NCBI RefSeq assembly: GCF_020144665.1
Contig: NZ_JAAHBQ010000015.1
Coordinates: forward strand, 1 to 64,000
Origin: Oscillatoria salina IIICB1
GTDB lineage: Bacteria > Cyanobacteriota > Cyanobacteriia > Cyanobacteriales > SIO1D9
Direction: 5' to 3'
Length of the DNA: 64,000 nucleotides
A program made the translations under genes and the position numbers. The stretch's first letter is position 1. Each line of letters starts with the position of its first letter. Of the stretch, positions 1 to 64,000 are shown in pieces. The notes beneath the pieces are model-generated. The model had not been told where the DNA came from. It searched no databases and saw nothing but the letters and a program-made list of their open reading frames with translations.

Positions 1-61
1 GGTAGGAGAGGGGTTGGGGGAGAGGTTATCATTAGAACGAGGGGAAAAACGCGAAAGTCAC

Positions 62-117
62 GTCATCCTTCGCTTCGCGAAGGATCTCACCAGATCCTTC
101 GCGAAGCGAAGGATGAC
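62..117. repeat. perfect 26-bp inverted repeat (hairpin/cruciform)
   Basis: The arms at 62-87 and 92-117 are exact reverse complements with a 4-base CACC loop. Each arm contains a smaller near-palindrome (CCTTCGC..GCGAAGG), so nested hairpins are possible. It lies downstream of the minus-strand kinase gene that ends at 284. It could act as a terminator for that gene, or be a mobile palindromic element; a T-run is absent. Confidence 0.85.
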
Positions 118-122
118 ATTTA

Positions 123-273
123 TAAAACGATCTGTTCAGCGATGACATTGATGAAACGCTCTACTCAGGATGACATTGGTGAAACGCTCTACTCAGGATG
201 ACATTGGTGAAACGATCTGTTCAGTGATGACATTGGTGAAACGATCTGTTCAGCGATAACATTAATGAAACGA
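123..273. repeat. five tandem 28-29 bp repeats
   Basis: Five consecutive units start at 123, 152, 180, 208 and 237, followed by a partial unit at 266. They share the core TGAAACGxTCTxxTCAG and the end GATGACATT. The same GGATGACATT word ends the adjacent 26-bp inverted repeat, so the array probably grew from its edge. No spacers are present, so this is not a CRISPR array. No coding frame is supported here. Confidence 0.85.
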
Positions 274-283
274 AAAATAAGCT

Positions 284-1765
284 TTAACCAATTTGGCATT
301 CTGTTAGTTTGGCGGCTAAAACTTCGGCGTGTTCCCACCATTTGTAGCCGCCAACCCAAGCACGAGAAGGTAAATGTCCTACGGGTGCTTTGAGGCTAAA
401 AATGAATCCGGCGTAGTCAGAATGGGGACGATGTACTGACCAACCAACTAGGTCACAAAAGTGATGATATTCGCCGTTTACTTGCTCGTAAATCTGTTTT
501 TGGACGCGAAAACCAAATTGTCCTTTGCTGTAGTTTACCCAGAGCATATCTAACATTTGTAAGTGTCCGCAGGGTAAGTTTTTGATGTCGCTTTTATAAA
601 GATAGCTGCTGTTTCCTTTACCCACTAATTGACATAAAATTGCTCTGGTTTCTTCGTCTGCTTGTCGCCATTTTTTTCTTTTTAAAAGTAGTCGCAGTCT
701 GCTGTAGTCGATTTCAATTGGGGTGTTAATTTCGGTGGGTGTGGCAATTATTTCTGTGGGGGTTAGTGGAGAAGCTGAAGTGTTATCAATTAGTGTCGGC
801 TCATTTGTTTTTGGTGGTAAATTGGCGCTTTTTTGTAGTTCGTTAGTCGAGGTTTGAGGAGAGGAAAAGGAGCGTAAAATAGTCGCGGAATTGATGATTT
901 TCAAGACTTCTCCTGCGGAACGATAGCGGTTTTTTAGGGAAGGTTGCAATAATTTATCGAGGATTTTTCCTATTTTAGGACTGATGTTAGTTCCCGCAGG
1001 TAAATGTTCGCGCCATGTCCATGTTTCGCTGATTACATCGTATAATTCTAAGGGAGATATTCCAGTTAATAAGTCGATACAAGTAACGCCTAAACTGTAT
1101 AAGTCGCTAGCAGGTAAAACTTTACCTCTGGTTTGTTCGGGAGCCATGTATTCGGGTGTACCAACGATGGTTGCACCACCCATGATTGCGGTATTAGTAA
1201 GTACGCGGGCAATGCCAAAATCGATTAAAATAAGTTTGTTATCTCGGCTGCGACGCATGATGTTATCTGGTTTGATATCGCGATGGATTACGCGGCGATC
1301 GTGGATGTATTGTAGTACTGGTAAGATGTCTTTTAATAATTGCCAAATTTTTGCTTCTATATCGGGGCAGTTTTGCCATGATTCTTCAGTTAAATTATGT
1401 CCATCAATTAGTTCTTGAACTAAATATAAATGTCCTTTTTCTTCAAAATGTGCTAATAAGGTGGGGATTTGGGGATGTTTGCCTAATTCATCTAAACGTA
1501 GGGCTTCTTGTTGAAAAAGTTGGACGATCTTTTTGGCGATATTGGGGTTGGGGGATTGAAAATATAGTTGTTTGATGACACAATGAGGTTGAGATGGTAA
1601 ATGTTGGTCTGTGCCAAAGAAGGTTTTGCCAAATCCGCCTTGACCGAGAGGACGCAGCGCCAAATAACGTTGTTTCAGGAGTAGAGAAGCTCCGCAACTA
1701 TGGCAAAATTCACTTAAATCGGGGTTTTCAGGTTGACGACAGAGAGGGTTGAGACAATAGGGCAT
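284..1765 (-). CDS. Ser/Thr protein kinase with N-terminal zinc ribbon and C-terminal GUN4 domain
   Basis: The 493-residue protein begins with a four-cysteine zinc ribbon (C4, C9, C21, C24). A eukaryote-type kinase domain follows (about 33-300): glycine loop GQGGFG, Lys65, HRD at 161-163, DFG at 182-184 and APE at 208-210. All key catalytic residues are present, so it should be active. A low-complexity Thr/Pro linker leads to a GUN4 domain (about 350-490), a fold that binds tetrapyrroles in the Mg-chelatase activator GUN4. Kinase-GUN4 fusions are known in cyanobacteria. Linking phosphorylation to tetrapyrrole sensing is inference. The gene starts 36 bp from a G-rich heptamer array, and a second GUN4 protein is at 11557. 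Confidence 0.93.
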   Translation of the reverse strand: MPYCLNPLCRQPENPDLSEFCHSCGASLLLKQRYLALRPLGQGGFGKTFFGTDQHLPSQPHCVIKQLYFQSPNPNIAKKIVQLFQQEALRLDELGKHPQIPTLLAHFEEKGHLYLVQELIDGHNLTEESWQNCPDIEAKIWQLLKDILPVLQYIHDRRVIHRDIKPDNIMRRSRDNKLILIDFGIARVLTNTAIMGGATIVGTPEYMAPEQTRGKVLPASDLYSLGVTCIDLLTGISPLELYDVISETWTWREHLPAGTNISPKIGKILDKLLQPSLKNRYRSAGEVLKIINSATILRSFSSPQTSTNELQKSANLPPKTNEPTLIDNTSASPLTPTEIIATPTEINTPIEIDYSRLRLLLKRKKWRQADEETRAILCQLVGKGNSSYLYKSDIKNLPCGHLQMLDMLWVNYSKGQFGFRVQKQIYEQVNGEYHHFCDLVGWSVHRPHSDYAGFIFSLKAPVGHLPSRAWVGGYKWWEHAEVLAAKLTECQIG

Positions 1766-1801
1766 AATAGCAGCGATCGCGCAATTCTTTCCCTCAGTAT
1801 A

Positions 1802-1906
1802 GGGACTGGGGATTGGGGACTGGGGACTGGGGACTGGGGACTGGGGACTGGGGATTAGGGATTGGGGACTGGTGACTGGGGATTGGGGATTGGGGACTGG
1901 TGATTA
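1802..1906. repeat. STRR heptamer array, 15 copies (GGGGACT-type)
   Basis: Fifteen uninterrupted 7-bp units of the form GGG(A/G)(C/T)TG, mostly GGGACTG and GGGATTG, fill 1802-1906. The complementary unit CCCCAGT is a known short tandemly repeated repetitive sequence of cyanobacteria. The G-runs fall every 7 bp on the plus strand, which gives strong G-quadruplex potential. The array ends 36 bp from the kinase start codon. Confidence 0.9.
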
Positions 1907-2017
1907 GGAAAACTTTGCTGCAAATTCCTGCTTGTCTCCCTCTTTTATCGATCGCGTTCTCGTTTGAATTTCATCTAAGCACAAAAGTTCCCCAAAAACC
2001 AGCTATTTCAGCCGATT

Positions 2018-2734
2018 CTATTCTTGCACAGAAGTTACAATTTCTGGCGATCGCTTGCATAAACGTCCATCTTCGAGATAAATAATGCGATCGGCAAGAT
2101 CCAAAATTCGGTTATCATGAGTAACGAGTAAAATCGTGCAGCCTTGCTCTTTGGCTAAATTGTGCATAAGATCGACTACATCCCGTCCTGATTTTTTATC
2201 TAAAGCGGCTGTAGGTTCGTCTGCAAGGAGGATTTTCGGGTGTGTGACTAAAGCCCGCGCGATCGCAACTCGCTGTTTTTGTCCGCCGGATAAGTCAGCC
2301 GGATAATAATTAATTCTATCTCCTAAACCTACTTGTTTGAGCATTTCCGCAGCTTGTTGATAACGTTCCTGCTTGGAAAATGTACCATGTACTTCTAAGC
2401 CCATTTGCACATTTTGCAGCGCAGTTAAGCTACCATGCAAATTATGCGCTTGGAAAATATAACCATTGTTACGTCTGGCTTTGACTAACTTATTTTCCTT
2501 AGCTTGACAAAGTTCCTCCCCGACTACTTTTAGACTACCCGATTGAGCAGTCCGTAAGCCACCAATCAGCGACAGGAGAGTCGTTTTTCCCGAACCGGAG
2601 GGCCCAGTCATAATCACAATTTCTCCGGGGTAAATCGCTAAATTAATGTCAAATAAGACCTGTTTTCGCAGGTGTCCCGAACCGAAATAATGATTTAAAT
2701 TAGCGATCGCAATTACAGGTTGTTCCGCCATCAT
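2018..2734 (-). CDS. devA: DevA-type ABC exporter ATPase
   Basis: This is the ATP-binding subunit of a DevBCA-type exporter; DevA-family ATPases belong to the MacB/LolD group. It shows Walker A GPSGSGKTT, the signature LSGGQKQRVAIARAL and Walker B ILLADEPTAALD. I place the start at the ATG at 2734 because AGAGGA lies 6 bases upstream; this gives 238 residues and leaves a 10-base gap after devC. Reading from 2797 would overlap devC and add residues outside the family. It is the third gene of devB-devC-devA. In heterocyst formers DevBCA exports envelope glycolipids; other cyanobacteria carry paralogs with unknown substrates, so the substrate here is open. Confidence 0.9.
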   Translation of the reverse strand: MMAEQPVIAIANLNHYFGSGHLRKQVLFDINLAIYPGEIVIMTGPSGSGKTTLLSLIGGLRTAQSGSLKVVGEELCQAKENKLVKARRNNGYIFQAHNLHGSLTALQNVQMGLEVHGTFSKQERYQQAAEMLKQVGLGDRINYYPADLSGGQKQRVAIARALVTHPKILLADEPTAALDKKSGRDVVDLMHNLAKEQGCTILLVTHDNRILDLADRIIYLEDGRLCKRSPEIVTSVQE

Positions 2735-2744
2735 CAATTTTCCT

Positions 2745-3920
2745 CTAAAATATATCAGCAGGGTCAGCAGCTTGGAGTCGGCGAGTCGCGATCGCACCGG
2801 AAGCGTTACACATTACCAGTGTGAGGATAAACACGATGATGATGCGACTCACAGGCATAGCTAAAGGTAATGCTGTTGCAGCCGCAGTTAGTTGATATGC
2901 ACCCCAAGCAATTCCTAAACCGGGTATAAATCCCAAAACTGATAAAATTAAAGCTTCTTCAAAAATTATGCCTAACAAGTAACTATTTCGATAGCCCATT
3001 GCTTTGAATGTCGCATATTCCGCTAAGTGACTATTTACATCCGTTGAAAGCACTTGATAAACAATTACGATACCAACAATAAAGCCCATTGCTGTACCCA
3101 AACCAAAAACAAATCCGATGGGTGAGTTGGATTGGATATAATCTAGTTCAAAATCAACATAACCCTCACTGGTTAACACCTGCACATCATCAGGTAATCG
3201 CCCTTGTAAAGCTTTTTGCACCGCTTCTGGTTGATAATTAGGCTGGAGACGAATTAATCCTAAACTTACAGCCCCAGCATCACGTTTGGGAACCAGTCGT
3301 AAAAAGTTTTGGTCGCTGGTAATCAAAGCGCCATCATCAGCAAAAGATGCACCAACTTTAAACAATCCGGCGATCGTCACCGTTCGTTGTCCGATTTCGG
3401 TATTAATTATTTTCCCTTGTTCGAGTTCAATAATCAAATCATCATATTCGCCTCGCGAGGCTTGGTCGAATAAAATTGTATCTGGTAGCCGAATTGCGTC
3501 TAACTGTTGGTTGACTTCAGGTAAATTAAAAGCAGGGCGATCGGGATTTTGTCCAATTAGCAACATGGAAGTCTTTTTTTGGGTTTGGGGATTGCGCCAT
3601 TGCACGGAACCGAGATACAATCCTTCGGCAGTGGCAACTCCTGGCACGTCTAAGGCTTGGTAAAGTCGTCGTCGGGTAAATGTTCGCAACTGTCCAAAAT
3701 TCTTTGCCTGGGTGCTAATTAGGACTAAATCAGCTTGTAAAGTGCGCGGATATTGAGTGTTAGTTTTGTAGAGAGCATCGGCAAAGCCAAGCTGCATGAA
3801 AATGAGGACATCTGCAAACGTGATTCCAGCGATCGCGGTTAACAAACGCAGGCGATCGTGTTTTAATTGTAGTAATCCTAATGGCGTGCGTTCTCGTAAG
3901 GTTTTGATTAAGCCTAGCAT
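2745..3920 (-). CDS. devC: DevC-type ABC exporter permease
   Basis: This 391-residue membrane protein has the FtsX/MacB permease layout: one N-terminal helix (about 30-50), a large extracytoplasmic domain (about 55-265), and three C-terminal helices (about 275-385). The middle region contains the DevC-like text GLYLGSVQWRNP. It works with the adjacent DevA ATPase and DevB adaptor to push a substrate out through an outer-membrane channel. It follows devB by 15 bases, so the three genes form one operon. The family is well recognised; the substrate is not shown by sequence. Confidence 0.9.
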   Translation of the reverse strand: MLGLIKTLRERTPLGLLQLKHDRLRLLTAIAGITFADVLIFMQLGFADALYKTNTQYPRTLQADLVLISTQAKNFGQLRTFTRRRLYQALDVPGVATAEGLYLGSVQWRNPQTQKKTSMLLIGQNPDRPAFNLPEVNQQLDAIRLPDTILFDQASRGEYDDLIIELEQGKIINTEIGQRTVTIAGLFKVGASFADDGALITSDQNFLRLVPKRDAGAVSLGLIRLQPNYQPEAVQKALQGRLPDDVQVLTSEGYVDFELDYIQSNSPIGFVFGLGTAMGFIVGIVIVYQVLSTDVNSHLAEYATFKAMGYRNSYLLGIIFEEALILSVLGFIPGLGIAWGAYQLTAAATALPLAMPVSRIIIVFILTLVMCNASGAIATRRLQAADPADIF

Positions 3921-3935
3921 GGTGTGAATTCCCGA

Positions 3936-5129
3936 TTATTTGGTTTCAATGGTGGCGGTGACTTGTAAGTTGGTTAATCCGGCGGCTTTCTCGCTGGAAG
4001 CGGGATTGAGACGAATGTGAACTTCGACAACTTTCGCATCGATATTAGCAGCAGGATCTTCATTAATTACCTGTTGTTGTTCTACTTGTAAGCCAATTTG
4101 CTCGACTTTTCCCTCCAGGGTTTCGGAAAGTACGGGTGAGGTGATTTTGGCAGGTTGTCCCAGTTTAATTTTGTTAATATCGCTTTGATAAACGTCGGCG
4201 ATGACAATCATTTGCTGGGTTTCGCCCAAGGTGGCTATTCCTTCAGGGGCAATTTTTTCGCCTGGATGGGTGTGAATTTTAATGATTTGTCCGGCGCGGG
4301 GCGATCGCACGTAAACTTGTTCTAGGTTGGCTTTGGCTTCTGCTACAGTGGCTATGGCGGCTTGTACTTCTGCTTGGGCGGCTTCGATGTCTACGGGGCG
4401 TATTTCGGCGATTTGGGCGAGGGTTGCTTCGGCTTGTTGGATTTGTTGCTGGCTGGTGGTTTGAATTCGGGCTAATTCGGCTTGGGCTTCTTCTAATCTG
4501 GGTTGCGCGGTGGTGTAGGTGAGGCGTTTGCTATCTCGTTGGGAGGCGGAAACGGCTCCTTGTTGATAAAGTAGTTCGTAACGTTCGGCTTCGATGCGTG
4601 CATTGGCGACTTCGGCTTCTAAACGGGCGATCGCGGCGCGTTGGGCGGCTAATTTTGTGGCTTTTTCTGCCTCTAAACGGGCAATTTCGGCGCGTTGGGC
4701 TTGGAGTTCGCCTGTTTTTGCTCCTGCTTCTACTTGGGCTAATTTAGCGCGGGCGACACGCACTTGTTCTTCGGCTTTTTGTAAGCTAGCTTCTTTGCCC
4801 GCACGATGAGCTAAAATGGCGATTACTTGTTCGGCTGCGACGCGATCGCCTTCTTTGACTAATAGTTGCTCGATGCGGCTTTCTTGGGTTGAGGTTGAGG
4901 CTGTGAGGTTGATTACCTCTCCTTCGGGTTCTAGTCGTCCTAGTGCCGTAACTGTGGTGATTTCTGCTATCTCGGCGCTATCTGTTTGAGTTTGGCTGAT
5001 TTGATTAGAGCGTAATTGCCACACTCTCCATCCTGTTATACCACCTAAACCTACAATGGCGGCGATTAATAATACTGTCAGCCCGCGACGGGATGATTTG
5101 GCGAGATCCATTGGGTAGTTTACACTCAC
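3936..5129 (-). CDS. devB: DevB-type membrane fusion protein (HlyD family)
   Basis: The 397-residue adaptor has one N-terminal membrane helix (about 16-34), a lipoyl/barrel-sandwich half, a long Ala/Glu-rich coiled-coil hairpin (about 110-270) and a C-terminal beta-barrel region (about 275-395). It would bridge the inner-membrane DevCA pump to a TolC-type outer-membrane channel. The GTG at 5129 is preferred over the ATG at 5111 because AGAGAGGAC lies 8 bases upstream. It is the first gene of the operon, and its promoter (TTGACA, 16 bp, TAAAAT on the minus strand) overlaps a palindromic operator shared with a divergent TetR gene. Confidence 0.9.
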   Translation of the reverse strand: MSVNYPMDLAKSSRRGLTVLLIAAIVGLGGITGWRVWQLRSNQISQTQTDSAEIAEITTVTALGRLEPEGEVINLTASTSTQESRIEQLLVKEGDRVAAEQVIAILAHRAGKEASLQKAEEQVRVARAKLAQVEAGAKTGELQAQRAEIARLEAEKATKLAAQRAAIARLEAEVANARIEAERYELLYQQGAVSASQRDSKRLTYTTAQPRLEEAQAELARIQTTSQQQIQQAEATLAQIAEIRPVDIEAAQAEVQAAIATVAEAKANLEQVYVRSPRAGQIIKIHTHPGEKIAPEGIATLGETQQMIVIADVYQSDINKIKLGQPAKITSPVLSETLEGKVEQIGLQVEQQQVINEDPAANIDAKVVEVHIRLNPASSEKAAGLTNLQVTATIETK

Positions 5130-5156
5130 GGCTGTAGTCCTCTCTGTTCTCTTTTT

Positions 5157-5203
5157 ATTTTACTAAACGGTTTAGTAATGTCAACTAAACAATCTAGTAA
5201 AAT
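5157..5203. promoter_or_regulatory. divergent devB/tetR promoter region with two TetR-type operators
   Basis: Operator 1 is a perfect 17-bp palindrome, TACTAAACGGTTTAGTA, at 5161-5177. Operator 2 is an imperfect copy at 5183-5199, with centres 22 bp apart (about two helical turns). On the minus strand TTGACA (5184-5179) and TAAAAT (5162-5157) are separated by 16 bp and bracket operator 1, giving a devB promoter. On the plus strand TAAAAT at 5198-5203 could be the tetR -10 box next to operator 2. This suggests repression of both transcription units by the TetR protein encoded at 5233. Confidence 0.75.
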
Positions 5204-5232
5204 AAGATCGAAACGTTCACACCTTACAGTCA

Positions 5233-5844
5233 ATGGAATTCAACTCAAATAAATCAGACAAAGCCAAAGCAATCTTAGCCGGAGCCTTAGAAGTATTTAC
5301 CAAACAGGGATACGCGGCTGCCAGCATGAGTAAAATTGCTTCAGTAGCTGGCGTCTCCAAACCAACGCTGTATAACTACTTTCAAGACAAAGAAGGATTA
5401 TTTGTTGCCTTAATCGAACAACTCACCCATAATAACCGTCAGATGGTTTTCAGTTTACTGAGCAATCCCGACTTACAAGAACCGCCAGAGAAAGTTCTCC
5501 ACCAAATTGCCAGTTCAGTATTAGAAAATTTTGCTCGCAATCGACCGCTTTTAACGTTAATGCGGTTAATTATTGGTGAATCAGAGCGATTTCCCGAACT
5601 AGCTCGCACCTTTGTCCGAGAAATTCAAAAACCTTTATTAGAACAGCTTTCCTTATACCTAGCCTCTCAACCGCAACTCAATTTATCTCAACCGATGGTA
5701 ACAGCGCGGATTTTCACTGGTACCTTGGTACATTATCTAATTATTCAACACATCATGTATGGCAGTGAAATTTTACCTTTAGAACAAGAGGATTTAGTCA
5801 ACGGGTTAATTGAGTCGATCGCGGCAGTAAAGAAGTCACAATAA
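5233..5844 (+). CDS. TetR/AcrR family transcriptional regulator
   Basis: The 203-residue protein has the typical N-terminal TetR helix-turn-helix (about 10-55), with ILAGALEVFTKQGYAAASM and GVSKPTLYNYFQDKEGLF. The variable C-terminal domain (about 75-200) would bind an inducer. It is transcribed away from the devBCA operon, and two palindromes lie in the shared promoter region. This arrangement is typical of a repressor that controls itself and the neighbouring exporter, probably in response to the exported compound. The ligand cannot be read from the sequence. The ATG at 5233 has no strong ribosome binding site, but it fits the family start. Confidence 0.92.
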   Translation: MEFNSNKSDKAKAILAGALEVFTKQGYAAASMSKIASVAGVSKPTLYNYFQDKEGLFVALIEQLTHNNRQMVFSLLSNPDLQEPPEKVLHQIASSVLENFARNRPLLTLMRLIIGESERFPELARTFVREIQKPLLEQLSLYLASQPQLNLSQPMVTARIFTGTLVHYLIIQHIMYGSEILPLEQEDLVNGLIESIAAVKKSQ

Positions 5845-5916
5845 AAGTAATGTATATTTTCTTGAGCCACTCTAGAAACTGAAAAAGCGAAAACCTTTAC
5901 TAATTAAGTACCGAGT

Positions 5917-8900
5917 ATGTCCAAACCTCGTCGAACTGTACTGGTGGCGAATGACCCTAGTGAAAGCAATGACAGCTACGAAGATCAACTACAGCAAGAT
6001 GTCACCTTTGCTTATCAAATTTTAACCGAAACAGATAACGCTCGAACTTTTGCTCTGTGTCGTTCCCAACAACTCGATGGCATACTTTTAGAATTTAACC
6101 CACCCTACTCTGAGAAGCAGGAATTTCTGAGTCAATTAAAAGCAGAAATGGGCGAAAACTGTCCGCCGATTATCGCGATCGGCAGTAACGATATCAAAAT
6201 AGCAGTGTGGACATTAAAAAATGGGGCAGCAGATTATTTAATTAAAGACGAAATTACACCCAATGACCTGCGTTTAGCAATGCGGAAAGCAATTGAAAAC
6301 GCCGAGTTGCGAACCTCGATTGAACAAGATCGAGCCGCCCGACAAGCCAGCCAAAAACGTAATTTAGAATTGGCAGAAGCCATCCCAGAAATCGTGTGGA
6401 CAGGCGAAGCAACAGGACTAATCAACTACTGGAATCAACGCTGGTACGAATATACAGGCTTAAGCGAAGCCGAATCAATGGGTTTAGCCGGAGCCAGTAT
6501 AATTCACCCCAACGAACGCGATCGCACCCTAGAAAAATGGCATCAAGCGATCGCCACTGGGGAAAAGTTTGAGATCGAATACCGCCTTCGTCGTTGGGAT
6601 GGTATTTACCATTGGTTTATTTGTCGGGGTTTACCGACACGAGACTCCCAAGGAGAGATTACCGGTTGGATTGGCACAATTACCGATATTGACCAGATCG
6701 AGCAGAGTGAAATACAGATTCGCCGCAGGGAGCAACAAATTCGGCGAGTGCTGGATAGTTTATTTATCTTTGTGGGGGTGATGACTCCATCAGGAGTCTT
6801 GATTGAAGCTAACCAGCCAGCTTTAACAGCAGCATCCCTTCAGCCAGCCGATGTAGTGGGGAAACCTTTTGAGGAGACATACTGGTGGGCTTACGATCGC
6901 CAAATTCAGTCCCAACTGAGAGATGCGATTGAGCGAGCAGCGAAGGGAGAAATAATTCGTTATGACGTAAAAGTACGTTTAGGGGAAAATCAGTTTTTGA
7001 TTATCGATTTTGCTCTGGTACCTTTGTTCGATCAAACCGGAAGAGTAGAATACCTGATCCCCTCTGGAATTGATATTAGCGATCGCCTCCAGTCGGAAGC
7101 CTTACTACGCGAAAGTCAAGCTCAACTTCAGCAGCAACTAGCAGAAATTGAAGCAATCTATCAAACTGCTCCGATTGGTTTGAATGTATTGGATCGAGAT
7201 TTGCGCTTTGTGCGGATTAATCAGCACTTGGCAAAAATTAACGGCTTAAACGTTGAAGCTCATCTCGGGCGCACCGTGCGGGAGCTACTCCCCGATATAG
7301 CGGACACTGTCGAAGAGCTTTTGCACTTTATTCTCGAAACAGGAGAACCTCTGTTAAATATTGAAATTAGCGGCGAAACCCCAGCGCAACCAGGAGTAAA
7401 ACGTACCTGGTTAGAACAGTTTATACCCTTAAAAAATGGAGATCGAGTCATTGGTATCAGTACAGTTTGTGAAGAAATCACCGAACGCAAACAGGTAGAA
7501 GAAGCATTGCGCCAAAGCGAAGAGCGTTTCCGCAACATGGCAGACAACGCCCCAATGATGATTTGGGTAACAGATCCCACCGGGTACTGCATATATCTGA
7601 GTAAAAGCTGGTACGAGTTTACCGGACAAACTGAAACCACAGGATTAGGATTTGGATGGCTAGATGCCTTACATCCAGACGATTATAACTCTTCTCGAGA
7701 AATCTTTTTCCAAGCAAATAAGGATCGTCAAGCATTTCAGATCGAATACCGCTTGCGTCATCAGAATGGTGAATATCGCTGGGCGATCGATGCAGCAAGC
7801 CCTTGGTTTAGCGAAGATGGTGAATTTAAAGGATATATTGGTTCAGTAGTAGACATCAGCGATCGCAAACAAATGGAAGCGATCCTGCGAGAGAGCGAAG
7901 AACGCTTCCGCACCCTAGCCGACAACATTTCCCAGTTTGCTTGGATGGCAGACGAGAACGGCTGGATCTTTTGGTACAACCAACGCTGGTTTGATTATAC
8001 CGGGACAACTCTAGAACAAATGCAAGGTTGGGGTTGGCAACAAGTGCATCACCCAGATCGTGTGGAACAGGTAGTCGAGAAAATTAGCTATTGCTTTAAA
8101 ACAGGCGAAATTTGGGAAGATACTTTTCGGTTACGCGGTAAAGATGGACAGTATCGCTGGTTTTTGTCTCGCGCGCTGCCGATTCGAGACGAAGCCGGAA
8201 ACATTTTGCGTTGGTTTGGTACAAATACTGATATTACTGAACTGCGGGAAACCGAAATAGCCCTACAACAGACCACTGAAAGACTTAATATCGCCCTCAA
8301 AAGCGCTCCGATTACTCTATTTAATCAAGATTTGGCTCTTCGCTATACCTGGATTTATAACCCCACATTTAGTTTCCTCGAGCAGGAAATCATTGGTAAG
8401 CAAGATGCTGATTTAGTCTCCCCAGAATCGGCTGCATACCTGACTCAACTCAAGCAACAAGTGCTAGATACAGGCATAGGTTTGCGCAAAGAAGTCAAGA
8501 TTACTCAGGATGGGAAAACCGCTTACTACGATCTGACAATCGATCCTATTCGGGATAGTCAAAATGCTCTTGTCGGGATTACCTGTGCGGCTGTCGATAT
8601 CAATGACCGCAAACAAGCCGAAGAAGCCTTGCGTCAGAGTGAAGACCGCCTCCGCATGGCAGTTGAGTCTGCCCAGTTAGGAACCTGGGATTGGAATCTT
8701 ACCAGCAACGAACTTGTTTGGGATGCTTGTTGTAAAGCCATGTTTGGTTTACCTCCTGAAGCAGAAATAAATATTGAAAAATTTTTTCAGGCATTGCATC
8801 CCGACGATCGCGATCGCACAGAAGAGGTAATGCAAAACTCTCTTAAGCGAGCAAGTGGCGGTCAGTATGATATAGAATATCGTACCATTGGCATTCAAGA

Positions 8901-10197
8901 TGGTGTTGAACGTTGGATTGCAGCGAGAGGGCAAGTTTATTTCCATGGAAATGGCAAGCCCATACGCTTTGTGGGGACAGTTTTAAATATTACTGAGCAA
9001 AAACAAGCTCAAGCCTTACGCGAACAGCTATTCCAGCGCGAACAAGCTGCAAGAGAAGAAGCCGAACTGGCTAACCGTCTCAAAGATGAATTTTTAGCTG
9101 TTCTTTCCCATGAGTTGCGAACTCCTCTAAACCCGATTCTGGGTTGGGTAAAGTTATTGCAAACTCGGAAATTTGATGAAACTAAAACTGCCGTTGCTCT
9201 TGCTACTATCGAACGGAATGCTCGATTGCAAACGCAATTGATTGATGACTTACTCGATGTTGCGAGAATTCTGCGCGGTAAACTGGCGATTAACTTCGCT
9301 CCCACCGATCTAGTATTGGCGATCGAAAATGCTTTGGAGACAGTGAGGACGACTGCGGAGCATAAATCTATCTCGCTTATTTCTGTTTTACCACATATTG
9401 GCAAAGTATCTGGAGATCCAGCCCGACTTCAGCAAATTGTCTGGAATTTGCTCTCCAACGCCGTTAAGTTTACTCCTAATGGCGGACAAGTAGAGATTAT
9501 TCTCGAACGAGTCGGCAATCAAGCCCAAATTACTGTCAAGGATACTGGTAAAGGCATTCGTCGGGAGTTTCTTCCCCAAATCTTTGAATCCTTTCGTCAA
9601 CAAGATACTTCCACAACTCGCCAGTTTGGCGGGTTAGGATTAGGATTAGCGATCGTGCGGTATTTGGTTAAAGCACATGGCGGTGCGATCGCGGCTGATA
9701 GTCCCGGAGAAGGGTTAGGTTCTACCTTTAAGGTAAGATTACCTTTACTGAATGTTGAACCAGATAATAGCCAGACAAATCAATTACCCAAACCAAAACT
9801 CGATCTTACGGGAATTCGAGTCCTCGCTGTAGATGATGAATCTGATGCACGAGAGTTATTAACAGCTTTGTTCGCTCAATATAAAGCAGCAGAAGTTAAA
9901 ACAGTCGCCTCAGCTCAGGAAGTTTTGGCAATTTTGCCATCTTTTCAACCTGATGTGTTAGTTAGCGATCTTGGGATGCCCGATCTCGATGGCTATTCCT
10001 TAATCCAACAAATTCGTGCTTTACCCCCCGAAAAAGGCGGACAGATTCCGGCGATCGCCTTGACAGCTTATGCTAGAGAAGAAGATCGGCAACGTGCTTT
10101 AAAAAGTGGCTATCAACGCCACGTAACCAAGCCGATTGAACCCGAAAAATTAGTTCAAGTGGCGATCGAACTTTTACGAGGTAATCAGCCAATCTAA
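5917..10197 (+). CDS. multi-PAS hybrid sensor histidine kinase with N-terminal pseudo-receiver and C-terminal receiver
   Basis: The 1426-residue cytoplasmic protein begins with a receiver-like domain (about 6-125) whose expected phospho-Asp position reads LDGILLEFNPP, with Glu59 in place of Asp. About seven PAS/PAC units follow (near 150, 275, 405, 530, 655, 780 and 905), several ending in typical PAC strings such as VVDISDRKQ. The HisKA domain has SHELRTPLNP with His1065. The HATPase region has N-box NLLSNAVKFTP and the G-box GLGLGLAIVRYLV. The C-terminal receiver has VLAVDDE and Asp1351 in LVSDLGMPDLDG. There are no membrane segments. The signal is unknown. It follows tetR by 72 bases but has no obvious functional link to it. 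Confidence 0.93.
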   Translation: MSKPRRTVLVANDPSESNDSYEDQLQQDVTFAYQILTETDNARTFALCRSQQLDGILLEFNPPYSEKQEFLSQLKAEMGENCPPIIAIGSNDIKIAVWTLKNGAADYLIKDEITPNDLRLAMRKAIENAELRTSIEQDRAARQASQKRNLELAEAIPEIVWTGEATGLINYWNQRWYEYTGLSEAESMGLAGASIIHPNERDRTLEKWHQAIATGEKFEIEYRLRRWDGIYHWFICRGLPTRDSQGEITGWIGTITDIDQIEQSEIQIRRREQQIRRVLDSLFIFVGVMTPSGVLIEANQPALTAASLQPADVVGKPFEETYWWAYDRQIQSQLRDAIERAAKGEIIRYDVKVRLGENQFLIIDFALVPLFDQTGRVEYLIPSGIDISDRLQSEALLRESQAQLQQQLAEIEAIYQTAPIGLNVLDRDLRFVRINQHLAKINGLNVEAHLGRTVRELLPDIADTVEELLHFILETGEPLLNIEISGETPAQPGVKRTWLEQFIPLKNGDRVIGISTVCEEITERKQVEEALRQSEERFRNMADNAPMMIWVTDPTGYCIYLSKSWYEFTGQTETTGLGFGWLDALHPDDYNSSREIFFQANKDRQAFQIEYRLRHQNGEYRWAIDAASPWFSEDGEFKGYIGSVVDISDRKQMEAILRESEERFRTLADNISQFAWMADENGWIFWYNQRWFDYTGTTLEQMQGWGWQQVHHPDRVEQVVEKISYCFKTGEIWEDTFRLRGKDGQYRWFLSRALPIRDEAGNILRWFGTNTDITELRETEIALQQTTERLNIALKSAPITLFNQDLALRYTWIYNPTFSFLEQEIIGKQDADLVSPESAAYLTQLKQQVLDTGIGLRKEVKITQDGKTAYYDLTIDPIRDSQNALVGITCAAVDINDRKQAEEALRQSEDRLRMAVESAQLGTWDWNLTSNELVWDACCKAMFGLPPEAEINIEKFFQALHPDDRDRTEEVMQNSLKRASGGQYDIEYRTIGIQDGVERWIAARGQVYFHGNGKPIRFVGTVLNITEQKQAQALREQLFQREQAAREEAELANRLKDEFLAVLSHELRTPLNPILGWVKLLQTRKFDETKTAVALATIERNARLQTQLIDDLLDVARILRGKLAINFAPTDLVLAIENALETVRTTAEHKSISLISVLPHIGKVSGDPARLQQIVWNLLSNAVKFTPNGGQVEIILERVGNQAQITVKDTGKGIRREFLPQIFESFRQQDTSTTRQFGGLGLGLAIVRYLVKAHGGAIAADSPGEGLGSTFKVRLPLLNVEPDNSQTNQLPKPKLDLTGIRVLAVDDESDARELLTALFAQYKAAEVKTVASAQEVLAILPSFQPDVLVSDLGMPDLDGYSLIQQIRALPPEKGGQIPAIALTAYAREEDRQRALKSGYQRHVTKPIEPEKLVQVAIELLRGNQPI

Positions 10198-10291
10198 CAA
10201 TTTTGTGATTGGTTTTTCCCACTTGCTTGATGACTCTGATTTTCAGTTTAAATGGACTCCGTAAGTCGAAGGACACTGAGACGACGGAACT

Positions 10292-10323
10292 AGACCGCGC
10301 TAAAGTAAGGTCTGTTTCTTTTT
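10292..10323 (+). terminator. candidate terminator downstream of the multi-PAS kinase
   Basis: A 5-bp stem (AGACC at 10292-10296 with GGTCT at 10309-10313) with a 12-base loop is followed by the T-rich tail GTTTCTTTTT. The stem is short, so this is only a candidate. Confidence 0.4.
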
Positions 10324-10425
10324 AGCAAACATTTCCATCCCTAATCGGGATTTGAGTTTAATCTAAAGCTTTGTCAACTTTCTACCAGAATTCTACTATT
10401 CTACCAAAGTCGGAGGCTGAAAGTA

Positions 10426-10498
10426 TGGAGGTAAGCGGACTCGAACCGCTGACATCCTGCTTGCAAAGCAGGCGCTCTACCAACTGAGCTATACCCCC
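10426..10498 (-). tRNA. tRNA-Ala (TGC anticodon)
   Basis: Read on the minus strand, the 73-base cloverleaf starts GGGGGTATAGCTC and has the anticodon stem-loop CTGC-TTTGCAA-GCAG, so the anticodon is TGC. The T-arm contains GGTTCGAGTCC. The acceptor arms GGGGGTA and TACCTCC pair with one G-T wobble, and the discriminator is A, as expected for alanine. The CCA end is not encoded. There is no sign of an adjacent rRNA operon. Confidence 0.97.
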
Positions 10499-10584
10499 TC
10501 GCGGGAATTCCCATTAATTACAATATAGCATATAGAACTGAATTTTGTACATAATTGCCGTAAATTTTAGATCGGGAGGGAAAA

Positions 10585-11481
10585 ATGAGCCAAGTTGTTG
10601 CTGCTTTTTATAAGTTTGTTCGACTGTCAGATTTTGCTGAACTAAAGAACAGATTACTGCCACTTTGTCAAGAGCAGGGAATCAAAGGAACGATTTTGCT
10701 AGCACCGGAAGGAATTAATGGCGCGATCGCCGGATCTCGTCAAGCTATTGATACAGTATTGCAGTATTTACGCTCTGACTCTCGTTTCGCCGATCTGGAG
10801 CCTCAAGAGTCCTACACAGATTATCAACCCTTTGAGCGCTTAAAAGTACGTTTAAAAAAGGAAATTATTACTTTTGGCTTAACGGAAGTTGACCCTTGCA
10901 CCAAAACGGGAACCCATGTTACTCCTGAAGAATGGAATGCTTTACTCAGCGATCCCGAAGTAACAGTTATTGACACCCGCAATGATTATGAGGTAAACAT
11001 CGGTACTTTTCAAGGCGCGGAAAATCCCGAAACTACCTCCTTCAGCGACTTTCCCGACTACGTGCGTCAGCATCTCGCTCCCAGTCGTCAGAAAAAAATC
11101 GCCATGTTTTGCACTGGGGGGATTCGTTGCGAAAAAGCGTCTTCGTTTCTCTTAAATCAAGGCTTTCAGGAAGTTTATCAACTCCAAGGTGGTATTCTTA
11201 ATTATTTAGCACAAGTACCAGCGACAGAAAGTCTTTGGGAAGGAGAATGTTTTGTTTTTGACGATCGCGTCGCTGTCAAACATGGCTTAGAAACTGGCTC
11301 TTACCAGCTTTGTCGCAGTTGCGGAAATCCAATTTCGCAAGCGGATCTCAATTCGCCCTATTATGAAGAAGGTATTTCTTGTCCTCACTGTTTTGATAAT
11401 CTCACGGAAGAAAAAAGAGCGCGTCAGCAAGCGAAACAGCAACAAATTGAGTTAGCACGAAAGCGCCGGAGTAGGGACTGA
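10585..11481 (+). CDS. trhO: tRNA uridine-5-hydroxylase TrhO (rhodanese/UPF0176 family)
   Basis: The 298-residue protein matches the TrhO (YceA) family, which makes 5-hydroxyuridine at position 34 of certain tRNAs in an oxygen-dependent reaction. An N-terminal acylphosphatase-like domain (about 1-95) is followed by a rhodanese domain (about 110-215) with the active-site loop FCTGGIRCEKAS. A C-terminal zinc-ribbon-like part has CRSCGNP and CPHC. A GGGAGGG ribosome binding site precedes the ATG. The lysine/arginine-rich tail is common in this family. It lies beside tRNA-Ala but on the other strand. Confidence 0.93.
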   Translation: MSQVVAAFYKFVRLSDFAELKNRLLPLCQEQGIKGTILLAPEGINGAIAGSRQAIDTVLQYLRSDSRFADLEPQESYTDYQPFERLKVRLKKEIITFGLTEVDPCTKTGTHVTPEEWNALLSDPEVTVIDTRNDYEVNIGTFQGAENPETTSFSDFPDYVRQHLAPSRQKKIAMFCTGGIRCEKASSFLLNQGFQEVYQLQGGILNYLAQVPATESLWEGECFVFDDRVAVKHGLETGSYQLCRSCGNPISQADLNSPYYEEGISCPHCFDNLTEEKRARQQAKQQQIELARKRRSRD

Positions 11482-11556
11482 TAAGGGATTGAGAGACAAA
11501 AGAGAGGGGGAGGAATTAGGGGATTCACTTATCAGTTTATCCCCAATCCCCAATCC

Positions 11557-12054
11557 TTAGTCCCCAATTCTCACTTCAAGTCGAGAAAACAAAGCGATCG
11601 CCAAATCACCGTATTCCCATTCTTCCACCCAAGCGGCGGGGAGACTGCCCACAGGCGCATCAATGCTAAAATTCAGTTGCGACCAGGATAACCAACATTT
11701 GTCTAACCAACCGACTTGCTTGCCAAAATTGAGCCAGGTTTGATAGTTAGCATCGGGCTTATTTCCGCCTAAACTTTGCCAAAGCTGATCTTGTCTGCTA
11801 AAACCAAAGCGATCGCTACTATATTTTCTCCATAATCGATCGAGTTTCTCCAAGCAGTCGTAACTAATTTCGCTTAAGTCTTCAATTTCGATCTCCATCA
11901 AGTAATGTTTACCCCTGGCTGACAGAATCAATCTTTTGGTTTCTAAGTCTGCTTCTCGCCATCTACTCTCAGCAAGAAGCTTATCCAGCTTGGTGTAGTC
12001 TAGCATTGGTTGTAGTTGCTTTCGTGTTTCTGATTTTTCTACTGATGAAGTCAA
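11557..12054 (-). CDS. GUN4 domain-containing protein
   Basis: The 165-residue protein is almost entirely a GUN4 domain: DYTKLDKLLAESRWREADLE starts it, and WRKYSSDRFGFSRQDQLW and FSIDAPVGSLPAAW are family motifs. It lacks the N-terminal helical domain of the Mg-chelatase partner Gun4, so it is more likely a GUN4-like paralog than the chlorophyll-synthesis protein itself. It resembles the C-terminal domain of the kinase at 284-1765. Tetrapyrrole binding is known for the fold and inferred here. Its 3' end abuts a short block of CCCCAAT-type repeats at about 11539-11570. Confidence 0.9.
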   Translation of the reverse strand: MTSSVEKSETRKQLQPMLDYTKLDKLLAESRWREADLETKRLILSARGKHYLMEIEIEDLSEISYDCLEKLDRLWRKYSSDRFGFSRQDQLWQSLGGNKPDANYQTWLNFGKQVGWLDKCWLSWSQLNFSIDAPVGSLPAAWVEEWEYGDLAIALFSRLEVRIGD

Positions 12055-12200
12055 AGCTTGCTTGTAAATAGCTGTAAGAGTGCAAGCCTATCTGAGTAAC
12101 TTAGTTTACAGGTTGTTCAAGATACTTGGTGAAATCCGCTTGCGGCAAATCACTATCTCTTTACCCTTTACCCTAAATAGATTAGTAAATCCCGACAATT

Positions 12201-13043
12201 ATGATTACCAGCAGTAATGTAAAGCGTGGCAAATGGTTAAGCATTTTTCTGTTACTTATATTTCTCGCTAGTTGTGGTGAAAATTCTCCCAATTCCGAAC
12301 AAACACCAGCAGAAACTACTGCATCGGAGACAATTGAAAATGTCGAAGCTGAATCTCCTACTGCTGATAACAAGCAACTATCTAACAATAGTTCCGCAAC
12401 TCAAAAACAAGCTAGCAATTCTCTTGCACCTGGAACTTATTGTTTTGAATATCAAGATGAAACTTTGACTTCCGAAGCTGAGTTAACTGTTGCTACGAAT
12501 AATCAAGTTACGGGAAACCTCACGGGTACTGTGCAAAATGAGGCTGAAGGTTATTTTACTTCTTATCAGCAAGATGTTGTCGGTAGCTTACAAGGCAATC
12601 AGTTACAAGTTAATTTAACTACTGAAATTGAGTTAGATACTCAAACCAGCCAAGAAACTTGGCAGTTAACTGCAAATCAATTAGATACAGGTAGAAGAAC
12701 TTATCAAGCAGTTGATTGTACTGCTTTAAATGATGCGGCGGCTACTTCTTCTCAGCGAATTCAGTTTGCCGCAGGTGAATCTTCCGCAGTGGTTAGTAAT
12801 TCAGTTATACGCGGCGAAAGAGATGTTTATCTGGTTGAAGCTAATTCTGGACAAACGATGGAATTAACTATTTCTTCTTTGGAGGATAATGCTGTTTTCG
12901 ATCTGATTTCTCCTAGGGGAAAAACTTTAGAAGCAGGAGCGACAAATTCTAGTTTGGTTTTACCAGCGACGGGCGATTATACTGTTATTGTTGGTGGTAC
13001 TCGTGGTAATGCTACTTACGATTTACAAGTAGAAATTAATTAG
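12201..13043 (+). CDS. secreted lipoprotein with C-terminal PPC-like beta domain
   Basis: The 280-residue protein has a lipoprotein signal peptide (hydrophobic residues about 13-24, lipobox LASC), so it should be anchored to a membrane. A Ser/Thr/Glu-rich linker (about 28-75) precedes a beta-rich middle domain (about 77-175, starting PGTYCFEYQDE). The C-terminal 85 residues resemble pre-peptidase C-terminal/lysozyme-inhibitor type domains (RDVYLVEANSGQTMELTISS, TGDYTVIVGG). No enzymatic motif is seen and its function is unknown. Its 3' end overlaps the convergent arsR-type gene by 8 bases. Confidence 0.8.
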   Translation: MITSSNVKRGKWLSIFLLLIFLASCGENSPNSEQTPAETTASETIENVEAESPTADNKQLSNNSSATQKQASNSLAPGTYCFEYQDETLTSEAELTVATNNQVTGNLTGTVQNEAEGYFTSYQQDVVGSLQGNQLQVNLTTEIELDTQTSQETWQLTANQLDTGRRTYQAVDCTALNDAAATSSQRIQFAAGESSAVVSNSVIRGERDVYLVEANSGQTMELTISSLEDNAVFDLISPRGKTLEAGATNSSLVLPATGDYTVIVGGTRGNATYDLQVEIN

Positions 13044-13368
13044 GTTGACGCAATTTTTGTAAGCTCGAAAAGCAGGCTGATAGTAATTCCCAATTTAAGG
13101 AATTGTACTTGGTTTGTCCTTCTTTTCGAGCTTCGACTAATCCGGCTTCTAGCAAAATTTTTGAGTGATGGCAAAAGAGTGCTAAACTAATATCTAAGCT
13201 TTGAGCAATTTCTGAGCCGCTTAATTCTTCGTTTTGTGCTAGTAATTCGACAATTTTTAACCGGGTTGGATCTGCTAAGGCAGCAAAGATTTTCGCCCGC
13301 AGTTCGCTTTCTTCTGGCTCCTGGACGGCTAAGAGCAAAGATGCAGTTACAGTATGATTGGAAGTCAT
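13036..13368 (-). CDS. ArsR/SmtB-family winged-helix repressor
   Basis: The 110-residue protein has the compact ArsR fold: FAALADPTRLKIVELLAQ, then LSGSEIAQSLDISLALFCHHSKILLEAGLV as the DNA-binding helix pair, then the wing KEGQTKYNSLN. The metal motif ELCVCD of SmtB/ArsR is absent, so its signal may not be a metal. One Cys sits in the recognition-helix region. Two nearly identical 20-base sites lie upstream: one 10 bases before its start and one before the divergent gene at 13535. This suggests self-regulation and control of the divergent genes. Confidence 0.92.
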   Translation of the reverse strand: MTSNHTVTASLLLAVQEPEESELRAKIFAALADPTRLKIVELLAQNEELSGSEIAQSLDISLALFCHHSKILLEAGLVEARKEGQTKYNSLNWELLSACFSSLQKLRQPN

Positions 13369-13377
13369 TGGGCTTTG

Positions 13378-13397
13378 TTTAAGTAGTTGTTTAACTA
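13378..13397. promoter_or_regulatory. candidate ArsR operator, copy 1
   Basis: The site TTTAAGTAGTTGTTTAACTA lies 10 bases upstream of the arsR-type start codon. It matches copy 2 at 13468-13487 in 18 of 20 positions. Its placement fits autorepression. Confidence 0.6.
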
Positions 13398-13452
13398 TTT
13401 TACTAAAAAATCCTAGCCTGTATACCCGATCGCTTGACTGGGCGAGAAAATT

Positions 13453-13487
13453 TACTTAAACTTAATACTTAAGTAGTTGTTTAAGTA
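13453..13487. promoter_or_regulatory. candidate ArsR operator cluster, copy 2
   Basis: This 35-bp segment contains copy 2 of the 20-base site (13468-13487), an inverted repeat TACTTAAAC (13453-13461) / GTTTAAGTA (13479-13487), and an internal palindrome TACTTAAGTA (13466-13475). It lies 48 bases before the plus-strand gene at 13535. The half-site TTTAAGTAATT occurs again at 14843-14853, after the last gene of the same cluster. Confidence 0.6.
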
Positions 13488-13534
13488 ATTAACTTAGAAC
13501 TTTCAGGAAAAATAAGCCTACAACCAGCAAGCCT

Positions 13535-13801
13535 ATGTTACCGGAAATAATTTTTTTAGCAATTGGGATCTTACTAATCTGGGCGGGATACTCGATCTGC
13601 GAACAGGTATACGCTATTGTCGTGGTATTGTGTGGGATTATTCTTGCAGTCTGGGGATTTGCCGGAGTGCCAATGACAGTGCAAATTCCGCTAGAATTAG
13701 GAGTAATACTTGCCTTAAAGAATACAACCAAGTTGCGAGGAATTGGCAAGATAATAAATGGGAGAATCAGAAGAGAGTGTTGTTGCGACTCCCAAAGGTA
13801 A
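13535..13801 (+). CDS. small two-helix membrane protein, unknown function
   Basis: The 88-residue frame encodes two hydrophobic segments (about 3-20 and 25-46), then an amphipathic and basic tail. I do not recognise the family. Support comes from position: it lies behind an ArsR-type operator cluster and 6 bases ahead of the next gene, so it would be the first gene of a short operon. The ribosome binding site is weak. A non-coding leader is the alternative, and an overlapping frame exists on the other strand. Confidence 0.5.
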   Translation: MLPEIIFLAIGILLIWAGYSICEQVYAIVVVLCGIILAVWGFAGVPMTVQIPLELGVILALKNTTKLRGIGKIINGRIRRECCCDSQR

Positions 13802-13807
13802 AAGAGG

Positions 13808-14347
13808 ATGAAAACGATCGCGAGTGGATTAATTCTCATCACTAGCTTAAGCTTATTTCCTAGAGGAGTAGCCGCCCAAGAGTATCAAGGATGCTTTATG
13901 CGGAACGCCAACGGGACTATAATCGACTTAGACGAAATTTGTCAAGGGGAAATTGAGCCCCAGCCAACCGCAAATGCAGAGGGAATAATCATTCCGATCG
14001 AAAATCGCTTGGGAGAAACACCAGTCGTCAATGTTACTTTTAACGGGGAGAATAGTTACGAAATGCTGTTCGATCCCGAAGCGAGTAACACGACGATTTT
14101 ACCAGCAGTGGCAGAAGCACTCAACATTGCCCCCTTTGCCCGGAGTAATTTTAACCTGAGCGACGGCGGTACAGCAAACTTAGGTTTAGCCGTCGTCAAC
14201 TCCTTACAAGCGGGAGAGTTAATTGTGCGAGAATTTATTGTCGCGATCGCGCCCGCCGATAGTAACATTGGCGTATTGGGACAAGATTTCGTCAAAGGCT
14301 ACGAGGTAGAAATCAAAGAAAACGTCATTGAATTGCGTCGTCGTTAA
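13808..14347 (+). CDS. retropepsin-like aspartic protease-family protein with altered DTG motif
   Basis: The 179-residue protein has a signal peptide (about 1-23, ending VAAQ) and a C-terminal pepsin/retropepsin fold (about 75-178): VVNVTFNGENSYEMLFDPEA, then TTILPAVAEALNI, then IGVLGQDFVKGYEVEI. In active members the first motif reads DTGAS; here it is D89-P-E-A-S, so Asp is kept but Thr and Gly are lost. Activity is therefore doubtful, and a binding or scaffold role is possible. An AAAGAGG ribosome binding site precedes the ATG. It sits in a short operon after the small membrane protein. Confidence 0.75.
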   Translation: MKTIASGLILITSLSLFPRGVAAQEYQGCFMRNANGTIIDLDEICQGEIEPQPTANAEGIIIPIENRLGETPVVNVTFNGENSYEMLFDPEASNTTILPAVAEALNIAPFARSNFNLSDGGTANLGLAVVNSLQAGELIVREFIVAIAPADSNIGVLGQDFVKGYEVEIKENVIELRRR

Positions 14348-14357
14348 TTTTTAGTCA

Positions 14358-14795
14358 GTGAAAATTTTCAATACCATTATCGAATTAGAAACCAGCGACG
14401 GAATCTCCATCCATAATCTTACTCCAGAAATTGAGAAATTGCTGGCGCAAAATTCCTTATTAAATGGCTACGCATTAATATTTTCCAGACATACCACAAC
14501 CGCTTTAGCTATTAACGAAAACGAAGTAAGATTATTAGAAGATATTAAAGGACATCTAGACAAACTCGCACCCAAAGAGCGAAAATATTTGCATAACGAT
14601 TTACATTTGCGAATCGTACCACCAGACGAACCAATTAACGCTCATTCTCACTTAATGGCAATAATGCTGAATAATAGCGAATATATTCCCATTGTCGCCG
14701 GAAAATTAGCTTTGGGAACTTGGCAATCAGTGTTATTTTTCGATCTTGATGGTCCCAGGAAAAGAACCATTTTCGTACAATTATGTGGTGAGTAA
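14358..14795 (+). CDS. YjbQ/UPF0047 family protein
   Basis: The 145-residue protein matches the YjbQ family throughout: SRHTTTALAINENE near residue 43, then DLHLRIVPPDEPINAHSHLM (about 82-101) with clustered His and Asp residues, then LGTWQSVLFFDLDGPRKR. Some members show weak thiamin-phosphate synthase activity in vitro, but their cellular role is unsettled. The start is the GTG at 14358, 10 bases after the preceding stop, so it is probably co-transcribed with the retropepsin-like gene. Full length compared with the family (about 130-145). Confidence 0.92.
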   Translation: MKIFNTIIELETSDGISIHNLTPEIEKLLAQNSLLNGYALIFSRHTTTALAINENEVRLLEDIKGHLDKLAPKERKYLHNDLHLRIVPPDEPINAHSHLMAIMLNNSEYIPIVAGKLALGTWQSVLFFDLDGPRKRTIFVQLCGE

Positions 14796-14859
14796 GTAAT
14801 TGGAGATAATGGCGATCGCGAGGGAAAATTACACTTAATTTATTTAAGTAATTGTGTGA

Positions 14860-14891
14860 AAATTTCTTGCTGATTTTAGGGCAAGAAATTT
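14860..14891. terminator. hairpin downstream of the yjbQ-like gene
   Basis: A perfect 11-bp stem (AAATTTCTTGC at 14860-14870, GCAAGAAATTT at 14881-14891) has a 10-base loop. No long T-run follows, so termination is not certain. The rest of 14796-15191 is AT-rich and shows no gene or other recognisable element apart from the TTTAAGTAATT half-site at 14843. Confidence 0.45.
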
Positions 14892-15191
14892 CTTGAATGA
14901 ATTTATAATTGTTATTTTAACTGATTAAAAACAATTTTTGCCTAGCTAGCAGAAAATACGCTTTAATTATTGAATTAAGTGGTTAATTGACGCTTGGGGG
15001 AAATCCCCAGAGTAAAAATGATTTGCATTACTTAGCGATCGAGTCTGAAAAAGCTTGCATTTTACAAAAGTTTACCTCTACTACTTATTTTCCCATCGAG
15101 ATACACCAAAGCCCAATCTTGAACAATAATTGAGAGTGTGGGATCGCTCTGAAATAACTCCCATCGCCAAGCGAAGAAAGTTTAGTGGTAC

Positions 15192-17462
15192 GTGAATACT
15201 AAAAGAATGTTTAATTTCCCAGCCTCTATTTTAAATCGGACTTTGCCGAGGGCAACTTTCGAGCAACTGTGTCAGTTATGGGAACAGATGGGAGAAAATA
15301 CTTTAGCTGAGGCTGTGGTATTGAGTGAAGTCAGTATTGGTGATAATGGGGAGGACAAATTTCGTTTAGTTGTATCCAAGAAATTTAGCGCTTGGTTGTG
15401 GGGAAAAGCAGTAGATAGGGAAACTTATCAAGTAGGGTTAAGCTTTGAACCAGAAGCGATCGCCAATTTCCTTACTCAGATTTTGCCTCAAATCGAAGCT
15501 AATTGGCAACAGCGCCACCCAATCCAACTTAGCCACAAGCTCGAAATCAACGATCCCCAACTACAAAATCAGTTTACACTTCAATTAATCGAAACTCTTA
15601 CCAAGCATAACTTACCTTCAGCTTGTCAACCTGTAGTAGACGAAGCCTTGCGTCAACAAATAGCACAAGAGCGACTGCTGAATCAACTTACCAGCCAGAT
15701 TCGTCAAAGTCTCCAATTACCTGTAATTATCCAAACCGCAGTTGATAGAGTACAAAACTTTTTCCAAGTTGACCGTTTAGTAATATATCAATTCGAGCGC
15801 CAATTAGAAACCGAAGCTGATACTAACTTAGGACAATCAAAAAAACCCTCAGTAACGGGTTGCGTTACCTACGAAGCGAGAAACTCAGAACAAATTCCCT
15901 CAGTTTTAAACTTAGTTGCAGAAGCAGAAACCGAATGCTTTATCTACGTTCCCAATTATCGGGAAAAGTATCGTCGCGGCGAAACTGTTGCAGTCGAAGA
16001 TGTAGCAGTAGCATATGATTCAGCACCTTGTTTACTAAGATTTCTGAGAAAAATTCAAGTTCGGGCGAAATTAGTTGCACCAATAGTTGCAGATGAGAAA
16101 TTGTGGGGACTCTTAATTGCCCATCAGTGCTGGGAACCGCGACAATGGAGTGAAAACGAACAAAGCTTTCTCGGACAAATAGGCGAACATTTAGCGATCG
16201 CGATCCAACAAGCGCAATTATACGCCGAATTACAACAGCAGAAAAATACCTTAGAAATGCGCGTAGTCGAACGTACTCAAGAATTAAAAGATGCACTTTT
16301 AGCCGCCCAAGCTGCTAACCAGTATAAAAGTGAATTTCTCGCGATCGTCAGTCATGAATTACGCACCCCCTTAACTTGCGCGATTGGGCTTTCCGGTACG
16401 CTGTTGCGTTGGTCTTTCGGTCAACAAATTAACGTCAAACCCATTCCTATGGATAAGCAACGCCGCTACCTGGAAACCATTCAAGACAGTTGTAAACATT
16501 TGCTGGAATTAATCAACGATATTCTCGACTTTTCCCAAGTCGAAGCCGGGAAAATGGCTTTGAACATTAGTGACTTTTCCCTGCGTCAGTTATCGCGTTC
16601 CGTAGTCCAAACCTTTCGCGAAGAAGCTTATCGCCGTAAAATTGCTTTATCCTTAGATATCAAACTCAAATCGAAAAGCGATCGCTTTCATGCCGACTCC
16701 CGGAGAGTTAAGCAAATTCTCTTTAACCTCGTTAGTAACGCGATTAAATTTACTCCCTCCCAAGGACAAGTTATTTTGAGAGTTTGGCGAGAAGACAACG
16801 AAGCCATTTTTCAAGTTGAAGATACAGGTATTGGTATCCCTAAAGATCGCGTTCCGTTGATGTTTGAAAAATTTCAGCAATTAGAAGATCCCCACCAGCG
16901 TACTTATGAAGGTGCTGGATTAGGTTTAGCACTGACCAAACAACTTGTAGAATTACACCGAGGCACGATTGAAGTTGAGTCCGCAGTCGGTCAAGGCTCT
17001 TTATTTACTGTACGCTTACCAGATATGGATAAATATAAATCAAAATCAAATCCACACTCACAACAGCAGCGATCGTCAGAAGTTGCCAAGACAATTGTCT
17101 TAATTGAAACCGATGACGAAGTAGCCACCGTAATTTGCGAATTGCTTACTGCCGCTTATTATCAGGTAGTTTGGTTAGTAGATGGTTCAACGGCGATCGA
17201 GCAAATGCAACTGTTACAACCCTCTCTCGTTATTTTAGGGCAGCAAATAGCAGGAATCGATAACCAAGAAATTGCTACCACTCTCCAACAATTACCGACA
17301 ACCAGACAAACTAAAATTTTGATGTTACGCGATCGCGCGACTCTCGACAATCTCGATCCTACTCTCGACAATCTCGCTGATGACTATTTACTTAAACCAA
17401 TCGAGCCCGAAAAACTCTTAGAAAAAGTTAACGCTTCGATCTCTACTGAGTCAACCAGCTAA
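15192..17462 (+). CDS. cikA: CikA-like circadian input histidine kinase
   Basis: The 756-residue protein has the CikA order: N-terminal domain (about 1-170), GAF (about 175-345), coiled coil, HisKA with SHELRTPLT (His388), HATPase (NLVSNAIKFTP, GLGLALTKQLV) and a C-terminal receiver (about 635-750). That receiver has Gly683 in the usual phospho-Asp position (LVILGQQIAG), so it is a pseudo-receiver, the hallmark of CikA. The GAF domain keeps a Cys (Cys280, APCLLRFLRKIQVRA) aligned with the chromophore-binding Cys of cyanobacteriochromes, although the usual next His is Leu. CikA resets the Kai clock and dephosphorylates RpaA. The GTG at 15192 is used; an ATG at 15207 is possible. Confidence 0.88.
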   Translation: MNTKRMFNFPASILNRTLPRATFEQLCQLWEQMGENTLAEAVVLSEVSIGDNGEDKFRLVVSKKFSAWLWGKAVDRETYQVGLSFEPEAIANFLTQILPQIEANWQQRHPIQLSHKLEINDPQLQNQFTLQLIETLTKHNLPSACQPVVDEALRQQIAQERLLNQLTSQIRQSLQLPVIIQTAVDRVQNFFQVDRLVIYQFERQLETEADTNLGQSKKPSVTGCVTYEARNSEQIPSVLNLVAEAETECFIYVPNYREKYRRGETVAVEDVAVAYDSAPCLLRFLRKIQVRAKLVAPIVADEKLWGLLIAHQCWEPRQWSENEQSFLGQIGEHLAIAIQQAQLYAELQQQKNTLEMRVVERTQELKDALLAAQAANQYKSEFLAIVSHELRTPLTCAIGLSGTLLRWSFGQQINVKPIPMDKQRRYLETIQDSCKHLLELINDILDFSQVEAGKMALNISDFSLRQLSRSVVQTFREEAYRRKIALSLDIKLKSKSDRFHADSRRVKQILFNLVSNAIKFTPSQGQVILRVWREDNEAIFQVEDTGIGIPKDRVPLMFEKFQQLEDPHQRTYEGAGLGLALTKQLVELHRGTIEVESAVGQGSLFTVRLPDMDKYKSKSNPHSQQQRSSEVAKTIVLIETDDEVATVICELLTAAYYQVVWLVDGSTAIEQMQLLQPSLVILGQQIAGIDNQEIATTLQQLPTTRQTKILMLRDRATLDNLDPTLDNLADDYLLKPIEPEKLLEKVNASISTESTS

Positions 17463-17579
17463 ATTCAGTTTCGCCCATACTCAAATTACCTATAATGAAT
17501 CCAGGGCAAGCCAGCTAGAATTTCCTTTCCCAACTGATTTTTGCCAGTTTTCGATCTTGATTCCTTGGAGTTTACTCAA

Positions 17580-18326
17580 ATGACAACGCAACCAGAACTA
17601 ATGCGGCGTAGCCAACTTATTAATAAATTAGTCTTAGAACGTAGGACAACTGATAAAGTGGGTAATGTCGAGCAACTTTGGCTCGATCCTCACGCTCACG
17701 AAATTCAAAGTTTTAGTTGCAAATCTGGCTTATTCGGTCACAATAAGTTAATTTTTACTTGGGAGCAAATTGAAACTATCGGTCATGATTGTATTCTCGT
17801 TAACTGTTCTCCTACAGAAGCGATGAAAGAAAAACCCGATCGATCCGAATTAATTATTAATCATGAAGTTTGGACTGATGCTGGAGTACGAGCGGGGAAA
17901 ATTGTTGATTATTTGTTTAATTTACAAACTGGGAAAGTTGTTGGCTATTTGTTCGTTGCTGATGGTTGGGAAGGAGTTACCGATGGTACTTACATTTTAG
18001 AGCCAGTGGCTATTTCTAGTGTCGGCAATAAACGCGCGATCGTTTTCGATCGTGCTGCTCGTAATGCGGCTAAATTTAGTGAAGGTTTGAAAAATAAAAT
18101 TGAGCAAGCAACCAGCTTTTTTTCAGCAGATTATGCTCAAACTAGAAAAGAAGTAGAAACTGCACTTAGTAAAGCCAAAGAAGCGGCTGAATCCGTTGCA
18201 TTTCAGGCGAAAGACAAGCTGAATGAAGCCAAAAATAAGTTACAAAAATCGGCAAATTCTGAAGAAACTCAACCTGACGATCGACCAAGTTCTGAATTAG
18301 AAAATCAAGAAAATGTAGATTTTTAG
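17580..18326 (+). CDS. PRC-barrel domain protein with C-terminal coiled coil
   Basis: The protein has two PRC-barrel-like modules. The first (about 5-80) starts MRRSQLINKLVLERRTTDKVG. The second (about 90-165) has GVRAGKIVDYLFNLQTGKVVGYLFVADGWEGV. An Ala/Lys/Glu-rich coiled coil follows (about 175-230) and the tail is acidic. PRC barrels mediate protein contacts in photosynthetic reaction centres and RNA processing; the role here is unknown. I choose the ATG at 17580 (248 residues) because GGAG lies 9 bases upstream; the TTG at 17541 would add 13 residues. Confidence 0.85.
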   Translation: MTTQPELMRRSQLINKLVLERRTTDKVGNVEQLWLDPHAHEIQSFSCKSGLFGHNKLIFTWEQIETIGHDCILVNCSPTEAMKEKPDRSELIINHEVWTDAGVRAGKIVDYLFNLQTGKVVGYLFVADGWEGVTDGTYILEPVAISSVGNKRAIVFDRAARNAAKFSEGLKNKIEQATSFFSADYAQTRKEVETALSKAKEAAESVAFQAKDKLNEAKNKLQKSANSEETQPDDRPSSELENQENVDF

Positions 18327-18606
18327 TTGAGTAAATAAAGAACTTACTTTTCTTCTGAACTTTCTCCAATTAAGTTGAAAAAACTTGGCAGAGAAACTCT
18401 TAAGTAAAGGATAATTATTATCTTTTTTAAGGAAATCTGGTTGCTGGGATAGAAACTATGTCAATTTTCTACACAAAAGCTAAGAAAACGCGAGAAACTA
18501 GATTATAAATTTCATCTAACTGTTGAAAAAAATATCAAGCTTAAATGTGCAAAATTTAAAGATAATTGCTGCTACTAATAAATAATCGCTCGAGGAGGAT
18601 AATCTT

Positions 18607-18972
18607 TTGCTAAGACTATTATTAATTTCTGGTTTACTAATAGCATTTTTAGCTATAGTTTTTGCCCTGCAAAACCCTAGCCCGATTACAGTTAATTTAT
18701 TGTTTTGGCAATTTCAAGGTTCCCTAGCTTTAGTCTTATTATTCACCTTAGCTTTAGGAGTAATAGCAGGTATTTTAGTTTGTAGCCCAATAGTAATTAA
18801 AAGAAACTGGAAAATCGCTAGTGCGAACAAAAAAATCAAGGAAATGAAACGAGCTTTAGCAGATCAAGATGAAGTGATGGTAAAACAAGAAAAAAGAATC
18901 AAATACTTAGAAGAAAACCTGCAACTAGAAAACTCAACTAAAAACCACGAACAAACCAAACTCCCAGAATAA
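18607..18972 (+). CDS. LapA-domain small membrane protein
   Basis: The 121-residue protein has two N-terminal transmembrane helices (about 2-20 and 37-60) with the LapA-domain text FALQNPSPITVNLLFWQF between them, then a basic coiled-coil tail (about 68-110). LapA-family proteins are inner-membrane proteins linked to lipopolysaccharide assembly in proteobacteria; function in cyanobacteria is not established. The start is a TTG at 18607, supported by a strong GAGGAGG site 7 bases upstream. The 280 bases before it hold nothing recognisable. Confidence 0.8.
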   Translation: MLRLLLISGLLIAFLAIVFALQNPSPITVNLLFWQFQGSLALVLLFTLALGVIAGILVCSPIVIKRNWKIASANKKIKEMKRALADQDEVMVKQEKRIKYLEENLQLENSTKNHEQTKLPE

Positions 18973-19048
18973 ACAAATCACCTTCTTTAATCCTTTGCGA
19001 CTTGGCGACTTTGCACGAGAAAAAACACCTAAAAAAGGAAGTATAAAT

Positions 19049-19738
19049 GTGAGTGTAGCTAACATTTTAACCAACATTAAAAGCAAATTAATCGTATCTT
19101 GTCAAGCCCCAATTAATTCACCATTACACGATCCCCTAATAATTGCTGCGATCGCGCAAGCATCAGTAAATAACGGTGCAGCAGCAGTGCGCATTGATAC
19201 ACCAGCCCACGTAAAAGCTGTGCGACAACAAATACCGAATATTCCAATTATTGGTTTGTGGAAACAACAAATTCCTGGCTACGAAGTGTATATTACCCCA
19301 ACATTAGCAGCTACAGACGCTCTTGCTCAGGCTAATGCCGATATTATCGCAATTGATGCTACCGATCGCCAACGTCCCAATCACGAAACTGTAACTCAAT
19401 TAATCGAGCATATCCACACAAAATTAGGTAAATTAGTGATGGCAGATGTAGACAGCATCGAAAATGCGATCGCTGCTACTCAAGCGGGTGCTGACATCGT
19501 AGCTACCACTCTCTATGGCTATACCAAACAAACCCAAGCTTGCAACCCTCCCGGTTGGGAATTACTCAAACAGATGGTAGCAAAATTAGATATACCTGTT
19601 ATTTGTGAAGGTGGAATCGCTTCACCCGCAATGGCTCAAAAAGCTTTACAATTAGGAGCGTATGCAGTTGTAGTTGGAACCGCCATCACCGGGATCGATC
19701 TTAAAGTTAAAGAATTTCAAGCTATTTTTGAAGGATAG
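19049..19738 (+). CDS. nanE: putative N-acetylmannosamine-6-phosphate 2-epimerase
   Basis: The TIM-barrel protein matches NanE, which interconverts ManNAc-6-P and GlcNAc-6-P: KLIVSCQAPINSPLHDP at the N-terminus, ADIIAIDATDRQRP near the middle, LVMADVDSIENAIAATQAGAD, then VICEGGIASPAMAQKALQLGAYAVVVGTAI with the phosphate-binding glycines. I choose the GTG at 19049 (229 residues, GGAAG upstream), which fits the family N-terminus better than the 18-codon longer frame from 18995. No other sialic acid or amino sugar genes are adjacent, so its substrate context is unclear. Confidence 0.9.
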   Translation: MSVANILTNIKSKLIVSCQAPINSPLHDPLIIAAIAQASVNNGAAAVRIDTPAHVKAVRQQIPNIPIIGLWKQQIPGYEVYITPTLAATDALAQANADIIAIDATDRQRPNHETVTQLIEHIHTKLGKLVMADVDSIENAIAATQAGADIVATTLYGYTKQTQACNPPGWELLKQMVAKLDIPVICEGGIASPAMAQKALQLGAYAVVVGTAITGIDLKVKEFQAIFEG

Positions 19739-19770
19739 CAAACGATCTCGCTCATTTAATTTTTTTGGGG

Positions 19771-20199
19771 TTAATTTTCCCACTCTCTTGCGGAAATAAA
19801 TGATGTAAGGGGAAACTTAGCCAACCATTGTTGCAATTTATTTTGTTTTTTTCCTTGACTATTAGTTATTTTTGTGTTATGAAAGTTTTTGTTTTCGAGA
19901 CGAGTAGTTAAAGCAAGAGTTTCACTCCAAAGGGGAGCATATTTACCCGGTTGTCTCGCGCAAATCATCAAAGATTTAGCAGAGTCGATGGCTAAATTAG
20001 TGACAGCTTGATGCAAAAATGCCACAGTTGAGTCGCGATCGCAAACCGACAGCGACTCCAAGACAATTCGCAAACAACCATGATTCAAAGTAGCTTCTAC
20101 AACCTGGATACCTTTATCGTTCAAGAGATAATTTAAAACTGACGCGATCGCCTTTTCATCTCCTCGTTTCGCTAGCTTTAGCATACTTTCTTTACTCAT
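19771..20199 (-). CDS. conserved cyanobacterial protein, single AK-GDxKAIA module
   Basis: The 142-residue protein resembles a module found in many cyanobacterial proteins with the pattern A-K-x-G-[ND]-x-K-A-I-A-x-x-x-N-x-x-L: here LAKRGDEKAIASVLNYLL, followed by NHGCLRIVLES and ARQPGKYAPLWSETLAL. The module is usually attached to other domains; here it stands alone with a short basic tail. Function is unknown. The ATG at 20199 is preferred over 20217, although neither has a clear ribosome binding site. It is convergent with nanE. Confidence 0.7.
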   Translation of the reverse strand: MSKESMLKLAKRGDEKAIASVLNYLLNDKGIQVVEATLNHGCLRIVLESLSVCDRDSTVAFLHQAVTNLAIDSAKSLMICARQPGKYAPLWSETLALTTRLENKNFHNTKITNSQGKKQNKLQQWLAKFPLTSFISAREWEN

Positions 20200-20279
20200 T
20201 TTTGTTACCAAAAGCACAGAATATTAATCTTAAGTATGCCTGTCTGCGGGCTCGAAAGCACAAAAAGAGTAAAAAACGT

Positions 20280-20489
20280 ATCAGTCCCCAATCCCCAATC
20301 AACAGTGAACAGTGACCAGTTTACCCTCGAATCTGTCGTTCTTCTAATGTCACCTTCTTGAATCTCTCCCATTAGCAATCCCATCCCAACTGTTGACTGA
20401 TAACTGTTCACTGATAACTGATAACTGAACCCAATCCCCAATCCAAGGGTCCCCAAAAACTGAGTGAGGGGTATCACCCCCCACTCAGT
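20280..20489. repeat. dispersed heptamer-derived repeats and a strong hairpin
   Basis: The 20218-20652 intergenic region contains CCCCAATCCCCAATC and (A)CTGATAACTG words typical of the dispersed repeats in this genome. It ends with a 13-bp hairpin (one A-C mismatch): 20459-20471 pairs with 20477-20489 around the loop TATCA, with CACTCAGT at its base. The genes on both sides point away from it, so it is not placed as a terminator. From 20490 to 20652 I see no further element except a possible TTGACC at 20576. Confidence 0.7.
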
Positions 20490-20652
20490 CAATTTAAGCT
20501 AAATTAAGAGACAGAGTGATAAAACTTGCAAGAGAATGCTGCAAAAAACTCGCAATTACTTTTGGTAAACTAGGCTTGACCTAAGTTTATCCAGCTAGAG
20601 AACTTTGCAGCATTTCAGATAATTGTTTCCCCAAGAAAGATAAACATAAATT

Positions 20653-22755
20653 ATGACAACAGCAACTCTTACGGATAACCCCTTATTAATTGGTCAAGGA
20701 TTACCTCCTTTTGAGAAAATTACTCCCGAACAGGTAGTTCCGGGTATTACTCAGCTTTTGGAAGAATTAGACGCAGAATTCACTAAATTAGAAGCGAAAG
20801 TAACTCCCACTTGGGAAAATTTAGTCGAACCTCTAACTGAAATTGAAGAACGTCTCAATTGGAGTTGGGGAGTTGTGGGACACTTAATGAGTGTAAAAAA
20901 TAGTCCCGAATTGCGTCAAGCTTACGAAAAAGTGCAGCCCAGCGTAATCAAATTCAGCAATAAAGTTAGTCAAAGTAAGCCAATTTACGAAGCCTTTAAA
21001 GAACTACAAACATCGGCAAATTATGAGAAATTAGAACCAGCCCAAAAACGAATTATTGAAGCAGCAATTCGAGATGCGGAACTTTCGGGAGTAGGTTTAA
21101 CAGGAGAAGTACGTTCTCGTTTTAACGAAATTCAACTCGAACTTGCAGAACTGGCAACTAAATTTTCTAATAATTTATTGGATGCAACCAAAGCTTTCAA
21201 ATTAAAACTAACTAGCCAAGCAGAAATTGATGGCTTACCTCCTAGTTTACTCAGTCTCGCAGCCCAAACTGCGCGTTTAGAAGGAGAAGAAAATGCCACG
21301 GCTGACAAAGGACCTTGGTACATTACCTTAGATTATCCTAGCTTTCTTCCTTTCATGCAGCATAGCAAAAATCGTGACTTGCGCGAGAAATTGTATCGGG
21401 CTTTTATTAGTCGCGCTGCTGAGGGAGAATGGGATAATAATCAACTAATTAAACGCATTTTGCAACTGCGTCAAGAAAAAGCCAAAATCCTGGGTTTTAG
21501 TAGTTATGCAGAATTAAGTTTAGCGAAAAAAATGGCTCCCGATGTGGAAGCAGTAGAGAAACTCTTAGAAGAATTACGACAAGCGAGTTATGATGCTGCT
21601 GTCCGAGAATTAGCTGAATTAAAGGCATTTGCTAAGGAAAAAAATGCCGTCGAAGCAAATAATTTGAAACATTGGGATATATATTTTTGGTCGGAACGAC
21701 AACGAGAAGAAAAGTTTGCTTTTAATGACGAAGAGTTGCGTCCTTATTTCCCTCTTCCACAAGTTTTAGCAGGTTTATTTAATCTGGCGCAAAAGCTTTT
21801 TAATGTAATTATTGAACCTGCCGATAATCATGCGACAGTTTGGCACAAAGACGTGGGTTACTTCCAGATTAATAATGCCACAGGAGAGGCGATCGCGTAT
21901 TTTTATCTTGACCCCTACAGTCGTCCCGGAGAAAAACGGGGCGGTGCTTGGATGAATGAGTGTATCAATCGTGGCAAAATTGTTGAAGCTGGCAAAATTA
22001 CGACTCGTTTACCTGTAGCTTATCTGATCTGCAATCAAACTCCTCCAGTGGACGGAAAACCGAGTTTAATGACCTTTTCGGAAGTGCAAACGTTGTTCCA
22101 TGAATTCGGTCACGGTTTGCAACATATGCTGACGATGGTAGACTATCCAGGGGCAGCAGGAATTAATAATGTGGAGTGGGATGCAATTGAATTACCCAGT
22201 CAGTTTATGGAAAACTGGTGCTATCATCGTCCTACTTTAATGGGAATGGCGAAGCATTACGAAACTGGGGAAACCTTAAGCGAACATTACTACGAAAAAC
22301 TGAAAGCAGCGAGAAATTATCTGAGTGGTTCGGCGATGCTGCGCCAATTGCATTTTAGCTGTTTGGATTTAGAATTGCATCATCGCTACGATCCCTTTAG
22401 CGATGAAAGTCCTACGATCGTGCGATCGCGTGTCGCCGAAACTACTACTATTTTGCCACCTTTACCCGAAGATGCTTTCTTGTGCGCCTTCGGTCATATT
22501 TTCGCGGGTGGCTACGCCGCAGGTTACTATAGCTATAAGTGGGCAGAAGTCCTCAGTGCAGATGCTTTTGCGGCTTTTGAAGAAGCAGGATTAGAAGACG
22601 AAACCGCGATCGCCAATACTGGAAAACTCTTCCGGGATACTGTCCTCGCTTTGGGTGGAAGTTTGCACCCAATGGACGTATTTAAAGCTTTCCGGGGACG
22701 CGAACCCCAAACTGAAGCTTTACTCAGACATAGCGGTTTACTGACTGCGGCTTAA
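20653..22755 (+). CDS. prlC: oligopeptidase A, M3 family metallopeptidase
   Basis: The 700-residue cytoplasmic zinc peptidase carries HEFGH at 483-487 in TLFHEFGHGLQHML, with the downstream Glu ligand in NNVEWDAIELPSQFMENW. The N-terminus DNPLLIGQGLPPFEKITPEQ is typical of oligopeptidase A. Family members degrade peptides of intermediate length, including cleaved signal peptides. Length is normal (about 680-700). Its stop codon overlaps the stop of the convergent ABC ATPase gene by two bases, so the two transcripts must overlap. Confidence 0.95.
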   Translation: MTTATLTDNPLLIGQGLPPFEKITPEQVVPGITQLLEELDAEFTKLEAKVTPTWENLVEPLTEIEERLNWSWGVVGHLMSVKNSPELRQAYEKVQPSVIKFSNKVSQSKPIYEAFKELQTSANYEKLEPAQKRIIEAAIRDAELSGVGLTGEVRSRFNEIQLELAELATKFSNNLLDATKAFKLKLTSQAEIDGLPPSLLSLAAQTARLEGEENATADKGPWYITLDYPSFLPFMQHSKNRDLREKLYRAFISRAAEGEWDNNQLIKRILQLRQEKAKILGFSSYAELSLAKKMAPDVEAVEKLLEELRQASYDAAVRELAELKAFAKEKNAVEANNLKHWDIYFWSERQREEKFAFNDEELRPYFPLPQVLAGLFNLAQKLFNVIIEPADNHATVWHKDVGYFQINNATGEAIAYFYLDPYSRPGEKRGGAWMNECINRGKIVEAGKITTRLPVAYLICNQTPPVDGKPSLMTFSEVQTLFHEFGHGLQHMLTMVDYPGAAGINNVEWDAIELPSQFMENWCYHRPTLMGMAKHYETGETLSEHYYEKLKAARNYLSGSAMLRQLHFSCLDLELHHRYDPFSDESPTIVRSRVAETTTILPPLPEDAFLCAFGHIFAGGYAAGYYSYKWAEVLSADAFAAFEEAGLEDETAIANTGKLFRDTVLALGGSLHPMDVFKAFRGREPQTEALLRHSGLLTAA

Positions 22756-23822
22756 TCTCCAGATCGGCAAGACCGAGAAGCAAAGAGTTGCCAAGTATCG
22801 GGATCAACTTTAATTTTAACTCGCGTTCCCACAGCTAGTAGATTATCAGTTTGAGTTCGGGCGATCAATTCTCGTCCCGAACTCATTTGTAAACAGTAAC
22901 GATGTTCGCGTCCGAGAAATTGGCGATCGCGGATGACTCCATTTCCCGCTTCATCTGGTTGTAAAATTAAGTCTTCTTGACGTATCATCAACTCAACTTT
23001 ATCCTCTTCACAAGGGTATTTTTCCACCGGAACACTCCCAACCTCAGTTTCCCAAACCTCACCCCTACGTCTCGCAGGTAAAAAATTCGCTTGAGTGACA
23101 AACTCAGCCACAAACCGCGAAGCAGGTTGTTGATAAATCTCCTCTGGAGTGCCAAACTGTTCTAAGCAACCGTCTCGCATTACCGCTACCCAATCAGAGA
23201 TCGAAAGTGCTTCTTCTTGGTCGTGAGTAACAAAAATCGCCGATGTACCTGCGGCTTTGAGAATATCGCGTAATTCCTGACGTAACCTGAGACGCACTTG
23301 GACATCAAGATTACTTAACGGTTCATCTAATAATACCAGAGACGGACGAGGCGCTAACGCACGAGCCACAGCCACCCTTTGCTGTTGACCTCCAGAAAGT
23401 TGATGAGGATAGCGATTTTCCAGTCCTGACAATCCTACCAAAGCCAGAGCCTCTTGAACTCGTTTTTTCACCTCAGCCGGATTCTTTTTCTTGGTATTTT
23501 GCAAACCAAAAGCAACATTTTTCCTCACTTGCAAATGAGGAAACAAAGCATAATCTTGGAAGACCATCCCTACATCCCTGTGTTCTGGAGGTATCCAACA
23601 ACCCGCCCCTGCTACAGTACGCCCCGCAATTTTAATCGTTCCTGGTTGGGGTGTTTCAAATCCCGCAATTAAACGTAACAGTGTAGTTTTCCCGCAACCA
23701 GAGGGTCCGAGTAAACTCACTAAGTCTCCTTGATGTAGCTTCAGTGTCACGCTGTTGACAGCAAGGTAGTTTGAAGCAAATTTTTTCGTTACGTCTTCGA
23801 GATGCAGAATTGGTTCAGCCAT
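22752..23822 (-). CDS. futC: Fe3+-type ABC transporter ATPase (FbpC/FutC-like)
   Basis: The 356-residue ATPase has Walker [20 protein letters not shown]-loop FQDYALFPHLQV, signature [15 protein letters not shown], Walker B LVLLDEPLSNLD and the H-loop [11 protein letters not shown]-terminal TOBE-type domain (about 240-350) follows, as in FbpC and PotA. It would energise the two-domain permease encoded divergently at 24270. Together they resemble the FutABC ferric iron importer; the binding protein FutA is not in the window. Thiamin or other substrates remain possible, since close families share these motifs. Confidence 0.88.
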   Translation of the reverse strand: MAEPILHLEDVTKKFASNYLAVNSVTLKLHQGDLVSLLGPSGCGKTTLLRLIAGFETPQPGTIKIAGRTVAGAGCWIPPEHRDVGMVFQDYALFPHLQVRKNVAFGLQNTKKKNPAEVKKRVQEALALVGLSGLENRYPHQLSGGQQQRVAVARALAPRPSLVLLDEPLSNLDVQVRLRLRQELRDILKAAGTSAIFVTHDQEEALSISDWVAVMRDGCLEQFGTPEEIYQQPASRFVAEFVTQANFLPARRRGEVWETEVGSVPVEKYPCEEDKVELMIRQEDLILQPDEAGNGVIRDRQFLGREHRYCLQMSSGRELIARTQTDNLLAVGTRVKIKVDPDTWQLFASRSCRSGD

Positions 23823-23826
23823 GTAT

Positions 23827-23966
23827 CAGTTAGCAGTTAGCAGTTATCAGTTAGCAGTTAGCAGTTACCAGTTAGCAGTTAGCAGTTACCAGTTATCAGT
23901 TACCAGTTATCAGTTAACAGTTAGCAGTTACCAGTTATCAGTTACCAGTTATCAGTTAACAGTTTA
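23827..23966. repeat. STRR heptamer array, 20 copies of CAGTTAN
   Basis: Exactly twenty CAGTTA(G/C/T/A) units run without a gap from 23827 to 23966; only the last unit is CAGTTTA. The array begins five bases from the ABC ATPase start codon, replacing its normal leader. An open frame across it (repeating SYQL) is a product of the repeat and not a gene. Related words continue to about 24160. Confidence 0.95.
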
Positions 23967-24201
23967 TTCCCTAATTCCTCTTGTCTCCCCCTCCTGCTTG
24001 TTTTCTCCCTCTCCCCCAATCCCTTGTCTCCCTAGTCTCCAATCTCTATGGATAACTGATAACTTACAACTGATAACTGTTCACTGTTCACTGAAAACCC
24101 CCTCTCCCTTGTCTCCAATCTCTACTGATAACTGATAACTGTTCACTGTTCACTGAAAACCCCAATTCCTATTGAGACTAGAAATCAACAAGATTGCAAT
24201 T

Positions 24202-24238
24202 TATAATAAACGAGTTTGTGAAATTAATTCTCATTAAA
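24202..24238 (+). promoter_or_regulatory. candidate promoter with Fur-like iron box
   Basis: TATAAT at 24202-24207 is followed at 24220-24238 by a 19-base segment (GAAATTAATTCTCATTAAA) that matches 12 of 19 positions of the classical Fur consensus GATAATGATAATCATTATC. It precedes the iron-type permease by 32 bases. No good -35 box is seen. The position would suit iron-dependent repression. Confidence 0.45.
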
Positions 24239-24269
24239 TAGTTTGGCATTTGCCAGGGAGGAGAGGAAA

Positions 24270-25949
24270 TTGGCTGCATCGGGGCTAAATTTCGAGAAGC
24301 ATTTACCAGCATTTTCGCGTTGGAGATGGGATAATTGGACATTTTTCGCGATCGCGATCGCCTTTTTAATCTCGACACCAGTGATGGTTGTCTTAGCAAG
24401 CATCTTTACTGACTCTGGCGAAATTTGGAGTCATTTAGTCTCTACTGTATTAATAAGTTATATCATTAATTCGCTGGGATTAATGCTTGGTGTTAGCGTT
24501 GGGGTGTTACTCATTGGGGTAGGAACGGCTTGGTTAGTCACGATGTGTCGCTTTTGGTGGAGTAATATTTTTGAGTGGGGGTTATTGTTACCTTTAGCCG
24601 CACCAGCTTATTTATTAGCTTACACTTATACGAATATGCTCGATTATTTCGGACCAGTGCAAACCTGGTTGCGAAATTTGTTTGGTTGGAGTAGTGTCGC
24701 TGATTATTGGTTTCCTGACATTCGTTCCCTTCCCGGCGCGATCGCCATGTTAGTTTTGGTACTCTATCCTTATGTTTATCTCTTAGCGCGAGTAGCTTTC
24801 CTCGAACAATGTACTTGTACTTTAGAAGCTAGTCGTTCTCTCGGTTGCACTCCTTGGCGTAGTTTTGTAACTGTTGCCATACCTTTAGCACGACCTGCAA
24901 TTATAGCAGGTTTAGCGCTCGCTTTGATGGAAACTTTAAGCGATTTTGGGACAGTTAAATTTTTTGGAGTCAATACCTTTACTACAGGTATTTATCGTAC
25001 TTGGTTAGGTATGGGAGAAAGAGCAGCAGCAGCACAACTTTCAGCAGTTTTGATGATTTTTATCTTCGTCTTAATTTTGCTCGAACGTTGGTCGCGCAGT
25101 CAATCCCGTTATTACCAAAGTCGCAGTCATTACCAATCACAGTCTAAATTTCAGCTAGGAGGAATAAGAGCAATTTTAGCAGCGATCGCTTGTTTGCTGC
25201 CTGTTGCTTTCGGCTTTCTCATTCCCGCAGCTTACCTATTACAAATGACAATTGCTAACGCGGAGAAAACCATCAATCAGGAATTTTTCAATCTTGCCAG
25301 TCACAGCTTAATTTTAGCAACAATTACAGCCGGATTAGGTTTAGCGATCGCGCTTATTTTAGCTTACGGACAGCGTCTCCGTCCTAACTTATTGATGCGT
25401 TTTGCAGTTCGCATCGCAGCAATGGGTTATGCTATACCAGGTTCAGTTATTGCTGTGGGGGTACTTATTCCCATCGGACGCTTCGATAACACCCTCGATA
25501 GCTGGATGCGTGCTAATTTGGGGATTTCTACAGGTTTACTCCTCAGTGGGACAATTACCGCTTTAGTCTTCGCTTACCTAGTACGCTTTTTAGCCGTCTC
25601 TTTCAACAGCGTAGAATCTAGCTTAGGTAAAATTAAACCTAGTTTAGACGATGCAGCTCGTAGTCTCGGACACAATCCTAGCAGCACCTTAGTTAAAGTT
25701 CACGCACCTTTGATGTCTGGAGGAATGCTCACTGCGGCAATGTTAGTCTTTGTCGATGTCATGAAAGAATTACCAGCAACTTTAGTCATTCGTCCCTTTA
25801 ACTTTGATACCCTCGCTGTCCAAGTTTATCAGTACGCATCCGACGAACGACTCATCGAAGCCGCAGCACCCGCACTAGCGATCGTTTTAGTCGGGATTAT
25901 ACCAGTTATTTTCTTAAGTTTGAGAATTGCTAAATCCCGCCCCAGTTAG
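24270..25949 (+). CDS. futB: Fe3+-type ABC transporter permease, two fused domains (FutB/FbpB-like)
   Basis: The roughly 559-residue protein has about 12 transmembrane helices in two permease halves. Each half has an EAA-type loop: LEASRSLGCTPWRSFVTVAIPLARP in the first and LDDAARSLGHNPSSTLVKVHAPLM in the second. This fused layout is typical of FbpB/FutB and ThiP. I place the start at the TTG at 24270, preceded by GGGAGGAGAGG; the upstream TTG at 24243 lacks such a site. It is divergent from the ATPase at 22752. Ferric iron is the most likely substrate, supported weakly by the Fur-like site upstream. Confidence 0.88.
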   Translation: MAASGLNFEKHLPAFSRWRWDNWTFFAIAIAFLISTPVMVVLASIFTDSGEIWSHLVSTVLISYIINSLGLMLGVSVGVLLIGVGTAWLVTMCRFWWSNIFEWGLLLPLAAPAYLLAYTYTNMLDYFGPVQTWLRNLFGWSSVADYWFPDIRSLPGAIAMLVLVLYPYVYLLARVAFLEQCTCTLEASRSLGCTPWRSFVTVAIPLARPAIIAGLALALMETLSDFGTVKFFGVNTFTTGIYRTWLGMGERAAAAQLSAVLMIFIFVLILLERWSRSQSRYYQSRSHYQSQSKFQLGGIRAILAAIACLLPVAFGFLIPAAYLLQMTIANAEKTINQEFFNLASHSLILATITAGLGLAIALILAYGQRLRPNLLMRFAVRIAAMGYAIPGSVIAVGVLIPIGRFDNTLDSWMRANLGISTGLLLSGTITALVFAYLVRFLAVSFNSVESSLGKIKPSLDDAARSLGHNPSSTLVKVHAPLMSGGMLTAAMLVFVDVMKELPATLVIRPFNFDTLAVQVYQYASDERLIEAAAPALAIVLVGIIPVIFLSLRIAKSRPS

Positions 25950-25984
25950 ACGGAAACTAGCAAAATTTTCCCCCATCTCATTTT

Positions 25985-26182
25985 CTAATCACTTTCCTCC
26001 TGAATAATTTCAAAATCTGACTCCTCCAAAGATAGCAGCACTGACTCAGTAGCACCCGCAAAGGTACTTTCGTCCAATTTTACTATCCAGCGCCCCGATT
26101 CTTCCCTTGCTTGGATGCGTCCGCAAGTTCCCGCAGCATAAAGAGGATAAAGCACTCGCACTCTCGTTCCTATCTCGACCAT
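25985..26182 (-). CDS. small conserved SH3/KOW-like protein
   Basis: The 65-residue protein starts MVEIGTRVRVLYPLYAAGTCG and has a compact beta pattern (TRVRVLYP, CGRIQAREE, RWIVKLD) that resembles small SH3- or KOW-like folds found in cyanobacteria. The C-terminal tail is acidic. Length and codon use look genuine, but the family is not named with certainty. It converges with the permease gene, 35 bases away. Confidence 0.68.
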   Translation of the reverse strand: MVEIGTRVRVLYPLYAAGTCGRIQAREESGRWIVKLDESTFAGATESVLLSLEESDFEIIQEESD

Positions 26183-26548
26183 TCAACATTACAAAATTTA
26201 ATTCGATCTTTACGTCGAGAATAATTTTACTTTAACCATGAGTTAACCTCAAAATAACTTTATTTTTACTCAGACTGCCTCCGAGCCGTAGACCTGGGGA
26301 AAGCGTTACAGTGAAGGTAAGCTCATAGCGATCGCGGGCTAGTTCCCTCGTAAGTAAGACAGCGATCTACCTTAAGTAACTTTTCAACTAGACTCAGGGA
26401 ACATAAAATCGATAGAGGATGTCTACAGCAAATAGCAGATAATAGTACAAGTGGGTTCGTTCTGATTCAGTGAGCAAAAAGAGCGAACTCAAAGCAGATC
26501 TGTGCTTTAAACCTTAAGTTAGTTAAGAAAAAAGAACAAACGCGATCG
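26183..26548. other. intergenic region with possible structured leader
   Basis: This 366-base stretch precedes the gene at 26549. AAGGTA (26314-26319) and TACCTT (about 26369-26374) could pair across a GC-richer segment containing GCGATCGC, which suggests a structured 5' leader. I recognise no known riboswitch or small RNA. No frame with protein-like features is seen. Confidence 0.3.
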
Positions 26549-27418
26549 ATGAATACATTTTTAAAAGCCTCATTTATTGGATGCTTAATTGCTATTTCAG
26601 GAACAATTTCCTCAACAGGATTAGCTGCAACTACCAAACCAGACAGTTTCCAATCTAATCAAACGCTACTTCTCGCCCAATATCCGGAAGAAAATTCCCG
26701 AACTGGCGAACAAATCACCCGACTATTAACAGAATTAGAAAGAAATATCGATAGTTTTCGGCAAACTATTGAAGGTAAAAACATCGAAGATGCAATCAAC
26801 GATCGCACTCTCGATCTTCGTCAAGCAGTAGATAATCTCCACGACAGTTTTCGTGGTGTTCGTCGCAACCGCAATCAAATAGATGATGATTTACAGCTAG
26901 TTACCAACTTGCGCAATTCTCTGAATAATACGATCGAAAATACGAGAAATCTTGATAACGAAGTTGAAAACCAGTGGGATGATATTGAAGATAGTTTAGA
27001 CGATGTAGAAGAATTGCTAACAGACGCAGATAATTCAGATACAATTATTGGTCAATTTCCTGACGAAGACTCTCGACGCGGTCAAAAAATCAATCAAGCT
27101 TTAACTTTATTAGAGGAAGATATCGACGATTTCACTGAAGAATTAAGGACTACTAACGTCGAACAATTAATTAACGATCGCACTAGGGATCTCCGACGCG
27201 CAGTTAATAATCTCCATGATAGTTTCCGAGGAATTAACGGGCGAAATCGAAACCAAATTGATAATGATTTTGCTGAAGTAATCAGACTGCGAAATAGTAT
27301 TAGTGGTTCTTTGCTCGATCGTTCTCAAGAAGATCGCAATCAAATTAATTGGGAATTAGAAAATGAATGGGGTGGAGTTTATTGGAAAATTAGTTTGTTA
27401 GAAACTTTGTTGGATTAA
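26549..27418 (+). CDS. secreted helical protein with internal duplication
   Basis: The 289-residue protein has a signal peptide (about 1-26). Two similar halves of about 115 residues follow. Both open with (Y/F)P(E/D)E(N/D)SR and contain NDRTxDLRxAVxNLHDSFRG and RNRNQIDxD. The composition is rich in Asp, Asn, Glu and Arg with predicted long helices. I do not recognise a named family; two tandem helical-bundle domains are the simplest reading. It probably acts in the periplasm or outside the cell. A long leader with pairing potential precedes it. Confidence 0.78.
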   Translation: MNTFLKASFIGCLIAISGTISSTGLAATTKPDSFQSNQTLLLAQYPEENSRTGEQITRLLTELERNIDSFRQTIEGKNIEDAINDRTLDLRQAVDNLHDSFRGVRRNRNQIDDDLQLVTNLRNSLNNTIENTRNLDNEVENQWDDIEDSLDDVEELLTDADNSDTIIGQFPDEDSRRGQKINQALTLLEEDIDDFTEELRTTNVEQLINDRTRDLRRAVNNLHDSFRGINGRNRNQIDNDFAEVIRLRNSISGSLLDRSQEDRNQINWELENEWGGVYWKISLLETLLD

Positions 27419-27722
27419 GATTAGTTTGATATTTGGTAATTGGTAGTTGGTGGCGATCGCTTCCCCCGATTTACCAGTTACCCAGTATCTGGATTTGTCT
27501 TTAATAACTTGTTAAAATAAAGCATTGGGTAAGGCGATCGCCTTACTCTCAGGAAAAATCGCTTATTTCCATGTTTTTTGTGAAAAAGAAGCAACTAAAT
27601 AATAATTACCTGTAAAGTCGAAGTATCGGGAGGTGAAGCAGTATATTTGGCTCAAGAACAAACGCTCGCTGACAAACTATACTTAATAAGCGTTGCTGTA
27701 TACTTAGAAATTGGAGGGAAAA

Positions 27723-28271
27723 ATGGCAAAATTACAACTAGAAAATAACACTATTTATACTAACTTAGAAGATATCGCTCGCGAATTAGCACCCTTGAAT
27801 GTAGAATTAAATTATTGGCAAATTGACGATCCAGAAACTCGCAACTTATTAGCTCAAGAAACCCTGACCGATACACAAAAAGAACAGGTATTACAAAGCT
27901 TAGACAATTATTTCCAGCATCTCAAAGAAACCGCAGGCTATCAAGATCGCGACCTAATTGTTTTGCATCCAAATACACCCAATCTTGATACTTTACTGTC
28001 AAAATTCGATCGCTGTCACACTCATGCAGATGCCGAAGTTCGCTATATTATTGATGGTGAAGGCATCTTTGGTTTTGTCCGTCCCGATGGAACGCAAGTC
28101 GAGTTAACTATTCACCCAGAAGAATATATTAACGTACCCGCCAGAGTTGAACATTGGTTTCGTTTGACTGACTCGCGCCGTGTTAAAGCTGTGCGTTATT
28201 TTACCACTACCGAAGGTTGGATTCCTGAATATACGGATACAGAAATTCGTTTGTCAGTTACCAGTGGATAG
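27723..28271 (+). CDS. mtnD: acireductone dioxygenase
   Basis: The cupin protein (182 residues from the ATG at 27723, GGAGGG upstream) has the metal-binding motifs of acireductone dioxygenase: HTHADAEVRYI (two His and a Glu) and the later His in VPARVEHWF. The enzyme oxidises acireductone in the methionine salvage pathway; Fe gives the salvage product and Ni an off-pathway product. No other salvage genes are adjacent. The upstream region has an 18-bp palindrome centred on HIP1 at 27529-27546. Confidence 0.95.
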   Translation: MAKLQLENNTIYTNLEDIARELAPLNVELNYWQIDDPETRNLLAQETLTDTQKEQVLQSLDNYFQHLKETAGYQDRDLIVLHPNTPNLDTLLSKFDRCHTHADAEVRYIIDGEGIFGFVRPDGTQVELTIHPEEYINVPARVEHWFRLTDSRRVKAVRYFTTTEGWIPEYTDTEIRLSVTSG

Positions 28272-28281
28272 TAGTTAACAC

Positions 28282-28354
28282 TCCACTGGCTAAAGCCGAG
28301 TGGATTCTTGTTTCATCAAGTTTGTCTAGTTTAAAGCCATTACTAGCTTTAAAC
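28282..28354. terminator. two hairpins between convergent mtnD and COP23 genes
   Basis: Hairpin 1 pairs TCCACT (28282-28287) with AGTGGA (28299-28304) and extends inward through GGC/GCC with one bulge. Hairpin 2 is a perfect 9-bp stem, GTTTAAAGC (28329-28337) with GCTTTAAAC (28346-28354), around an 8-base loop. They lie between two convergent genes, so a bidirectional terminator is likely. Neither has a clean T-run. Confidence 0.55.
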
Positions 28355-28375
28355 CCAAACTTTTCGGTAATTATC

Positions 28376-28990
28376 TCAACCATCTTCGCTAACTTGGAAA
28401 GAAGCATCAACTAAAGCTTCCAAGGAAACAAACTCAGGCAAATCGTCACTTTCCTCAACTGTACTTTCACCTGCTTTTCCTTGAGCAAAATTATCTAATT
28501 TCTTGAGTGCAAAAGCAGGATTTGCACGATTCTGTTCATTCAAGGTGAAGAGTTGATTAGCAGAATTACAGCTTTCCTGTGACTTGACGAGACAAATCAC
28601 TGTATAACCATCAACATCACCGTAGGTAAGCTCCAAATTAGTTAATTCACCACCATTATTTTTCACTGCTTGAGTCAATTTCTCGGAAACGTGCTGACAT
28701 CTTTTTTCTGGAGTCCATTTTTCGCCAAATTCTACAGTTTGCCAACTAATAATCGGAGAAGAAGAAACATTTCCTCTTTGAGCAATTGTCGCCCAACTAC
28801 CTTGTTGCTGTACGCAGTTGAAAATAGTAGTTTCGGTATTGGTATCGGCTAATTCAGTGTTGACTGGTTCCTCGGTTGGGGGAAGATTAGTTTGCCGCGA
28901 ACAAGCTACGATACCGGATAAAATTATACTAGCGAGTAAGGCTGGTGTGGTAATTTTCGTAATTTGGCTAGTTACAGTCCGCATTTTCAT
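28376..28990 (-). CDS. COP23-domain lipoprotein
   Basis: The 204-residue protein has a lipoprotein signal (lipobox GIVAC near residue 30). The domain from about 55 to 165 matches COP23: FNCVQQQGSWATIAQ, ISWQTVEFGEKWTPEKRCQHVS, DVDGYTVICL, LFTLNEQN. COP23 was described as a circadian-oscillating membrane protein of a cyanobacterium; its function is unknown. Cysteines at the domain start and in RCQH, VICL and SCN could form disulfides outside the cytoplasm. An acidic tail ends the protein. Confidence 0.88.
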   Translation of the reverse strand: MKMRTVTSQITKITTPALLASIILSGIVACSRQTNLPPTEEPVNTELADTNTETTIFNCVQQQGSWATIAQRGNVSSSPIISWQTVEFGEKWTPEKRCQHVSEKLTQAVKNNGGELTNLELTYGDVDGYTVICLVKSQESCNSANQLFTLNEQNRANPAFALKKLDNFAQGKAGESTVEESDDLPEFVSLEALVDASFQVSEDG

Positions 28991-29113
28991 TCTCGGCTAA
29001 CAGCATTTACTTTATTTAAATATGGTTTGCAGGTTAGAGACAAGATAAGTTGTCAATTAGGTAGCTTCAGAGGGCTGTTCCCTGTTAAAATCAGGGAACG
29101 AAAAAAGTGAGGA

Positions 29114-30709
29114 TTAGCTAACTTTTCGGGCTTGTTCTTCAGCGTAGGTGAGCATTTCTCCAGAATGAAGGCGTTGAAGGTAATTTTCTAAGTCTCTGGC
29201 GACTTGGTTAGAGAGGAAGTAGGCTCCGAATAAATTAGGAAATGCCATTGCTAAAAGCATTCCGTCGCTGAAGTCGATTACGGGTCCTGGTTTAACTATT
29301 GCACCGATGAAGATAGCGAGTAAAAAGAAAATTTTGTAGATAATTAAGCTGTTTTCTCCGAAGAGGTATTCCCAGCAACGTTCGCCGTAGTAACTCCAAG
29401 AAATCATCGTGGAGAAGGCGAAGAGAAAAACGGCTAAGGCGAGGATGGCGGGAAACCATGCTAAAACGGTGCCGTAGGCGGCGCTAGTGAGGGCTGCACC
29501 TGCGCCACTATCTCGGAGGGGGGCAAATTCGGGGTTGTTGTAAGCTCCGGTGATGACGATGACGAGGGCGGTCATGTTACAAACGATTACAGTGTCGATA
29601 AAGGGTTCGAGGAGGGCGACGATACCTTCGCGGATGGGTTCTTCGGTTCTGGCGGCTGAGTGGGCGATCGCGGCACTTCCTAGTCCGGCTTCGTTGGAAA
29701 ATGCGGAACGTCTTACTCCTTGGACGATTACGCCGATTATACCTCCTTCTATGGCTCTAGGGTTAAATGCTCTGCTGATGATTATTCCGAAGGCGGTGGG
29801 AATTTCGCTAAAGTTGAGGAGCAATATTAGTAAGGATGCAATGACATAGATAATGCACATTACCGGAACGATCGCCCCTGCTACCATGCCGATTCTTTTG
29901 ATTCCGCCAATAATTACTAGGGCGACTAAGGCAACAACTATTAAACCGTAAACCCAGGCAGGGATGAAGGGTAGAACTCCAGCAACGGCTTCGTAGGATT
30001 GATTTGATTGAAACATACTGCCGCCACCGAATGCGCCGCCGATCGCGAATAAGGAGAAGGCGATCGCGAAAATTTTCCCCAAGGTTACGAAACCAATTTC
30101 GCCTAAGCCTCTTGACAAATAACGCATTGGTCCGCCGGAAATTGTCCCGTCTGGCTTGACGAGGCGATATTTTTGACCGAGGGTACATTCGACGAATTTG
30201 CTACTCATGCCGAGTAAACCTGCGATCGTCATCCAGAATACTGCACCCGGACCGCCGACGCTCACGGCGATCGCTACCCCGGCAATGTTTCCTAATCCTA
30301 CTGTGGCTGACAGAGCTGTTGCTAGTGCTTGAAAGTGGGTTACTTCTCCTTCTTCTTCGGGATCGTCATATTTGCCTCTGACAACGTCGATGGCGTGTTT
30401 AAAGCCGCGAATATTAATCAGTTTCATCCGAATTGTAAAGAAGATGGCAGCGATAATTAGCCACGCAACGATCAAGGGAATACCTGTCCCGGCATCGAAG
30501 AAAAGGATACCAAAGACGATCTTGTTGACAAACCAGGTGAAGCCTTGGTTAATTCCTTGGAAGAAACTGTTACTAGCTTGTTCATCTTGAGCCAAGACTG
30601 TGGTGGGAATTGATAACAGAAATAGCAATAAGTATAGCCAAGCTTGTTTCCTCATAATTTTCCACAACGAATTGATTTTTTTTTGATAAGTACGAGTTTT
30701 TTGTACCAT
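29114..30709 (-). CDS. alanine/glycine:sodium symporter (AGCS family)
   Basis: The 531-residue membrane protein has about 11 helices and AGCS motifs such as ALSATVGLGNIAGVAIAVSVGGPGAVFWM, GPMRYLSRGLGE and RRSAFSNEAGLGSAAIAHSAA. It would import alanine or glycine with sodium. An N-terminal segment (LYLLLFLLSIPTTVLAQ, about 27-42) resembles a signal peptide and may be cleaved. The start at 30709 or the ATG 51 bases later are both possible. It is followed by no operon partner. Confidence 0.93.
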   Translation of the reverse strand: MVQKTRTYQKKINSLWKIMRKQAWLYLLLFLLSIPTTVLAQDEQASNSFFQGINQGFTWFVNKIVFGILFFDAGTGIPLIVAWLIIAAIFFTIRMKLINIRGFKHAIDVVRGKYDDPEEEGEVTHFQALATALSATVGLGNIAGVAIAVSVGGPGAVFWMTIAGLLGMSSKFVECTLGQKYRLVKPDGTISGGPMRYLSRGLGEIGFVTLGKIFAIAFSLFAIGGAFGGGSMFQSNQSYEAVAGVLPFIPAWVYGLIVVALVALVIIGGIKRIGMVAGAIVPVMCIIYVIASLLILLLNFSEIPTAFGIIISRAFNPRAIEGGIIGVIVQGVRRSAFSNEAGLGSAAIAHSAARTEEPIREGIVALLEPFIDTVIVCNMTALVIVITGAYNNPEFAPLRDSGAGAALTSAAYGTVLAWFPAILALAVFLFAFSTMISWSYYGERCWEYLFGENSLIIYKIFFLLAIFIGAIVKPGPVIDFSDGMLLAMAFPNLFGAYFLSNQVARDLENYLQRLHSGEMLTYAEEQARKVS

Positions 30710-30850
30710 AAAACTTCTTAAAATATCGTTTTTCGGTTCGGGATTTGCTTGATAATAAGATTAAGATCGTCAAATTGGTTTATCTTACTACTGGGTAAAG
30801 ATAGACGATATTTATCGATCTTGCTATGATACCAAGAATTAGTAAAAATT

Positions 30851-31279
30851 ATGAGCTTAATTACCACTAATCGCGTTCTTGTCCCGATCGATTTTTCGAC
30901 AGAATCTTGGCAAGCTCTTGCAGAAACTAGGGATTTTGTCAATGATTCAGCCAATATTTATGTTATTCATGTTTTACCTCATTTGAATCCTGCCGATCCA
31001 GGCGTAGCATGGAATACGGTTAACGATCGCACTCGCAAGCAAAATGTTGAAAAAAATCTCCTCGAACAGTTATCTGCACCTAAATATCAAGGAATTAACT
31101 ATTATGTTGCCATTGGCGATCCGAGTTCGCAAATTATTGATTATGCTAAAAACGAGAATATTGAGCTAATCGTGATTCCTTCTCATGGTTATACTGGTTT
31201 GAAGCGTTTTTTCTTGGGATCTGTGGCTGAGAAGGTTGTTCGGTTTTCCCATTGTCCGGTATTGGTTTTGCGTCGTTAG
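30851..31279 (+). CDS. UspA-family universal stress protein
   Basis: The 142-residue single-domain protein has the ATP-binding Usp layout: VLVPIDFSTESWQAL at the N-terminus, GDPSSQIIDYAKNENIELIVI, and the phosphate loop SHGYTGLKRFFLGSVAEKVV followed by CPVLVLRR. The loop is intact (G-x2-G-x8-G-S), so nucleotide binding is expected. It is divergent from the alanine symporter gene. Its specific role is unknown. Confidence 0.93.
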   Translation: MSLITTNRVLVPIDFSTESWQALAETRDFVNDSANIYVIHVLPHLNPADPGVAWNTVNDRTRKQNVEKNLLEQLSAPKYQGINYYVAIGDPSSQIIDYAKNENIELIVIPSHGYTGLKRFFLGSVAEKVVRFSHCPVLVLRR

Positions 31280-31342
31280 GTTTCCTCTTCAGGCGATCGC
31301 GCGAGCGATAAATTCCTTGATTATTATATAGTCAAAAAATGT

Positions 31343-31672
31343 TTAACTTGGTTCGTCAATTCCTTGATGGTGATGGGAATGATGCGGCTCAATTTTTGAC
31401 GAAATGTCTTGACTTTTTAGACTTTCTGTGTTTTCTAAGCCTGACGTTCGTTCTGCTTGTCGCAGACGATACAATTCCCCAGCAATGTTTTCTAATGCTG
31501 ACAATCTTTGCTCGACTTCTGAGAGCCGATCTTGACAGGATGTAATTCCTAAATAACTCCTGAGAGCCGCGATCGTAATTTCTGATTTTGACTGCCCAGT
31601 TTCTTTCATCCGAGCAGCGATCGCTTCATCTATCTCTGGGGGGATTCTAACACCAAGAAATGGGTTGGGCAT
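31343..31672 (-). CDS. ribbon-helix-helix (CopG-like) protein
   Basis: The protein of about 109 residues begins with a ribbon-helix-helix domain (FLGVRIPPEIDEAIAARMKE, then SKSEITIAALRSYLG), as in CopG/Arc-type DNA-binding proteins. A coiled coil follows (RLSEVEQRLSALENIAGELY) and the tail is His-rich (HHSHHH near residue 100). No toxin gene is adjacent, so an antitoxin role is not supported. The ATG at 31672 is used; an upstream TTG at 31681 is the alternative. Confidence 0.75.
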   Translation of the reverse strand: MPNPFLGVRIPPEIDEAIAARMKETGQSKSEITIAALRSYLGITSCQDRLSEVEQRLSALENIAGELYRLRQAERTSGLENTESLKSQDISSKIEPHHSHHHQGIDEPS

Positions 31673-31951
31673 TGCCTTCAACCGCTTGCAACTTAATGTA
31701 AGTGATGATAACAGCCTCTTGTCAAGTATATTTGAGTTATCACAATGAATTCACTATTATATAAGTTGACACTCACCTTGTGTAAATTTAAGTTAAGATA
31801 TCAGCTAAATTTGATACCGTTTTTCCTACAAACTTCGGTGCTGTTACGGTTTACTGGGAAAAAGTAAAGCTGTAATCTTTTTACAGCTAGGGCTTGGAAA
31901 AGTATAACAAAATGTGTTATCATTTTGATAACGACAAAAAAATAAAAGCCT

Positions 31952-31967
31952 CTTACACCTGTGTAAG
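31952..31967. promoter_or_regulatory. 16-bp palindrome upstream of rpaB
   Basis: CTTACACCTGTGTAAG is an inverted repeat of 7-bp arms with a 2-base centre, 184 bases before the rpaB start. It could bind a dimeric regulator. The rest of the 469-base region 31682-32150 is AT-rich; I could not identify a convincing HLR1 (RpaB) site or a complete promoter. Confidence 0.35.
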
Positions 31968-32150
31968 TAATCAAATGATTAACAGCAGATTAAAAAATTT
32001 ATCACTTAAAAAACTGTCACTTATACCCGATTGAGGTAATAATTTTAAGCTGTGGCAGTTAATTTGAATAAACTTTTATTTGCTCGCAGGTGGGAAAACT
32101 TTAAAAAGACAAAAAAATTACCGCAGACTCAGCAAGGAGTATAGATAAAC

Positions 32151-32894
32151 GTGGAAAACCACAAGGGAAAAATCCTCGTGGTAGACGACGAAGCTGCCGT
32201 CCGCCGTATCTTGAAAACGCGCCTAACTATGGTTGGTTACAACGTCTTAACCGCCGCCGATGGTCACGAAGCATTAGACATTTTTGCTTCTGCGTTACCA
32301 GATTTAGTTGTTTTAGATGTAATGATGCCCCGAAAAGATGGTTATGAAGTTTGCCAAGAAATGCGCAAAGAATCGGATGTTCCGATTATTATGCTTACTG
32401 CTTTAGGGGATGTATCAGATCGAATTACAGGGCTACAATTTGGCGCCGATGACTATTTAGTAAAGCCTTTTTCACCGAAAGAATTAGAAGCAAGAATTAG
32501 CTCGATTTTGCGTCGGTTTCAGAAAAAAAACTCGCTCAACGGTAATCTTCCTAATTCTGGAGTTTTACAAGTTGGTACGCTTTACGTTGATGCGAACAAG
32601 CGCCGGGTTTATTTAGGTAATGAACTGGTACGACTGACGGAAATAGAATTTAACTTACTACAACTTTTAGTGGAAAATTCTGGGGAACCTGTCTCTCGTG
32701 CTGATATTTTGAGGAAAATCTGGGGATACTCACCACAAGCACGTGCAGATCTACGAGTGGTTGATGTGCATATCTCTCGTTTGCGAGGCAAAATTGAAGA
32801 AGATCCTCGAAATCCAGAATTTATTATTACTGAGCGTGGTACAGGTTATTCATTTCAGCGTCTTGTGAGTTTACCCCAAGCCGCAGGTGCTTGA
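32151..32894 (+). CDS. rpaB: OmpR-family response regulator RpaB
   Basis: The 247-residue regulator has a receiver domain with Asp56 (LVVLDVMMPRKDGYE), Thr in IIMLTALGDVSDR and the Lys of LVKPFSPKELEARI. A winged-helix DNA-binding domain follows (LTEIEFNLLQLLVENSGEPVSR, VVDVHISRLRGKIEEDP). The sequence matches RpaB (Ycf27), the essential regulator of high-light and photosynthesis genes partnered with the kinase NblS, which is not in the window. The start is a GTG at 32151 after AGCAAGGAG. It converges with truB, 27 bases away. Confidence 0.95.
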   Translation: MENHKGKILVVDDEAAVRRILKTRLTMVGYNVLTAADGHEALDIFASALPDLVVLDVMMPRKDGYEVCQEMRKESDVPIIMLTALGDVSDRITGLQFGADDYLVKPFSPKELEARISSILRRFQKKNSLNGNLPNSGVLQVGTLYVDANKRRVYLGNELVRLTEIEFNLLQLLVENSGEPVSRADILRKIWGYSPQARADLRVVDVHISRLRGKIEEDPRNPEFIITERGTGYSFQRLVSLPQAAGA

Positions 32895-32921
32895 CAAAAC
32901 CCCATTTACCAATTATCTAAA

Positions 32922-33809
32922 TTAAGACGCTAAAACGACTTTTGGAAGCAAAAGTTGTTCTTTTTCAGATGCAACTATCTCCCCAATACCTAAAAAGCTT
33001 TCCTCTCCATAAACTTGAACGAAAAGGGAAGACTTTTTTTCCTGAGACAGATTAATTTTTTGTCCTTGACACCAGCGTTTTGCTTCGCTGCTAGCTAAAG
33101 TTACCCTGGGGAGATGAGACAAAACTTGTTCTGGTGAAGTTAGTTCAAACGTTCCCTCTGTTAAGCGATCTGATAATTCTTCAAAGGTGAGACTATCGGC
33201 TAGGTTTAAACCACAGCTTTCAGTACGCATTAAGTTTACCAAAGTTCCGCCAGTACCTACTGCCTCTCCTAAGTCCCTAGCGATCGCCCGAATATAAGTT
33301 CCCCCACCACAATTAATTGCTACTTCTAACTCCGGAAATTCCCCCGGATACCAAGCTAAAATTTCCAGTTTCGTTACTTCTACAATTCTACTCGGAACCT
33401 CCACTTTTTCCCCAGCCCTAGCTAACTCATACATCCGCTTTCCCTCGCGCTGAATTGCACTATAAGCTGGCGGGATTTGCTCAATTTTTCCGAGAAAATT
33501 ACTTAAGTGAGGTTCAATTTTTTCTAAACTTAAATCCGCCGTTGATTTAGTAGCAATAATTTCTCCTTCTAAATCGTCAGTAGTCATTTTTACACCAAAG
33601 CGGATTCTTGCGTGATAAGCTTTTGCTGTTGGTAAAAATTGTAACAATCTGGTTGCTTTGCCAATCGCAATTGGTAATACACCAGTCGCCGCCGGATCGA
33701 GGGTTCCACCATGTCCAACTCGCTTAATTTTTAACATTTTTCGCACTTTGGCGACGCAATCGTGAGATGTTAATCCAGCAGGTTTGTTTAAGTTAAGAAA
33801 ACCTAACAC
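32922..33809 (-). CDS. truB: tRNA pseudouridine-55 synthase TruB
   Basis: The 295-residue enzyme isomerises uridine 55 in the tRNA T-loop. It has [17 protein letters not shown] at the N-terminus and the catalytic Asp in [15 protein letters not shown], followed by the RNA-binding insert [19 protein letters not shown]. The C-terminal extension (about 220-290) has the small PUA-like character seen in many bacterial members. Length is normal. It has no operon partner on its strand; the upstream region holds the repeat cluster at 33856-34533. Confidence 0.96.
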
Positions 33810-33855
33810 AGTCCTAATATTAAGAATTGAATATTTGTTAGCAATTATACTATTT

Positions 33856-34533
33856 ATTTTTGACTTTTTCTGGTATTATCTAGATAATGGGATTATGAGT
33901 GCTAAAAAATACTTGCTCAGATTCCCATTATTAAGAAAGTCTAGCTAAAGAATAGCACAATAATTTGCCAAAATCAACTTTTTTCTGCGTCTAATTCAAG
34001 GAATTTTTGCAAATTAAATGAGCGCGATTCAGTTTTTCTTGGTATTATCTAAATCATAAAAATATAACATAATAAAAATATAACTGCGAAAAATACTTGC
34101 TCAGATTCCCATTATCAATAAGCTCTACCTAAAGGATAGCACAATAATTTCCGAAAATCAAGTTTTCTCCGCCTCAAATTTTGCAGATTTTTCTGAAATT
34201 AAATGAGCGCGAGCGAATTTTTCTGATATTTTTTAGAAAACAATTGTTCAGATCCCCATTATCAAGAAAATCTACCTCGAGAATAGCACAATCATTTCCA
34301 AAAATCAAGTTTTCTCCGGTCTAATTTCGCAGATTTTTTTTCACATTCAACTATCTTTAGCTAAAGAGCAACCTATAAGTTTTACCTGAGTGAAATTAAT
34401 CTAAATAATTTTAATTAAATGAGCAATTATTGTCTTGATTTTGTGGCATTATTTAAATAATAGAAATCTAACCGTCAAAAATTAGCTACTCAGATTTTCA
34501 TTATCAAGAAACCCTAGCTAAAAAATACCACAA
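33856..34533. repeat. cluster of four degenerate repeats between a hydrolase gene and truB
   Basis: Four related blocks contain the core CAG-AT-CCCATTAT-AAGAAA, starting at 33918, 34102, 34249 and 34491, followed by a second core (AATAGCACAATAATTTcC) about 40 bases later. Each is preceded by TGGTATTATctA-like text. Spacing between cores is 184, 147 and 242 bases, so the units are not exact tandem copies. The cluster fills the 730-base gap 33810-34539. No gene, insertion sequence or tRNA is present. Confidence 0.8.
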
Positions 34534-34539
34534 AACTGC

Positions 34540-36159
34540 TTATTCGCCAAGATTTTCTAATATTAAATTTTCCACCAAACTCAAAGGAAGCAAATCTTGA
34601 GAAAGAAACTGAGCATAAGCGGGACTAAGATAAACTTGATACTCCAAAAGATCGCTAATATAAGTAGCAAAAAAAGCCACACTTAAAGCTTGAATATACT
34701 CTTGAGCAACTTGAGGATCTGGACCAATCGCTTGTTCCGGGACTGGGACACCTTCCTCACTCGAACTACCCAAAGCAGAAAAATGAGTTCCCCCTTTAAG
34801 CAAAACGAGATATTTTTCCTGGTTATTCAGCCAAGTAAAAGGTATAATTTGTTCAGCCAAAGCCGGAGCAACAGTATCTGCACTGCTAGTAACAATCATC
34901 AAAGGAATTTCGATGTCACTCAACTCATCTTCACCAAAGATCGTGCTAGTTAAAGGATTAATCGCGATCGCAGCCTGAATCCTCTCATCTTGTAAATTGT
35001 AATTCAAATCTGGTAAAGTATCAGCCTGACACTGAATTAACAAAGATAAATTCAACGAATTCAAAGGTGGACAAACACTTTGTAACTTCTCATAATTAAA
35101 CTCAGCACCAGTAACAGCCAAAGCAGTATAACCTCCATAAGATTGACCCAAAATCCCCACCTTATCGGTTCTTATTTGTTGTGAATAAGAGCTTTCTAAG
35201 ACATCTAAAAGATATTTTATATCCAAAGGTCGGTCGATCAATTCTCGTGAGGGAGTAACTTCATTAGCTAAACCACTAGCAAGTTGTTGTAACTGTTGAG
35301 CATTACTACCAGGATGTTCGACAACAGCGACAGCAAAACCATAAGAAGCTAAATGTTTTGCGAGATACTCAAAAGTTTCGCGACTCGAACCAAGTCCGTG
35401 AGAAATTACCAGCAAAGGAGATGATTGAGGTTGTTGGGGAACATACAAATCAGTAGGAAAAATGCGTCCGCGAGAACGATCGCTAAGAATTAAAGTCTGT
35501 GTTTCATAAGCAACGTTACCAGGTTGACGCAAATCTGGTAGCGTCGCAAAACTTTCTAATATTTCTGGGGAAACTTCAGCTTGGGATTGAGTTTCAATTT
35601 TCGCGATCGCCAAATTAGTATTTTGAATAATACTACTTAACTGGTCGATAATTTCAAATCCGCGATCGGAACGAATTAAAATTCCCTCAGTCGGAAACTT
35701 TTTCAACACATTCAAAGGAGTCAAACCTTCACCTTCGTCTGCGGCTGCTAAAATTAATGCCGAACGAATTGCATAAAAACCCGGTTGTCGCGCTTTTGTT
35801 TGAATAATCTCACCCACTCGTCGTAAAATTAGTTGACCTTGATTCGAGTAGAAAAATTGGGAAACTGCTAAGGGAGTCAAATCTGCACGAGTCGTCAAAA
35901 TTGTTCGTAACTGTTCGAGTTGCTCTGGAGTTAAATATTTCGCATAATTAGCTAATTCTCCCCTAATCGTACCTTCTTTGGCGTATTCTTCCAGTGCGTT
36001 TACCGAGATCGAAAATTCCAACGGACCGACAGACAAGTAAATACGTTCTGCTGCTTTTACAGGAAGCATCGCAGTAGAAGTCAAGCAAACTCCCAAATTA
36101 AAGAGGAAAATTCCTAACTTAGCTGTAAAAGGTAAACTACGTGGCAGATTTGTGTTCAT
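34540..36159 (-). CDS. secreted alpha/beta hydrolase with DUF1400 N-terminal domain
   Basis: The 539-residue protein has a signal peptide (about 1-36, ending VKA), a DUF1400 domain (ERIYLSVGPLEFSISVNALEEYAKEG; about 38-175), and an alpha/beta hydrolase domain (about 225-520). The nucleophile elbow is GQSYGG, and later SSADTV and GGTHFS supply the likely acid and His. It resembles platelet-activating factor acetylhydrolase-like enzymes; the substrate is unknown. A paralog with the same layout is at 40460. The repeat cluster follows its 3' end. Confidence 0.88.
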   Translation of the reverse strand: MNTNLPRSLPFTAKLGIFLFNLGVCLTSTAMLPVKAAERIYLSVGPLEFSISVNALEEYAKEGTIRGELANYAKYLTPEQLEQLRTILTTRADLTPLAVSQFFYSNQGQLILRRVGEIIQTKARQPGFYAIRSALILAAADEGEGLTPLNVLKKFPTEGILIRSDRGFEIIDQLSSIIQNTNLAIAKIETQSQAEVSPEILESFATLPDLRQPGNVAYETQTLILSDRSRGRIFPTDLYVPQQPQSSPLLVISHGLGSSRETFEYLAKHLASYGFAVAVVEHPGSNAQQLQQLASGLANEVTPSRELIDRPLDIKYLLDVLESSYSQQIRTDKVGILGQSYGGYTALAVTGAEFNYEKLQSVCPPLNSLNLSLLIQCQADTLPDLNYNLQDERIQAAIAINPLTSTIFGEDELSDIEIPLMIVTSSADTVAPALAEQIIPFTWLNNQEKYLVLLKGGTHFSALGSSSEEGVPVPEQAIGPDPQVAQEYIQALSVAFFATYISDLLEYQVYLSPAYAQFLSQDLLPLSLVENLILENLGE

Positions 36160-36213
36160 TAGTTAGTTAATGGTGATTAATGCGATTGGGCGATCGCGTC
36201 GTAAAATCCAGCT

Positions 36214-36219
36214 TATAAT
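36214..36219 (+). promoter_or_regulatory. possible -10 box for argF
   Basis: TATAAT lies 59 bases before the argF start in the divergent region 36160-36277. No matching -35 box is seen at the usual distance, so this is a weak call. Confidence 0.3.
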
Positions 36220-36277
36220 GACTTTTTATGCCTAACCTTAAGTTTTCCGGGTTGGGTTAATTACTAGGAGGATCGTA

Positions 36278-37201
36278 ATGGGAAACTTAAAAGGACGAGA
36301 TTTACTCAGGATGACAGACTTCTCTCCTGAAGAAATTAAACAACTTTTAGCCTTAGCCAAGCAACTGAAAAACCAAGAAATCTCACTTAAGTGTCCAAAA
36401 GTTCTCGGACTGCTTTTCTACAAAGCTTCCACGAGAACTCGTGTTTCTTTTTCTGTGGCTATGTACCAACTTGGCGGTCAGGTTATCGACCTAAATCCTA
36501 ATGTAACCCAAGTTGGTCGCGGCGAACCAATTTCTGATACTGCGAGAGTTTTGGATCGCTATTTGGATATTTTAGCGGTACGCACGTTTCAACAAGCGGA
36601 TTTGGAAACTTTTGCTAGCTACGCGAAAATTCCGGTTATTAATGCTCTTAGCGATTTGGAGCATCCTTGTCAAGTTTTAGCCGATTTATTGACTATTCAA
36701 GAATGTTTTGGTTCTCTGAGTGGGGTTAGTGTCGCTTATCTTGGTGATGGAAATAATGTCGCACATTCGTTGCTGTTGGGTTGCGTACAAATGGGGATGA
36801 ATATTCGTATTGCTTGTCCTCCAGGTTACGAACCAGATCGTAGTATCGTTGAGGAAGCGAAGGAAATTGCGGTGGATAACGCGCAAATAGAGCTTACTCA
36901 GGATGCCAAAGCCGCAGTGAAACAGGCTCAAGTAATTTATACTGATGTTTGGGCGAGTATGGGACAAGAATCTATGGCTGATGCGAGGATTCCGGTTTTC
37001 CAACCTTATCAAGTTAATGAGGAACTTTTCGCTGATGCCGATCCTAACGCGATCGCACTTCATTGTCTTCCTGCACATCGCGAAGAAGAAATTACTGAAG
37101 CTGTCTTAGAAGGTTCTCACTCGCGAGTTTGGGATCAAGCTGAAAATAGAATGCACGCTCAAAAAGCTTTACTTGCTAGTTTACTAGGTGCTGAGACATA
37201 A
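36278..37201 (+). CDS. argF: ornithine carbamoyltransferase
   Basis: The 307-residue enzyme joins carbamoyl phosphate and ornithine to make citrulline in arginine synthesis. Carbamoyl phosphate contacts are seen in STRTR (KASTRTRVSF), with DLEHPCQVLADLLT and the ornithine-site motif HCLPAHR. A strong AGGAGG site precedes the ATG by 6 bases. Length matches the family. It is a single gene, divergent from the DUF1400 hydrolase. Confidence 0.96.
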   Translation: MGNLKGRDLLRMTDFSPEEIKQLLALAKQLKNQEISLKCPKVLGLLFYKASTRTRVSFSVAMYQLGGQVIDLNPNVTQVGRGEPISDTARVLDRYLDILAVRTFQQADLETFASYAKIPVINALSDLEHPCQVLADLLTIQECFGSLSGVSVAYLGDGNNVAHSLLLGCVQMGMNIRIACPPGYEPDRSIVEEAKEIAVDNAQIELTQDAKAAVKQAQVIYTDVWASMGQESMADARIPVFQPYQVNEELFADADPNAIALHCLPAHREEEITEAVLEGSHSRVWDQAENRMHAQKALLASLLGAET

Positions 37202-37214
37202 GTTTGTTCGTAGT

Positions 37215-37230
37215 GAGGACTTCAGTCCTC
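37215..37230 (+). terminator. short hairpin after argF
   Basis: GAGGAC (37215-37220) and GTCCTC (37225-37230) form a 6-bp stem with a TTCA loop, 13 bases after the argF stop. The surrounding GTGAGGACTTCAGTCCTC is a dispersed word in cyanobacterial intergenic DNA. No T-run follows, so termination is uncertain. The rest of 37231-37576 shows no gene. Confidence 0.4.
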
Positions 37231-37576
37231 CTCTCTCTCCGGGAAATTTGCGCTCGGCGATCGCTACACTTCCTGTTGCTTGTTGCAAATTCAATTTGAC
37301 AAATTCTCGGCCAAGTGACCTTATAGGCGCGCACCTTCTCCACTATATATATATTACCATATTAATTTTTCTTTGGCAAGATAATTTTCTTAACCACCAA
37401 CAAAATTTGTCGAACTTGTTGATTATTGCTTCAACTCAAGACTGATTGAGAACAATTTTGGTCGTAATCTTTGTTGACTTTTAATTCAAGCTAGAAAAAA
37501 TTTTCTTGGCAGTTGGTAATTGTTAGTAACAGACAAAAAAAACTTAGCAAAAATGATGACAAAAAGCCAATTTCTC

Positions 37577-37590
37577 TGGTACAACTGTTC
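37577..37590. promoter_or_regulatory. LexA box upstream of lexA
   Basis: GGTACAACTGTTCT fits every position of the published cyanobacterial/Gram-positive LexA consensus RGTACNNNDGTWCB. It lies 84 bases before the lexA start, where autoregulation would place it. Confidence 0.75.
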
Positions 37591-37674
37591 TAGGATAAAA
37601 AGTATTCAGCCGAGAAGGTAAAAACTTCCCAGCCGAAGAACACCAACAAACCATTTTGCCCCAAAGATAAAGCT

Positions 37675-38286
37675 ATGGAACCATTAACAACCGCTCAAAA
37701 AGAGCTTTACGATTGGCTAGTGGAATATATTCGCACCACCCAACACGCACCATCAATACGTCAGATGATGAAAGCAATGAAATTAAAATCGCCAGCCCCA
37801 GTGCAAAGTCGTTTAGAGCGTTTGCGAAACAAAGGATACATTGATTGGTCAGAAGGGAAAGCGAGAACGATTCGGATTTTACATCAAGAACCCCAAGGAC
37901 TACCAATTTTAGGAGCGATCGCGGCGGGAGGATTAGTAGAACCTTTCACCGACGTAAAAGAAAAACTCGACTTATCAGAATTATTCAACAAAAAAAACCA
38001 CTTCGCCTTAAAAGTCGTCGGAGACAGCATGATTGGAGATCATATCGCCGAAGGAGACATGGCGATCGTGCGTAAAGTTCATAAAGGAGAAGAAATCAAA
38101 AACGGAGAAATTGTCGCCGCGAGAGTTACAGGACTCGGTACCACCTTAAAACGCTTTTACAGCAACCAAGAAAAAGTGATTCTCAAACCCGCTAACCCCA
38201 ACTATCCTCCCATCGAAGTCAAAGCAAACAACGTCGAAGTACAAGGAATACTCGTAGGAGTCTGGCGCGGTTATCAACTTGCTTAA
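37675..38286 (+). CDS. lexA: LexA transcriptional repressor
   Basis: The 203-residue protein has an N-terminal winged helix (about 1-70, with APSIRQMMKAMKLKSPAPVQ) and a C-terminal S24 peptidase domain. The self-cleavage site is present (Ala84-Gly85 in AIAAGG), as are Ser118 (VGDSMIGD) and Lys159 (TTLKRF). It should therefore be cleavage-competent, unlike some cyanobacterial LexA proteins that lack these residues. A consensus LexA box upstream supports self-regulation and an SOS-type role. Confidence 0.94.
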   Translation: MEPLTTAQKELYDWLVEYIRTTQHAPSIRQMMKAMKLKSPAPVQSRLERLRNKGYIDWSEGKARTIRILHQEPQGLPILGAIAAGGLVEPFTDVKEKLDLSELFNKKNHFALKVVGDSMIGDHIAEGDMAIVRKVHKGEEIKNGEIVAARVTGLGTTLKRFYSNQEKVILKPANPNYPPIEVKANNVEVQGILVGVWRGYQLA

Positions 38287-38302
38287 ACCCAACTTAAAAA
38301 TT

Positions 38303-38329
38303 GTAAGCTGGGCAAAAGTCTCAGCTTAC
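38303..38329 (+). terminator. hairpin between lexA and dus
   Basis: A perfect 8-bp stem GTAAGCTG (38303-38310) with CAGCTTAC (38322-38329) has an 11-base loop. It lies 17 bases after the lexA stop and just before the dus start. No T-run follows, so it may be a weak terminator or a processing site. Confidence 0.4.
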
Positions 38330-38343
38330 CAACTACTAATAAT

Positions 38344-39351
38344 ATGGTCAAAATATCTCCCAGCCTGCAAAGCAAACTCGCCACACCCTTAAAAATCGGT
38401 TCCGTCGAAATCAAAAGTCGCGTTTTCCAGTCACCCCTTTCCGGAGTTACCGACTTAGTTTTTCGGCGACTAGTAAGACGTTACGCCCCCGACTCAATGA
38501 CATACACCGAGATGGTAAGCGCCAAAGAATTGCACCATCTGCGAAAACTACCAAAAGTCATGGAAATTGCTCCCGACGAACAACCAATCAGCATTCAACT
38601 ATTCGACTGCCGTCCTGATTTTATGGCAGAAGCAGCCGAAAAAGCCGTCGCCGAAGGAGCAAAAACCATCGACATCAACATGGGTTGTCCCGTGAACAAA
38701 ATCACCAAAAAAGGCGGCGGAAGTTCCTTATTGCGTCAACCAGAAACCGCAGCAGCGATCGTTACTACCGTAGCCAAAGCCGTATCCATACCCGTCACCG
38801 TCAAAACCCGCATCGGTTGGTCTGACGAAGAAATCAACATCTTAGAATTTGCTCGACGAATGGAAGACGCAGGTGCTTCCATGTTAACTTTACACGGTCG
38901 TACCCGCGCCCAAGGCTATAACGGCACCGCCAAATGGGAATGGATTGGCAAAGTAAAGGAAATACTAACTATTCCCGTAATTGCTAACGGAGATATTTTT
39001 TCCGTCGCCGCCGCAATCAAATGTCTCGAAGAAACCAACGCCGACGGTGTAATGTGTTCGCGAGGGACTTTAGGTTATCCGTTTTTAGTGGGAGAAATAG
39101 ATTATTATTTTAAGACAGGTAAAGAGTTACCCACACCAACAATAACTGAGCGTTTAGAATGTGCTAAAGAACACCTCCAAGGCTTGTGGGAATATAAAGG
39201 AATTCGGGGTATTCGCCAGTCAAGAAAACACATGGCTTGGTATTGTCAAGGATTTCCCGGTGCGAGTAAATTACGAGATCGTCTTTCGCGTCTTGAAAGC
39301 GTCGAGGAAGGATGGGAATCGATCGATCGCGCGATCGCCACTCTCAACTAA
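38344..39351 (+). CDS. dus: tRNA-dihydrouridine synthase
   Basis: The 335-residue FMN enzyme reduces uridines in tRNA D-loops. It has FQSPLSGVTDLVFRRL at the N-terminus, the catalytic loop INMGCPVNKITKKGGGSSLL with the active-site Cys, TVKTRIGW, and LTLHGRTRAQGYNG. The later VIANGDIFS and GVMCSRGTLGYPFL bind the flavin phosphate. The C-terminal helical domain is complete. The sequence is closest to the bacterial DusB type. It follows lexA by 57 bases. Confidence 0.94.
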   Translation: MVKISPSLQSKLATPLKIGSVEIKSRVFQSPLSGVTDLVFRRLVRRYAPDSMTYTEMVSAKELHHLRKLPKVMEIAPDEQPISIQLFDCRPDFMAEAAEKAVAEGAKTIDINMGCPVNKITKKGGGSSLLRQPETAAAIVTTVAKAVSIPVTVKTRIGWSDEEINILEFARRMEDAGASMLTLHGRTRAQGYNGTAKWEWIGKVKEILTIPVIANGDIFSVAAAIKCLEETNADGVMCSRGTLGYPFLVGEIDYYFKTGKELPTPTITERLECAKEHLQGLWEYKGIRGIRQSRKHMAWYCQGFPGASKLRDRLSRLESVEEGWESIDRAIATLN

Positions 39352-39366
39352 TTACACTTAACCCAG

Positions 39367-39405
39367 GTTCGGCGATCGCTAATAGCAATGGGTACAAAGC
39401 CGAAC
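39367..39405. terminator. hairpin between dus and hspA
   Basis: GTTCGGC (39367-39373) and GCCGAAC (39399-39405) form a 7-bp stem with a 25-base interval that contains GCGATCGC. It begins 15 bases after the dus stop. It may end the dus transcript or lie in the hspA promoter region. No T-run is present. Confidence 0.35.
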
Positions 39406-39496
39406 TACTTATTTAAGGTAGCTTAGATATCTTAATAGTGTAAGCAAGATTAATCAACTTGCCAGTAACAAATCAAGCAATTAGGAGGTCATGAAT

Positions 39497-39943
39497 ATGG
39501 CACTGGTACGTTGGCAACCTTTCCGAGAAGTTGATTCTTTACAACGAGAAATGAATCGTTTATTCGATAGTTTCTTGACCGAAGACGGCGAACATCGTCG
39601 TTCAGCTATGGCTACTTTTGCACCCGCAGCCGAAATCGAAGAAACTGCTGATGCTATCCATCTTCGTTTAGAAATTCCTGGTATGGAACCTCAAGATTTA
39701 GACGTACAAGTTACTGCGGAAGCTGTTTCTATTCGCGGCGAACGTAAGTCTCAATTTAAATCAGAAGAAGAAGGAATGACTCGTACTGAATTCCGTTACG
39801 GACAATTTCAACGAGTAATTCCCCTACCCGGAAAAATCAAAAACAACGAAGTACAAGCTGAATACAAAGATGGGATTCTCCAGCTAACTTTACCCAAAGC
39901 TGATGAAGAGAAAAATAAAGTTGTCAAAGTCAACATCGGCTAA
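39497..39943 (+). CDS. hspA: small heat shock protein (Hsp20 family)
   Basis: The protein (148 residues) starts MALVRWQPFREVDSLQREMN, the typical cyanobacterial HspA opening. The alpha-crystallin domain (about 40-140) contains PAAEIEETADAIHLRLEIPG, EAVSIRGERKS and the C-terminal signature YKDGILQLTLPK. It would act as an ATP-independent chaperone. The ATG at 39497 is chosen over 39491 because AGGAGG at 39483-39488 is then 8 bases away. The leader has a small GCAAG/CTTGC hairpin at about 39447-39465; I see no CIRCE element. Confidence 0.95.
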   Translation: MALVRWQPFREVDSLQREMNRLFDSFLTEDGEHRRSAMATFAPAAEIEETADAIHLRLEIPGMEPQDLDVQVTAEAVSIRGERKSQFKSEEEGMTRTEFRYGQFQRVIPLPGKIKNNEVQAEYKDGILQLTLPKADEEKNKVVKVNIG

Positions 39944-40112
39944 AGGTTCAGAGCGGAACTTGCACTTTTGCTTGAGAATATTTGGGGTAACTGCGTCAGC
40001 TAAACTCTGCCAAATAACGACTGAAAAATAATTCTTGTTACCAGTAATTTATTCTCTGTAAGTGCAAGATATTGATTAAAAATTCGTTTCAATAATTTAA
40101 ACAACTAATAAT

Positions 40113-40151
40113 TAGGATTGGCAAACAACTAAGCATAAATTGCCAATCCTA
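40113..40151 (+). terminator. 12-bp hairpin after hspA
   Basis: TAGGATTGGCAA (40113-40124) pairs perfectly with TTGCCAATCCTA (40140-40151) around a 15-base loop. It lies 170 bases after hspA. The tail is AT-rich and not pure T. The remaining parts of 39944-40285 show no gene. Confidence 0.5.
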
Positions 40152-40285
40152 TTATTATATAATGACTAGAGAAAATATCCGCAGATTGGCCAAAGCAAGA
40201 ATTAATTAAATTCAAATTCGCGATCGCCACCCAAATTGGTGTATCTATAGAAGATAGATGCTGACACGAAACTGTTTGAGTATTT

Positions 40286-40450
40286 ATGTCCAAATCATTC
40301 TCCAGCAATGGCTCTCTAACCCAAAAAAACCTCGCCCTTCTCCGCAAAAGCACGGAAGGGAAACTTGAGTCACCTGAAAACAGTCACTTCAATCCGGATG
40401 ATTTAGTAACTTGCATAAATAAGATAAATAATAAGCATCTCTACAGTTAA
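40286..40450 (+). CDS. possible 54-residue small protein upstream of DUF1400 hydrolase
   Basis: An ATG frame of 54 residues (MSKSFSSNGSLTQKNLALLR at its start) ends 9 bases before the hydrolase start at 40460. It is hydrophilic and has no membrane segment or known motif. There is no good ribosome binding site. It could be a leader peptide, a small protein or chance. Confidence 0.25.
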   Translation: MSKSFSSNGSLTQKNLALLRKSTEGKLESPENSHFNPDDLVTCINKINNKHLYS

Positions 40451-40459
40451 ACCAAAACC

Positions 40460-42361
40460 ATGAACTCTCAGCTCGACTGTTCTGGCTACAGGACATCCAA
40501 GCTCAAACAAGAAAGTAAGCTAGCAGTAGCGTCAGGTCAAAAAAAACGCCAGCGTCGCCGGAGTCTGACGGGACTGTCGATAGTTTTGTTTGCTTTGTGT
40601 TGTAGCATAGCCACACCCGTATCAGCAGCAGAACGCTTGACTCTGCGTTTAGGACCGCTTCAACGTTCAGTTGCAGTAAACGATTTAGAAGAATTTGCCA
40701 AAACAGGCAAACTGCCAGCTTCTTTAAGACTCTACGCCCCGGTACTAACCCCGCAAGTGCGACAAATTCTAGGAAACAGCTTGCAAATCGAACCTAGCGT
40801 AGCCGAAAAATTTCTTGAAGAACTCTTAAACTCTCCCGATGGAGAAAGATTAATCGAACAACTCAGCATCGCCTTACCAGGAAGTAAACCAGAACAGCTA
40901 AAAGCAGCAATTCAGATTGCAGTACAGCAAGCAGATGGTTTAAGCGCGATTAGTTTTTTACGAGCCTATCCAGCCGAAAATCTGACCGTAGATGCAACAG
41001 CAGCAGTAGGAATTGTCGTACAATTAAACGCCTCAAACCTCCAAAGCCGAATTTTGGCTCCGATGCTAGAGCGAGAACTAAGTGTAGAAACCACAGCCAG
41101 ATCGATTCGTTCCAGCATAGATCCCACAGCGCCAGGAGCAGAACAAATCCGAAGACGGACATTAATTTTACGCGATCGCCAACGTCAGAGAACTATCCCC
41201 GTCGATATTTACTACAGCGCCAACACTAGCGGTCCACTAGTAGTAATGTCTCACGGCTTTGCTGCCGACCGCAAATTTTTAACTTATCTGGCGGAACATT
41301 TAGCATCCTATGGTTTAACTGTCGCAGCCTTAGAACATCCGGGCAGTAATATTGATGCAGTCGCCGAAATGTCAATCGGTTTAAACCCCGCCGATTTATT
41401 ACCCGCTTCCGAATTTAGCGCTCGTCCCCAAGATGTCAGCTTTTTATTAGACCAACTCCAGAGACTAAATAAATATCCTGGTTATTTAGAAAATAAATTT
41501 AACACCGAACAAGTAACTATTATCGGTCACTCCTTAGGAGGTTATACCGCCTTAGCCTTAGCAGGAGGAGAATTAAACTTACCTCAACTGCGCTTTTTTT
41601 GTTCAGATTTAAGTCCATTAGGGCGATCGCCCGCCGATTGGTTGCAATGCGCTGGGATTAGCTTACCAGACAGCCCCAACTCCCTGCGCGATCGCCGCAT
41701 CGTTTCCGCGATCGCCCTTAACCCCCTAGTCGGAAAACTCTTTGGTGACAAAGGCTTAAATCAAATCAAAATACCGACAATGATTTTAGCTGGAAGCGAA
41801 GACGCGATCGCCCCACCTTTACACCATCAGCTTTTACCATTTACCCAACTAAAAGGAGAAAAATATCTACTCACAGCGATCGGCGGAACCCACATGAGCG
41901 TCACCGACATTGGTAACATCAACAGTGCAGTCAGACAAACCACTCTCGTCAAAGAACTTTTAGGTACTCCAGCCGAACCCTTACGACAACTCGTAAAAGG
42001 TACAACCTTAGCCTTTATCAAACAACAAAGCCCCGAAGCCAACAACTACAAATTATTTCTGACCCCAGAATATGCCCAAAGTTTAACACCAACAGTATCC
42101 GGTCAAAATCCCTCGCCCTTACAACTGCGCTTAACCACCCAACTACCAGCCCGACTCGAAGCATGGCTGCAAGTCTTAGGAGTCAGCGATCGCCCGATCG
42201 CCTACAAATCGCCCTTAGAAGAAACTCAGCGAGATCCCCTAGCAACCGCTAAATTTCTTCCCTTCGCACCCAACTTCTTACGTCGTCGTAAAACCCTCCC
42301 TAAAGTAGAAACTTCTAGCCAAAATCTCGATAGCTATTTAACCGAACTTTTAGAGGATTAG
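40460..42361 (+). CDS. secreted alpha/beta hydrolase with DUF1400 N-terminal domain (paralog)
   Basis: The 633-residue protein repeats the layout of the gene at 34540. A long N-terminal signal (hydrophobic about 40-58, ending VSA) is followed by a DUF1400 domain (ERLTLRLGPLQRSVAVNDLEEFAKTG) and a hydrolase domain with the nucleophile elbow GHSLGG, then GSEDAI and GGTHMS. Both active-site regions are intact. The C-terminal extension (about 545-633) is Pro- and basic-rich and absent from the paralog. Substrate is unknown; PAF-acetylhydrolase-like activity is inference. Confidence 0.88.
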   Translation: MNSQLDCSGYRTSKLKQESKLAVASGQKKRQRRRSLTGLSIVLFALCCSIATPVSAAERLTLRLGPLQRSVAVNDLEEFAKTGKLPASLRLYAPVLTPQVRQILGNSLQIEPSVAEKFLEELLNSPDGERLIEQLSIALPGSKPEQLKAAIQIAVQQADGLSAISFLRAYPAENLTVDATAAVGIVVQLNASNLQSRILAPMLERELSVETTARSIRSSIDPTAPGAEQIRRRTLILRDRQRQRTIPVDIYYSANTSGPLVVMSHGFAADRKFLTYLAEHLASYGLTVAALEHPGSNIDAVAEMSIGLNPADLLPASEFSARPQDVSFLLDQLQRLNKYPGYLENKFNTEQVTIIGHSLGGYTALALAGGELNLPQLRFFCSDLSPLGRSPADWLQCAGISLPDSPNSLRDRRIVSAIALNPLVGKLFGDKGLNQIKIPTMILAGSEDAIAPPLHHQLLPFTQLKGEKYLLTAIGGTHMSVTDIGNINSAVRQTTLVKELLGTPAEPLRQLVKGTTLAFIKQQSPEANNYKLFLTPEYAQSLTPTVSGQNPSPLQLRLTTQLPARLEAWLQVLGVSDRPIAYKSPLEETQRDPLATAKFLPFAPNFLRRRKTLPKVETSSQNLDSYLTELLED

Positions 42362-42440
42362 GTATTGAGGACTGGGTTCAGTGAACAGCGAACAGCGATC
42401 GGTGACCACTTAACACTTAGCAGTTTATCCCCTTGTCCCC

Positions 42441-44219
42441 CTATTTAGAGGTCTTCTTAAAATAACTCTCCATCACCTGACGCACGATCGGTGCAGCAAC
42501 CGAACCACCGCCACCACCAGAATGTTCTGCAAACGCCACCACCACAATTTCTGGCTTATCCGCAGGAGCATAAGCGCCAAACCAAGCGTGCGGACGACCT
42601 GGAGGAGCCTCAGCCGTACCACTTTTACCAGAAACAGGAGGCAAATGCGGCACCCGCAAAGCTCCTCCCGTACCGCTAGCAACCACCTGTCTTAAACCTT
42701 GTTGTAGAATTTGCACCGTACTTGGTTTCAAATTCAAAGACTCTCGCCACTGCTCTGGTAGAGCATCATTTTTCAACAAATGAGGCTTAACTCGGTAGCC
42801 GCCATTAGCAGGGACAGCAAACATCACCGCCACCTGTAAAGGCGTTGCTTGAGTAAAACCTTGACCGATAGACATATTCACCGTATCACCTACAGTCCAT
42901 TCCCAATTAAACCGCTTTTGCTTCCAAGCGTCATCAGCAATCAAACCAGGTACTTCTTCAGGTAACTCAATACCTGTTTTTTCACCAAAACCGTAGCGAC
43001 GCGACCATTCAATCAAAGTCGGTCCGCCCACACCGCGACCAATTTGACCAAAAAAGGTATTACTACTCCAAGCCAAAGCCCGAACAAAACCCATCGGACC
43101 AAATCCGGCTCGGTTCCACTCACCAAACCTAGTACCACCAACATTAAGATAAGCGTAAGTATTGAGAACCGTATTCGGAGAATACTTACCCGACTCCATA
43201 CCAGCAGTAGCCGTCACCACCTTAAACGTAGAAGCTGGTGGAAAACCGCGTAGCGCTCGATTAACAAACGGATTACCTTCCCCTTGTAACTGCTTCCAAG
43301 TCTCCGGTGTAATTCGAGATGAGAAAATATTCGGATCGAAAGAAGGATAGCTAACCAAAGCTAAAACAGAACCATCATTCGGGTCAAGTGCGACAACTGC
43401 GCCCTTACGTCTGCCAAGAGCAGCTTCCGCCGCTTTTTGTAACTCTAGGTCAATAGTTAAATTAACGTCCTTACCTGCTTTAGCACGCTTTTCACCTAGC
43501 ACGCGCAATACCTTACCAGCACCATTAACCTCAACTTGCTTGCCGCCCCACTCTCCACGCAAATTCTTTTCAAAAGAGGCTTCAACTCCCATCTTCCCAG
43601 CAATATCACCAAGCCGATAGCCCTCCTGTCTTCGACGAGCCAATTCTTCTGCGGTTAACTCTCCCGTATAGCCTAAAACGTGAGCAGCTAGCTGTTTATT
43701 AGGGTAGTGTCTGACGTGTTCGATATCTACCTCTACTCCCTCTAGTTCTTGGCTAAACTCTTTAAGAGCAGTAATCTGAGCAGGTGTCAAACCACGAGCA
43801 ACCCGCATCCGTTCTAGTAAATCTTCACCTGCTTCCTCAACCCGCTTTTGTATTTCCTCTTCTGGGATATCGAGAATCTCTGCCAAACGCGCCCTAGTTT
43901 GCAGCCAGTTAGGTTTTTTGGGAGCAATAGGCCAAACAAAGACCGAGTGAGATAAGCGGCTACTAGCAAGAATTTTGCCTTTACGGTCAAAAATAGTCCC
44001 TCGCACTGGCTGTTTCGGAATTAAGCGAATGCGGTTGTTTTCTGCTAACTGCCGATTTTGCTCGCCCTGGACTAGCTGGAGGTAAAACAGACGAAAGCCA
44101 ATTCCGCCCAACAGAAGCAAGCTAATCAGCAACATCATAATTAATGATTGATATTGGCTTCCTACAGTACGAGGAGTGGGTCGTCTTCCAAGTTTAGAAC
44201 CAGACTGAATTATCGTCAT
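42441..44219 (-). CDS. mrdA: penicillin-binding protein 2 (peptidoglycan transpeptidase)
   Basis: The 592-residue protein has one N-terminal membrane helix (about 27-47), a PBP dimerisation domain (about 55-225) and a transpeptidase domain (about 255-585). The active-site motifs are intact: serine in PPASTFKVV (SxxK), SSN in WSSNTF, and KSGTAE. It is the elongation-specific PBP2 type that cross-links side-wall peptidoglycan with RodA. RodA and MreB are not in the window. The gene converges with the DUF1400 hydrolase and its 3' side carries heptamer-related repeats. Confidence 0.94.
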   Translation of the reverse strand: MTIIQSGSKLGRRPTPRTVGSQYQSLIMMLLISLLLLGGIGFRLFYLQLVQGEQNRQLAENNRIRLIPKQPVRGTIFDRKGKILASSRLSHSVFVWPIAPKKPNWLQTRARLAEILDIPEEEIQKRVEEAGEDLLERMRVARGLTPAQITALKEFSQELEGVEVDIEHVRHYPNKQLAAHVLGYTGELTAEELARRRQEGYRLGDIAGKMGVEASFEKNLRGEWGGKQVEVNGAGKVLRVLGEKRAKAGKDVNLTIDLELQKAAEAALGRRKGAVVALDPNDGSVLALVSYPSFDPNIFSSRITPETWKQLQGEGNPFVNRALRGFPPASTFKVVTATAGMESGKYSPNTVLNTYAYLNVGGTRFGEWNRAGFGPMGFVRALAWSSNTFFGQIGRGVGGPTLIEWSRRYGFGEKTGIELPEEVPGLIADDAWKQKRFNWEWTVGDTVNMSIGQGFTQATPLQVAVMFAVPANGGYRVKPHLLKNDALPEQWRESLNLKPSTVQILQQGLRQVVASGTGGALRVPHLPPVSGKSGTAEAPPGRPHAWFGAYAPADKPEIVVVAFAEHSGGGGGSVAAPIVRQVMESYFKKTSK

Positions 44220-44469
44220 TGAGTTAATCGGGAGGGGTAAACGACTAAATTGTTTAGATTAGATGTTAATAGTTTCCTAGGTGAAGATAGGTGAATGGGC
44301 GGATAGAATAAACCCAAGCCTACTTGCACCGATAATATTTTCAGTAACGAAGATGGGGGAAAAACCAGGTAAAAAATTAAGCGCAAATCAAGAAAATTCT
44401 GCGTTTGTGTTTACCCAATCCCCACTTCACACTTACTTAAGACATCTTAACTCTCTAGTTATACCAGCT

Positions 44470-45609
44470 ATGGCTCAAATTTTCCTCCCAAAACAAGGCT
44501 CGACCGAGATTGAACCATTACAGTTTGACGTTGAACTGCGTAAGGTGTTCAAGGTTTTCAATGGTGAAACTGCTGTTCGTGGAGTAGATATCGCTATTCG
44601 TCCGGGAGAATTTTTTAGTATTCTCGGTCCTTCAGGCTGCGGAAAAACTACTACTCTACGCCTGATTGCTGGATTTGAAACTCCGTCAGCAGGTGAAGTT
44701 TTGATTCAACACAAGTCGATGAATCACGTTCCTGCTTATCGCCGCCCGGTGAATACGGTGTTTCAAAGCTATGCTTTATTTAATCATTTGAGCGTGGCAG
44801 AAAATATTGCCTTTGGATTGCGGATTAAAAAGTTATCTAAGTCGGAGGTGGAAGCGCGAGTTAAAGAAGCTCTCAAAAGCGTCCAAATGCTTGAATACGC
44901 CAGGCGCTTTCCTAATCAATTGTCTGGAGGACAGCAACAACGGGTTGCTTTAGCGCGAGCTTTGGTCAATCGACCTGCGGTGGTTTTACTCGATGAACCT
45001 CTGGGAGCGTTGGATTTAAAGCTGCGTAAGGAAATGCAGGTGGTACTTTCTAAGTTACATAAGGACTTGGGGCTAACTTTTGTGATGGTAACTCATGACC
45101 AAGAAGAAGCGCTGTCTTTATCCGATCGCATTGCGGTGATGCGTGGAGGTAAAATCGAACAAGTTGGGACTCCGGCAGAAATTTATGAATGTCCTCGGAC
45201 TCCTTTTGTGGCAGATTTTATTGGCGATACTAATTTGTTTGAAGGGCGCGTAACTGTCGATGATTCTTCTTTGGTGAAGGTTTTTACGGGTAAGGGTTTG
45301 GAAATTATCGTAAAAACTAATGACCAAGAGCGATCGCTACCCAAAAATTCTCATAAAGTAGTGGTAAGCGTGCGACCAGAGAAAATTAAACTTTCTCTGG
45401 AGCCACCGACGACAACCCAAAATTGTTTTGAAGCCCGACTTAAACACATTATGTATTTGGGTACTCATATTCATTACTTGGTGGAACTAACAGCGACTGG
45501 CGATTCGGTACAAGTGATGCAACCGAATACAATTGCTAAGTTACCTGAAGTTAATACCTCGATTTATGCTCATTGGTTGGCAGAAGATTGTTTGGCTTTG
45601 GTGGATTGA
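44470..45609 (+). CDS. potA: spermidine/putrescine ABC transporter ATPase PotA
   Basis: The 379-residue ATPase has Walker [20 protein letters not shown]-loop [13 protein letters not shown], signature [15 protein letters not shown], Walker [13 protein letters not shown] and the H-loop [14 protein letters not shown] domain (about 290-375) completes it. It heads potA-hyp-potD-potB-potC, which defines a polyamine importer. I start at the ATG at 44470 (MAQIFLP) because family homology begins near it; a GTG at 44281 would add 63 unusual residues, and neither has a strong ribosome site. Confidence 0.92.
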
Positions 45610-45612
45610 GAA

Positions 45613-46020
45613 ATGTTGAAATCTGGATTAAATTCGTTTTTACAAGAGTTGGAGGCTTATTGCTACCAACAGGCGATCGCTACTTTCCTCAATAGTAAGG
45701 GTGAGTGTTTTGTGGTTGATTTGAGCCGAAAGGGCAAGGTTGTTATTTACGGTTACGATCGCTATACTAGGGATCTTTTTATCGATCGACTGGTTCAAGG
45801 CTGTTCTCCGGCGGCTTCGCTGATTTTACGTTCTTTTACGGCTGAAGTTGATGAATTTACTCAACTACCAGTTAAGGAACTTCGAGGTTATGTCCTTAAA
45901 AGTGCTGGAGCAGATTTGACTTTTGAGAAGTTGCCTCCGAATGTGATGTTTGCTTGTCAAAATACTGATGCTGAAACTGGAGAACCTCTGCCATTAGAAC
46001 AATCAGTACGTTATTGTTAA
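45613..46020 (+). CDS. unknown protein inside the polyamine transporter operon
   Basis: The 135-residue protein begins 3 bases after the potA stop, so translation is probably coupled. It is soluble, with no signal peptide or membrane segment. Features include VVDLSRKGKVVIYGYDRYTRDLF and VKELRGYVLKSAGADLTF. I do not recognise its family. Its position between potA and potD suggests a role in regulating or assembling the transporter, but this is inference only. Confidence 0.75.
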   Translation: MLKSGLNSFLQELEAYCYQQAIATFLNSKGECFVVDLSRKGKVVIYGYDRYTRDLFIDRLVQGCSPAASLILRSFTAEVDEFTQLPVKELRGYVLKSAGADLTFEKLPPNVMFACQNTDAETGEPLPLEQSVRYC

Positions 46021-46146
46021 AATCAATTTGCTTGTCACTGCATCAGTTGACCAAAAATAATGGGATTAATCCCTGTCCATTATGAATGAAGAATCTACGC
46101 CCTCGTGGGACGTGGAGCGTCAAAGTTAACTGGGAGTGAAATAGTT

Positions 46147-47271
46147 GTGCCTCGTAAATTCCGTTCGAGATTCCCGAAACGCTCGACTCGCCGACGTTTC
46201 TTACAAGGATCGGCTGCCGCCGCCGTTTCTGGGCTGGCACTTTCTAGCTGTGGTTGGACGCTAGCCCAAATTAGCGAAACTCCTCCGGAGGAAACTAAAG
46301 ATGTTTTATACATCTACACTTGGGCTGGCTACACTGATGATGAACTTCTGGAACGTTTTCGCGAACAAACTGGTATCCGCGCGATCGCTGATGTTTTTGA
46401 CTCGAATGAGGCGATGTTGGCGCGGATTCAAGCTAGTAGTGGTGGGGAATACAGTATTATCTATCCTTCTGACTATATGGTGCAGGAAATGGTAGATTTG
46501 GATTTGTTGACTCAGCTTGACAAATCTCGGATTGAGGGATGGAACCGACTATATCCCCGTTTTCTCGATCCGATCTACGATCCTGAAGATCGATATAGTG
46601 TCCCGATGAGTTGGGGAACTACGGGGTTGATTTATAACCGCACTAAGTTACTCGAAGAACCTCAAGATTGGATTTATCTGTGGAATAATCAACAGAAACT
46701 TTCTCGACGGATGACTTTAGTTAATGATGTTCGTGAAGTAATCGGAGCAGCTCTAAAATTGTTGGGCTATTCCTACAACTCTACTAATCCTCGAGAAATT
46801 AAAGAAGCTTATGAAAAATTAGCAGAACTTAAACCAGCACTTGCTGCTTTTACTTCTGATGCGTGGCGAACTCAAATCCTTAGTGGTGACTTACTTATCG
46901 CTATGTGTTATTCCAGTGATGCTACGGAAATTATGCCGGAAAATAAGAATTTAGATTACGTTCTTCCGGCTAGTGGTTCGTCAGTTTGGGCGGATACTTT
47001 AGTTATTCCTCGCACTGCGCCAAATCCGGATGGAGCTTATGCTTGGATTAATTTTATGTTACAACCGGAAATTGCTGCCCAAATTTGCGAACGTCTTAGT
47101 TTTGCGACTCCGAATAAAGAGGCATTCAAATTGCTACCACCGGAAATTCAAAATAATAAAAGTCTTTTTCCCCCAGAGTCAGCTTTAGAACGTTGTGAAG
47201 GAATCGCACCAATTGGTGAAGAAGTTAGCGAAATTTACGATCTTTACTGGACGAAACTAACCAGTTCTTAG
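46147..47271 (+). CDS. potD: spermidine/putrescine-binding protein PotD with Tat signal
   Basis: The protein (374 residues from the GTG at 46147, GGGAG upstream) has a twin-arginine signal, STRRRFLQG, and a lipobox-like LALSSC, so it may be exported folded and lipid-anchored. The mature part matches PotD (VLYIYTWAGYTDDELLERF at the start, YSVPMSWGTTGLIYNRT in the middle, DTLVIPRTAPNPDGAYAWINFML later). It would capture polyamines for PotABC. Tat-exported PotD differs from the Sec-exported enterobacterial protein. Confidence 0.92.
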   Translation: MPRKFRSRFPKRSTRRRFLQGSAAAAVSGLALSSCGWTLAQISETPPEETKDVLYIYTWAGYTDDELLERFREQTGIRAIADVFDSNEAMLARIQASSGGEYSIIYPSDYMVQEMVDLDLLTQLDKSRIEGWNRLYPRFLDPIYDPEDRYSVPMSWGTTGLIYNRTKLLEEPQDWIYLWNNQQKLSRRMTLVNDVREVIGAALKLLGYSYNSTNPREIKEAYEKLAELKPALAAFTSDAWRTQILSGDLLIAMCYSSDATEIMPENKNLDYVLPASGSSVWADTLVIPRTAPNPDGAYAWINFMLQPEIAAQICERLSFATPNKEAFKLLPPEIQNNKSLFPPESALERCEGIAPIGEEVSEIYDLYWTKLTSS

Positions 47272-47398
47272 TTCAATTTATTGTCATTACGGAGGAAAAA
47301 ATAAAAACATAGCTATAGTTATTTATTTCTTCCCGTTCAAATTATTAAGATAAAAAGCGTAAATAATCTCTTACCAGTAACTAATCGCCGATCTAACC

Positions 47399-48331
47399 GT
47401 GTCTACAAAACTAACCCCTTCAGTTCCTAATCCTGATGCTACTGAACAAATGGAAGAAAAACAGCCAGTTATTACGAAAAAAGGGCGCTTGCAGTGGCTA
47501 GAACCAACAATTTTACTTGCACCTGCTGGTGTTTGGTTACTTTTGTTGTTGGTATTGCCGACTTTAGTTATTTTTGAGTTAAGTTTAGTTGAGGGCATAC
47601 GACCTGGTGATGTAGTTAACCCGGATGGATTGGGTAACTATTTACGTGTCTTTGAACCAGTAAATCTTATAGTCGTGAGGCGATCGCTGTTTTTCGCGAC
47701 TGGGACGACGATTATTTGTCTGATTTTTGGTTTTCCTGTGGCTTATTGGTTGGGACAAATGTCGCCTCCGCGCTGGCGTAATTTACTGTTGTTGGGCTTT
47801 ATTTTGCCTCTCTGGACTTCTTCGCTACTGCGGACTTATGCTTGGATTACAATTTTACGTCCTACAGGTGTGCTGAATACAATTTTAGGAGCGATTGGAA
47901 TACCGGGATTAGATATTCTAAATCGTTCCCCTGCTGTATTAGTCGGAATGGCGTATAGTTATTTACCTTATATGGTGCTAATTCTTTACGCTTCTGTGGA
48001 AAAATTAGACCGACGTTTGTTAGAAGCTTCTGCGGATTTGGGTGCAAATCCCCTGGAAACTTTTTGGAAAGTAACTGTACCGCAAACTTTACCAGGCATT
48101 GCGGCTGGTTCGCTATTGGTATTTATTACTGGATTAGGAGATTTTGTCGATCCGGAATTGCTTGGGGGGGCGTCAAGTATGACGATCTCTCGCTTAATTT
48201 ATAATCAATTTCTCGGTCCGGCAAGAAATTGGGGCTTTGGATCGGCTTTAAGTATGGTTTTGATTTTTGCTGTCAGTTTGGCGATCGCACTCCTGATTAA
48301 ATATGGCGATCGCTCGGCACCTAAAGCATAA
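47399..48331 (+). CDS. potB: spermidine/putrescine ABC transporter permease PotB
   Basis: The 310-residue permease has about six membrane helices and the EAA-type loop LLEASADLGANPLETFWKVTVPQTLPG. It starts with a GTG at 47399 after a hydrophilic N-terminus. It is the first permease half of the importer, and it should pair with PotC at 49167. An antisense Uma2 gene now separates the two. The 127 bases before it hold no recognised element. Confidence 0.92.
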   Translation: MSTKLTPSVPNPDATEQMEEKQPVITKKGRLQWLEPTILLAPAGVWLLLLLVLPTLVIFELSLVEGIRPGDVVNPDGLGNYLRVFEPVNLIVVRRSLFFATGTTIICLIFGFPVAYWLGQMSPPRWRNLLLLGFILPLWTSSLLRTYAWITILRPTGVLNTILGAIGIPGLDILNRSPAVLVGMAYSYLPYMVLILYASVEKLDRRLLEASADLGANPLETFWKVTVPQTLPGIAAGSLLVFITGLGDFVDPELLGGASSMTISRLIYNQFLGPARNWGFGSALSMVLIFAVSLAIALLIKYGDRSAPKA

Positions 48332-48339
48332 AAAAGATT

Positions 48340-49059
48340 TTATGTCAAGCTATCTGGCTCGATTCCCAAATTTCTTAATCTTTGAGCTAATCTTTCCGCC
48401 CGTTGCTGGGCTTCTCTTGCTTCTTGCTGGGCTTGAGTTACTTCTGTTTCTGCTTGCTTGACTCTTTCTTCCGGTGTCAGCAATCTATTTCCTGACTCAT
48501 CATACCAATACAGCCATTCTCTAGTTATCCCCCCATACGTTCCTCTTTCACAACCAATTCCTAAACCTATTTCTGGTAGCCAAACCGGATTTTCCGGCTG
48601 TAATTGATATTCACCATCAACTAAACGATGTACCTCCAAACGCGGCTTCCGGCGACGCTGAGAAGAATAAATTACATAATACAATACTCCCAACTGAGCA
48701 TAATCGGTTTTCTTGCGACTGTATTCGCCGCGATAATTGGCAGAAACAACCTCTAAAGTTAAAATTGGTATTACTTTTTCTACCCAAAGAACATAACTAA
48801 GGCGTAATTGTTCATCGTAGTATCTTTCCACACCCAAACTTAAAAATCCATCAGGGATAATTGGCGGTTGGTCAGGATGATAATATACACCCATATCGAT
48901 TCCAAAAAACCAATCCCAACGCTCTACCCAATTTAGTAATAAAATTGCTTTGAGTAAACCAGGAATCAATTCTTGCAGTTCATTATCCACAGGAGTATCG
49001 TCAGAATGGGGTAATTCTGCGGCGGTTGGTAAGTTTTGCGGTAAATTCAAGTTGAGCAT
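48340..49059 (-). CDS. Uma2-family (DUF820) putative endonuclease
   Basis: The 239-residue protein has the Uma2 PD-(D/E)xK-like core: DMGVYYHPDQPPIIPDGFLS, LTLEVVSANYRGEYSRKKTDYAQLGVLYYVI, and the C-terminal GIGCERGTYGG. A Gln/Glu/Arg-rich coiled coil (about 205-235) follows, as in many members. The family is hugely expanded in cyanobacteria; activity is unproven. It lies on the minus strand inside the pot operon, 8 bases from potB and 107 from potC, and so looks like a late insertion. Confidence 0.9.
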   Translation of the reverse strand: MLNLNLPQNLPTAAELPHSDDTPVDNELQELIPGLLKAILLLNWVERWDWFFGIDMGVYYHPDQPPIIPDGFLSLGVERYYDEQLRLSYVLWVEKVIPILTLEVVSANYRGEYSRKKTDYAQLGVLYYVIYSSQRRRKPRLEVHRLVDGEYQLQPENPVWLPEIGLGIGCERGTYGGITREWLYWYDESGNRLLTPEERVKQAETEVTQAQQEAREAQQRAERLAQRLRNLGIEPDSLT

Positions 49060-49166
49060 CGGAAAATCTTCCTACCAATAACCCTTATTTTAGCTAGCTT
49101 TGCTAGCAAATTTTGCAATTTAGGAATAAATTAAGACTAAATTAAAAGGAAATAGGCGATCGCGTT

Positions 49167-50018
49167 ATGACTGATAAAATTATGTACCAACCACAGGAAG
49201 ACGAAGAAATTCCTCTTGAAATGAATAAAGCTAAAACTGGTTTTTCCTGGCAGGTAGTTTTTACTGGTTTAATGTTTTTTTATATGTATCTGCCCATTTT
49301 GGTACTAACTTTTTATAGTTTTAACGAGGCTACTTATAGTACCAATTGGGAAGGTTTTACTCTGAAATGGTATTCCCAACTGTTTGAGGATGGTAGGATT
49401 ATTCGGGCTTTAGAAAATAGTTTAGTAGTTGCCTTTGCTTCAGTAGCAATTTCGGCAGTTTTAGGGACGATGATGGCTGTAGGTTTAGCTAAATATCGTT
49501 TTCCTGGGAAAACTCTCTACCGAGGTATTTCTTACTTACCTTTAATTGTTCCCGATATTGCGATCGCTGTTGCCACACTTGTCTTTTTAGCAGTAATTGG
49601 TACTCGTTTAAGTTTGTGGACAATTGTCGCGGCTCATGTCGTATTTTGTCTAGCTTATGTAGCGATCGTCGTTTCTTCACGAATTGCTAATCTCGATCCT
49701 AACTTAGAAGAAGCGGCTTTGGATTTGGGTGCAACTCCTACTCAAGCTTTTCTGAAAGTTTTGCTTCCGGAATTAACTCCAGCTATTGTTGCTGGTTGTT
49801 TATTATCTTTTGTTCTTAGTTTAGACGACTTTTTAATCGCCAGTTTTACTGCTGGTACGGGTGCAACTACCCTCCCAATGGAAATTTTCAGCCGTATTCG
49901 TACAGGTGTCAAGCCAGATATTAACGCTCTCAGTGTCTTATTAATTCTTGGTTCGGGTATCATTGCTTTTATCGCTGAATATATCCGTTACCAAGGGGAA
50001 AAAAAGCGTTTTCAGTAA
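49167..50018 (+). CDS. potC: spermidine/putrescine ABC transporter permease PotC
   Basis: The 283-residue permease has about six helices and the EAA-type loop LEEAALDLGATPTQAFLKVLLPELTPA. The N-terminus MTDKIMYQPQEDEEIPLEMN is hydrophilic. It pairs with PotB in the polyamine importer. An antisense Uma2 gene precedes it, so it needs either read-through or its own promoter; no clear promoter is seen in the 107 bases upstream. Confidence 0.92.
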   Translation: MTDKIMYQPQEDEEIPLEMNKAKTGFSWQVVFTGLMFFYMYLPILVLTFYSFNEATYSTNWEGFTLKWYSQLFEDGRIIRALENSLVVAFASVAISAVLGTMMAVGLAKYRFPGKTLYRGISYLPLIVPDIAIAVATLVFLAVIGTRLSLWTIVAAHVVFCLAYVAIVVSSRIANLDPNLEEAALDLGATPTQAFLKVLLPELTPAIVAGCLLSFVLSLDDFLIASFTAGTGATTLPMEIFSRIRTGVKPDINALSVLLILGSGIIAFIAEYIRYQGEKKRFQ

Positions 50019-50033
50019 TTGGGGATTGGGGTT

Positions 50034-50225
50034 TTCAGTTACCAGTAATCAGTTATCAGTGACCAGTTATCAGTTATGAGTAGGGATTGGGAGAGAAGGA
50101 AGAGGGGGAATTCAGTTATCAGTAGATATTGGAGACAAGGAACAGGGGGAATAGGGGGGAGACAAGGGAGAGGGGGTGGATAAACTGGTAACTGTTCACT
50201 GGTAACTGTTCACTGAAAACCCCAG
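50034..50225. repeat. dispersed heptamer-type repeats after potC
   Basis: The gap between potC and the next gene is filled with words such as CAGTTATCAGT, ACCAGTTATCAG, GGGGATTGGGG and ACTGTTCACTG, related to the arrays at 1802 and 23827. The copies are interrupted and degenerate. No gene is present. Confidence 0.75.
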
Positions 50226-50238
50226 TCACCAGTCCCAA

Positions 50239-51201
50239 TTAAACAAGCTTCAGATCGGGATATCCAGCCAAAATATCATCAGTGGTTAAAGTATCACCTT
50301 CAGCTTGGGGAGTCCACAGAACTTCCACAGCAAGAAGGCGATCGCTACCAACTCCACCAATTTCTCGTAACGCTTGACGTAAGTCATCGGCGCTATTAAT
50401 CTGCGGTAAGTCGAGTTTTCCTTCGACACCAACTACCACGGTAACAACAATATATTCTCCTGGTTCTTGGGGAATTTGGGTTGCTAATTCGCCGTTACCT
50501 TGATTTAATGCTGGTTTAGAGGCTTGTCTGAGTTGACCTTCAACGTTAGAAAGTGTTTCTTCGGTAAACTTACTGCGTTCACCTAAAGCTAACTGATTAA
50601 ATTTAGCTTCTGCTGAATCTAAATTAGCGAGATCGGATTCAGTTGCACCATAAACCCAATATTCCGGGTGACGCAATAAAGCCAAACTTGCTTCTTGTAA
50701 GACTAAAGCACGACCCGCAGCAGTATCGGTATTAGCAGTACGTCCGAGATCGTTTAACTCTTTTTGTAGGTTACGAGCATCGGATAAAAGCCCCACTTGT
50801 ACTTTAGCGACAGAAACTTTCGGGTTGCTGTAACTAATTGCACCATCGCCACCAGAAATACCGCTATTGCGGAAACTGCGAACAATAAAATTGGCGATCG
50901 CCAAAAATATCAAAATTGTAAATAGCCCGCCAAATCCCCCTCCAATCCCGAAGAAGGGAAACAAAAACGGAAAGCCAAATCCGCCTCCCGGATAGCCGTA
51001 GCCACCTCCTGGGGCGCGATAACCACCGCCTGGAGGAGAATAAGTCCGACTTGGTGCGCGGAATGAACCGCCACCAATACGCCCGCCACTTCTGGCAGCT
51101 AAAGCATCTGGGGCGTGAGAAAATACGAGTGTGAAAATCAGTCCAACGACTAACAAAGATTTTAAAAGCGGTTTAAATTTGGGAAGTAGTTTCTTTAGCA
51201 T
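50239..51201 (-). CDS. DUF1517 protein (FLAP1-like)
   Basis: The 320-residue protein has a signal or anchor segment (about 14-35), a Gly/Pro/Tyr-rich stretch (GGGYRAPGGGYGYPGGGFGF; about 40-80), a membrane helix (LFTILIFLAIANFIV), and a DUF1517 domain (about 125-320). The plant relative FLAP1 is a chloroplast protein involved in acclimation to fluctuating light. Role in cyanobacteria is not settled. It is probably membrane-bound, possibly thylakoid. No operon partner is seen. Confidence 0.85.
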   Translation of the reverse strand: MLKKLLPKFKPLLKSLLVVGLIFTLVFSHAPDALAARSGGRIGGGSFRAPSRTYSPPGGGYRAPGGGYGYPGGGFGFPFLFPFFGIGGGFGGLFTILIFLAIANFIVRSFRNSGISGGDGAISYSNPKVSVAKVQVGLLSDARNLQKELNDLGRTANTDTAAGRALVLQEASLALLRHPEYWVYGATESDLANLDSAEAKFNQLALGERSKFTEETLSNVEGQLRQASKPALNQGNGELATQIPQEPGEYIVVTVVVGVEGKLDLPQINSADDLRQALREIGGVGSDRLLAVEVLWTPQAEGDTLTTDDILAGYPDLKLV

Positions 51202-51415
51202 CTGAATATTTGCGCTTAACCGAACTGAAATAATACCTTAACGACAATTCGGGCAAGAAAACACCTCTCTCCCGATAAGTCTTAAGATTTAGAAGCGGTT
51301 AACTGACGGTAATTTCGCCCTACCCGCTACAGTTCTTAATTTATCTCAATAAAGAGGGCTTCTGCCGACGGCTTATTCATGAGGAAAACCGAACCAGATC
51401 TGAGAATTACCTCAT

Positions 51416-51637
51416 TCAGCCACCACCAACAATGGTAACGATTTCCAAGCGATCGCCTTGCTGTATTTGTGTATCTGACCAATTTTGCCGATGCAAAATC
51501 TCGCCATTGTACTCCACTGCCACCAAACGCGGATTAAAATTTAGTTGCTGTAGCAGTTCCGGCAAACTAATTTGGGCGTTACAGGTAACAGGATCGCCGT
51601 TAACTTGGAGAGTAACTTGTTTTGTAGCTTCAGACAT
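51416..51637 (-). CDS. thiS: sulfur carrier protein ThiS
   Basis: The 73-residue ubiquitin-like protein ends in GGG and has the ThiS pattern QVNGDPVTCNAQISLPELLQQL and VVE-type YNGEILHR. Its C-terminal Gly is normally made into a thiocarboxylate that donates sulfur for the thiazole ring of thiamin. The start overlaps the thiE stop as TAATG, so translation is coupled. ThiG and ThiF are not in the window. Confidence 0.93.
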   Translation of the reverse strand: MSEATKQVTLQVNGDPVTCNAQISLPELLQQLNFNPRLVAVEYNGEILHRQNWSDTQIQQGDRLEIVTIVGGG

Positions 51638-52710
51638 TAACTTTTTGCTTCTAAACGACGGAGAGTTTGTCTTTTCGTTAGTTGAGAGAGAAAATATTGA
51701 GTTACTAAGCCTGGTTGTTCTGCTTGCATAATCGCACGAACAACAGCTACTCGTGTCGCCCCAGCATTTAAAACATCATTTAAATTATTTGGATCTATAC
51801 CACCGATCGCAAACCAAGGGATAGGAGAATTTTGGGCAGCATGGCGAATATAATCAAAGCCAGTAGCCGCTTTTCCCTGCTTAGTTGGCGTTTCATAAAC
51901 AGGTCCAACACCAATATAATCCGCACCTTCAGCGATCGCTTTTTGCATTTCTTCAGGATTTGTCGTCGAACGACCGATAATTTTTCTTGAGCCTAACAAA
52001 TGTCTTGCGAGTGCAATTGGTATATCTTGTTGTCCCAAATGAACTCCATCAGCATCCACAGCGATCGCTAAATCCGGGCGATCGTTAATAATAAATAAAG
52101 CTCCGTAGTGATGGCACAACTGACGTAATTTTCTCGCTTGAGCTAGTTTTACTGTATCGTCAGCTTCTTTATGGCGATATTGAACTAAACTTAATCCCCC
52201 TTGCAGCGCCGCTTCTACAACACTAAACAATTGTTCCGAAGGAGAAGTTACCAAATACAGCAAAGCATTTTTAAGCTGCTGGTGGCGTGGATAAGCTAAT
52301 AAACTACTTTCGAGACTATAAACTCGATAGCGCAGTTGCTTACAGGCTGTTCCCATCTGCGGTTTATACAGCTTCCCATATTCTTCCAAAACCCGCAAAG
52401 CTTCCTCAATCCGACACAAATTCGCCTGTAACAATTGGTCAAGACTCGAACGTTGTTCTTCCCTCGGATGAGATAATTCTGTACCAGGATCGCCCGGAGT
52501 ATCTCGCGCTGCTCGTAACTCCGAAGTATGCCAACTGGCTAACTCTTGGCGCATTTCCTTACATTCGAGTGCCATTGGACTCGACTCTAGCCCAAAACGA
52601 CACCATTCCTCAACAATCCGCAAACCTTCCCTAGCACGGTCTAGATTAGCATCGAGAATACGATAAATTGCTCGTTCTTGTCCTCTACCCTGGTTATATT
52701 GTTCGCCCAT
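51637..52710 (-). CDS. thiE: thiamin phosphate synthase ThiE with N-terminal extension
   Basis: The protein has an N-terminal helical domain (about 1-150, with RILDANLDRAREGLRIVEEWCRF) typical of cyanobacterial ThiE, and a C-terminal TIM barrel that joins the pyrimidine and thiazole moieties (LVQYRHKEADD, LFIINDRPDLAIAVDADGVHLGQ, GVGPVYETPTKQG, FAIGGID). I place the start at the ATG at 52710 (GGGGAG upstream); an ATG at 52755 would add 15 residues. It is co-translated with thiS, and a tenA-like gene is divergent nearby. Confidence 0.93.
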   Translation of the reverse strand: MGEQYNQGRGQERAIYRILDANLDRAREGLRIVEEWCRFGLESSPMALECKEMRQELASWHTSELRAARDTPGDPGTELSHPREEQRSSLDQLLQANLCRIEEALRVLEEYGKLYKPQMGTACKQLRYRVYSLESSLLAYPRHQQLKNALLYLVTSPSEQLFSVVEAALQGGLSLVQYRHKEADDTVKLAQARKLRQLCHHYGALFIINDRPDLAIAVDADGVHLGQQDIPIALARHLLGSRKIIGRSTTNPEEMQKAIAEGADYIGVGPVYETPTKQGKAATGFDYIRHAAQNSPIPWFAIGGIDPNNLNDVLNAGATRVAVVRAIMQAEQPGLVTQYFLSQLTKRQTLRRLEAKS

Positions 52711-52832
52711 CGCCAAAAACTCCCCTAAGTGCGATCCAAAAATAGCGATCGTCATTGTTACTTTATTTTTTCACTGCTACAGCAGGATCAAAGCTAAAGT
52801 TAAATTTTCAGTCTATATAGGAGTCAATATAC

Positions 52833-53456
52833 ATGACCTTTACCTGCTCTGAACTACTGGAAAAACATCCTCAAGCTTGGCAACAAGCTACGGTACACCC
52901 TTTTTTGGCAGGATGCAAGTCTGGCACAATTCAAGATTCTCAGTTTGATACTTGGCTGGTACAAGATTATTTGTTTGTGATTGAGTTTACTCGCTTTGTG
53001 GCACGAGTTTTAGCCAACGCTCCTGCGGATAATTTTGAGATAATTTTAGGGGGGTTAAGTGCTTTAAAAGCCGAACTGAATTGGTTTCAAACTCAAGCAA
53101 AAGAACGAAAATTAACTCTAGAAACTGACAAACAGCCTACTTGTCAAGAATACTGTGAGTATCTCGAAGAACTGGCTGATAAATCTTATCCGGTGCAAGC
53201 GACAGCATTTTGGGCGATCGAACTGGCTTATAATCAAGCTTGGCAGCTACCCGGAAAAATGAGTCCAGCTTATCAAGAGTTTAGCGATCGCTGGGGTAAT
53301 CCTGATTTTACTGAATATGTTCAATTCCTGGAAAAACAAGCAGATCGAGCTTTATTTACTGCTAAGCCATCCGAACAACAGCAAGCACAAGTAGCTTTTC
53401 TCCAAATAGCTCATTTAGAAAAAGACTTCTGGCAAATGGCTTTTAATGCCAGCTAG
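52833..53456 (+). CDS. tenA: TenA/THI-4 family protein
   Basis: The 207-residue helical protein matches TenA: HPFLAGCKSGTIQDSQFDTWLVQDYLFVIEFTRF at the start and TAFWAIELAYNQAW later. In typical TenA a Cys serves as nucleophile near the middle; here that position seems to lack Cys (ATAFWAIE), as in TenA_E variants that use Glu. It would salvage thiamin pyrimidine. The location beside thiE-thiS supports a thiamin role. The exact subclass is tentative. Confidence 0.88.
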   Translation: MTFTCSELLEKHPQAWQQATVHPFLAGCKSGTIQDSQFDTWLVQDYLFVIEFTRFVARVLANAPADNFEIILGGLSALKAELNWFQTQAKERKLTLETDKQPTCQEYCEYLEELADKSYPVQATAFWAIELAYNQAWQLPGKMSPAYQEFSDRWGNPDFTEYVQFLEKQADRALFTAKPSEQQQAQVAFLQIAHLEKDFWQMAFNAS

Positions 53457-53465
53457 ACAATTCAA

Positions 53466-53550
53466 CGGAGAGGGAGAGATTCGAACTCTCGGAGCCTTTC
53501 GGCTCACCCGATTTCAAGTCGGGCGCAATCGACCACTCTGCCACCTCTCC
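53466..53550 (-). tRNA. tRNA-Ser (TGA anticodon)
   Basis: On the minus strand the 85-base gene starts GGAGAGGTGGCAGAGTGG and has the anticodon stem-loop CCCGACTTGAAATCGGG, giving anticodon TGA. A long variable arm (GAGCC/GGCTC) marks a class II tRNA. The acceptor arms GGAGAGG and CCTCTCC pair perfectly with discriminator G, as needed for serine. CCA is not encoded. Confidence 0.97.
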
Positions 53551-53572
53551 AAGGTTAAGTATATTTATCATA

Positions 53573-54490
53573 TCAAACCGTCGAAACTTCTTGAATCTGA
53601 TAAAGAATTTCTTTGGAGACGATACTGAAATCTGATTTTAGCCAAATCAGCGAAATCTCTGTAACTACGCGATTTGACAAGCTAACAATCGAGAAATTCC
53701 GTAGTTTCTCATCTTCGTTGGTAATAATTCTGGGTACGCGGGCAGAATTAAGATAAACGGTTCCCTGAGTATCTTGATTAACGATCGTGCGTAATCTTTC
53801 CTCAGTATGGCGCAGCCGATGGTGCATATGACCGAAAGTAACTAAAGGTATATTTTTCCCGAAAGAACGCACTTTCGCGATCGCTTCTGTCAAATCGGGG
53901 TCGCCAAAATCACCACCTTGAGGATTCCAGTCTCGTCCACAAGTATCTTCTGGTTTGTCTCCTAAACCTGCTGGACCGTTGTGACCAAGAAAAATCACTG
54001 TATCATACATCGTAGATTCCGCCGCAGCCACAATTCGCATCGTCGATTCAGCAAAATTATTCACGTTGTAGCGCGATTGGTAAAATTCTTTGCTTCTCCA
54101 CTCAGAACCACCCCAAGTAAAAGGACGACTCCCTACCACCGATAATTGTAACTGAGGCAAATCTAACTTACCGTAGCCTACATGAGCTTCACCCAACAAA
54201 TCTAGCTGTTGTTGTACCCAATCTTCGCTGCTATGGTCATAAGGACTGCGCTTGCGACCCCAATTAGTTGCAGTATACCAAGCATCATGATTACCCATCA
54301 CTGCGGCTTTAGGAAGAGTCAGATTAGCGATCGCGCGGACAACTTCTACCGACTCATTCCCAAAATCGCCGACAAATAAGACTAGATCGACACCTAGATG
54401 TTTTAAGGCTAATTCATCTTCTGGTTCCCACTGCTCGTGTACATCCCCAACCACAGCAATTTTTATCTGCTGATTTTCGCGATCGCTCAT
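53573..54490 (-). CDS. metallophosphoesterase, cyanobacterial family
   Basis: The 305-residue protein has the calcineurin-like metal motifs: VVGDVHEQ, FVGDFGNE, MGNHDAW, IFLGHNGP and VTFGHMHHRL. All ligands are present, so it should be an active phosphoesterase. It resembles the TIGR04168-type family found in cyanobacteria and plants; the substrate is unknown. No signal peptide is seen, so it should be cytoplasmic. Its upstream region has a perfect 13-bp inverted repeat at 54552-54587. Confidence 0.9.
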   Translation of the reverse strand: MSDRENQQIKIAVVGDVHEQWEPEDELALKHLGVDLVLFVGDFGNESVEVVRAIANLTLPKAAVMGNHDAWYTATNWGRKRSPYDHSSEDWVQQQLDLLGEAHVGYGKLDLPQLQLSVVGSRPFTWGGSEWRSKEFYQSRYNVNNFAESTMRIVAAAESTMYDTVIFLGHNGPAGLGDKPEDTCGRDWNPQGGDFGDPDLTEAIAKVRSFGKNIPLVTFGHMHHRLRHTEERLRTIVNQDTQGTVYLNSARVPRIITNEDEKLRNFSIVSLSNRVVTEISLIWLKSDFSIVSKEILYQIQEVSTV

Positions 54491-54551
54491 AAAAGTCCCC
54501 CTCTGGTGTTCCTTTTCTAGGATAAAAGGTCTGAGCTAGCGATCGGGGAGG

Positions 54552-54587
54552 ACTTGACAGTAATTTATAAACCCATTACTGTCAAGT
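54552..54587. promoter_or_regulatory. perfect 13-bp inverted repeat with promoter-like elements on both strands
   Basis: ACTTGACAGTAAT (54552-54564) and ATTACTGTCAAGT (54575-54587) are exact inverted repeats with a 10-base spacer. Because of the symmetry each strand has TTGACA, 17 bp, TACTGT. The element lies 61 bases before the metallophosphoesterase start and 270 before the plus-strand gene at 54858. It could be a bidirectional promoter or operator. Elsewhere in 54491-54857 I see no gene. Confidence 0.45.
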
Positions 54588-54857
54588 ATACTAACTTAGT
54601 ATTGCCAAAAAGAACAAATATTATCTTCTTAAGAAAGGTAAATCTCTACACCAACAGTTGTAGGAATCGTAGTTTATAATCGAAGCAACAGCATATTATT
54701 TTACAATCAAAACCGTCATAAATCAGGTTTAGGCACTGCCAACTTATTTGCTATCTTGCCAAATTTGCCTCTCAGCCATAAAGACTTAGTGGGCGCGGAT
54801 TTTAGGATGCGCTGTAGCGTACCTTAAATTCGTGTAAATAATTGAAAATACCTAACC

Positions 54858-55739
54858 ATGAAATACCTTCTGAATGCTTTTTTAAAAGCTAGTGTAGAAA
54901 ATCCTTTTTTTCGAGGCTATACTAGCACCAACCACGTCTTTGCCAACGAACGCTTAAAAATTTTACACGAGCGCGCAGAGTTTTATCGACAGGAAATAGA
55001 AAAACTTCAAAAACACATAAACTCTAATTACGGAGGTACTCGTTGGATAGAAGCTTCAGCGCATTTAGATGCAGCAGAGATTTCTGGCAATCCGAATCTT
55101 TATCACTTATGCAGAAAAATAGAACAATTAGCTGATAAAAAAGCACAAGTAGAACAAAAAATAGCCAAAATAAACAAAAAAGAAAAACGCAAAAAGTATG
55201 AAATAGCCAAAGTAAAAAGAAAGCAGGAGGGTAAACAAAGTTTATTAGATAAGATTGATAATATAGTAGTTTTTATTCGAGTTTGGTCGAGAAGAATTTT
55301 GATTCTTTTTGTTATTATTTTAGGATTAAAAACTTGTCTTGCGCAAACTCAAAATCAAACGGAGTGGGAGTATAAAACTGGCATGATTTCTAGTAATGTT
55401 CTAGTGAGTCAAGACGGAAATTTAAAAATTAGGCAGTTGCGATCTTATCAAGAAGCTTGTGTCACTGGAAAACCAAGTGACTCTTATTACCTTAAAGATG
55501 GTGTAAGTGGCGTATTGTATCCCAGTCAGTGCGGTCAATATGGTGGGGATATTGCGGAATATAAGTTTATCGATATCGGTGGTAATGAAAGATGTACGGG
55601 AAAAGCGGTAATTGGATTAGGAGAAAGAGAAGCAGAAGCTGTAACCTTTTGGGAAATTGAAGATGCAGTTTCAGGTCACGTTTGTAGCACTATAGGGAAA
55701 ACTTATGAAATAAAAATGCACTCTCTGGAAATAAAGTAA
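54858..55739 (+). CDS. unknown membrane-anchored coiled-coil protein
   Basis: The 293-residue protein has an N-terminal soluble part with a coiled coil and a Lys-rich stretch (about 30-135), one membrane helix (RILILFVIILGLKTCLA; about 148-165) and a C-terminal domain probably outside the cytoplasm. The outer domain has Cys in EACVTG, SQCGQY, RCTG and HVCST that may pair. I do not recognise the family. It opens a group of three unidentified frames between conserved genes. Confidence 0.7.
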   Translation: MKYLLNAFLKASVENPFFRGYTSTNHVFANERLKILHERAEFYRQEIEKLQKHINSNYGGTRWIEASAHLDAAEISGNPNLYHLCRKIEQLADKKAQVEQKIAKINKKEKRKKYEIAKVKRKQEGKQSLLDKIDNIVVFIRVWSRRILILFVIILGLKTCLAQTQNQTEWEYKTGMISSNVLVSQDGNLKIRQLRSYQEACVTGKPSDSYYLKDGVSGVLYPSQCGQYGGDIAEYKFIDIGGNERCTGKAVIGLGEREAEAVTFWEIEDAVSGHVCSTIGKTYEIKMHSLEIK

Positions 55740-55869
55740 TAGTTAACAATTATCTTTTGTGTGTTTAAGAAAGAAATACATATCTGCTTGCCAAATACTT
55801 GTCAATATCTAGTGAATAGTATTTTGCTTTCATAGAGCGATTGATAAATAAATTAAAGGATGATTAATT

Positions 55870-56178
55870 ATGTCTGAACAAAGAAAAATAACAATTGTTA
55901 GTTCAGTTATTTTACTAATCATTAAAGTAACATATGGTATCCACGTTGGTTGCTTTGTTGGTGCGGCTGCGGGAGCGTGCATCGGAATGGTAGAAGGTGG
56001 ATTTTCTTACTTAATGAGTTTTTCTGAAAGCACCGAGTACGGGTCAGCAATACCGCTACTTTCAGATACTATATTTACTTTTGTCGGTGGTAGCTTTTTG
56101 AGTCCGGCTAATACAATTACGGGTTTTTTTGGCGGAATGTTTAGTGGTGCTGGAGTTGGTGCTTGGGGGGTATTTTAA
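55870..56178 (+). CDS. Gly-rich membrane protein, N-terminal part (frame 1 of overlapping pair)
   Basis: The 102-residue frame has several Gly-rich hydrophobic segments (HVGCFVGAAAGACIGMVEGG, FFGGMFSGAGVGAWG). It ends at a TAA just after a six-G run at 56165-56170. The next frame overlaps it by 16 bases in the -1 register and continues a similar Gly-rich membrane pattern. Either this is the first part of a split or frameshifted gene of about 319 residues, or the two are separate coupled genes. Family unknown. Confidence 0.55.
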   Translation: MSEQRKITIVSSVILLIIKVTYGIHVGCFVGAAAGACIGMVEGGFSYLMSFSESTEYGSAIPLLSDTIFTFVGGSFLSPANTITGFFGGMFSGAGVGAWGVF

Positions 56179-56828
56179 CTAGCTTACTTTTAGGTATTTT
56201 TCGATTACTAGAAGCTTTAAATTTGGAAAAATTTAAAGTGGCAATATCTGTTTTTAACGGTATTTTTGGTGGTCGAATAGGTGCTGTACTACTAGGAACA
56301 TTAACCAGTAGTATTACAGGATTTGTAGTGCGGTATATTGCCAAAAATAATCCTAATGAATCCATTACTATATTCGGATTTTTGGGGTTAAGAGGTGGTC
56401 TTTATGTGGGAATTGCAATCGGGCTATGTTTTGCAATTTATGGATACAACAAATCCTCTATTAATTTATCCTTGAAGAAAGTAGAAAAACTGAGAGAAAA
56501 GGCATTAGCTATTTTGCTAGCAGCTTTATTATTGATAACCCTGTTTGAATTTTGGGGAATAATTTTGATGATAGTGCTATTTTCTCTCTTGAATTACGGT
56601 CCAGAAAATAGCCAAGAATTCTTGAAGAAAAATGTGATCTCAAAAGCAAAAAATAAAAAATGGATACTTATTCTAAGTGGTTTGGCTGGTGCTATTGGCT
56701 TCAAAGGTTTTTTAGGTGCTATTTTCGGCGTGCTTACAGGATTAGCTATAAATCGATGGTTATTGCCACAATTACAGAATCGTCTGACTAAGGTAGAAAG
56801 CTCAGAAATTTCTTCTCATGAATATTGA
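56163..56828 (+). CDS. Gly-rich membrane protein, C-terminal part (frame 2 of overlapping pair)
   Basis: The frame encodes about 221 residues with five or six membrane segments (SVFNGIFGGRIGAVLLGTLT, GLRGGLYVGIAIGLCFAIYG, ILLAALLLITLFEFWGIILM, GLAGAIGFKGFLGAIFGVLT). If separate, it starts at the TTG at 56163, with GGAG at 56152-56155 suitably placed. It could equally be reached by a -1 slip on the six-G run. I do not recognise the family. Composition matches the preceding frame. Confidence 0.6.
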   Translation: MGGILTSLLLGIFRLLEALNLEKFKVAISVFNGIFGGRIGAVLLGTLTSSITGFVVRYIAKNNPNESITIFGFLGLRGGLYVGIAIGLCFAIYGYNKSSINLSLKKVEKLREKALAILLAALLLITLFEFWGIILMIVLFSLLNYGPENSQEFLKKNVISKAKNKKWILILSGLAGAIGFKGFLGAIFGVLTGLAINRWLLPQLQNRLTKVESSEISSHEY

Positions 56829-56991
56829 ATGTATAGCGATCAGTCATCTGAGAAAGATTGTTGTTATTATGGTTGAAAAAATAATTAAAATGTGGTAATA
56901 GTCAAAAAAGTTGCCGAACTACGCTCAACCTAATCAAACGTCTAAAAATCATTAAAAATAAAGAACTTCAATTGAGGGAGACGAAGAGCCT

Positions 56992-58716
56992 ATCGAAACT
57001 ATCTACGGAAATCTTCAGGGATTAAAGCCGAGCCAAATCAAACAACTACAAAGGCTTTATCATCAACGTATACCCGGCGATCGCATAACTACAATAGATT
57101 TGTCTGAGCGACTGGCAGCAATTAGCACAGAAATTGCTCAACCAGTTTGTGCGTATTTCAATCGCCGGGGACAAGTAATTCGAGTCGGAGTTGGTTCTCC
57201 TCGTCAAACTAGAATACCACCTCTGGAATTACCCCGTTATGGTGCAGAACGCTTGTCTGGCGTTCGCTGTATCGCGACAAAATTAAAGCCAGAAGCACCA
57301 AAAGAGTCTAGTTTAACCGCAATGGCTATCCAACGCTTAGATGCTTTAGTAATGCTTACCCTTACAGGTGGTGGTAAACAGCGTCGTGGAGGTGGTGCAA
57401 CGGGCTACGTTAAACAAGCATATCTCGCTCACCTGTTACCTCAACCGGAAATAGAACTAGAGCAAAGATTTTACTGGACTGTTTCCCCACCACTAAGTTT
57501 AGAGGCGATCGCTAAACAAGATTTTCTCGACTTAGTAGAAGGGTTAGAAGCTGAATTTCGTCGCGAGTACGTTGCTCAAGAAGTTGATGGATCTCGCGAA
57601 CGAGTGCTAGTAGTAGGTTTGATGACCGATGAAATTTCACCCCTTCAGTTTGAGAATGGTTTAGCTGAAGTAAGCAGGTTAGTTGAGACTGCGGGAGGAG
57701 AAGTTTTACAGACAATTCACCAAAAGCGATCGCGTCCTCATCCCCAAACGGTTATCGGTGCTGGTAAAGTTCAAGAAATTGCTTTGCTTGTCCAAACTCT
57801 CGGTACTAATTTGGTCGTATTCAATCGCGATCTCTCCCCAGCCCAAGTCCGCAACCTGGAAAAACAATTCGGCGTGCGTGTGGTAGACCGTACTGAGGTA
57901 ATTTTAGACATTTTTGCCCAACGCGCTCAATCTCGTGCAGGTAAATTACAAGTAGAACTTGCCCAGTTAGAGTATATGTTGCCTCGTCTCACAGGTCGAG
58001 GTGAAGCAATGTCTCGTTTGGGTGGTGGTATCGGTACCAGAGGACCTGGAGAAACTAAATTAGAAACTGAACGCCGTGCTATTCAACGTCGGATCTCGCG
58101 CTTGCAAAAAGAAGTTAACCAATTACAAGCACATCGTTCTCGTTTACGTCAGCGTCGTCAAAAACAAGAAGTTCCTAGCATCGCTATTGTTGGTTATACG
58201 AACGCGGGTAAATCTACTTTAATTAATGCCCTAACGAACGCGGAAGTTTACACCGCCGACCAACTTTTTGCTACTCTTGACCCGACTACAAGGCGTTTAC
58301 CTGTTCCCGATGCGATCGCCGGAGAACCGCTTACAATTCTACTCACGGATACTGTCGGATTTATTCACGAGTTACCACCAGCTTTAGTCGATTCTTTCCG
58401 AGCAACCCTAGAAGAAGTTACTGAAGCTGATGCACTGCTACACCTTGTAGACTTATCTCATCCCGCATGGCAAAGTCAGATTCGTTCTGTCACCAGTATT
58501 TTAGCCGAAATGCCGGAAACCCCAGGCCCTGCTTTGATTGTCTTTAATAAAATTGACTGCGTAGACAGCGAAACCTTAGCTATAGCACAAGAAGAGTTTC
58601 CTTTAGCCGTGTTTATTTCGGCAAGCGATCGCCTCGGTTTAGAAACTCTCCGTCAAAAGTTAGGTCAGCTTGTCCATTATGCTGTTGCTTCTGTTCGGCG
58701 ATCGGGTGTAGATTGA
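56992..58716 (+). CDS. hflX: GTPase HflX (start codon uncertain)
   Basis: HflX is a ribosome-associated GTPase that rescues or splits stalled ribosomes. The GTPase domain has G1 GYTNAGKSTLINAL, DTVGFIHELP and NKID; the N-terminal part has the glycine-rich RLGGGIGTRGPGETKLE. The first canonical start in frame is a TTG at 57100 (538 residues). However, the frame is open back to 56962 and encodes a family-typical N-terminus, IYGNLQGLKPSQIKQLQRLY. ATC at 56992 sits where Met is expected; ATT at 56971 is also possible. The true start is therefore unclear. Confidence 0.88.
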   Translation: METIYGNLQGLKPSQIKQLQRLYHQRIPGDRITTIDLSERLAAISTEIAQPVCAYFNRRGQVIRVGVGSPRQTRIPPLELPRYGAERLSGVRCIATKLKPEAPKESSLTAMAIQRLDALVMLTLTGGGKQRRGGGATGYVKQAYLAHLLPQPEIELEQRFYWTVSPPLSLEAIAKQDFLDLVEGLEAEFRREYVAQEVDGSRERVLVVGLMTDEISPLQFENGLAEVSRLVETAGGEVLQTIHQKRSRPHPQTVIGAGKVQEIALLVQTLGTNLVVFNRDLSPAQVRNLEKQFGVRVVDRTEVILDIFAQRAQSRAGKLQVELAQLEYMLPRLTGRGEAMSRLGGGIGTRGPGETKLETERRAIQRRISRLQKEVNQLQAHRSRLRQRRQKQEVPSIAIVGYTNAGKSTLINALTNAEVYTADQLFATLDPTTRRLPVPDAIAGEPLTILLTDTVGFIHELPPALVDSFRATLEEVTEADALLHLVDLSHPAWQSQIRSVTSILAEMPETPGPALIVFNKIDCVDSETLAIAQEEFPLAVFISASDRLGLETLRQKLGQLVHYAVASVRRSGVD

Positions 58717-58818
58717 CAAATTAAATATTATTGCTTCATTCAGGGATATGGTGAAAATTCGTGAATTTTACTTTCACATTCACCTCAAAGCCCGATCGTC
58801 ATTTTAATTGAGTTATTC

Positions 58819-59202
58819 CTATTGAAAACTATAGCAAATAGTTCTTTCATTTCCATGACGTTGGCTAGGATTCCAGATTACGCAAATGGCTTCACTCCGA
58901 TGAACATAAGCTGTATAGCCTTCAATCTCGGCTGTATCAGATGAACTAAACTGAACCTGAGTTCGAGAACCATTTGACCAGTGAATGATTACAGTATTGC
59001 CAGTTGACTCAATTTCACATTCTGAGTCTTCTATTATTGGCTCACTTTCTGGCTCACCATTTTGCCTCTCAAAATAAAGGCAATTTGCACTTTCGAAGGG
59101 TTCAGCTATGGAAGGATAAGCAATAACTAAATTAAGAAGTGAAACTGCAAGAGCGCAATAGTAGTAGTTAAAACCTAGTAGAAAATTAAGAGTACGTTTC
59201 AT
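58819..59202 (-). CDS. small secreted protein, unknown function
   Basis: The 127-residue protein has a signal peptide (about 1-33, ending SIAEP) and a mature part with five Cys (SANCLYF, EDSECEIES, AICVIW, TICYSF and others) that could form disulfides. It is beta-rich in appearance (NTVIIHWSNGSRTQVQF). I do not recognise the family. The gene converges with hflX; the upstream gap has interrupted CCATTCCCTCATCCC-type repeats. Confidence 0.65.
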   Translation of the reverse strand: MKRTLNFLLGFNYYYCALAVSLLNLVIAYPSIAEPFESANCLYFERQNGEPESEPIIEDSECEIESTGNTVIIHWSNGSRTQVQFSSSDTAEIEGYTAYVHRSEAICVIWNPSQRHGNERTICYSFQ

Positions 59203-59358
59203 TAGGTGATTTCTTAGACAAATAATTTGGCAATCGAGATTAGAGGTTGGGGGTTGGGGACTGATAGTCAGTATTAATCACCTTACCTATCATTCCCTCA
59301 TCACTTCATCCCATTACCCACCATTCCCTCATCCCACTCTCCCCCGTCTCCCTTTCAA

Positions 59359-60654
59359 TTAACCCTCAGTCCGTCGCCGTACTGAATCAGCGTGAGAAGG
59401 TAAACCTTCAGCCTCAGCTAAAGCTTGAATCGCTGAAGACACTTTTTTCAAGGCTGTCGGTGAATATTGAATTAAACTCGAATGCTTCATAAACGTTTCT
59501 ACGCCTAAAGCAGAGGCATAACGAGCAGCACCGGAAGTTGGTAAAGTGTGATTTGGACCTGCAAGATAATCTCCTACCGCTTCCGGAGTAGAGTTACCTA
59601 AGAAAATTGCGCCAGCGTGACGAATTAATTCGCTTAACGCCCAAGGATCTTCAACTTCTAATTCCAAGTGTTCTGGTGCGAATAAGTTAGAGAGTTCCGC
59701 CGCGACTTCTAAAGAATCGACAACGACAATCAAACCATAGTGCGCGATCGCTTTTTCGGTGAGAATCCGACGCTCGTGATTTTGCAGTTGATTACTCACT
59801 TCTTGTTGTACTTTCGCCGCTAGTTTGGGGTCGGTGGTTAATAAAATTGCTGCCGCTAAGGGATCGTGTTCTGCTTGTGCTAAGAGATCGGTAGCCACGT
59901 GAACTGGATTAGCATTACTATCAGCGATAATCAGCACTTCTGATGGTCCAGCTAACGAGTCGATCCCCACAGTACCGTAAACCAGCTTTTTCGCCAGAGT
60001 CACGTAGATGTTACCTGGACCTGTAATTACATCTACCTTCGGAATCGTATCCGTACCGTAAGCCAAAGCCGCGATCGCCTGCGCGCCACCGACTTTGTAA
60101 ATTTCTGTAACTCCTGCTTCTTGGGCAGCTACTAGGACAGCAGGGTTAATTTTTTTCTCTTTTCCTGGTGGAGTTATCATAATAATCCGCGGCACTCCGG
60201 CAACTTTCGCCGGAATTGCGTTCATTAGTACCGTACTCGGATAAGATGCCCTACCACCCGGTACATATAACCCTGCGCGATCTACCGGGGTGTAGCGCTT
60301 GCCTAGCACGACTTCATCTTCCGCAAACTCCACCCAAGATTTCGGGATTCGTTTGCGGTGAAAAGCCGTTATTTTCCTATTAGCAAGCTGAATTGCCGCC
60401 AGTAACTCTTGATCTACTTGTTGATAAGCAGCATCTAGTTCCGAACCGCTCACGCGCAATTCTTCCGAATTGAGAGTAAGCCCGTCAAACTCTGCTGTAT
60501 AGTCTAGGACGGCTCGATCTCCCAGACGTTTTACCTTTTGGAGGATTTCGCGAACGGTAGCCTCTTTGTAGAGAATCTCGTCATTGTGAGTGCGATCGCC
60601 AATCCGCCGCAGTTCGCTTTGTGCATCAGTTGCACGAGTGATGATTCGCAACAT
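59359..60654 (-). CDS. hisD: histidinol dehydrogenase
   Basis: The protein (431 residues) oxidises histidinol to histidine with NAD and zinc, the last step of histidine synthesis. Motifs include VPGGRASYPSTVLMNAIPAKVAGV, GGAQAIAALAYGTDTIPKVD, GPGNIYVTLAKKLVYG, DSLAGPSEVLIIAD, AEHDPLAAAILLTTD and FLGNSTPEAVGDYLAGPNHTLPTSGAARY with zinc-site His. I start at the ATG at 60654 (MLRIITRA); 60672 would add 6 residues. It stands alone. Confidence 0.95.
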   Translation of the reverse strand: MLRIITRATDAQSELRRIGDRTHNDEILYKEATVREILQKVKRLGDRAVLDYTAEFDGLTLNSEELRVSGSELDAAYQQVDQELLAAIQLANRKITAFHRKRIPKSWVEFAEDEVVLGKRYTPVDRAGLYVPGGRASYPSTVLMNAIPAKVAGVPRIIMITPPGKEKKINPAVLVAAQEAGVTEIYKVGGAQAIAALAYGTDTIPKVDVITGPGNIYVTLAKKLVYGTVGIDSLAGPSEVLIIADSNANPVHVATDLLAQAEHDPLAAAILLTTDPKLAAKVQQEVSNQLQNHERRILTEKAIAHYGLIVVVDSLEVAAELSNLFAPEHLELEVEDPWALSELIRHAGAIFLGNSTPEAVGDYLAGPNHTLPTSGAARYASALGVETFMKHSSLIQYSPTALKKVSSAIQALAEAEGLPSHADSVRRRTEG

Positions 60655-60857
60655 GGAGTTAACAGTCCCCATTGAAAGCTATTACCCACTGTGAGCTAAC
60701 ACCGTCAGCCCCACATCTTCTTTTGTTGCAGATGCGGATGCTTTCACGCTTACCCACTCCTCTAGCTTAACCTGGATTTTTGCCCCCTCGTGCTTTTTGG
60801 CAAACAGATGTTATATTGTTTGGAAGATACTATCCTTAAATTACTAATCAATTTTTT

Positions 60858-60884
60858 TGACCCCTTGAAAAATTTACTAAAATA
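60858..60884 (+). promoter_or_regulatory. possible rpsT promoter
   Basis: TTGACC (60858-60863) and TAAAAT (60879-60884) are separated by 15 bp, and TATAAT is at 60951-60956 without a good -35 box. The region 60655-61007 between divergent hisD and rpsT holds no gene. Either element could drive rpsT; neither is decisive. Confidence 0.3.
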
Positions 60885-61007
60885 TGTTAATTAACTAACT
60901 TACGTAGAAAAATTAACTAAAAAGTGCTATGCTAGATAAGCTTAAGCTGATATAATTAAAATTTCAGTATAGTTTACATCGCAACAAGAAGATTTATCTA
61001 GACAACA

Positions 61008-61316
61008 GTGGCTAATTCTAAGTCTGCAATCAAACGAATCCAAATTGCCGAGCGCAACCGACAGCGAAACAAAACTTATAAGTCAGGGGTAAGAACTCTG
61101 ATGAAAAAATATTTTGGTGCTGTAGAAGAGTACGCGGCGAATCCTACTCCAGAAAAAATGGAGCAAGTGAAACAAGCAATGGCGGCAGCATACAGCAAAA
61201 TAGATAAAGCAGTAAAGCGGGGAGTATTACACAGCAACAATGGTGCAAGAAAAAAATCTCGTTTGGCAAGAGCTTTAAAGCGAGTAACGGGATCTTCCGA
61301 ACAACAGCCTGCCTAA
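61008..61316 (+). CDS. rpsT: 30S ribosomal protein S20
   Basis: The 102-residue basic protein starts [21 protein letters not shown] and contains [24 protein letters not shown], both typical of S20, which binds 16S rRNA. It uses a GTG start at 61008. The order rpsT-tatD-rpoB is conserved in cyanobacteria. A small hairpin follows the stop. Confidence 0.96.
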
Positions 61317-61336
61317 AACAAGGTATGCTACTTGTT
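61317..61336 (+). terminator. hairpin directly after rpsT
   Basis: AACAAG (61317-61322) pairs with CTTGTT (61331-61336) around an 8-base loop immediately after the stop codon. The stem is short and lacks a T-run. Confidence 0.35.
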
Positions 61337-61340
61337 CTTG

Positions 61341-61496
61341 GTGAAGAAAAAACCTCAGTCAGAAGATGATGTCCCCATGGGGGGATGCAGTTCCGAAGTA
61401 GTTTTTGGCAAGCTTGAGGAGTTTAGCTTTACTTCGATTGGGGAGAGAATGCCAAAGACAAATTTTTCAATCAGAGCTAAGCAAAAGGTTGTGTAG
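61341..61496 (+). CDS. possible 51-residue small protein between rpsT and tatD
   Basis: A GTG frame of 51 residues (start MKKKPQSEDDVPMGGCSSEV) fills part of the 320-base rpsT-tatD gap. No ribosome binding site or known motif supports it. The rest of the gap shows no other element. Confidence 0.2.
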   Translation: MKKKPQSEDDVPMGGCSSEVVFGKLEEFSFTSIGERMPKTNFSIRAKQKVV

Positions 61497-61637
61497 AAAA
61501 AAAAGGATATTTTTCTAGACAACCTCACAATTATCTAAAGATAGTCGTAGTTAGCTTGATAGAAAAAACAAAGCGAAAATAGGCGGCAAAATTAAGCAGC
61601 GCTGAAGCGCAAAAGTTCACCTCAGCAGAATGTGCCA

Positions 61638-62447
61638 ATGGAGTTGATAGACACCCACGTTCATATTAATTTTGACGTATATCAAGGGGAGTTAGAAGCG
61701 CTATCGACGCGCTGGCGGGAAGCAAAAGTAGTCAAGTTGGTGCATTCCTGCGTTCACCCAAAAGAGTTTGCTAAGACTCAAGCACTAGCAAATCGATTTC
61801 CAGAACTGTATTTAGCAGTAGGATTGCATCCTCTGGAAGCAGACAAAGCAAACGCTCAAACTCTCCAGGAAATCCCAAAATTAGCTGCATCAGATCCGCG
61901 AGTAGTAGCCATCGGAGAAATCGGACTTGATTTTTACAAAGCAGAAAACCACGAGCAGCAAAAAAAAGTATTTATCGAGCAAGCAGCGATCGCGCGCCAA
62001 CTTGGGCTACCTGTAATTATCCACTGTCGGGAAGCATCAGCAGCACTGCGAGATTTATTGCTGACAAGGGATGAAAAACAGCAACTGCGAGGAGTAATGC
62101 ACTGCTGGAGCGGTACAGTAGAAGAAACAAAATGGTTTTTAGACTTAGGATTTTACATCAGTTTTAGTGGCATAGTCACGTTTAAAAATGCCACTCAGGT
62201 ACAAGAATCGCTCAAAATAGTTCCTAGCGATCGCCTTTTAATCGAAACCGACTGTCCCTTTTTAGCACCAGTTCCCAAACGAGGCAAGCGTAATGAACCA
62301 TCCTACGTCCAATATATCGCCGAACAAGCTGCCAAACTGCGCGGCGTATCTTTAGAAAAATTAGCAGCTCAAACAACCAAAAATGCTCGCTCTATTTTTG
62401 GTTTTTCCCTAACTCAGTCCCACGATCGCCATAAACACGCCGATTGA
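61638..62447 (+). CDS. tatD: TatD-family metal-dependent hydrolase
   Basis: The protein of about 269 residues has the TatD motifs: [11 protein letters not shown] (metal ligands), [40 protein letters not shown] and [14 protein letters not shown]. These are the metal-binding residues of a TIM-barrel DNase/phosphoesterase. The ATG at 61638 (MELIDTHVH) is preferred over the GTG at 61632. The gene lies between rpsT and rpoB, as in other cyanobacteria. Confidence 0.94.
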
Positions 62448-62823
62448 TTTTTATCTTAGTTGAGTCAGTGAAAATCAAGCAGCAAAAAGTTACAACTCAC
62501 AGCAGCGATCGAGTAACCATTACAGAAAAATTACGGGAGTAGCAATTGAGAGCAAAAAAACTAAGAAATACTCAAAATATAGCTGTGTAAATTTTAGCTG
62601 AATATCCCCAGGATCGAATTCCCAAAAATAAAATCTGTTAACAAAAAAAACTTTCCAGAAAACAACTGTAAATTAGTCAAACCGACAAAACTCAGACAAA
62701 GGCAAAAAAACCAGCAATATCAAGCTCAAAAAATTAGTAATAATCCCACCCGCTCGACTCCCCAAAACTCCTAGGGAGCCATAGTCAAAGACAAACAAAA
62801 GCAAACAAATCTTAAAGATCGCT
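62448..62823. other. tatD-rpoB intergenic region
   Basis: The 376-base stretch is A-rich on the plus strand with many AAAAAA words. It must contain the leader and probably the promoter of rpoB-rpoC1-rpoC2, but I see no complete promoter. No gene, tRNA or strong hairpin is present. Confidence 0.5.
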
Positions 62824-64000
62824 ATGAACAATTTAACTTATAACCTTCTCCCAGACTTAATTGAAATTCAGCGCTCCAGCTTCCGTTGGTTCCTTGAAGA
62901 AGGATTGATCGAAGAACTGAATAGCTTCTCGCCCATTACTGACTATACAGGAAAATTAGAGCTACACTTCCTTGGTTCGGACTACAAACTAAAACAGCCA
63001 AAATACGACGTAGACGAAGCCAAACGTCGCGACAGCACCTACGGGGTGCAAATGTATGTACCCACCAGATTAATTAACAAAGAAACAGGAGATATTAAAG
63101 AACAAGAAGTATTTATAGGCGACTTACCATTAATGACCGATCGCGGCACATTTATCATCAACGGAGCCGAACGCGTCATCGTCAACCAAATCGTCCGTAG
63201 CCCCGGAGTATACTACAAATCAGAAATCGATAAAAACGGTCGCCGTACCTACTCAGCCAGTTTAATCCCCAACCGAGGCGCATGGCTGAAATTTGAAACA
63301 GATAAAAATAGTTTAGTTTGGGTAAGGATTGACAAAACCCGCAAACTGAGCGCCCAAGTATTGCTCAAAGCCATCGGCATCTCCGATAACGAAATCATCG
63401 ACGCACTACGCCACCCAGATTACTACGAAAAAACCTTAGAAAAAGAAGGCAACCCCAGCGAAGAAGACGCCCTCCTAGAGTTATACCGCAAACTGCGTCC
63501 CGGAGAACCCCCAACAGTCTCCGGCGGAGCCGCACTCTTAGAATCGAGATTCTTTGACAGCAAACGCTACGACTTAGGACGTGTCGGTCGTTACAAACTC
63601 AACAAAAAACTCCGCCTAAACGTACCAGACACCATGCGCGTACTCACCCCCACCGACATTCTCGCAGCGATCGACTACCTAATTAACCTCGAATTCGACC
63701 TCGGTGCAACCGACGACATCGACCACCTCGGAAATCGTCGCGTCCGTTCCGTCGGCGAACTACTGCAAAACCAAGTTCGCGTCGGCTTAAACCGCCTCGA
63801 ACGGATTATCCGCGAACGAATGACCGTATCCGAAGCCGAAAACCTAACCCCCGCCTCCCTAGTCAATCCCAAACCATTAGTAGCCGCAATAAAAGAATTT
63901 TTCGGCTCCTCCCAACTATCCCAATTCATGGACCAAACCAATCCCCTCGCCGAATTAACTCACAAACGGCGTTTATCCGCCCTCGGACCCGGAGGATTAA
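62824..64000 (+). CDS. rpoB: RNA polymerase beta subunit, 5' part (cut by the window edge)
   Basis: The frame from the ATG at 62824 stays open to the window end (392 codons). It starts [20 protein letters not shown] and contains [32 protein letters not shown] and the rifampicin-region text [20 protein letters not shown], then [14 protein letters not shown] at the edge. This is the catalytic core subunit beta. The C-terminal two-thirds and rpoC lie outside the window. Confidence 0.98.

Follow-up and report, generated by a model that had tools for sequence, protein, structure and literature searches.

The hflX gene of Oscillatoria salina and its N-terminal coding region

The window analyzed here, a 64,000-nucleotide stretch of contig NZ_JAAHBQ010000015.1 from Oscillatoria salina IIICB1, carries an hflX gene whose features are collected in Table 1. 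The predicted product scored 472.5 bits against the curated equivalog model TIGR03156 (cutoff, 216.75), placing it within the HflX family, and GTP-bdg_N, GTP-bdg_M, and MMR_HSR1 all scored above their cutoffs; as a cyanobacterial HflX, this protein has an N-terminal extension of ∼200 residues beyond the part present in solved HflX structures. Just 5' of hflX are two overlapping, membrane-protein-like open reading frames in different frames (55870 to 56178, starting with ATG, and 56163 to 56828, starting with TTG), perhaps a single gene with a frameshift or else two coupled genes.

From the TAA stop onward the hflX frame reads AGA ACT TCA ATT GAG GGA GAC GAA GAG CCT, then ATC at 56992, then GAA ACT ATC TAC GGA (ETIYG), and because this stop is in frame, no in-frame hflX start can lie beyond it. 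Our reading of the frame agrees with the first-pass annotation that the first in-frame ATG, GTG, or TTG is the TTG at 57100 and that 46 codons are open from 56962; the ATT at 56971 and the GGGAG upstream of the ATC (56976 to 56980) that it pointed out are likewise present. The leader is of the type without a hairpin, GAGGGAG followed by ATC. An Rfam search over positions 56400 to 57600 returned no credible leader or riboswitch match upstream of hflX, no perfect TANAAT was found for hflX in this genome, and the consensus scan did not pick out the A-rich element at 56953 to 56959.

Table 1. Features of the hflX locus (positions in the window)
Feature	Position	Strand	Basis
ATC, predicted hflX start codon (non-AUG; of the class that IF3 discriminates against)	56992..56994	+	Conserved ATC/ATA/ATT; strong positional conservation; ATG in paralogues
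Predicted 574-aa coding sequence of hflX, with its TGA stop codon at 58714	56992..58716	+	TIGR03156, PF13167, PF16360, PF01926
Conserved N-terminal segment ETIYGNLQGLKPSQIKQLQRLYHQRIPGDRITTID, 5' of the first ATG/GTG/TTG	56995..57099	+	Codon-position periodicity; 77% mean amino acid match
CCT adjoining ATC; T at -1 and C at -2/-3 as conserved start context	56989..56991	+	Cluster-weighted base frequencies
Purine-rich GAGGGAG, likely Shine-Dalgarno sequence; GGAG ends 11 nt before ATC	56974..56980	+	Sequence
A-rich TAAAAAT, possible degenerate -10 element (weak), ∼39 nt before ATC	56953..56959	+	Position only
In-frame TAA stop, 10 codons 5' of ATC	56959..56961	+	Sequence
TTG, earliest canonical start triplet of the frame; rejected as the start codon	57100..57102	+	Phe in relatives

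We compared the window with 243 homologous loci codon by codon. For codons +2 to +36, the 35 that begin at 56995, agreement is 78, 92, and 42% at first, second, and third positions and the amino acid match is 77%, much as for the codons following TTG 57100 (78, 91, and 37%; 74% amino acids); the 12 codons before the ATC match at 31, 39, and 39%, with 11% of amino acids. By this comparison, conservation of HflX clearly begins at ATC 56992 and the segment from 56995 to 57099 is clearly coding. Phe is aligned with TTG 57100 in 225 of 246 loci, with TTG itself in 6, and the triplet is thus a chance Leu codon; given the Phe in relatives and the coding segment upstream, it was ruled out as a start. 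ATT 56971 was also ruled out, as it lies 5' of the purine tract in a nonconserved segment.

Conservation of the codon at the ATC position

We compared 236 distinct hflX loci, mostly cyanobacterial, which were fetched with queries starting one residue after the ATC (the one exception was a query beginning with M there), with one batch taken from a phylum scan with an NTN pattern. At the position of ATC 56992, 216 of the 236 carry ATC (153), ATA (60), or ATT (3), collectively ATH, and one carries ATG, in a paralogue-type copy; weighted by cluster, the counts are 80 ATC, 12 ATA, and 2.5 ATT of 94.5. Among 386 genomes of the phylum scanned with a pattern allowing NTN, and thus NTG, the 81 genuine hflX hits had TA (40), TC (39), or TT (2) as the last two bases of this codon, and none had TG. 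Usage here differs from that of Ile codons within the same genes, where ATT is the commonest (1086, with 732 ATC and 171 ATA), indicating that this is not an ordinary Ile codon; the chi-square comparison of the two treats as independent loci that are related to one another. The first-pass annotation had expected relatives to have Met at 56992 and saw the missing ATG as a peculiarity of one genome; relatives in fact carry ATC or ATA, which is the rule for cyanobacterial hflX, and with 216 of 236 loci agreeing, the ATC reflects neither a mutation private to this genome nor a fault of assembly.

AUC is found in most cyanobacterial lineages and AUA mainly in heterocyst-formers and a few others; A-to-I editing of AUA was ruled out as an explanation, since it leaves the AUC majority unexplained. 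In 146 of the 216 ATH loci an in-frame stop, sometimes one codon away, precedes the ATH with no canonical codon between them, leaving the conserved N terminus without a canonical start that could be used in frame. The gene thus combines this with a codon outside AUG, GUG, and UUG that is conserved among its orthologues, which places hflX in the class of genes with a conserved non-AUG start; to our knowledge, few bacterial genes belong to it. The first canonical start downstream lies at a median of codon 40, and gene finders restricted to ATG, GTG, and TTG are expected to misplace the hflX start accordingly.

Loci without an ATH codon usually have a canonical or near-cognate codon nearby (GTG in L188 and L214, TTG in L203, CTG in L236, and ATG in L241). 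On a tree of 116 loci we counted at least 12 switches between ATH and canonical starts and at least 27 changes among all start states, counts that are rough because the tree was built quickly and many of its branches are weak; ATC, ATA, and ATT interchange repeatedly on it, and ATG in the main hflX copy is rare. Divergent families within the class retain ATC or ATA (L249, L252 to L256, and L258 to L262), and several lineages have shifted to canonical starts (L244 to L246, L248, L257, and L263 to L265). Outside the class, L330 has ATC after AGGAGG, L329/L266 has ATT after GAGGAGG, L331/L267 has an ambiguous start, and L332 and L333 have ATG. To judge from the ATC of L330, with its strong Shine-Dalgarno sequence, and the ATT of L329/L266, the AUH start of hflX may predate the photosynthetic class. 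Group f39, which we guess to be the marine picocyanobacteria, has another HflX N terminus.

In three genomes a further copy of hflX has ATG either at the ATC position (L325 and L326) or one codon later (L327), which argues that the codon at this place is the start codon; these copies and L027, also with ATG, form one well supported clade. Such diverged copies (L325 in G010, L326 in G019, L327 in G020, and L027 in G025) stand beside the AUC-start copy in some genomes, and the ATG-start copy is possibly an unthrottled one. Long-N HflX of Fusobacterium, the only useful outgroup from a search of plasmids, starts with ATG, and a search of viral contigs recovered no homologues. One of the searches used an approximate, partly composed long-N HflX query, of which only the hits' own DNA entered the analysis.

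Start context, promoter, and leader hairpin

The start lies in a conserved context, (G)CCU-AUC/A-GA, with cluster-weighted frequencies of 0.81 for T at -1, 0.60 for C at -2, 0.64 for C at -3, 0.54 for G at -4, and 0.96 for G at +4, although the +4 G and the bases after it are also constrained by the protein sequence. For comparison, ATG starts of the window's genome have T at -1 in 15 of 39 cases, and A predominates at their -3 and -4 positions. Work on chloroplast petA is said to have found that U at -1, pairing with A37 of the initiator tRNA, helps weak start codons.

A TANAAT -10 hexamer is present between -56 and -24 in 100 of 143 clusters (∼10 in shuffled sequences), with peaks near -51 and -36; in most lineages the box is 30 to 55 nt from the start. 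From these positions and the usual spacing, the 5' end of the hflX transcript is expected ∼24 to 40 nt before the start, a short leader that makes an upstream start or programmed frameshift unlikely. A canonical codon stands in frame upstream at 70 of the 216 ATH loci, often at codon -2, where its frequency is that expected by chance (∼12%, worked out from column frequencies); some lineages with such a codon may use it. In heterocyst-formers (L033, L036, L039, and others) ACG, a near-cognate start triplet, is nearly fixed at codon -2 (ACG CCT ATA).

A hairpin was identified in 112 of 209 leaders, against 9% of shuffled sequences and 8 to 22 loci when the search was shifted to other places, and it ends 7 to 12 nt, mostly 10, before the start codon. 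Leaders come in two lengths: where the -10 box is distant, 31 of 49 clusters have a strong stem ending 7 to 12 nt before the start, versus 2 of 40 where it is near. RNAalifold found no pairs on a MAFFT alignment of the hairpin leaders, in which the loops are out of register, and we therefore tested the hairpin by swapping arms: in long leaders a locus's own arms pair in 63% of cases versus 19% for arms swapped between species. The stems differ in sequence with pairing kept (GGCCAG/CTGGTC, GGCCAC/GTGGCT, GACCAA/TTGGTC, GATCAA/TTGATC, and GGATCGG/CCGATCC), and at the level of sequence comparison the long-leader hairpin is shown to covary. About half of the hairpins have a Shine-Dalgarno-like word beside the 5' arm, and looping out the hairpin would leave it an effective spacing of 9 to 10 nt; among leaders without a hairpin, 67 of 97 have such a word between -22 and -5. 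In phage T4 genes, hairpins bring the Shine-Dalgarno sequence close to the start codon, and the long hflX leaders resemble these in having a purine-rich Shine-Dalgarno word abutting the hairpin, which, looped out, would put that word ∼9 to 10 nt from the start. The hflX hairpins are predicted, occur in only some cyanobacterial leaders, and, in contrast to T4, accompany an AUC or AUA start.

Two further leader features were observed. In one locus (L254, in G207) the -10 region upstream of the ATC start is overlapped by a perfect hairpin of 16 bp, TACTCAGTATAATTGT/ACAATTATACTGAGTA, and in one family group (L150, L152, L176, L199 to L201, and L222) the leaders, which lack the CCAG-type hairpin, have in common a word like GTAGC/TTGCGTTTGGC 15 to 25 nt before the ATC.

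Models of initiation and of control by IF3

The assignment of ATC 56992 as the hflX start site is well supported by these comparative data, and three other readings of the N terminus fare poorly against it. The reading in which mutation or sequencing error removed the start and TTG 57100 gives a shorter HflX draws on that TTG being the first canonical triplet in frame, but we give this next to no credence when 216 of 236 loci have an ATH codon, likewise non-ATG, at the site, the segment ahead of the TTG is coding, and relatives have Phe in its place; of the two alternatives in the first-pass annotation, the non-AUG start at ATC 56992 therefore stands, conserved phylum-wide, and the short protein from the TTG does not. 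It is very unlikely that translation begins at a canonical triplet upstream, in this or another frame, with a programmed frameshift bringing it into the HflX frame: an open triplet of this kind exists in at least one of the three frames at 149 of 209 loci, and the CCT-ATC context is conserved, but 60 of the 209 have none in any frame, the sole such triplet in the window is a TTG in the +1 frame, 20 nt upstream, the -10 boxes set the transcript start close to the gene, and the paralogues simply carry ATG at the site. The remaining reading, that lineages with NNG CCT ATH in fact start at codon -2, making Pro-Ile residues 2 and 3, is improbable as well, if less so; codon -2 is ATG at 18, GTG at 15, and ACG (mostly in heterocyst-formers) at 62 of the 216 loci, yet it is otherwise unconserved, being TAA, TAG, or TGA at 10 loci, and ATG, GTG, and TTG occur there near the chance rate. 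The -1 triplet is CCT, CTT, or TCT and varies little within CCN, as a Pro codon would not, and the ATH codon is conserved whatever stands at -2.

Initiation with fMet at AUC 56992 would yield a 574-residue HflX. The fMet-tRNA would pair with the A and U of AUC or AUA, leaving the third base mismatched, and U at -1 with A37 and G at +4 with U33 would extend the pairing of the initiator tRNA and aid initiation. AUU, AUC, and AUA are the start triplets against which IF3 discriminates, unlike AUG, GUG, and UUG (PMC4611024), and because AUC and AUA belong to this set, translation of hflX would be throttled by IF3-dependent rejection of its start codon. IF3 keeps free 30S subunits apart, and HflX of E. 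coli splits ribosomes, stalled ones under stress (PMC9067457). Translation of hflX could then rise once IF3 control of the 30S subunit weakens, for example, with stalled ribosomes or an imbalance between subunits and IF3, and synthesis of HflX would thereby be tied to the condition of the ribosome pool; the IF3:30S argument can accommodate positive or negative feedback on hflX, the sign not being readable from sequence. We consider it highly probable overall that hflX has an fMet start at AUC 56992, and that this start is a standing feature of cyanobacteria, through which, as we infer, IF3 would throttle and so regulate hflX.

A serious, if somewhat doubtful, alternative is that the non-AUG start is real but is a fixed weak start, keeping HflX constitutively low with no regulation by IF3 or the state of the ribosomes. 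Such a start would lower expression without any sensing, and conservation alone is no proof of regulation. However, AUG with a poor Shine-Dalgarno sequence, or GUG or UUG, would also give weak expression, whereas codons with a 3' G are avoided here over a very deep divergence, yet ATG occurs in the paralogues, and AUC and AUA are specifically of the IF3-discriminated class (PMC4611024). Retention of a weak hflX start across cyanobacteria suggests a deliberate control on the amount of HflX. The fullest form of IF3 control is evenly poised in our view: a phylum-wide start-codon switch made of AUC or AUA, U at -1, and a Shine-Dalgarno sequence or a hairpin-positioned one in a 24- to 40-nt leader, kept non-AUG by selection, through which HflX synthesis would sense IF3 and the ribosome pool.

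Several known systems resemble parts of this arrangement. The pcnB gene of E. coli has an AUU start that limits its expression; it shares the AUH start with hflX and is an unrelated gene, and we know of no phylum-wide conservation of its start. Through their start codons, IF3 represses infC (AUU in E. coli and ATC in Streptomyces) and sigR (GTC) (PMC5472188). The infC autoregulation is like hflX in its conserved AUH start, its ribosome-cycle factor, and its IF3-discriminated triplet, but hflX is a different gene with a leader hairpin, and its regulation by IF3 is proposed by analogy. The sigR gene of Streptomyces (GTC, rarely GTT) likewise is a stress gene with a conserved rare start from which canonical triplets are excluded; its GUC or GUU is conserved within one genus, whereas AUC and AUA in hflX extend across a phylum (PMC5472188). 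Other hflX genes are also under posttranscriptional or leader control, in Bacillales with the uORFC-6-1 leader (PMC8632094) and in Listeria by rli80 attenuation of hflXr (PMC9067457), but there by a leader peptide or attenuator, in contrast to the start codon itself and very short leader of cyanobacterial hflX. Conserved non-AUG starts are already known as a kind; a literature search of partial coverage turned up no description of hflX with a non-AUG start, nor of conservation to this phylum-wide depth. Nearly all sampled cyanobacteria, and some nonphotosynthetic relatives, keep AUC or AUA on the gene of a ribosome-splitting factor, which makes control of HflX by IF3 or the state of the ribosomes through the start codon testable, with the ATG-start paralogues as natural controls.

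In the cyanobacteria examined, a canonical start is generally available for infC (GTG in the window's genome), and the IF3-type start codon thus sits on hflX instead. Genes with the IF3 N-terminal domain number two in the window's genome (on G000:C45 and G000:C12) and in about a quarter of the other sampled genomes, and the second such gene could bear on start-codon discrimination.
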